Shown in pieces: positions 1 to 64,000 of a stretch of 64,000 nucleotides of DNA (the stretch's first letter is position 1; each line of letters starts with the position of its first letter). Both the position numbers and the translations under genes were made by a program. The DNA comes from Halichondria panicea (Eukaryota; Porifera; Demospongiae; Suberitida; Halichondriidae), in contig NC_087393.1 in the NCBI RefSeq assembly GCF_963675165.1, positions 1,679,502-1,743,501 on the forward strand. Direction: 5' to 3'. The notes beneath the pieces were generated by a model. It worked only from the letters and a program-made list of their open reading frames with translations, was not told where the DNA came from and did not search any database.

Positions 1-164
1 TGCTATTGTTTTGTTGAAGAATGAAATGATTATAAAGATGCATGAAAGAGACAAGATAAAATCAAAACTGCTAGTATAACACTATTTTAGTCGGCATTTT
101 GTATGAGCAATAAGTACTTGCAGCTCTCATTCAAGACTTGTAGATGTAAATAAATACCTTCTAG

Positions 165-322
165 AGGGCGACACGAAGAGATATAGCTTGTAAAACTTCA
201 TACGGAAGAGCTAAAGCTAAAACGAGACGGTAAGTACCTACAAACTCGCTCAATCTCTCTATAAACTGACGGCTAGCTGCAACTCATTTGACTGTATTCA
301 ACATTTCTCTTCGTGTCGCCCT
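165..322. repeat. Foldback/MITE-like element, 17-bp perfect TIR
   Basis: AGGGCGACACGAAGAGA at 165-181 is perfectly inverted at 306-322. The 158-bp unit has no coding capacity. It is probably a small non-autonomous DNA element. I could not identify a target-site duplication or a superfamily. Confidence 0.6.
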
Positions 323-452
323 GCCCATTCATTCGTATAAATAGATAGAAGCTTCAGTTCAATATTTCCTGGCCTACCGAGGCTAAAATTTGCCGACTGA
401 GAAAATTTCTAACTTTGTGATTCTCCACTGTACAAAATACACAAAAATAATG

Positions 453-869
453 ATACCGTATATGCTTGATCAGGAGCCGCGGCTACTAAATGTTTCATTT
501 TGCTGGAAGAGGAGGCTACAATTCGAGAGAGGCCACTGTTCAAGAGCGGCGTTTATTAGCTCCAGCTAATTCAACAACCTTTAGTTTGTCATCAAAAGTT
601 CTTTTCACCTGCATAAACTTGAATCTGCCATGAGAAAGTCTTTGTGAAGCACTAACAAGCTGCTACTTGTACCCAGAAGCTACGTACATGTAGCTAGCTG
701 TTAGTATTAATAATTTTTTTGCTGCCTTGTGCAGAAATGCTAGAGTCAAACTTCACTGAGGCTACTATTTGAGAGCGGCTACTAAATGTTTCATTTTGCT
801 AGCAAGGGAGGCTACTATTTGAGTGCGGCCTTTATACAAGCGCGGCCTCTGATCAAGCATATACGGTAT
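453..869. mobile_element. MITE-like element, 20-bp perfect TIR
   Basis: ATACCGTATATGCTTGATCA at 453-472 is perfectly inverted at 850-869. Inside, a direct repeat beginning GCGGCTACTAAATG occurs near 479 and again near 775, so the element has internal duplication. There is no transposase frame. It is a non-autonomous DNA transposon candidate of unknown family. Confidence 0.7.
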
Positions 870-1195
870 TCATAGAGCGTTTGATGCGTGGGTGGGAACA
901 CTATACCGTAACCTTAACGGTGTATCAAAAATTTAGCAAGATTCCGGAAAAACAAACAATCTACATGTATAGAATCGAAATTACGGCTTAGTCGTGGACT
1001 AACAGTAGTAACGGTAAACCCATTGTATCTACATGTACATGTATTAACGTAAATATGAATGTTAGGTACATGTACGCGTCGTCAACCAAGATTATGCAGG
1101 GGCTTGCTCAGTATAAACAGATGGCTGATTACAACGTACATGTATGTACAGTACAGTATTCTACTTTTTGGTATTGTACCGTAAGGAATGCCTTA

Positions 1196-10150
<8,955 letters not shown>

Positions 10151-10275
10151 GAATCTCCTGGCTATTTTGGTAGACTAGACAGCTACAATAATTATACAGT
10201 ACATAATTGTTTATGAACACGTGTAACAACCACACCCAAACAGGAAAGGAAATCTATCTGCTTAGCCCAGAGCTA

Positions 10276-10622
10276 GAGGAGGCTGGAACCACTTGACCTT
10301 AGCTAATTAAGGTCACTAATTGGATTTATGCAAACTTCTCTTGCAGACTACTTCAAGCCTAGTTTTTAGTGTCTGTAAGTTTAAAAACGTTATTTGCAGG
10401 GGGGGTCAAATTTCCTATTTTGCTCAGAAGCAGAGATAGAATCAAAAGTCTTGCTCTTTAGTAGATCTAGCCTCGATATCATGAGCGGCTTGTTCTCGAG
10501 GTCCCGGCACAAGCTGGCTTTAAGCAGAGGAGGTGCGAAGCACTTAACCTTTTGCTATTAGGTCTCTAATTGCCGTTGTGTAATTGCATGCCAGTCTCAT
10601 GAATTAGCCGCCCTTCCTAAGT
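10276..10622 (+). repeat. Left arm of large inverted repeat
   Basis: Shares long near-identical stretches, in inverted orientation, with 12361-12613. Landmarks in order are GGAACCACTTGACCTTAGC, ACTACTTCAAGCCTAG, the AGTGTCTGT region, GGGGGGTCAAATTT, GCGAAGCACTTAACCTTT, TCTCTAATTGCCGTT and CATGCCAGTCTCATGAAT. This arm has extra insertions compared with the other. The pair flanks about 1.7 kb. Confidence 0.75.
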
Positions 10623-10648
10623 GAGAAGGGCGGCTGATTCGTGAGACT
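10592..10648. repeat. Terminal hairpin of the AGTCTCATGAAT repeat family
   Basis: AGTCTCATGAATTAGCCGCC is followed after a short loop by its imperfect inverse, GGCGGCTGATTCGTGAGACT. The same terminus recurs at 12850-12910, 13057-13096 and about 41143-41168, so it marks a dispersed repeat family. Confidence 0.65.
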
Positions 10649-11009
10649 AACCAACAAGCTGAAAGACGTGCAAGACAGCCTGGAGCAAAGAGCTTGCCAT
10701 CAATAGAATCATGTCAAGGAACACTCCAAAACAACCAGCTATAAGAAGCCATCATCTATGATTAAAAGAAGTTATATCCAGGACCATGCATGTACCACAG
10801 CAGAAGAGCCTGAGGCCTCCTTTTACAATGTATATACGTATAAAGTGGACCGTACATGCATGCTACACGCAACAAAGGCCAGCTATTGAGAAGCCTGGCC
10901 AAAATCTCATCCGCCCTGTGTTCGACTGTGGGAGGGAGCAGCTCAATACTTGACTGAAAGTGGTCGTCGTTCTCTGTTTTACGTTTTAATAATCCATTCT
11001 CGTTCACAC

Positions 11010-11705
11010 AGTTAATGTGCATGTGACGTTCATTCAACTCCAAAATGATCTTGTTGTTGCCAAACCAGTTCAAGATACGACAAGAAATGAAGATTTTGAT
11101 GAGCTCGAGCATTCTTCCTCATTAGTATTCACACCTGAGTTTGCCAATGTGGTCAATGTCGATGGATTGAGAATTAAAGATGGCAAGGTATTTGTTATTT
11201 GGAAGTGGCAGGTGCTACATTAGCCTCGAATCCACGCCGATTAATCGGCGTGGATTCGAGGCTAGTGCTACATCCACAAGACAAGACGGTAATAATAGTG
11301 AGGGGAATTGCTGTTTGTTTTCGGCCAACGGAACCCCGGACTATTCAGACGCAGAGTCTGAAACAGTCACACACCATACCTTTCAAGGTGATCGGATGTA
11401 TTAAGGAAAAACTATATCCAGAAGTACTCCTAAAAGCAAGTGTACTTATTGACGAAGGTGTCCCTGTACCTATATATAGAAGTACATGTTGAACCTGACA
11501 ATCCTGTGACTCCAAATGCAATTGCGTTGTAGACAGTTCCTTTGGATACGTAGTGAAGGAAGCACGGGATGCTGTGTACGATGCCCTCATAAGGAATGAC
11601 ATTACTGTTGTAACATTCAAGTGGGTCAAATATGTCAGTGACTGGTATATACCGTATGGGCCCAGGGTTTTTTTTGCTAACATAACAACAAAAGGTGTAT
11701 GGCCA
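11010..11705 (+). pseudogene. Broken protein-coding relic, possibly HIRAN-like
   Basis: The plus strand carries stretches of protein-like translation broken by stops and frame shifts: FTPEFANVVNVDGLRI, IPFKVIGCIKEKLYPEV, VEPDNPVTPNAIAL in another frame, then FGYVVKEARDAVYDALI. The pattern of a Glu-x-Asn-Pro-x-x-x-Asn-Ala-Ile-Ala box followed by a Gly-Tyr-hydrophobic helix is reminiscent of HIRAN-type domains. That link is inference from memory. A perfect palindrome (11221-11264) sits inside. It lies between the arms of the large inverted repeat, so it may be cargo or a relic of an element. Not functional as it stands. Confidence 0.4.
11221..11264. repeat. Perfect 44-bp palindrome
   Basis: TAGCCTCGAATCCACGCCGATT is followed immediately by its exact reverse complement with no loop. 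Its ends (TAGCCTCG and CGAGGCTA) match the termini of the looped hairpins at 44176-44263 and 57660-57772, so it looks like a minimal member of that family. Confidence 0.85.
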
Positions 11706-12360
11706 TCAAATTAATGTTGAAGTACACATTAAGTACTGTTGTCGCCTAACCTAATTTTGCGTTGATCAATTTCCAATGACTGCATTAATTTAATTGTATA
11801 ACACTCGCACGACTGTAAACAATCATGTTCTAATAGCATTGTTCACCGCTCATGTCATTTTTTGTTGTACATTTCTATTGAAATTCGACCAAGTGCAGCA
11901 ATAACATGCATCATAATTATACACGTATTATTAGCTGTTAGCCATGAATATATTGCTCATGATTATCAATGTCCAAATTATAAATAGTTGTGGTCAGTTA
12001 TATTGCAGTAACTTATGAGGGAGGATGATCAACTGGCACATTGTAGTATATATTCGCACGTACATCAAATGAAGGCATTTGATAAAACAGTAATAATTGA
12101 TGGCAACAAGGGATCCATTCGTTTGGGAGAACTTTCCTCCAATTTACTTGACGGTGTGAAGTGTAAAATGTGCCCACCATATCTCTGAAGAAGCATTCCA
12201 CATCTCACATCTTCAGTTGTGGAAGCTCTTGAATGTTTAATATCTCCTCAGTGCAAGTGAGAGAGATCTTTATAGCAGTTCACTCCTGTGTACCCATGGT
12301 TAGGCCTATAGGCTCTTGAATCAGCCCTTCTCAAGGTCTCTCCCCCCCCCCCCCCCCCCA

Positions 12361-12613
12361 GGTAGGAAGGGCGGCTAATTCATGAGACTGGCATGCAATC
12401 ACAACGCGTAACGGCAATTAGAGACCTGATTAGCAAAGGTTAAGTGCTTCGCGCCTCCTCTGGGCTTTAAGACTTGTATCTCTGCTTCTGAACAAAATTG
12501 GCGAAAATAAAATTTGACCCCCCTGAAAAATAACGTTTTAAACTGACAGACACTAAAAACTAGGCTTGAAGTAGTCTGCAAGAGCTTAATTAGCTAAGGT
12601 CAAGTGGTTCCAG
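12361..12613 (-). repeat. Right arm of large inverted repeat
   Basis: Inverted counterpart of 10276-10622; see the landmarks there. It abuts an 18-nt poly-C run on its left and the 98-bp foldback arm at 12615 on its right. Confidence 0.75.
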
Positions 12614-12614
12614 T

Positions 12615-13036
12615 CCAGAGGAGGTCGGACATCACTTGAACTTTCACTAATTATGACCTTTTAATGACATTCCAGGCCAAATTGCTTTTCGTTTTTGCTG
12701 ACTCAGCAGTAGAACATGACTGGATCTATAGAGGCGGATCTAGCTAGTATGGGTATTATTACTGATAGGGTTAGGTCCAGTAATCATCACAGACACCAAA
12801 CACAACTAGTTGTCAACAGAATCAGCGACAGAAACCGTGCATAAATATTGTCTCATGAATCAGTCGCCCTCTATAACATAGACGCCGCCCAACTTTTAGA
12901 GGGCGGCTACAATAGATACTAGCAGAAGTACGTAGACACTACTGCTGAGTCAACAAAAACGAAAAGCAATTTGGCCTGGAATGTCATTAAAAGGTCATAA
13001 TTAGTGAAAGTTCAAGTGATGTCCGACCTCCTCTGG
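12615..13036. mobile_element. Foldback element with 98-bp inverted arms
   Basis: Arms 12615-12712 and 12939-13036 are reverse complements with about one mismatch over 98 bp. They begin CCAGAGGAGGTCGGACATC and end near GACTCAGCAGTAG. The 226-bp core contains another copy of the CATGAATCAG-type terminus and no obvious protein. The near-identical arms suggest recent insertion or arm homogenisation. Confidence 0.8.
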
Positions 13037-13056
13037 TTCCAGTCTCCTCTGCCCGA

Positions 13057-13080
13057 GCCGCCCTTCCATGGAAGGGCGGC
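13057..13080. repeat. Perfect 24-bp palindrome
   Basis: GCCGCCCTTCCA is followed by its exact inverse and then the family terminus CTGATTCATGAGACTAC. It is probably the outer end of the repeat family seen at 10592 and 41143. Confidence 0.75.
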
Positions 13081-13212
13081 TGATTCATGAGACTACCCCG
13101 AGGCTTAGTCTCTAGCTAGCTAGCTTGGGGATCCCTCTGCTGGTACATGGTTAAGCAGTGAGTCTCTGTCTCGGTCTGGCTGAGTGCCCCTCCGAGAGCT
13201 GTTGCAAGGAGA

Positions 13213-23005
<9,793 letters not shown>

Positions 23006-23146
23006 TTACTCATCGACATCGATTGTTAATAATACATCACAATCATCTGTTGTCTCGTGTCTCGATCAATCATTGTTTTATCTCATGAAATAAGTTGTCA
23101 CAGTGTTGTTTGTTTTGATGTACAGTTCCATATGTTTTTTGTAATT

Positions 23147-23152
23147 AATAAA
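23147..23152 (+). terminator. Poly(A) signal of ABCC gene 2
   Basis: AATAAA about 142 nt after the stop codon. Confidence 0.55.
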
Positions 23153-23178
23153 TCTGCTATAAATTTATGACTGATGTA

Positions 23179-23359
23179 TATACAGTGGAACCCTCTATAA
23201 CGGACACCTTTGGGGAACAATGTTTTGGCCTTTATACAGAGGTGGCCTTTGAGAAGTTGTTTTGTACACGAACTGTTCATTTGGGACCTGGGTTTCTGGC
23301 CGTTATATAGCAGCTGGCTTTTATTCGGAGGTGGTTGTTAACAGAGGTTCCACTGTATA
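23179..23359. mobile_element. pogo/Tigger-type MITE
   Basis: The left end TATACAGTGGAACC and right end GGTTCCACTGTATA are perfect 14-bp inverse copies. The CAGTGGAACC terminus flanked by TA fits non-autonomous Tc1/mariner-pogo elements (family knowledge). The body contains degenerate TTTATACAGAGGTGGCC repeats. There is no transposase. Confidence 0.75.
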
Positions 23360-23632
23360 AAAAAATATATATATACAGTTGCAGTGTACGTAAATTCTAT
23401 TACGAATTTATTTGTGATTATTCCACGGGCTTTTAACATACATGATGCATTTGTATTAAGAAACTGAGCATGCATTCACACGTACTGTGTTAATTATCTT
23501 CAATATAATTATGCACTAGCTACACAGAGGACATTATTAAGATGTGCTGAAAATTTTCTGAAACAGTATAGACTGCGCGCTGATCATGACATAAAATTGG
23601 ATGATTGTTGGGCAACATAACGTACATAATTA

Positions 23633-33125
<9,493 letters not shown>

Positions 33126-34624
33126 TATGCACCTAGGCAGCACAGCAGTACTGTACTACAGTAGATCGAGCAGAGTATGCAGCAGAGCTAGCTGAAAGGC
33201 AGAATACTGGCAAAGGTCATCAATACTACTGATTCAGTTGTTTTTCCAGAATGATGCAATTGAGTACCACGACCCTTTACCTACTAAGGGGGCTGCAAGA
33301 CTTGAGAGCGCATGCGCAAATTTGTCTTGTCAATGTGTCAGAATTCCATCCACATTGCATTACTGTCAATTTTTTTGTCGCACCCTGCAAGCAATAGAAA
33401 AATGGTGAAACAGCACGTCATCCGATTGATGATCAGCAATAAGTCCGGTTTGGATATGACTTCTAGTGATGATTGGTATGACAGTGGACGTTTGGCCGAT
33501 TCTTATTCTTGGCCTAAGTCTGCATGGGTATAATTAAATCTTCACGGAAAGCATGGGTCCCCTTTGCCCATTCAATGAGTCTATGAAAGTGATACAACAA
33601 TGAGAAAGGTTCAGTGCACTGGAGCCAATGATATACCCTGTAGACATTTGGCACTATGCACCCAGCTTTCAAAATGGTATATAGTGTACATACATTAGTC
33701 ACATGCAAGCTGTAAATAGTACCTTATAAGGTTATTCTTGTTACACCGCAGCATATATTGCATTCCTTCTCCAGTATTTCTTAGAAATGTTCCAAAGTAT
33801 TACTAACTCATCCACACGGGCTACTAGATCTATAAAGTTTTACTTTCCATACAAACCACATTTTGTCTATTATTATAGCAATATTGATTCTCAGAAGCAT
33901 GCATGTCAACACACAACCATCCATGAAGTATCATAATTATTCTGCTAGTTAGAGCTAGAGCACAAGATATATGCACTGCACCAAGCTTACCCTTGCATTG
34001 TGAGCAGACTTTACCTGCTTTATTATCTGTATAATTATGGCGCTTTACAAGCATTATTAATCAATTTTGTTCACTTGTCTGAACTCTGGCCACATGCAGG
34101 TTTAGTTCATTGTGGCTAGTTGAATTCCTGTACATCGCCTGCATGTCTCGCCTGCATGTCTGAGTAAGCACCCTATCGTCACCACATTATCATTCTTAGA
34201 ATAACCATGGCATGAAATTGATTGTAGCAAAAAAGTCCCCCTTCCCCATGCAGGGGCCTGGGCCATGCTCTCTCTCCATGACAGCGTCATCAAGCGTTAC
34301 AGTATACCTATGTATACAATTGCATTTGCATTTGCTTATAATTGCTTGTCATTTTCAGTTCTAATTTGTCAAACTCTGTCTAGATGTTGGTGTGGCTTGT
34401 TTGTTAAGCCCTGCGCGTATAAAAATGTACATTTCCTGTCAAGTTCAAGAAGTGATTAGACAGGCTTAGAATATTATACACAAGATTGTACTCAACCTCC
34501 CCACATTATTTATCCAATTTATGAATGCAATGAGCCTTAATTGTCCCACTCTATAACCTTGTTCCGGCCCGACTTGTCAATCTTCTAGATTGAAGAAAAA
34601 TCGGACTCAATCCCCTTTCAGCTT

Positions 34625-34975
34625 ACCATGGTGATGGCGAGGACGAGTGGAGGGAGGTACCATTTGAAAGGTCTAAGTGCCGTGGCAAGAGGAACAATCA
34701 CTGAGCAGACACTGGAAAAGATTCTGTATCGAATAAGTTAATCTATATAATAGTCAATTAAATTACCTGAATGGCTTATAATCTTTGCTGTGTATACATG
34801 TGAAAGGGTCCAATGAGAGGATCTGTTGTGTGATAGTCTCAGTAAGACACTAGTATGATCACAGAAAACAAGATGACAGCTAGAGAACCAGAATAATCCC
34901 ACAATACTGTATGTAGAAATTATGGCCGAGTCCCCACCTCATACATGTTCGAACCATTCCACTGAGAGTGCCACT
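34625..34975 (-). pseudogene. ABCC exon 3-exon 2 fragment
   Basis: Minus-strand sequence matches the TMD0 exons of the ABCC genes: exon 3 end (CACTCGTCCTCGCCATCACC), then degraded exon 2 (TCATTGGACCCTTTCACAT). Deletions and frame shifts break it, and no downstream exons follow. It is a dead partial duplicate. Confidence 0.75.
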
Positions 34976-35854
34976 GCATGTGCAGTGCACAAACGTTGAA
35001 TTCAATTCCCATGCAGTAATGCAGCTCTGCATGGGCATGGCTGATTCATGAGACAAGAGCCCTGGCTTATTGTTCACTTTGGGGAAAATAAGTAGATCTA
35101 GGCTTGGGAAATGAAAAATGGGCTACTTGGTATGTACGTATGACCAACTGGAGTAATTCCACCACAAAACTTATGAACTAAGTGTGCTTTCTCTTTCAAA
35201 AGTATACTGAGAGAGAGAGGTGTTCCCCTTACCTGTTACAATAATTGTGTACAATGATAATTTTATACGTTAACTGCACAAATTCGCTATAAAATCTGAG
35301 AATTATAGGTTGATTTAATGAGCAAAATATAAAGGATTGTGAGCAAGACATGTCAAAAAAGTTTTGAGCATTATGTGAGCATGGGGATGAAGGATTTCTT
35401 TTTGTAATTGGTGCAACCATGCATGGCAATCCAAAAATTCATGATATAGTGTGGTGACGATAACGTGCCTACTAGGTGACCTGAAGGTCTTCATTTAGCC
35501 ACAAGGAACACAATCACCACATCCAATCAATTCTGTAATAGAGATGTACTCAACCACCTATCTCCATTTTAATTTTCATATTGTATGCATGAGTGTATGG
35601 CAACAGGGAACCCACCTAATAATATTATGTTTGTAGGAATCGATAAACAATAATTTTCTCACAACAATTGTTTACCAGTCCCAATTAAGGAGGAAAAATG
35701 TGTCAAATTCATACTATAGCCTTATAAATATAATTAGCCTATAATTATACAGCAACGCAGCAAGCAAACTTGTTCATGCAGCTATAGCCTCGTTCTCATG
35801 CACAATAGCAATTAGCACATTGTGAATTTTTCGACCTCTGTATAACTTCAAGTT

Positions 35855-35950
35855 TTGAAGGAAGCTGCAGCTTGGGGTTGCCTGGCTCGGCCCGTTGGTC
35901 ACTTTATATTTTATATTGGGAAATTAAATCTTCACGGAAAGCAGAGTATA
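35855..35950 (-). pseudogene. Fragment of the HEPN gene 5' coding end
   Basis: Matches the N-terminal coding part of the HEPN gene (38795-38895) through GAAGC...GCAGCTTGGGGTTG, GTTGGTCACTTTAT and AAATCTTCACGGAAAGC, with deletions that disrupt the frame. Confidence 0.65.
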
Positions 35951-36982
35951 CATGCATGCATGAATTGATGCATTAATTGCCCATTCTTACACAGTCATAT
36001 ACTATTAGATGCAGTCCATGAAAATGATACAAAGGCAGCTATATAGTATAATTGACAGTTTCATACAAGTCATGCAGTTCACAGGAGCCAACGATACCTT
36101 GTGGTGAGCTTGCATACGCATTGTGTATGACACACTCAGCTTTTGGGATGGTGTTTGGTATAGTACTGTATGTATACGTCAGCTGTGAAGGGTACTATAT
36201 ACCTTAATACGGTCATTCTTGTTAAATTCGCAGCATTGCATTCATTCTCCGATATATTTCTGCTAATTTATCCACAGTTCCACATCATGCACTATAATTA
36301 TACTAACTATAAACTACGAGTTTACTTTCAATGTACTTTGCCCATAGTAAAAACTATGAATCAACATTCTCAGAAGCATGGAAGCACATGCAATATTAAA
36401 ATATTGCAAATGTCATAATGCTGCTATACTTACAGACAGATTTGTCTTTTAGGAACCTAGCATGCATGGCCCACTTATTAGAAGTATACAATCCTGTAAA
36501 TTGTGACAGGATAATTATAAACAAACTTTAATTTGCATAATAGGCTTGAAAGTTGGAATAGGAGGTATAACCATGCAGTTGTCATGGAGATAGAGCGTGG
36601 GAGACTTTTTATTGCAGTTACTACCATGGTTATTCTAAGAATGATAGTGTGGTGACGATAACCTGCTGTTTACTTCAGCATGTAGATCTATATGTGCGAA
36701 CCGAAACATGCAGGCGGTGTGCAGAAATTCCGCAGCCTAGGGAACTACTATATGTTTACCACCACCAACATAACGTTTCAATTCTGTAGAGATCAGATAA
36801 GTGCACTCTAAAGCCACTGTACAGAGTATAGATGAACACATGAAGTGTATATATATAATTATATGTATCCATGCAAGTTAAAGAAAAAAGTATAAAGACG
36901 TATTTACATGCACTCTCACCTCACCTACCCAACTGTTTTATGAGTGCATTGAGCCTATAATCCACCAATCCCCCATCAGCTT

Positions 36983-37320
36983 ACCATTGTGATGGCGAGG
37001 ACGAGTGGAGTGAGGTACTGGTATAGGAAGTGGTTGATCCACATCCCAACACCTCGGTAGATGGTGTAGCCAAGTCACACAGTGCCGTGGCAAAAGGAAC
37101 AATCAGCAGCTGCTGGAGAAGAGGTGTATTGAATAGTCAATAGGATTACCTGAATGGCTTACAATGAGGATCTGTTGTTGTGTCTTAGCAACATGACCAC
37201 AGAAAAACAGGATGACAACTAGGGACCGCTAAAATACCGTTAACAAAGCACAGTATATAGTAACTGGTCCTGCATGTTGCCAGGGCAGTCAGGACCAGAA
37301 CCATATACTGGTATAGAAAA
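36983..37320 (-). pseudogene. ABCC exon 3-exon 2 fragment
   Basis: Exon 3 is nearly full length here (36985-37112), but one base is lost in the GACTTGGCTACACC part, shifting the frame. Exon 2 follows as scraps (ACCACAGAAAAACAGGATGA, GGACCAG). Same module as 34625-34975. Confidence 0.75.
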
Positions 37321-37936
37321 TTGCAGTTTAATCTAATGATCGTCTCATATTGAGGTCAGCTAGGTCCTCGTACTTGCTAGTATAGCACATGACATGCCCA
37401 CTGCATACATACTTATCCAACCCTATACATTTTAATCAAAAAACCCTGCAATTGTATCTGGACAACTGCACAAAATTGATTAGGTCACATCCAGGTCATG
37501 CATGCTGCTGCATAAGTCTGTTCTATGTTTACCCAGTCAAGTTAAAGGAAAAGTATACACATGTATAGCATTTACACTGCACGTCACATTGCATGTACAC
37601 TCAGCTATATCCAGCATTCAAGCTTTAATCCTTAATTGTTGCATTGAGCAGCGGGAAAACCACCTGAATCAAGAATCAGATGTGTATAATTTATACAATC
37701 CGTCATACAATAGAATAAAGGAATTGATGTACACTATATGACTATATATAATTATATATCTCTCACATTAAATTTGTTTCAATCCCATCAATTACCCAGG
37801 AAGAAAATTCATCAAGTTATTAATCTGTGTATAGCAAATCAAAATAGGGCCAAGGCTAATAGCTAACTAACAAAGTTTCTCTATTAATAATTATATATAG
37901 TCTCATTATCAGGACAGCAGCCATTTAGTAGGAGTC

Positions 37937-38920
37937 TCACTCTGGGAAAGGCAACGTGTTCCAAACATGCAGCCCGTAATGGTCTTCAATCAGCTTCACA
38001 ACTGTGTTGTGTAGACGACTCGCCATTTGCAAAATGAAGCGTTGAAGGTTGACAATATCGCAGTAGTAGATCTGGAGAATGGATTCAGGTGGCTTCTCGT
38101 ACACTGCTTCAGCTCTTGTGTAGAAGGTGTAGACTTGTTCTGCAGCCAAAAGATCACTTTCATCCATTTGCTTCAAAAACACAGACTGATCTGGGAAATC
38201 AAAGAGAGCGCCATAGAGGAACGTTTTTTCATACTTTGAGTGAGCCAGCACACATCTCACACCATAAAGCAGCCGAGTGACGGTTTCAAGAGCTGTTGGG
38301 TTGTTTACGTTTAGGAGCGGCTCACTCTCAATTTTTACATTCGGTTTGTTGATAATACAGCTAAGCTTGATTGGGCCAAGCTTCAGCAATTCTTCGGCCA
38401 GATTCACTTTTACCAGGAAAAGGCGTTCCAAATACTTTGTAATTCCTTTGTCGCCATGGAAAACAGGTGTGCATCCTTTGCAAGCTTTTTTTGCATGATT
38501 ATCAAGAATATTTTTCCACTTGTCCGGCTCAAGCACAAGTTGGACACTGAGCTCCTGTGCTGTCTGAGGTGGCAACAATTTTTTCTGCTCCTTGTGCCAT
38601 TCTTCAAAAGCCTTCTCGAGTAGTTTAGTTGCTTGCTTCGGTGGTTGCGATTCGCTAGTGATGATCTCGATAAGCTTAAGAAACGTCTCCTCTAGGAAAT
38701 CTTGCACAAAGGCATCCCATTTCACAAACGCTCTAATGAAAGCACCTCCATATATTGCATATTGAGCTTCTTTTCTGTCCAATTCTGATCCAAATGTTGG
38801 AGGAAGTGGAAGCTTGGGGTTGGTCACTTTATTGATCAACTTGTGCTGGCCCCTGAGTTTTATGAAATCTTCGCGGAAAGCGGAGTACACTTTACTCTCT
38901 ACACTGGTGCCGTCAGCCAT
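37937..38920 (-). CDS. HEPN-domain protein, intronless
   Basis: A single uninterrupted frame of 327 aa starts at ATG 38920 (MADGTSVESK). A longer open frame upstream begins with TTG and is unlikely to be used. Helical segments dominate. Residues 58-80 (GGAFIRAFVKWDAFVQDFLE) look like the first helix of bacterial-type HEPN proteins. Residues 222-227 read RCVLAH, the Arg-x4-His motif that forms the RNase or nucleotide-binding site in HEPN families. No membrane segment or signal peptide is visible. It is the only intact copy in an array that contains fragments of the same gene. It differs from most nearby genes in lacking introns, which suggests retroposition or transfer. The role is unknown; RNA cleavage or scaffolding is possible from the family. 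The HEPN call rests on motif reading. Confidence 0.7.
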   Translation of the reverse strand: MADGTSVESKVYSAFREDFIKLRGQHKLINKVTNPKLPLPPTFGSELDRKEAQYAIYGGAFIRAFVKWDAFVQDFLEETFLKLIEIITSESQPPKQATKLLEKAFEEWHKEQKKLLPPQTAQELSVQLVLEPDKWKNILDNHAKKACKGCTPVFHGDKGITKYLERLFLVKVNLAEELLKLGPIKLSCIINKPNVKIESEPLLNVNNPTALETVTRLLYGVRCVLAHSKYEKTFLYGALFDFPDQSVFLKQMDESDLLAAEQVYTFYTRAEAVYEKPPESILQIYYCDIVNLQRFILQMASRLHNTVVKLIEDHYGLHVWNTLPFPE

Positions 38921-39656
38921 TCTTAAAGCAAGCCGTACAGTTGTCAACAATCAGCAATGCAATCGACAGTTTCTATTTGGTGGAACTGGAGCTAACTATT
39001 ATATACCCTGTAGTGAGCTGTATGAGCTGTATGCATGACCAATCAGCTTACAGTATTGGCCTGTCGTATGTACGTACATGCAAGCTGTAATGGATCCCTT
39101 ATAAGGAATATTGTGGCTAAATTTCCCACATTACTTTACCTTTTTTCTTTTTTCCTAGAACTATAGTTCTAGGACTGAGTATTTCATTTAAATATTACAA
39201 GGTATAATAATTATACTGTCTACATAAATCATACAATAGATTTTACTTTCAGTTTTGAACCACATTATTGTGTATTGCAAAGCAACCTTTCTAAGAAGTA
39301 GATCTATGCGACCATGCAATGGCAATAAATGACCCAAGTAACAATAATAACATTGCACTGCTATAATTATAGTTATAGCACAAGCTTTACCTTTCACATG
39401 CAGTACCAATTAAGCGTATAATAATTGATTAGCCCTGAAAATGACTGATGATTTTTAGCACTAAAAGTACTGATACACAAATAATAGAAAGAGGGGTGAC
39501 CTATAACCAATGATACTGTATTAGCTGGTTATTTTCGTATGGTGGAAATTTTCGTGAGAAAATTATTGTTAATTGATTCCTACACACAAGGCTAGATACC
39601 GGTAGGTGGTTGAGTATATCTCTACAGAATTTATTTTATGTTTGTGTACTGCACAG

Positions 39657-39872
39657 TGGTACTCTCAGTGGAATGGTCCAAACATGTATGAGGTGAGGAC
39701 TCGGCCATATTCTACAGCATTTTAGGATTATTCTGGTTCCCTAGTTGTCGTCTTGTTTTTCTGTGCATGGTCATGCTAACTAGACTCTTAGTGTCTTACT
39801 GAGACTATATATCACAACAGATCGATCCTCATTGGACCCTTTCACACAGCAAAGATTGTAAGCCATTCTCGT
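39657..39872 (+). pseudogene. ABCC exon 2 fragment, inverted copy
   Basis: Plus-strand TGGAATGGTCCAAACATGTA, then GAGGACTCGGCCATATTCTA and TCCTCATTGGACCCTTTCAC, match ABCC exon 2, ending at a preserved donor-like GTAAGCC. Internal deletions and stop codons show decay. Confidence 0.75.
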
Positions 39873-40192
39873 AATTTAATTGACTGTTACTTTATTCAAT
39901 ACATAATCTTCTCCAATTTCTGCTCAATGATTGTTCCTGCATGCACGCTTCTGAGAATCAATATTGATTCATAATTATAGTCTTTACTATTAGAGACAAA
40001 ATGTGGGTTGTATGGAAAGTAAAACTTTATATCTAGTAGCGTGTGGATGAGTTAGTAATACCTTGAAATATTTCAAAGAAATACTGGAAAAGGAATGCAA
40101 TATGCTGCGGTGTAATAGGAATAACCTTATAATCATGGTTATTCTAAGAATGATAATGTGGTGACGATAGGGTGCTTACTCAGACATGCAGG

Positions 40193-40246
40193 CGAGACAT
40201 GCAGGCGAGACATGCAGGCGAGACATGCAGGCGATGTACATGTATA
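40193..40246 (+). repeat. 13-bp minisatellite, about four units
   Basis: Tandem units of GAGACATGCAGGC. Related single or few units occur at about 34138-34165 (inverted), 36700-36718 and 43362-43408, always at the same place in each duplicated module. Confidence 0.85.
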
Positions 40247-40485
40247 CAGGAATTCAACTATAGCCACAATGAACTAAACCTGTGGCCTGAGTTCAGACAA
40301 GTGCACAAAATTGATTAACATGCTTGTAATGCACCATACAGATAATAAAGCAGGTGAAGCCTGCTTACATGGGTATAAGCTTTCATGGTATAGTATTACA
40401 GTGCATAATTATAATAATTAGTTGTTACCTTGTGCTATATCTATAACTATAGCAGAATAATAATTATGATATTCCATGAATGGTT

Positions 40486-40604
40486 GTAGTTGGGCGGAGT
40501 CCAACCCTATCAGTATACGATATTTATACTCTGCCTCAAGTATACCAATGGAACAAAAACGTGATATACCCAACCACTCGCAGAGGGTTGAACTCCGCCA
40601 ACTA
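40486..40604. mobile_element. Small MITE-like element
   Basis: The left end TAGTTGGGCGGAGTCCAACC and right end GGTTGAACTCCGCCAACTA form imperfect 20-bp TIRs around a 79-bp core. It is inserted in the inverted module, next to a GGTTGT target-like duplication that I cannot confirm. Confidence 0.6.
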
Positions 40605-41325
40605 GAATGGTTGTGTGTTGACATGTGCATGCATGCATGCATGCTTCTGAGAATCATAATTATAGTCTTTACTATTAGAGACAAAATATGGTTTGTATGG
40701 AAAGTAAAACTTTATAGATCTAGTAGCCTGTGTGGATGAGTTAGTAATACCTTGAAACATTTCAAAGAAATAGTGGAGAGGGAATGCAATATGCTGCGGT
40801 GTAACAGGAATAACCTTATAAGGTACCATTTACAGCTTCCGTATGACTAATGTACGTACACTATAAAATACTATTCCGAAAGCTGGGTGCATGGTGCCAA
40901 ATGCCTACAGTTCACCACAGGGTATCATTGGCTCCAGTGTACTGAAACTTTCATTGTTGTATCACTTTTATCAGTTAAAGCAGTCCATGAAAGTTTGCTA
41001 AAAAATAAACTGTTTGAGCAATCCAGTGCTTTGCTGCCTCTAAGTTTATCACCTGACTGAACTTCTGCAATCTGATTGGTCGAGACGGAATTCCGTCTTG
41101 GTAAATAAAACTGTGACAAGAGTGCTCAGACAGTCTTCCCAAAAGAAGGGCGGCTGATTCATGAGACTACTCTAAAGCATCTATGAGAATAATTGTATAA
41201 GATGTCGTACGGAGCCATTTGGCATCATAATTGTAATATAGACCTCATAATGCTATGCTCATGCACTGTTGTACTATAGTAAACTAGGATTGGCAAGATA
41301 GTGTAGATCTAGCATGGTAAGTTAA

Positions 41326-41556
41326 CAGGTGGACCTGTCTCTGCATGTGCTTCGAGGACTCGGCCATAATGTATAGGTCATACTATACCACAGAAAAACA
41401 ATACGGCAGCTGCTATAGGAACCCAGAATAATGCCATTATGGCCGAGTCCTTAAAGCACAGATACAGCTCCACCTCATGTTCGGATCCTGTTAACTCACC
41501 TTGGTAGATGGCATAGCCAGTGCAGTGGCAAGGGGAACAAGCAGCAGCAGCTGGAG
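41326..41556 (-). pseudogene. Rearranged ABCC exon 2/3 fragments
   Basis: A plus-strand scrap of exon 2 (41326-41372) is followed by a minus-strand exon 2 scrap (41385-41492) and a minus-strand exon 3 scrap (41500-41554, CTGCTGCTGCTTGTTCCCC). The snap-back arrangement shows local inversion. Confidence 0.65.
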
Positions 41557-41639
41557 AGAAGAGATCTATCAAATATGGCTTAATTACAATCTTTGCTGCA
41601 TAAAGGGGTTAAATGAGATAGTCTCTTAGTATATACGTG

Positions 41640-41825
41640 TATAGTATGACCACAGAAAACAACATGGCAGCTCCTAGAAACCAGAATAATGCCACATTAT
41701 GGCGGAGTCCTCAAAGCACAGAGTCTACGTATATGGAATATATATATATATGGGATGGTCCGAACATGCATGAGGTGGACCTACCTGAGACAGGTCCACC
41801 TCATGTTCGGACCATTCCACTGATA
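41640..41825 (-). pseudogene. ABCC exon 2 fragment forming a hairpin
   Basis: Minus-strand exon 2 scraps (41640-41722) are followed by ATGGTCCGAACATGCATGAG at about 41755, whose inverse recurs by 41816. A piece of exon 2 is therefore present in both orientations about 15 bp apart. Confidence 0.65.
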
Positions 41826-42084
41826 TGACATGACAGTAGTAAACAAACAAGGAAATCTCCAGTATTAAATGCAGTGAAACCATACATAACAAGATTTAAC
41901 TTACCCACAAGTCAATTTAAACTGGTCACTTTGCCAGAGAGCTTTGGTGTCACTTACATGCATGACCTTTCATAACCACCTCAGACAACATTGAAAAGGT
42001 CATCAATAGATCTAGTTTGGTTGGTTCTAGACTCATTTTCAGAGAGGACTGGGTTCCCACAGATAAATCAATGAAACACACATG

Positions 42085-42190
42085 AACTTTTGATATCTAA
42101 ACAGTATGTTCGCTTGTAGCCATTGTTGGTATTGTTTTCTTCTCTCTAGCTCTTTCCTTTTTCTCTTTCCGTCTTTGTTTTTCTTTTGAA
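42085..42190 (-). pseudogene. Fragment of the 3' end of the basic-protein gene at 44328
   Basis: The minus-strand Lys/Arg/Glu-rich stretch and TACAAGCGAACATACTG-type tail match the 3' coding end at 44328-44410 (KRRKEKKKK...ATSKQTI) with extra sequence. It shows that the array has also captured part of the neighbouring gene. Confidence 0.55.
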
Positions 42191-43777
42191 TAATAATAAA
42201 GGTGCCATTATGCCAGCATAATTCTCCAACGAGGGGGGGTTGGTCAGTATAATCAAAGATTCTATATGCTGGGCAATCAATAATCACCTGCAGAAAGCAG
42301 AGTGCATAATATTAGTGCCTTTGCCCATTAAATTTTATACACACAGCCTATGACAAATGACAGCAATTAATTGGTGTACTGGAGCCAATGATACTCTGCA
42401 TGTGGTGAGCTGTATTGGCATTTTGTGACCGATCAGCTTTTGGGGGTGTTTGGTATAATTATAAATGTCATGTAGTCACATGCAAGCTGTAAGGCCTTAG
42501 GGTATATACCTTATACGTTTATTCTTGTTAAAACCGCAGCATTGCATTTAATGACTCCAGCATTTCTTTGAACTGTTTCAAGGCACATAACTATAAGTTT
42601 CACTTTCCTTACAAACCACTCACAGTGAAGAATTCTCAGAAGCATGCATGCATAATTACTATAAAATCAATAACCAGCATAATAACATCATCATGACGCT
42701 GCTAGTTACAGAGAAAGAGTTGTCTTTTAGGAATCTATTAGCCCACTGACGAGTATTGAAAATGACAAGCGATTAGCATCAGCAAACTTTTGAGTACTAT
42801 ATGTGACAGGCTCTGGGAAAACCAGACTATTGGAGCAGAATTTAGTATTGAGCTACAGCTAAATTTATGCCTACAGTATAAAATCTCAAATAAAATGTTA
42901 TTGATGTATAAGTATCTACAGCCCTTCTACTACCTCTCTGTAAAATCTGATGCTCTAAATCCAACTCTTTCCATCGAAACGCTTCGTCCAAACTTTCGCT
43001 ATTACCTTATTTTTCCTAATTAAGCAATCTTTGAGAGCCGTTTTTCTCGATACTACATTTTACGGCTTCGAGTTTCCAACGCGCATAACTCAGGTATGAA
43101 ACTAGGTATGTGAAAACTAAGCATATCATTGTGTAGGCAATGCTCTGCTCTATCACTTGGTACATTAATCACCAAAATTTTAGTCTGCTCCAATAGTCTG
43201 GTTTTCCTAGAGCCTGTCACATATGATTATGCATTGGAAGAGGAAGGTGACGTATAGACCGTTGTCATGGAGATGGAGCATTGGGATAGAGAACTTTTTT
43301 ACAACCATGGTTATTCTAAGAATGATAGTGTGCTGATGATAACGTATTGCTTACTCCAGCATGTAGGCGAGACATGCAAGCCGAGACGTGCAGGCGAGAC
43401 ATCAGGCGATGTGCAGTAATTCCACCACAACCCATGCATGCAAGGAACTAAATTATACTTTCACCAAAATAAGTGGAGATCCACTAGTGATTAACATGGC
43501 ACCGTACAGTGTAAGACAACGTAAGTGATCACAATGAGGTCATAATTATACTGAACGAAATTTACATGCATGCTCAATGGCATCAACATGCATGAGCTAT
43601 AATTATAGGTATAGTAAGTGTGCTCTATAAAATTATGTACATTACCCGCCATATAATTATGTTACTTACACTATACACATGAATAATACTCAACATCACA
43701 CATCACTTTAAGTTTGATGCGTTTATACGTATGAAGATCAACGCACAATGATCCGTTTAGTGTTCATCCCAACCCCC

Positions 43778-43881
43778 ATCAGCTCACTATGGTGATAGCG
43801 AGAACGAGTGGAGTGAGGTCACCTTGGGATAGATGGTGTAGCACAGTGCAATATAGCGAGAGGAACGATCAGCAGCAGCTG
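43778..43881 (-). pseudogene. ABCC exon 3 fragment
   Basis: The minus-strand read CAGCTGCTGCTGATCGTTCC through CACTCGTTCTCGCTATCACC matches ABCC exon 3, with an internal deletion of about 20 bp. Confidence 0.7.
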
Positions 43882-44175
43882 GAAGGTGCTTAAATAAATA
43901 AAAGTGAATAAAATAGCCAATGAAATTACTACTGAATGACTTAATTACTGTATGAAGCCAATAGGATCCGTTACATTGAATGGGCAATCCCCTGATGAAG
44001 TGAAACCTGTTTATAACCACAAGTATTGTGTAATGGGGAGGGGTCTGTCCACTGGACCACACCCACCTCACTACTCATGATCTATAATACCGCAAGTTAC
44101 TCAGACAAAGGTTTGTAAAAATTGCTCAGTGCCCGAGAGCTTTGTATCAATCTAGAGATAGATCTATAAACTCTA

Positions 44176-44263
44176 TAGCCTCGTTCCCAGCCGAGTTGTC
44201 TTTAGCTACGCTGTATTTTTCAACTTCATTCTATTAAAAAAAATCGGCCTGGGGCTGAGGCTA
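44176..44263. repeat. Hairpin repeat, TAGCCTCG...CGAGGCTA family
   Basis: TAGCCTCGTTCCCAGCCGA and TCGGCCTGGGGCTGAGGCTA are imperfect inverse ends of an 88-bp unit. Related to 57660-57772 and to the loopless palindrome at 11221. Confidence 0.6.
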
Positions 44264-44327
44264 TAAACTCTACCGCTTCATTTTAGGGTTTCTACAGAAT
44301 CTCTCTTTTAAAACATACTTTTGGTAT

Positions 44328-44897
44328 CTAAATAGTTTGTTTGCTTGTAGCCATTGGCTTCTTCTCTTTAGCTTTTTTCTTTTTTTCTTTCCGTCTTTTG
44401 TTCTTCTCTTGAGCAGAAACCATTCTCTGACCTCTCACAAGTGTGCTACCATCGGGGTTCTCATTTATTCTGAAGCTTTTGTTGGGTGGAGCAGCAATAT
44501 CTGCTTCAGTGAGGGATGTATCAAGTTTTCTCTTTGACGAAACTGTTTGAGGCAGTTCCCTCATCAAGTGATGGTACCTTGCAGATTGCTTTAATTGGCG
44601 TTTCAAAAATGTCTCATGAACCGAATGCAGAGACCCTCTTTCTTCATCGACTAGATAGGTACTGGAATCAGACTGTACTTGCTTGGAGACGTGAGACCCA
44701 GGATCATTGGAATCTGATTCTTGATCCGCAGAACTTGAGTGGTTCTCCACATTGGGATTGCCATACAGTCGTTTGTGGTGTGCCTCTAAGACCTTGTCTT
44801 TAAACACTACATAAACAATCAATAGTCCAGATATAAATTGTAGAGGTTACATCAATGCTTTTACAGTTTATATCTCACCTTCTTCTCTGCTGGCCAT
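44328..44897 (-). CDS. Unrecognised small basic-tailed protein
   Basis: Two exons, 44879-44897 (MASREE) and 44328-44806, join in phase to 165 aa ending TSKQTI. The middle is Ser/Asp-rich and low complexity (SSSADQESDSNDPGS). The C-terminus is strongly basic (KNKRRKEKKKKAKEKK, about residues 140-155), consistent with a nuclear or nucleolar protein, which is inference. I do not recognise the family. The start codon lies in a unit that is tandemly duplicated just upstream (44889-44997). It is on the same strand as, and 226 bp downstream of, the GPANK1-like gene. A decayed copy of its 3' end lies at 42085-42190. Confidence 0.6.
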
Positions 44898-44997
44898 TCC
44901 ATTCTATTGTCATTTGGTAAATATGTCCATCTTACAAGCTAACTGCTGGCCATTCCATTCTATTGTCATTTGGTAAATATGTCCATCTTACAAGCTA
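44889..44997 (-). repeat. About 55-bp tandem duplication over a start codon
   Basis: The unit CTGCTGGCCATTCCATTCTA through ATCTTACAAGCTAA occurs twice back to back, near-identical. The first copy supplies the predicted ATG of the 44328 gene. The second supplies a spare upstream ATG in the same local context. Confidence 0.85.
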
Positions 44998-45087
44998 AAT
45001 ACAGCAAGTTTGTTTCACAGTAGTTACATTAATGATTAATACCATACAGTCCATACACATGCATGTACACACATAATTATACATAGA

Positions 45088-45097
45088 TTTATTTATT
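45088..45097 (-). terminator. Poly(A) signal of GPANK1-like gene
   Basis: Minus-strand AATAAATAAA about 26-35 nt after the stop codon. Confidence 0.65.
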
Positions 45098-45122
45098 ATG
45101 TCGTGGGGATAAAAATATAAGC

Positions 45123-46271
45123 TCAAAAATTAGCGTCAGTGTTAAGGTACTGTCTCATTCTCAGCTCCCATTGTTTGTCCTTTTTAGCTTCTCTTACAAT
45201 GTCCTTCTTCTTTAACTGTTTGGCATCCACAAAACACTCCTCGCTGGGCCTCCTTATAGCAGCTGTGTCTCCGGCCTCAAAATGAGTCACTCGAGCTTTA
45301 TCCTTCCCTTTAATACCAAATCCAAGTCGGTCTCTTTTGAGAACAGTCTTCACTGGAAACTGTTGACCTTGCTGCTCGGAGCCAAGACCTCCTTCCGGAT
45401 CCCAGCCTTCCCTGAGCAGCATTTGATAGCCTCTGTTCGACTGAGGGATGCCATAGACTGTGTGTACACCGGGTTGGTATTGACAGTTAAACTGGTGAAG
45501 TGTGGATGTGCCGTGCTTGTGTGGAATGTCTTGAGAAATTGTTAACTGGCAGATATCACAAAAATATGGTCCTCCATTTTCATTAGTGTCTTGAACACAA
45601 GCGTGAGATTCGACAGCGTTTTTATAAGAACTAGCGTCTTTATAAGAACTATTGTCTTTTGCTTCTGGTGAATCTTTATTATCTTCACAAGGTTCCAGGA
45701 GTTCAGCTATGTGAGTATGGCCAGCACTCAATGCAAGATCCACAGCATTCTGTCCTGAGCTGTCTACCATTTTTCTCCACTCTGCTCCGATACTCAACAA
45801 ATATCCAACTGTGTTCGTGTGTCCAGCATAAGCCGCACTCATCAGTAAAGTCCAACCAAAGTTATCAGTTATATTCACATTATAATGTCCCTTCGATAGA
45901 ACTAATCTTAACGAGTCCAACTCCCCATCTTGAGCAAAACGAAATACTTCACCGATTGTTGGCAATCTCTCCAACACCTTTGATTTTGGTTTAGCGATAG
46001 CTCGTCCCGTTCTTGATGGCTTCAGTTTTCTTTTACGCCGAGTAAAATTATGTTCTTGGGGCATCGAAAGTACCTCTTCATAAAACTGTTTAGCTTCTTT
46101 CCCACTCATAGTAGTCGACTGCTCAGGAGGAGAATTGTCTGTATTGTCCAATTGAGGGAGATTTCTGCTCGATCCTTGCTCAGGGTGGAACATGATAGCT
46201 CTTCCTGTGTCCAGAGGGAGAGTAGAGGCAAGATAGCTTCTTGTTCGCTTGGCCCAGTTCTCTTCTTCCAT
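45123..46271 (-). CDS. GPANK1: G-patch and ankyrin repeat protein (GPANK1-like)
   Basis: Single exon, 382 aa (human GPANK1 is about 356). Two ankyrin-like repeats lie at about residues 104-194 (WTLLMSAAYAGHTNTVGYLL). A C2H2-like segment (FCDICQLTISQDIPHKHGTS) is at about 237-256. A G-patch is at about 280-325 (GYQMLLREGWDPEGGLGS, followed by FPVKTVLKRDRLGFG and ARVTHF). This order and these motifs fit GPANK1. G-patch proteins usually bind RNA or activate DEAH helicases; the specific partner is unknown. ATG at 46271 has no competitor. It is divergent from the MOSMO-like gene, with 197 bp between the start codons. Confidence 0.88.
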   Translation of the reverse strand: MEEENWAKRTRSYLASTLPLDTGRAIMFHPEQGSSRNLPQLDNTDNSPPEQSTTMSGKEAKQFYEEVLSMPQEHNFTRRKRKLKPSRTGRAIAKPKSKVLERLPTIGEVFRFAQDGELDSLRLVLSKGHYNVNITDNFGWTLLMSAAYAGHTNTVGYLLSIGAEWRKMVDSSGQNAVDLALSAGHTHIAELLEPCEDNKDSPEAKDNSSYKDASSYKNAVESHACVQDTNENGGPYFCDICQLTISQDIPHKHGTSTLHQFNCQYQPGVHTVYGIPQSNRGYQMLLREGWDPEGGLGSEQQGQQFPVKTVLKRDRLGFGIKGKDKARVTHFEAGDTAAIRRPSEECFVDAKQLKKKDIVREAKKDKQWELRMRQYLNTDANF

Positions 46272-46468
46272 GGTGAAAGGTAATTATGTGGATGAAATAA
46301 GTATTAAACACCGTAAGGTCAACTTTTCTTTGATTTGGTAAAGAGCTTCAAATCAAAAGTTAGATCATGAAACTAAGTTCAAAGGTCATTATTTTCTACG
46401 TAACCCTTCTTGCGCTGAGTTAGTCAAGACAATAACAATACTCTAGAATAAAAACACATGAACACACT
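46272..46468. promoter_or_regulatory. Putative bidirectional promoter GPANK1-like/MOSMO-like
   Basis: Only 197 bp separate the two divergent start codons, so both promoters and 5' UTRs must fit here unless further 5' exons exist. No clear TATA pair is seen. Confidence 0.5.
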
Positions 46469-47496
46469 ATGGACAAGTACATTCTCGTCTGTGTCCTGCT
46501 GTTGATACTGGTGGAGATGCTCTGTGTGACAGCTGTATTTACAGCAGACTGGATTGTCTCCTATCAGTTTGGTGAGATGAGCACACGTGTTGACAGCACA
46601 TCAGCAGTGCCTACATGTTTGTGTCACTAGCAGCTACGTGGTAATGGCCCTACCTTAACACTAGTGCTGTGTTGATTAAACACATACGCTACTATAACCT
46701 CAACTTTCAGTTTGATACTGGTCCATTTCGTTCCTCCATCATGCTGTCCTGATTTAATACTGTAGGCGCTAGGCCTGTATCATTCCATAAATCCAAAAAC
46801 ATATTCTCTCTTTAGGTCGGCTGCGACACGGGCTCTATCATTTCTGCCACACCTACCCAGGGGAGGAGGAGTCCTGTGAGTTCCAGTACCAGCACATAGC
46901 CTGGACCACCAGCTCTCTCGGTATCGTTGGTGCTGTGGGGGTTATCGCCATCAGCATCAGTTTCCTGGTCATCAACCTCAAGAGGGATTTACCTGCCTTC
47001 GCTTCTACAGGCAAATGGGTGGCACTGATTGGACGTGAGTGCCTGAGTGGTATACTCTCACCTATATTATAGTTACAGCAAAACCTTTGACCTAAAGGGC
47101 CGCTTAAGGATGACAGTTTTTGTATGACAGTTTTTACTTAATACTGTGTGGGGTCCTTTTCAGGAAGTTCCATTGCACGCACGCACATGTATGCTCATGG
47201 GTCTGCACCACACACACACATTGTCTTTCTCCCCTCCACATGCTAACATAGCAACCACCACCCCCCTCCCACACACACACACAGTGATGCTGCTCTGTGT
47301 TGTGGGGATTGTCTTCCCTCTAGGTTTCTCAGCCAGTGAGTTTGGTGGACACTCGTACCTCCTCACCAGCCCCTACCAAGTGGGATACTCGTACGTGCTG
47401 TTCAATGTTGCCATAGTGACAGGGATAGCAGCAATGGTTGTGGGCAACAAAATGTTCTGGCCATTCTTCTCACGATTCTTCAATGCAGTCCGATGA
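46469..47496 (+). CDS. MOSMO-like four-span membrane protein
   Basis: Three exons (46469-46571, 46816-47034, 47285-47496) join to 177 aa, close to the 167 aa of vertebrate MOSMO (C16orf52). Four hydrophobic spans are visible: an N-terminal MDKYILVCVLLLILVEMLCV segment, one after AWTTSSLG, LMLLCVVGIVFPLGF, and YVLFNVAIVTGIAAM. The pattern MDK, DWI, FPLGFSASEFGG, then VGYSYVLF matches MOSMO. In vertebrates MOSMO dampens Smoothened surface levels with MEGF8 and MGRN1 (established knowledge). Whether that role exists in this animal is open. The claudin-like fold is the alternative reading. Confidence 0.75.
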
Positions 47497-47859
47497 AACT
47501 GAACACTGCGTTTTGTTCAACATATAATTATACTGCTCTCATTTTTAACTATGATCACTCAATCTCTCATCATTCACTCATTGAACGTAATTATTCCTTG
47601 TGCTTTAAAATTGATTCGTGAGAGCTATATTCATGTCAGCCATGCGTAAATTCCATACCACCTACTTTGTTTAAGTGGTTGTATGTATGTACAGAGGAAC
47701 CATTTTTTAGGTGAGCATTGCCTAGACTATGCACACCTACTATCAAAACACAGAACACATAATTATTTTGCTTATTGGTTAATAGTGAGAAATGAACTTC
47801 ATCGTCATAAAAAGGCAATTAATACGTAGAAGCAAACACCAAAACATACAACTGATCAG
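47497..47859. other. Spacer between convergent MOSMO-like and RPL38 genes
   Basis: 3' UTRs of two convergent genes. No other feature was recognised. Confidence 0.5.
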
Positions 47860-49222
47860 TTAATTGTTCTTCTTGCCACTCTTGCTCAATTCTTTCACAG
47901 CCAAATCTGGGAAAAGAACATAATAATATTATTGATATAAACATACGTCAATTAATATGAATGTAACGCAAGTGTATCTGAAGTAACCTACATATTATTA
48001 CAGTGAGATGGACATACAATGGGCATGGTGTACACTAAAAATATTCAAGGACAGGTACGTAGTAGTTCCTGAGAGGCATTCGATTTAACAGCAGCCATCT
48101 ACATAATTATGCTGGGCTGGGCTTTCACAAAAAAGGTGGTTAATTTTTTAAAAATATCAAGCATACATTGAATAACACTCAGCAATCATGTACCTGGAGG
48201 TAGGGACTGCTTCAGTTTGTCTGCCTTTTCTTTGTCAGTAACCACCAGTGTGTAGAGGTACTTGGAGCATCGAACCTTGAACTTCACCTTGTCTTTAGTC
48301 TTCATAATTTTTACAGCTGTAACAAGCAAAGGCTTTAAATTGTTTTTATGAACAACCCTTCTTTTCAAGCGAGCTACTACATATACATTTTTACAGTAAA
48401 GCAAAAGACATAGTACACATCTAGTGAGATGACACATGACAGATGCACCTTAAATAGACTACATGGTGCAATATCGTATAGCGGGTATTATTTGGTGAAT
48501 GAGGCAATTGAACCATAATTGGCCGTTTTTACCACATGATCATGAAGTTAAATCGGAGACACTCGCCTAGGTTCGCCAAATGCACCAACTAAACTGCTAT
48601 ACGTTATCAATTATAAAAGCTCATATGCTCATACCGTAGTCGTTCTAATTATAGAACCACCCTAATACAAGCACCAATTATTTTTCTGTTCTACCATTTC
48701 GAAATGTTTATTATTTTTTTGTGGTGCTTTGCCATATAATAGAATGTACAACGTACATGGCACTGCATGCTTCCATGGCCTCAAAAAGTTCTTTAAAGCA
48801 GTAAACATGCAGAATGTCATTGCTTATACTTCGCTTATTAACCTTATACTACTATACTAGGCAGGGTAGGACCACAGCTAAGTAGATCTTGAGATTGAGA
48901 GGTCAGTTCTTCGAGCTAAATTTGAGCTTTGTTAAGCCACGCCTATTCAACTTTAGATCCATATTTATTTTACATCTCCAAATAAGCACCATTTCCAGTG
49001 CTATAATTTAGAATGATTACGTATGATTACGTACTCACATTTTGCATCCTTCCTTCTCGCTGTGATAAGGAAGTCCTTGATCTCTTCAATCTTCTTCGGC
49101 TGTACACACAAAACATTATTTCATGGTACTTAGAGATATCTTATGTAACGTAAAGGGTTGTATAATAAATGTACACAAGACTATTCTGAATATTTTTATG
49201 TAAATCTACTTCTTTTTACCAT
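47860..49222 (-). CDS. RPL38: Ribosomal protein L38 (eL38)
   Basis: Coding exons 49220-49222 (the ATG alone), 49039-49099, 48194-48316 and 47860-47906 give 77 aa. The protein begins [20 protein letters not shown] and contains [19 protein letters not shown] and [13 protein letters not shown], diagnostic of eL38 of the large ribosomal subunit. It is a few residues longer than the usual 70, with a KSGKKNN tail. The intron directly after the start codon is a common ribosomal-protein gene layout. A pyrimidine-rich 5' UTR exon lies upstream (49504-49531). Confidence 0.96.
48471..48607. mobile_element. Small MITE in an RPL38 intron
   Basis: The ATATCGTATAGCGGGTA left end and ACTGCTATACGTTAT right end form imperfect inverse termini of a 137-bp unit with TTTGGTGAAT and TTCGCCAAAT subterminal inverse motifs. 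Relics of the same family appear at 6427-6625 and perhaps near 15125-15190 and 56370-56420. Confidence 0.55.
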
Positions 49223-49503
49223 GGCTAAACAATGGGTCACGGTCGAATGGACGAGTCTGTGAAGTGAAAAAAGACAGAACTGACTGACTGACTGGCAAGC
49301 ACTATACAATGTGTACAACAAACGTACAGTACAAATAATTATACAGTTCAATAATTAGCCCTTAGCCAAGAGTTGATAATAAAAGTGCCTACTAACCAAA
49401 GTACATCAGTAACATGAGTTTGAGCAAAATCTTATTTACTATTAACATTGGAGAATGGATGCATAGGTACAGTGGATTACTGTAGATAAAATTACTAACT
49501 CAC

Positions 49504-49531
49504 CTTCAACCACGTGGTCCCAAAGAGAAAG
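49504..49531 (-). promoter_or_regulatory. Candidate RPL38 5' UTR exon with 5'TOP tract
   Basis: Minus-strand CCTTTCTCTTTGG at the left of a short exon ending TTGAAG before GTGAGT, with an acceptor (ACAG) at 49257 ahead of the ATG. A C followed by a pyrimidine run is the hallmark of TOP mRNAs that are translationally regulated through mTOR/LARP1. Confidence 0.55.
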
Positions 49532-50039
49532 GCTATTGCAATGCGCATGTGCAATATGATTTGCAAAGAGGGGCGTGGCACCCGTTGAAAAAACAACCAG
49601 CCCTGCCCACCTTTTGAGCAACAACACCCAAGCTGCACTGAAAACAGGACAAAACAAAGCCCTCTAGTACTATATAGTGGGATGATTCACCACTAATCAG
49701 GTAAGCACCACATTCAATAGCAACCCAATTATTGTAGCAGGTTGTGTTGTAGCTAGTTAGCTGTGCAGCCTGTAGTATCACCTTGCCTGTCGTCTAGCTA
49801 TAGTTCAGTAAATTAATACAAGTGCTTGTAGAGTATATAGCTGAGCTGTCTTACAAGTGTTTGTGCAGACAAGCTACTTTACTCTATAATTTATGTCCTG
49901 TGTCTGTAAGACTAGTTTTATTACAAGCAAGAGAAGATACAAATTCACGGGTGACTCAAAGTGAACACTGGTCATAGTTTTAGACACTATGAATCACATG
50001 TCCTTACACTATCTCCCTTCCTCCCGCCACACACACAGT
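49532..50039. other. Divergent spacer RPL38/formin
   Basis: Likely holds both promoters and a 5' UTR intron of the formin gene, since its first coding exon begins right after a CACACACAG acceptor. No recognisable core elements. Confidence 0.45.
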
Positions 50040-53000
50040 ATGGCCAGCTATGAAGATCACCCTATTCAAGTCCATGTACAAGATGTACCTTTTAGACGCT
50101 CCATGTCCACAAAGCAATGGACCACCTCCCCTCTTACAGCCCAATCTGCCCCCAGGCATCACAGGAAGTCCAAACGCCCTGAGAGCAGTCATCAGAGACT
50201 GGCAGCTGCTAGAGAAGACAACTTTAGGGAGCAGGAAATGAGGAGTAATGTAACAAGGGTGGGAGGTGAGTACATGGATGGTAACTTAGATGTCGACGAA
50301 CATGCCAATAATGTTTTTGCCAACGAATGTGTCTTAGCAGATGACACAATGAACGCAACAACCATGTCCAGTTGCTAAATACTAATTTTACACAGCTAGT
50401 AGATGGGTTTACTTTTTCAGGAGTCACTGGAATGCTGCCCAATCAGCAGTTTTCCTCAAGAGGAACGTCACCTGCTCTGACAAGTTCCCTTTCCCAAAGT
50501 TCTGTTCCTAGGCAATCCTCCAAGCTGCCGAGGGAGAGAGAGCATCTTAAACTGAAGCAAGCTGTTAGTGCACCTGGAAATGCAGAAGGTGGGAGATAAT
50601 ATTCAAATTATACAGCATGACACCCAAAACTTGCACGGAATCACGGCCTAGAATGCATTAGCAAAAAATGTTGGTATATAGAATTCAAATTTCCCTGTTT
50701 TTGACATTTTAGACCATTTTCATACACTTTGGTACTGGCTCTGTTTTAAGTGTATGTACATCCCATGAACCATTAACCTAGTAGGAGCTTGTGTGGCTAG
50801 TTGTAACTGTTTGTACTCACTTGCATCCATGGGATAAATGACCAGTCTGTGTCTATGGGATGCTTTCTCATACAGTACACTCATAGCTATAAATCTGTGC
50901 AGTATTTCATTTCCGAATACAGTCATCTTTTCTTTGCATGGTGCTGGCTCCTAGTACTATCCATGATGTTTGATGTATATATGTTTCTTACACTCTGTAT
51001 TTAATCAAGTCAATCTGGCAATGTGAGATACTTGTGTTTCCTCGCCACAGTTCTGCAATCAAACCAACCATTACCAAGTGATGATGTACTGAATGCTCTG
51101 TTCGACAGGCTAGTGGTAAGTTAATTGCTCCTTGTGTATTACAATACATACGTACAATACATCATACAATACATACAAGTATGACACATTGGGTTGCATA
51201 GTAATTGCTTAGTAACAGTATCCGTAGTCGCATGTGATGTCAGATGAAGATTGCTTTGGCTGCTAAACTCAATGCTTGTGCTGGTCCCTTTCACTGCTGA
51301 TGTGTGTATGGGTGTAGAGTCTTCCTTCTGAATACTGGCATACTTTTCTGCAATAATTTCATTAAGGATCTTTACCTAATTGCATTGACATTATTTTGCT
51401 CCAGTTAGTCAATTCATTTTGGATTTGTTTTTACTGTAGGAGAGGCTGCATCTCTCACCAGAGAAAGTTGCCGAAATCAACAAGAGAACTCCAGAGCAAA
51501 AATGGAGTCTCATATTAGCCCAGGTATGCAAATGCTCTTGCTAATAATAAATACATTACTAGAATGATTCACTTATGTGTGTACGTGTGTACGTATGTAC
51601 GTTGTAATTGACTTAAATTTCCCTGCAGCAAGAGCTTCAAGCTGGTATTGCCTGTGTCTTCTACATTGAGCAGTTAGTCAGGCATGCCCAGCCACAGCTC
51701 AAAGAAAAACACCCGAGGAAAAAACACCTTCAGAATCTCCAGCCTCTTGCAAAAGTGCTTAAGAACCTTGAAGTTGATTTGCGAACAAATCCAAACGATT
51801 CATGGGTGGAGGAGTTTGTTAATACTCCCAATCATGGCCATGTTGCACTGATTGATCTCATAAAAGACCTGGCTGATAACCCATACTCTGTGCCTCGCAA
51901 GAACCCAAAGAAGTATACAGTGCTGGAGAGAGAACCTGTGAGTGAAGATACATGTATAGCTAACTTTGGGTGCTCGTAACTTGAGTACTTTTTCGATCGA
52001 AATGTACATTCTATTCTCAAGAGTTTTGTTTAGCCTTGGTGAATGGGCTTATTTTGTAGTCAGCACAATAATTATGTACCTTAATTATGACTTGTTTCTT
52101 CCTATAATAGACGTATCTTTACATTGCTCTCTTGTGTCTGAAGGCTCTCACAAGCCACAGAGTAAGTCAATATCTCTGCATATGAACCCATTATAATACA
52201 CTTAGAGTAGCTGTCAAAGGAGCCTGAGTAACAGGTTACTAATAGGTTGAATGAAAATCTCTTGATATTGCTATTAACTCGATCATAATTATGCTACATT
52301 CGCTTTGTTATAGGAAGGGTTCAATGCAGTGTTGAAGTACGACCCGAGTCTGTGCGTGCTGGCATACTGTCTGAACAGTGAGAGCACTCGCACTAAGGTC
52401 CTTATTCTCAAGGTGAGATACATAGCACGAGGGATACTCTATAGCTGTATTTGGGTATATGCATGAGTGTTTGTAGGAAGTTGATAATGGTGCCTCTCTC
52501 TCGCAATCAGCAGCTTTAAATTTATTGTAGAATTCAACTGAGTCATCTTATATAATCGTTCTTTATTCCATCTCCCCAGATGATGGTGACATTCCTATTG
52601 GCCACAGGAGGGCACAAGAAAGTCATGCAGGCATTCGACTACCTCAGAGCCATCATGAAAGAAAGAACCAGGTTTCAGCTCCTCGTTTCCTCACTCGTAA
52701 ACGAACCTGTGGATCCAAACTTTCAGGTAAGAGACCAACTAGTTTGTTTTGTGTACCTTAAATGAAGCCATTGCAACAAAACAGTACGAGATTCACATAG
52801 AGAGATATGTTCAGATAGTATGGAGGAAGCTATATAATTATCTATCAAGCAGAATTAATTAATTTGATCAGTCGGTTAATTTCAAGTTTGTAGGGAGAAG
52901 GTGTATATCCAAGTTAGCAACTCTTGTACTGTTAATTGTTATTTGAGTGCGTTCGTTGCCATTGTCACTGTAGGCCGCTGCTCTGTGCTTCATCAACACT

Positions 53001-56000
53001 GTGGTTCAAACAACAAGAGGTCCCAATGCAAAGGTGTTTCATCAACACGAGTTTCTGGAGGCTGGTTTCAACACAGAGGAAGTGGAAAGAGTAAGATACA
53101 CAACGTTTAACTATGTACTGAGTACATGTATATGAGCAGGGTGATTGATTAGGATTAAGACAGGGCCAATTATCATTATTCAGAGTAACTGATGCATATG
53201 CCACCCCCTACACTCTACACACTCACAATGTACACCCCCACATCCCCTGATTGTGCTCTTATTGCCCCTCCCCCTCACACACTCCACATAGTCTCTCCAC
53301 GGGCGACAGGACGAGCGAGTACTTCACGAGCTGAAAGAGTGGGAGGGAAACTTCATCAGTGTCCAGCAGTTTATGGACGACCTGGCTGTCACTAAGGGCC
53401 GGGTCTGGAGTCTGCAGGAGAATGTACGTAGTTGTAGCTCACTAGAAATTTTCTTTTACTTAGACCCTGTCACTTCGATCAATTTATTTCTGTACGTACG
53501 TACGTATGTATGTGCTGGGTGATCGACTTTCATTCAGTTGTTTCCGTTTGTATAGTTGGAAGAGACACAGAGAACTCTTCACGAGGCCGATCTGGACCGC
53601 ACTGCACTCTACAATCAAACAAAGAAGGTGTTATTATATGTTACCCAGCAACATACGTATCTCTACAGCTATCCCTTAATTTGTCTAGTAATTATGATTC
53701 CACCACGTAACCATGCTCATGGTTTAATTCATGTTAGCTGCATGTCCCCATCAGCCCATAACTACACACACACACACACACACCACCTCTCCCCTCTGCA
53801 GCTGATAGACAAGTATGAGCACCAGCGAGAGAGGATAAGCTACCTCAATGAGAGCGTTAATGATCTCCTCTCAGTCAAACTGGAGAGAGACGAGTTGGCA
53901 ACAGAGAAGAAACAACTGGAGGAGGCCAACAAACGCTACCACGAGCACACCAGCGAACTACAGGAGAGGGTGGAGAAACTACTGGTAGGTCAAAACACAG
54001 CGCTCGATAATGTCGATGTCTGTATAGTTCTTGTTGTATGTATATATGTACATGAAAATATAAAAACATTTATTCAGATTAGAATTTTTACTAAGTTGAA
54101 GTTGTACGAATTTTAGTTGGTTGATTATTCTACGAGGTTGGATTTTCCTAACATATACAGGAAGAGAACAAGAACCTCCAGACGACTGAAGCCAAACTTA
54201 GTGACCTTCAGGAACAAGTGGAAGCTCTTAGCAAGTTCAAATATAAGGTGGAAGGAAAGTTTGATTCCACTCCACCACCCTCTGAGAGTGGGGAAGGGGT
54301 GGATACCGGAGCACCCCCCATGGCGACAAACATCCCTGCCCCGCCCCCTCTACCCCCCGTCATGGACCCTGATGGATCACTCATACCACCACCACCACCT
54401 GTACCATTTGGTAAGTGAGTGTGGTTAACAGAGTGTACTGTACATTACACTTCTGTATCGTGACATCTTCACCACAATCATGCATTTGCCCCACCCCACA
54501 GGAAGTGTACCCCCTCCCCCACTGATTGGTGGGGGCAGGCCTGGAGTGCCCCTCAAGAAGCCAGTGATACCCAACGTCCCTCTGCCCATGCTCAACTGGA
54601 TCCCAGTGAGGAATCCGGGACAAACCATCTTCAAGGTCAGGCGAAAATTTACGAGTCATGTGCTTATCCACAACATAATCTTGGGCCGTTGTCCCATCTA
54701 CGATTTGTATGTAGCAACTATGCTGACATCTTCACTTTGATTATTAGTACTGTCACCTCATGCAGGAACTAAATGACGAGGCTATTATTGAGTCGGTAGA
54801 TTTCTCCGAGTTTGAAACTCTCTTTCAGGTCAAGAGATTCAAGAAAAATGATGAAAAGTCCTCCAAAAGGAACAAGAGTAAGTACACACTGACTGTATAG
54901 CGTAGCCTATAATTATTTCTGACTCGCAATGTAACTATAAATTCACTTGAAATTGACAAACCTCACATGTGGTCTGCCAAATTTACGAGTAATTGTTTTG
55001 TTTGTTTACAGACAAGAAAAAACTCGCTGAAGAAGTGTCCCTCATTGATAGCCGAAGAGCAAGGAACTTGGGTGAGCCAATTATTAACTAATGTAACGTT
55101 GCCAAAAAGGCTTAACGTGGAACAATGTAAAATTTTCGAACTCCCCTCTACCTCTGTATACTAGCTAGTCATCACACATATGCAATCTCTATTACTGTAA
55201 CAGTAAGTGCTGGCCGCTGACCACATTCCATTTTCCCTGCTATAGTCATTGCCAAGCGGAGGATTGGGCATTCGGCTGTTGAGATCAGAGACTTTATCCT
55301 TCAAACAGACTTGGATGGACTGTCGGGAGAGTATTGTGAACTACTACTCAAGTTTATACCAACTGAAGATGAGGTACGTATCATTGTGTATCATCAGAGC
55401 CTGTAAATTATCTATTGATTCAGAAATTGATCCGTTCATTGTGCACTCTGATCTTTCTTGGCCTATATAATAATTATAGTAGTTCCAACATAGCTATTGT
55501 GAGAGATACGTTTGTTTGATTGATGTGCGCATGACAAACCATGATGTGTTTGTATTTTTCCTACAGCTCAAGGATCTTGCTAAGAGCGCCCAGCTCTATG
55601 ACAACTTCTCTGAGGCCGACCAGTTTATGTACCAGCTGGCCAAGATAGAAAGATACGAGGCACGGCTCAATTGCATGGCCTACATGGGCAATTTTGATGA
55701 GCTGCTCAGCTCCACTAAACCAGTAAGTTGGTCAGCTACTTCTGACAGTAGAGTGTACGTATGTTCAGTATTCCGAGCATTATATGAAGTGTTGTTGGGA
55801 TAGTTTCATGAAAATTGCCAGACTATCATTATTCTTCACGAACTATGTACTTTAAGCAGAAGATTGGCGGTTCTCTGCTAAATTATAATGTTCACCAAAA
55901 TAGCATTGTAAACTAAGTTATAATAACAAGAACTTATTCCACCTCTCTTACAGCTAATAGAGGGTGTGCTGTCTGCCTCTCTCTCCATCTTCCGCAGTAG

Positions 56001-58506
56001 CCGACTCAAGAAAGTATTTGAGGTATGCCATCAACATAGCTATACATGTGACAGTGCAGTGAGTGTGCTATGAAGTATCCCATGATTACTAATTATAGCT
56101 ATAACATGTGGTGTGTAGTGATAGATACTTACACACTGCTTGTGTGTAGTGATACTTACACACTGCTTATTGTTGCAGATCATCCTGGCATTTGGTAACT
56201 ACATGAACAGCAGTCGCAGAGGAGCAGTGTACGGATTCAAACTGGAGTCACTCGGCAGGGTATGGCTGACCTGCATTATTGTTGTTGTGAGATCAGCCTT
56301 AATAATTATTTATGGCAGTTTTGGCCAATGAGATAATCGAAACAAATCTTGTTGACAATCCCTATGTATAGGTTCACCAAATCGCCAAAATTGTGTTCTC
56401 ACCAAAACAGTTGTAATAGTACGGATATAGAATTATAAAGCCGTGTTCTTTTCAGACCAGTAGTTACGTTACTGTGTACTCAATACCCTCAGATTGCTGA
56501 CACTAAGTCAATGGATCGCAAACAGACTCTTCTACACTATATAGTGCATGTGGTGGAGATGGTGTACCCCAACGTACTGACCTTCTATGATGACCTCAGT
56601 GTGGACAAGGCCTGTCAAGGTAGGTCACGTGATAAGCGTACATGCTGTTGTATTGCTATTATACCACTCTAACTCCTAGTACGTACATGTACGTAGGTGC
56701 ATTAATTTTGGTGTGCGGGATTGACATCTTCTGTTTTTTTTTGGGTACACTATTCCATTCGCTCCATCATAATTATTATTATAATGCTGACATTGCAGTG
56801 CCTGTATTAATTTATGTACTTTCAAGCCAAGTTCATACGCACATAATTATGCTCTCCTGTGTAAAGTTTTGCGACCAGTTTTTGGGGTGCTAAAGGTTGC
56901 TAGTAAACTATTTTGCCGCAGATAATGCATGTGTAGACTTTTCTGTTTACTACACACGTACATAAGTTACTCATTGACCCCTCCCTCCCTCTCCAGTGTC
57001 AATGCAGCTGCTGAATGAGGATGTCGAGATACTTAAAAAGGGGCTGGAGGACGTCTCTGAGGAGAGGCAAAAGGAACCGAGCAACTTCATCATATTCATA
57101 TCCTTACCCTATTGAGAAATTCACGTACGGTAGTTGGCCATGGAGCATGTAATCATTGCCTGTAGCGTTCAATACATATGACTTGTATCCATTCAGACTT
57201 GTATTCTTTTGGGCTAAGGTAGTGATTAAATTCAGTATTCTACGAAGTTAGTGCTGTTACACTGTAATTCAAATCTCTACAAAACAAGTTGTATGATAAT
57301 AATACTCTACCGGTCAATATACTGAAGAACGAATGTTGAGTACATGTGTATATTATTCTTAATGGCTGCTCACAGCTATTTCAACCTTGCCAAAAGGAAG
57401 GTCGACCTTGTAGTGGAGACCTATGCCAAGATGGAAGATGCTTACAGAGAGGTGTGCCTCATGTTTGACGAGAGCCCCAAGCAGACTGACCCCTCCGACT
57501 TCTTCGGGATATTCGCCAACTTTATCAAAGAATGGAAGGTCAGTAGACTACTGGTACTCAATATTCAAATAATACAGTTAGACCATGTGCCTCGCTGGTA
57601 CTAGAAAATGCTGGATTGATTACTGCAACTATAGATTCAAAATAGCATATGTATATGTATAGCCTCGATCCCAGGCCGAGTTTTCGCTTTTATAACGGTT
57701 AGGCGAACAACTAGGCCTGGTACCAGTTGTCTGCGCATATAAAAGAAAAAACTTGGCCTGGGATCGAGGCTAGTATATGTAATATAACGTTTGTATTTTT
57801 ACTGCTGCTTCTAATTCCACAGAAAGCAGTCCAAGATAATCATGCTTCCAAACGGCGACGGAGGACAATGATTGACCTTCTTAAGAAGGATGACGATACC
57901 GAACCCAAAAATGCCCTAGCCAGCCTCGCATCCGAGGCTGCAGCAGAGGCAGCTGCTCGCTCCAAGAACATACGCAAAGGGGCGGAGCAACTTGATGAGA
58001 GGGACGAAGACGGTGTGACACGGCCTCTTTCTAGGGGTGAAGTTGTGCAAGATCTCGAGGCTGAAGCACACGATATACGGGAGAAAGGAATACATCATCT
58101 TAATCTACAGGAACGATTGCCATGGTTGAAAAAATCCCCGACTAAGGAGGACAGCAAAGAACAAGAGGATGACCAGCCAGAGCGAGCACTGTCACCTGAT
58201 TCCGGACTAGACCAACTCAGCCCTAAAGAGGGTTTTCTACTACACGATTCCACCCTCGAGGAAGATCGCAGTATAGCAAGCTCTGTACATAGTCTGCTAA
58301 TGAATGGATACCCTGAGGAAACACCTGAAGTGTACCTACCCCCTAAAGACTACCACACAGACAATGCATACCCTGAGGGATACGTAGATGAAGATGAGGT
58401 GATACCATCAAGAGACTACCCCACGAAAGGAGTGACTGGCTCACAGACCCAGCTGTTAGAAGAAAATGACTATTACTCCATGATGTCGAATGGACTCACT
58501 GCATGA
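50040..58506 (+). CDS. FMNL-type formin (diaphanous-related)
   Basis: 24 coding exons join in phase to 3720 nt (1239 aa), from 50040-50265 (MASYEDHP) to 57823-58506 (stop TGA). The protein nucleates and elongates unbranched actin filaments under Rho-family GTPases. A basic Ser-rich head (1-130) precedes a GBD/FH3 region (about 150-430: [26 protein letters not shown]). Coiled coil spans about 445-590, followed by a short FH1 (poly-Pro, 610-655). FH2 (about 660-1010) shows [25 protein letters not shown] and [19 protein letters not shown] 225-residue tail has [15 protein letters not shown], a possible DAD, and a long acidic Tyr-rich end. FH3 and FH2 start fit FMNL best; DAAM is second choice. 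One intron is AT-AC. An upstream coding exon cannot be excluded. Confidence 0.9.
57098..57373 (+). other. U12-type AT-AC intron in the formin gene
   Basis: The donor is ATATCCTTA (57098-57106), an exact U12 AT-AC donor. A branch motif TTCTTAAT lies at 57356-57363, 10-12 nt before the AC at 57372-57373. Splicing TTC to AGCTATTTC keeps frame and continues the FH2 helix. No GT-AG alternative keeps the frame before the in-frame TGA at about 57112. Confidence 0.85.
57660..57772. repeat. Hairpin repeat in a formin intron
   Basis: TAGCCTCGATCCCAGGCCGA and TTGGCCTGGGATCGAGGCTA are near-perfect inverse ends extending to about 35 bp, with a GGCCTGG repeat in the loop. Same family as 44176-44263. Confidence 0.8.
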
Positions 58507-58770
58507 TTTGTAACTACATGTAATCGTTTTATTTAAATTTCCATGCACCCTGTAAACCATATATTTACCATTTTATGTATATATACATGCAATAATTATT
58601 ATAGACTGGTTAACTCTTGATGTATATACTGTGTAATTATATGCTGGCCTGGTACAGTTAACGTTGCCATGCTGTTAATGTCAAGCCTCCTAGATTCTAT
58701 ATTATTATACGTAGAATTTAAATCAGGTGGTCAAAAAATTAAACTGTGTGACAATTTTGCACTGAACTAG

Positions 58771-60640
58771 CTAAGAAGGTTCATCAGCTGTATGCACTGT
58801 TCTGTCTCCTCTCTTCTCAATCGTCAGTGATGTGAAACTCTCCAACAGCTTCTGTACTTCCTCCACCTAAAGCAATAGGAAGAGATTATTAATACTCAAA
58901 GTAAGCTTTTCAGATACTTCACAAGTCTACCATTCATTTGGAAGGCTCAATTTTAACTGTACCACCAGGGTATTAAATATAAGATCGCTAAGATCGCCAC
59001 AGTTGTGCACAATTGCACACCTGATCAGTCGTTTCCGAGATACTGAGCTGTCCTGCTAGCCTGTCCAGTTCCTCCACTTCATCTTTATCGCTATGTGTAA
59101 CTGAGAGGTACTGATGCACCATCTCGACAATCTTCACCATCTCGGCTTTTCGGGATAGTGGCATACCACCCTCATCGTCACTCTTTCGGGCTAGTCTAAG
59201 ACGAGACTGGGCGAGGTGAAGGGGAGTCATACCTCGGGAGTCCACTGCATTTACATTGGTACCTGTAGGTATGGCGATATCTCAATGACGGTGTTCATGA
59301 TCTCACAAAACACTGTTTCATATAAATTTATATGAAAAGCAGTATACTAGATCTGAGAAATATATTTGTCTGTAACAGCTACAGTACAGAATGCACCCTT
59401 GAAACTTTTCGGATACAGGTCTTATCAAGTTAAACACAGCACAGCAATAATCACATAATGACTCGCTTTGATTATGCATGTAACTACACAACGTACCAGC
59501 TTTCAACAATGCCGTGACAACTCCTACATGATTTGTGCAGCAAGCTGGGGGGGGAATGAAAATACAAACTGTGCCTGACTAAGACAAAAATGTATCACAC
59601 ATAAACCAATTGAATTCGTACATTCAAATCTGTGATTCTATCGAGTACAGTATGAAATCCAAAAAAGTTCACCATTACATTAATTGTGTTACCTAGATGA
59701 AGAGGTGTGTTTCCAATGCAGTCTTTCTGATTGACAGATCCACCATACGAAATTAGGAGCTTTACTAAGGAGAGATAGACAAGCTTAACGGCCAAGCTCA
59801 ACAAATACACTTCTCACAAGAACACGAGGGACCTACAATGACACCTGTATTTATAGCCTGAGGCACACCTACCCATGTTAGCGTCTCCCCGGCAAGCAGC
59901 AAAATGGAGGGGTGTTCTTCCTTTATCGTCCGCTGTTTTCACATTAGCTCCTTTCTTAACAAGTTCCAGAACTATAAATAAAATACAAACAAGAGGCCTA
60001 TAATGATTAGCAATTGGGGGGCTGACCAGATTTAAGAGGCAGAGATGTAATAATTATACAGGCAGAAATGAAGCAACAACTACATGAGCTATGTACGTAC
60101 GTATACTGTTAGGGATCGATAAGAAATTTTGGGGATCGACATAGGTATAGCTATAGGTTCCTTACACATGAAGAACTACGTATAATATATGTATAATTAT
60201 ACACACAACCATTTTCATAGGATCCATCCGACGCCGCATGTCGTAGTTTCCTGGACGCTGAAAAAAAGAGGACCGTTAACAGTTATGTTCGCACATGTAT
60301 AACAACAACACACAATACCGCATTAATTACTATACTATAATAAAACTGTGTTTATGTACCCAAGTATTCTCTTCCCAGTAAGTCTTTTTTAGATCTTGAG
60401 CTACCCCTAGCCCCAGGGCTCTTGTTTTTCATCTTCCCAGCATGACTAGTTTGAGAACCACTGGGTTGCGAGCATTCCAGTGATTCTAGTCTCTTTAGTT
60501 CACCAATATCCTTACTCAGATGAAGGTAAGATTTGCTCATCTTTCTGCATCTTCGTTTTAATGCCGCCCTTGTTATTAACCTGCGGTGTTTTATCGAGGG
60601 CACAAAACAGCATAAAAATAACTTGAATATGGTACAAACA
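58771..60640 (-). CDS. ANKRD54: Ankyrin repeat protein, ANKRD54-like, 5' end uncertain
   Basis: Exons 60360-(about 60640), 60210-60257, 59873-59971, 59693-59764, 59497-59544, 59021-59262 and 58771-58866 (stop TAG) join in phase. Four ankyrin repeats are visible: VLELVKKGANVKTADDKG, TPLHFAACRGD, GNTPLHLACCTNHVGVVTAL and DSRGMTPLHLAQSRLRLA. The tail (AEMVKIVEMVHQYL, then VEEVQKLLESFTSL) matches the ANKRD54 C-terminus. HRRLITRAALKRR upstream resembles the basic segment before the repeats, a nuclear localisation region in vertebrates, where the protein shuttles LYN. The true start was not found; the first in-frame ATG gives MSKSYLHLS. The donor after exon 60210-60257 is GTTGTG, unusual. The gene is packed against the TTL-like stop codon. 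Confidence 0.8.
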
Positions 60641-60665
60641 CTAAAAAATAAAAACAAAAATCACA

Positions 60666-62830
60666 TTAATTTTCTGGGTTAATAAAAAGGTCACATGGGT
60701 TATAAAGCGGTACATTTGAACACTTTTCATCCATTTCATTCCACATTAGTTCCCATGACTTGTACTTGCTGCCTGGTTTCATAGCAACAAATTGCAGAGG
60801 GCTCTCTCTCAGTGCAAAGAGCAGGTCAAACATGGCATTCTGAATGGACGAAAGAAATTAGTTAGCAATTTGCAACCAACTATACGGGGAAATATGACAT
60901 TGCAAAACTAGTGGCAAACTGCCAAAGCCTGTCTTTACAGAGGCTGATCTTATTAAATTGGTTGGGAGGTGACTACCTACATGCACACTGATGAAAAAAC
61001 GGTGGTGTATACAGTACACTGACAGTGACTCTATTTTTGAGAGGCTAGGAAGGGCTTTTATAGGAGGTTCCACATTTATTATTGCAGCACATACAACATA
61101 CATTTGTAAAGTAACTGAACATGCAGCCATTGCAGGTAAAGGTTTTATTTCAGGAAAAGGTCAGTCCATGAAAATTGGAAATACCGGGTTATTTTCGTAA
61201 CGTAGAAATGTTGATAGGTTCATAATATAGCTTTGATATATTTTAGACTGAGAGCCCCCTCAATAAAAAGGAGGCTTAACTATAATTATATATTCCACTG
61301 ACTTACTCCCATGGCGTTCATGAGGTGATCGATACGTTTGGAGCCAGTTGGCCAGAGGGGGTAGTTGTTGGCCTCAATGAACCAGACACGGAGATCAGTC
61401 GTCACCATGAAATCCAGCCCCAGCAGCTGGTAACTGGAGGGTGAATTCTGAAACACTCCGCCCCTACCTATATATATATATATACAGTGTTAGGGTGGGA
61501 GGGAACACATAGGGCAGCATAAATTCATGTTTCTGTATACTGAGGTTTTGTACATGCACTATAGAGCTTGTTATATGCACTATAATTTATGGGTAAAATT
61601 GAAGGTTCCAATACGCAGCTAATAATTAAGTCTGTGGTAGTGCTCACCCCTAAAGTAACAACTACGAAATGATAAAAATTCTGAGCGACGATGACAGACA
61701 TACATGTACACACCTGTTTGTAGAATGAACAGAGCAGTCTTCTTGATAAAAGGAACCAGACGTGATCTAACAAAGTCGTTATTTTCAGGTACATACTCAT
61801 CCAAGTAGCTCTGAAACCTTTCAAATGACCACAAATGCTCGTCGGGTGAATAATTCTTGGCATTGACTTGTAAGTGACTATTGGTAATATGAGCTTCTTT
61901 ACCACCTTGTGGAGAGAACTGTTTCATGGACACTCTAAGGTAGCCATTGTGATGAAACAAAAGGTACGGTTGAGTCGAAGCAATCAAAACAAGACCACGT
62001 ATATCAAATTTCCTCTTGTGCAGCAACAAAGGACTCGGTAAGTACTTTTGAACAACATACTCTTTAGTGTTTGTGCACAAGCTGAAATCCTTGTAGAGCT
62101 TTGTGAGATTGCTGTGAATGGTTATTCCAGTTCCTCCATAGCCAGAAGATTCTTTGAGCACCCACCAGTTGTCTGGATTCTTGTCCGCATACTTAAAGAA
62201 TTGTAGACATTCTTTCGTGCTATCCAATAAAAAGGATCTTGGCATCACCTCTAGGTCATCTAAACTGCATCCATATTTCAAGAAATGCTCTCGAAAAGCA
62301 ACCAGTTGTCCCTTTTTGCCTCCTGTGATTTTAAAAGCATAGCGAACTGCAGACACTAAAGAATTCTTGGACTGGGAGAGATTTTGCAGGGAAAAATATT
62401 TATAAAATCTTGATGAGGTAATCACAATTGTGAACGAATCATGTACAGACAAATAGTTGTGCAAACGAGAAAGTCCAGACGTAGAATCATTGAGTATCAA
62501 ACCCAAGCCCCAATGACGCTCAGTGGCTATATTTTTCAAGGATTGCATAAAAGGTTTACCGAAAAATATCATTTGGGTACGTTCGAAACTTGAAACAGGG
62601 CGATTGAACCATGGCTTTATCCATCGACATTCCCCTTCGGAAATATTCACATTCACTGAAACCGTATTTTCTTCTACTTTCAATCTATTTATTATTTCCG
62701 TATTCCTTTTTACTACAGTCACTGTAGGTGCATTTTTCATGGCTCTAGTGTAAAGATAAGTACAGATTAGCCCCGCCCCCAAAATTACCAATCCTAATCT
62801 GATGTTTCTTTTCCAGCTTGAGATAGCCAT
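60666..62830 (-). CDS. Tubulin-tyrosine-ligase-like protein with N-terminal membrane anchor
   Basis: Three exons, 61714-62830, 61307-61467 and 60666-60839 (stop TAA), join to 483 aa. A TTL/ATP-grasp domain spans about 65-480. Motifs are WVLKESSGYGGTGI (223-236, ATP loop), KFDIRGLVLI (274-283) and LGLDFM...VWFIEANNYPLWP (about 388-412). Such enzymes ligate Tyr, Glu or Gly to tubulin tails. Residues 11-27 (RLGLVILGAGLICTYLY) after a basic cluster form a signal-anchor-like span not typical of cytosolic TTL. The ATG at 62830 is the natural start. The substrate is undetermined; a secretory-pathway location is inference from the anchor. Confidence 0.85.
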
Positions 62831-63204
62831 AACTTTTACACATTCTTCAGAGGATCAAATCAAATCCACACCATGTTAGAGCTTGAACCAAACACGATGC
62901 ACGCCGTGGCATACGGTAGACACAGATTTACCAACATTTATATGCTGTGCTTTCACATTATAGCATAGCATCCGTATTATAGCCCACCGGCACCACCCAC
63001 CCACAAGTATTTCAATAAACCCACAAGTCTTAGTATACGTAGTCTGAAATAATTCTTCACAAAGGTACTGTAAAAGTTTTATCAAGAAAAACACAGCACA
63101 CACACTACAGATGCAGATGCATAACATAATTTAACATAAACTACTAAGCATTGTCAATGTCTGAAACTAGTGATAAGGTTAAGAACTAAATGTTTATCCG
63201 CTGC
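62831..63204. other. Spacer between actin and TTL-like genes
   Basis: Actin 3' UTR and TTL-like promoter, both on the minus strand. Nothing else recognised. Confidence 0.45.

Positions 63205-64000
<796 letters not shown>

What the first reader, a model, noticed from the sequence alone, without database searches (positions are those of the whole stretch)
37937..38920. Orphan intronless HEPN protein in an animal genome
The 327-aa frame has an Arg-x4-His motif (RCVLAH, 222-227) and an N-terminal FIRAFVKWDAFVQDFLEE helix of the type seen in prokaryotic HEPN families linked to RNA cleavage and defence. It has no introns among intron-rich neighbours and sits in an unstable array with dead copies. 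It could be a laterally acquired or fast-evolving innate-immunity or element-linked RNase.
Basis: partly seen in the sequence, partly recalled or inferred. Interest (0 to 1): 0.7.

Follow-up and report, generated by a model that had tools for sequence, protein, structure and literature searches.

The report
Bacterial-type HEPN RNase gene in eukaryote
A single-exon gene in what looks like an animal genome appears to encode a diverged relative of a bacterial family of predicted RNA-cutting defence enzymes, and it lies beside two decayed partial copies of itself.

Summary
It has a TATA-like box 79 nt before the ATG and Arg-x4-His at residues 222-227. Two decayed copies of its upstream stretch and first ~40-55 codons lie at 36141-35816 and 33649-33484.

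No library profile finds it directly. A profile built only from bacterial and viral-contig proteins of one PF18735 (RiboL-PSP-HEPN) subfamily scores it above every control tried: 20,000 plain shuffles, 10,000 and 500 hydrophobicity-preserving shuffles, and 560 unrelated frames. Global alignments pair R222/H227 with the family's RGxIAH. Relatives occur on plasmids, on viral contigs and, once, inside a type I restriction operon.

Best reading: a eukaryotic, probably catalytic HEPN ribonuclease related to bacterial defence RNases, with a ~63-residue insertion. Weak points: the score comes mostly from residues 55-150, some family-invariant residues are not kept, and fold prediction failed. Transfer, expression and immune function are unproven; no eukaryotic sequences could be searched, so 'orphan' is untested. 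Bacterial HEPN genes standing alone in eukaryotes, Daphnia included, are already reported for another family.

The parts
37937..38920 (-). Single-exon protein-coding frame, 327 aa, RiboL-PSP-HEPN-like
38999..39005 (-). TATATAA, TATA-like box ending 79 nt upstream of the ATG
   Evidence: read from sequence; the surrounding stretch aligns with both 5' remnants; promoter function inferred
38687..38740 (-). Residues 61-78 FIRAFVKWDAFVQDFLEE, equivalent of the family's AWEAFxEDxxxE helix
38495..38530 (-). Residues 131-142 EPDKWKNILDNH, equivalent of the family's LAGDGW[RK]xxLxxH block
38240..38257 (-). Residues 222-227 RCVLAH, Arg-x4-His; placed on the family's RGxIAH by global alignments
   Evidence: Arg and His invariant in 11 of 11 relatives aligned
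38051..38239 (-). Residues 228-290, mostly absent from bacterial relatives (between motif and last helix)
   Evidence: hhalign and hmmsearch alignments
37961..38050 (-). Residues 291-320, ending GLHVW, aligned weakly to the family's last helix and PW end
   Evidence: negative bit scores as a separate domain
35816..36141 (-). Degenerate copy of the upstream stretch and first ~54 codons
   Evidence: E=5.4e-9
33484..33649 (-). More degenerate copy of the upstream stretch and first ~38 codons
   Evidence: E=0.0029
36965..37238 (.). Exon-like repeat beyond the 3' end of the gene; other copies at 32492-32784, 34607-34900 and between 41.5 and 43.8 kb; with the gene and its remnants it makes three units
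   Evidence: families D1, D3, D4; units inferred from order
33638..34209 (.). Left arms of inverted repeats flanking the region
   Evidence: I1-I4, I13, I14; I2 is 75 nt, 100%
40040..40910 (.). Right arms of the same inverted repeats

Best explanation
A stand-alone eukaryotic (probably animal) gene encodes a diverged relative of the RiboL-PSP-HEPN ribonucleases. Shown: statistically supported similarity to one bacterial PF18735 subfamily, presence of the Arg and His of the R-x4-H motif, and a locus with one intact and two decayed 5' copies. Inferred: the protein dimerises so that two R-x4-H motifs form a metal-independent RNA-cleaving site; it is kept quiet, perhaps through the insertion, and cuts RNA when an infection or mobile element is sensed. 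An ancestor probably came from bacteria, long enough ago for codon use like that of its neighbours and for two duplicates to decay.
For: BLASTP with L106: E=5e-6 as a single comparison; searched among the collected family, L106 1.75e-4 and L111 2.1e-4. Profile of 11 bacterial sequences without the query: 18.7 bits, best of 20,000 shuffles 10.1. Profile of 18 bacterial and viral-contig sequences: 15.2 bits, best of 10,000 hydrophobicity-preserving shuffles 12.7; of 564 real decoy frames only the four family members left in score higher. HHalign local 41.1 against at most 31.7, global 31.3 against at most 15.0, in 500 such shuffles. Twelve other PF18735 matches score 24.3 and 8.3, so the relation is to one subfamily. 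10 of 10 subfamily members scanned match PF18735 at E up to 1 (two of them were found through that model). Plasmid relatives are annotated 'HEPN domain-containing protein' in 3 of 4 records and 4 of 5. Settings: plasmids, viral contigs, and L146, where the gene lies between type I specificity and methyltransferase genes with 4-nt overlaps.
Against: No direct hit to a HEPN model or solved structure (best E 0.63). Adding sequences lowered the bit score from 18.7 to 15.2. HHalign probability is 67-80% with the subfamily and only 18-26% with the first mixed PF18735 set of 14. The score comes mostly from residues 55-150. Family-invariant residues are partly lost: Q73 stands for an invariant Glu, Cys for Gly after the motif Arg, and the NTP block is not clearly kept (CTP at 150-152 is not aligned to it). 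AlphaFold2 models are poor (pLDDT 36.7, 46.8) and no listed Foldseek match is named HEPN. Six of ten neighbour proteins checked singly had no defence match at 1e-10. No expression, activity or eukaryotic-relative data.
Confidence: 0.6

Rival explanations
1. It is a HEPN protein of an animal family (such as CXorf38 or sacsin-like, described in PMC3710099, or DZIP3, recalled), inherited vertically and only distantly similar to the bacterial subfamily.
For: Animals carry several HEPN families (PMC3710099 section 5 part 1 and section 16). No eukaryotic collection could be searched.
Against: No HEPN model of Pfam is hit at E up to 10, though HMMER's filters may hide weak hits, while one bacterial subfamily matches specifically.
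Confidence: 0.15
2. It is a HEPN-like protein that kept the fold but lost cleavage, acting as an RNA binder or scaffold.
For: Gln for a family-invariant Glu and Cys for the Gly after the motif Arg.
Against: Arg222 and His227 are both present; the equivalents are invariant in 11 of 11 relatives.
Confidence: 0.15
3. The similarity is convergence between helical proteins and the gene is an unrelated lineage-specific protein.
For: No direct database hit; about 20% identity; fold test inconclusive; NTP block not clearly kept.
Against: Scores exceed shuffles that keep the hydrophobic pattern, and the global alignment is collinear over the full length.
Confidence: 0.1

Closest known systems
RiboL-PSP-HEPN family (Pfam PF18735), the subfamily with GW[RK] and NTP blocks
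   Same: AWEAFxED-type helix, GW[RK] block, R-x4-H motif and C-terminal end in the same order
   Different: About 20% identity, below Pfam detection; ~63 extra residues after the motif; Cys after Arg; Gln for an invariant Glu; NTP block not clear; lies in a eukaryotic genome, while a 2013 survey lists the family as bacterial (PMC3710099 table 1)
Ava_2192-type HEPN (Swt1 group) transferred from bacteria to Naegleria, Dictyosteliida and Daphnia
   Same: A bacterial HEPN standing alone in eukaryotic genomes, with expansion in Daphnia (PMC3710099 table 1)
   Different: Another HEPN family; not compared by sequence here
   Same: 7 of 10 subfamily members match it weakly (best E 1.7e-4)
   Different: The query showed no match to the set built here, but 2 of its 4 frames were wrong
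Animal HEPN proteins with immune links (CXorf38, sacsin-like with DEATH domains, RNase L)
   Same: Eukaryotic HEPN proteins known or proposed to act in host defence (PMC3710099)
   Different: Other HEPN families, often multidomain; no Pfam HEPN match to the query

Membership tests
RiboL-PSP-HEPN (PF18735) | Match to the Pfam model above its cut-off | tested here: not met
   no PF18735 match at E up to 10
RiboL-PSP-HEPN (PF18735) | Homology to accepted members through a subfamily profile | tested here: met
RiboL-PSP-HEPN (PF18735) | Subfamily-invariant residues other than the motif (two Glu, Asn and Pro of NTP, two Gly in alignment A3) | tested here: inconclusive
   one Glu kept (E78), one replaced (Q73), NTP and Gly positions not aligned clearly
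HEPN superfamily | Arg-x4-6-His motif | tested here: met
   R222 and H227, placed on the family motif
HEPN superfamily | HEPN helix-bundle fold (definition recalled) | tested here: inconclusive
   all-helical but poor models, pLDDT 36.7 and 46.8; Foldseek
HEPN superfamily | Metal-independent RNase activity of a dimer (recalled) | not testable with these tools
   needs protein
MAE_28990-like HEPN (PF18737) | Profile similarity | tested here: inconclusive
   no hit; comparison badly built

The most novel reading that the evidence does not exclude
An animal lineage captured a bacterial anti-phage-type RiboL-PSP-HEPN ribonuclease and keeps it as a stand-alone, intronless innate-immune RNase in a turnover-prone locus, with a new insertion serving as its sensor or control element.
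Probability: 0.2. Interest if true: 0.75.

Novelty: new variant of a known kind. Interest (0 to 1): 0.4.

Why it matters
Several animal immune proteins are thought to trace to bacterial anti-phage defence. A eukaryotic protein with an intact R-x4-H motif, related to a family that a 2013 survey lists only from bacteria, would add a candidate stand-alone RNase to that list. It could be tested directly by assay and by replacing two residues. Bacterial HEPN genes in eukaryotes have precedent (Ava_2192 type, same survey), so the surprise lies in the family and the locus rather than in the principle.

Tried and rejected
Direct searches: Pfam, PADLOC, NCBIfam, PHROGs and PDB gave nothing significant. 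The PADLOC DzbB hit (E=0.0094) was not followed; none of 10 relatives gave it. tblastn of phages and plasmids with the query: no match. Pattern scans with the query: 3 stretches in viral contigs and 16 in genome contigs, none confirmed. Query against 395 genomes: none. A1 against viral contigs: 38 stretches, none confirmed. L106 against phages: none. The A3 profile has no significant PDB (best E 0.21) and no relevant NCBIfam match.

Structure: the single-sequence and 8-row models were both too poor; Foldseek results were not used as evidence. Splitting relatives into two rows to help the alignment made it worse and was dropped.

Faults of mine: row L109 in A3 was trimmed at the wrong end, corrected. 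In the MAE_28990 comparison two of four frames (L154, L157) were not the HEPN frame, so I discount it. I made no tree.

Recent insertion of the gene was rejected because two decayed 5' copies share its locus and order. An intron inside the 63-residue stretch was not excluded.

Full report
What is there. The frame is on the minus strand: ATG at 38920, TGA ending at 37937, 327 aa; the plus strand of the same interval has several stops. Forty simulated first-order Markov windows of 64 kb gave a longest stop-free run of 238 codons, against at least 337 here. Scored with codon use from five other frames of the window, this frame scores 0.061, best of its six readings and above all 300 random 984-nt segments taken from 8-26 kb (max 0.009). 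The measure is modest: one training gene scores 0.009, and the part around residues 161-240 scores -0.002, below another frame. A TATATAA box ends 79 nt upstream of the ATG. The frame needs no intron, although RNA was not available.

The surroundings. Two window frames are pieces of ABC transporter membrane regions (7214-7702, 20114-20698) and one at the right edge is actin; there are also a tubulin-tyrosine-ligase frame and an ankyrin/G-patch frame. That the genome is an animal's, perhaps a sponge's, is my impression and is established by no call. Exon-like repeats at 32.5, 34.6 and 37.0 kb recur, and inverted-repeat arms at 33.6-34.2 and 40.0-40.9 kb flank the region.

Decayed copies. nhmmer with the gene and 130 nt of upstream sequence finds two degenerate relatives: 36141-35816 (E=5.4e-9) and 33649-33484 (E=0.0029); three further hits have E of 4.6 or more; the reversed window gives none at E up to 10. 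They cover the upstream stretch and about the first 54 and 38 codons. In the better one a 29-nt stretch differs at 4 bases, all at third codon positions, three of them synonymous, so VYSAFREDFI reads VYSAFREDLI. This copy was therefore probably coding once. The order HEPN piece, then exon repeat, three times, suggests tandem duplication of a unit in which only one HEPN body stayed intact (inference). This speaks against a recent insertion.

What family it is. Pfam, NCBIfam, PHROGs and PDB give no HEPN hit. I collected PF18735 matches: 1 of 20 genomes and 23 of 247 genomes of one phylum, 13 over the cut-off. Against a mixed set of 14 of these the query gave HHalign probabilities of only 18-26%. 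Two of the 14 (L089, L106) share with the query a GW[KR] block and, in L089, a YGLxPWN-like end. BLASTP of the query and L106 gives E=5e-6 as a single comparison. A three-row alignment (A1) then found 7 of 349 genomes in a second phylum, 0 of 249 in a third and 2 of 296 in the first, the two seeds. An eight-row alignment (A6) found 3 of 199 and 1 of 121 in two more. Viral contigs gave seven further loci with distinct contigs; the one hit and six of seven were contigs already found. 10 of 10 members scanned match PF18735 at E up to 1.

Controls. A profile of 11 sequences without the query gives it 18.7 bits; the best of 20,000 shuffles gives 10.1. With 18 sequences it gets 15.2 bits, a drop; the best of 10,000 shuffles that keep the pattern of hydrophobic positions gets 12.7, and of 564 real decoy frames only the four family members left in score higher. 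HHalign scores 41.1 (local) and 31.3 (global) against maxima of 31.7 and 15.0 in 500 such shuffles, with probabilities of 78% and 67%. Against 12 other PF18735 matches the query scores 24.3 and 8.3, so the relation is to one subfamily. The strongest part is residues 55-150. The motif and last helix are placed by the global alignments but add little score.

Active site. R222 and H227 align with the Arg and His of RGxIAH, invariant in the 11 relatives aligned. Departures: Cys for the Gly after Arg, and Q73 for a Glu invariant in the 10-row alignment A3 (row L109 of A3 was mis-trimmed). E78 matches the second invariant Glu. The NTP block is not clearly kept. About 63 residues (228-290) between motif and last helix are mostly absent from relatives.

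Structure. AlphaFold2 gave mean pLDDT 36.7 (one sequence) and 46.8 (8 rows), all-helical; no listed Foldseek match is named HEPN, and none reaches E 0.001. The fold is untested.

How it probably works. In PMC3710099 (read: part 1 of 2 of section 5, section 16, search passages) most HEPN domains are said to be RNases, many in defence, and this family is listed as bacterial, with the motif conserved. Relatives here lie on plasmids (L116, L117) and viral contigs; in L120 beside a frame that I read as an integrase (Phage_integrase matches 2 of 70 neighbour frames, which does not say which). In L146 the gene lies between type I specificity and methyltransferase genes with 4-nt overlaps. From 188 neighbour frames I selected 96 and scanned 70: PADLOC lists 25 of 169 matching families, among them specificity models (2 proteins), a type I methyltransferase model (1) and Drt4/Drt6 models (1 each); the other 144 families were not shown. 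Of ten neighbours checked singly, four matched at 1e-10 and six did not. A mobile and partly defensive setting is indicated, not proven. By extension I expect a dimeric, regulated ribonuclease.

Literature. Searches: 'RiboL-PSP-HEPN' (0 papers), 'Ribo L-PSP' with HEPN (1), MAE_28990 with HEPN (1), 'HEPN domain' with sponge (21, 20 listed), HEPN with sponge and horizontal gene transfer (9), HEPN with horizontal gene transfer and metazoan (6), a broad one (1,016, 20 listed), and Dazbog with DzbB (0). No listed title or abstract start describes an animal member of this family; only PMC3710099 was opened. That paper does report another bacterial HEPN type (Ava_2192) transferred to Naegleria, Dictyosteliida and Daphnia as stand-alone genes. 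The library holds open-licence papers only. From recall, protein databases may already label some eukaryotic proteins as RiboL-PSP-HEPN; I could not check.

Verdict. A real frame under apparent coding constraint and a probable diverged HEPN of the PF18735 kind in a eukaryote; transfer, catalysis and immunity remain to be tested.

Noticed in passing
window 44887-44998: Exact tandem duplication of a 56-nt unit (D8).
   Followed up: no
window 45123-46271 (-): Open frame of 382 aa with ankyrin repeats and a G-patch domain; resembles GPANK1 (recalled).
   Followed up: partly
window 61619-62830 (-) and 63205-63978 (-): Tubulin-tyrosine-ligase family frame and an actin frame near the window edge.
   Followed up: partly
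window 5876-43826: ABC transporter pieces on both strands and repeated exon-like stretches, suggesting an expanded and rearranged transporter array.
   Followed up: partly
L146 4223-7691: Bacterial HEPN relative embedded between type I specificity and methyltransferase genes with 4-nt overlaps.
   Followed up: partly
L120 1-2355: HEPN relative beside a frame that reads like a site-specific integrase on a viral contig.
   Followed up: partly
L138, L139: A bacterial relative split into two frames, apparently broken.
   Followed up: no
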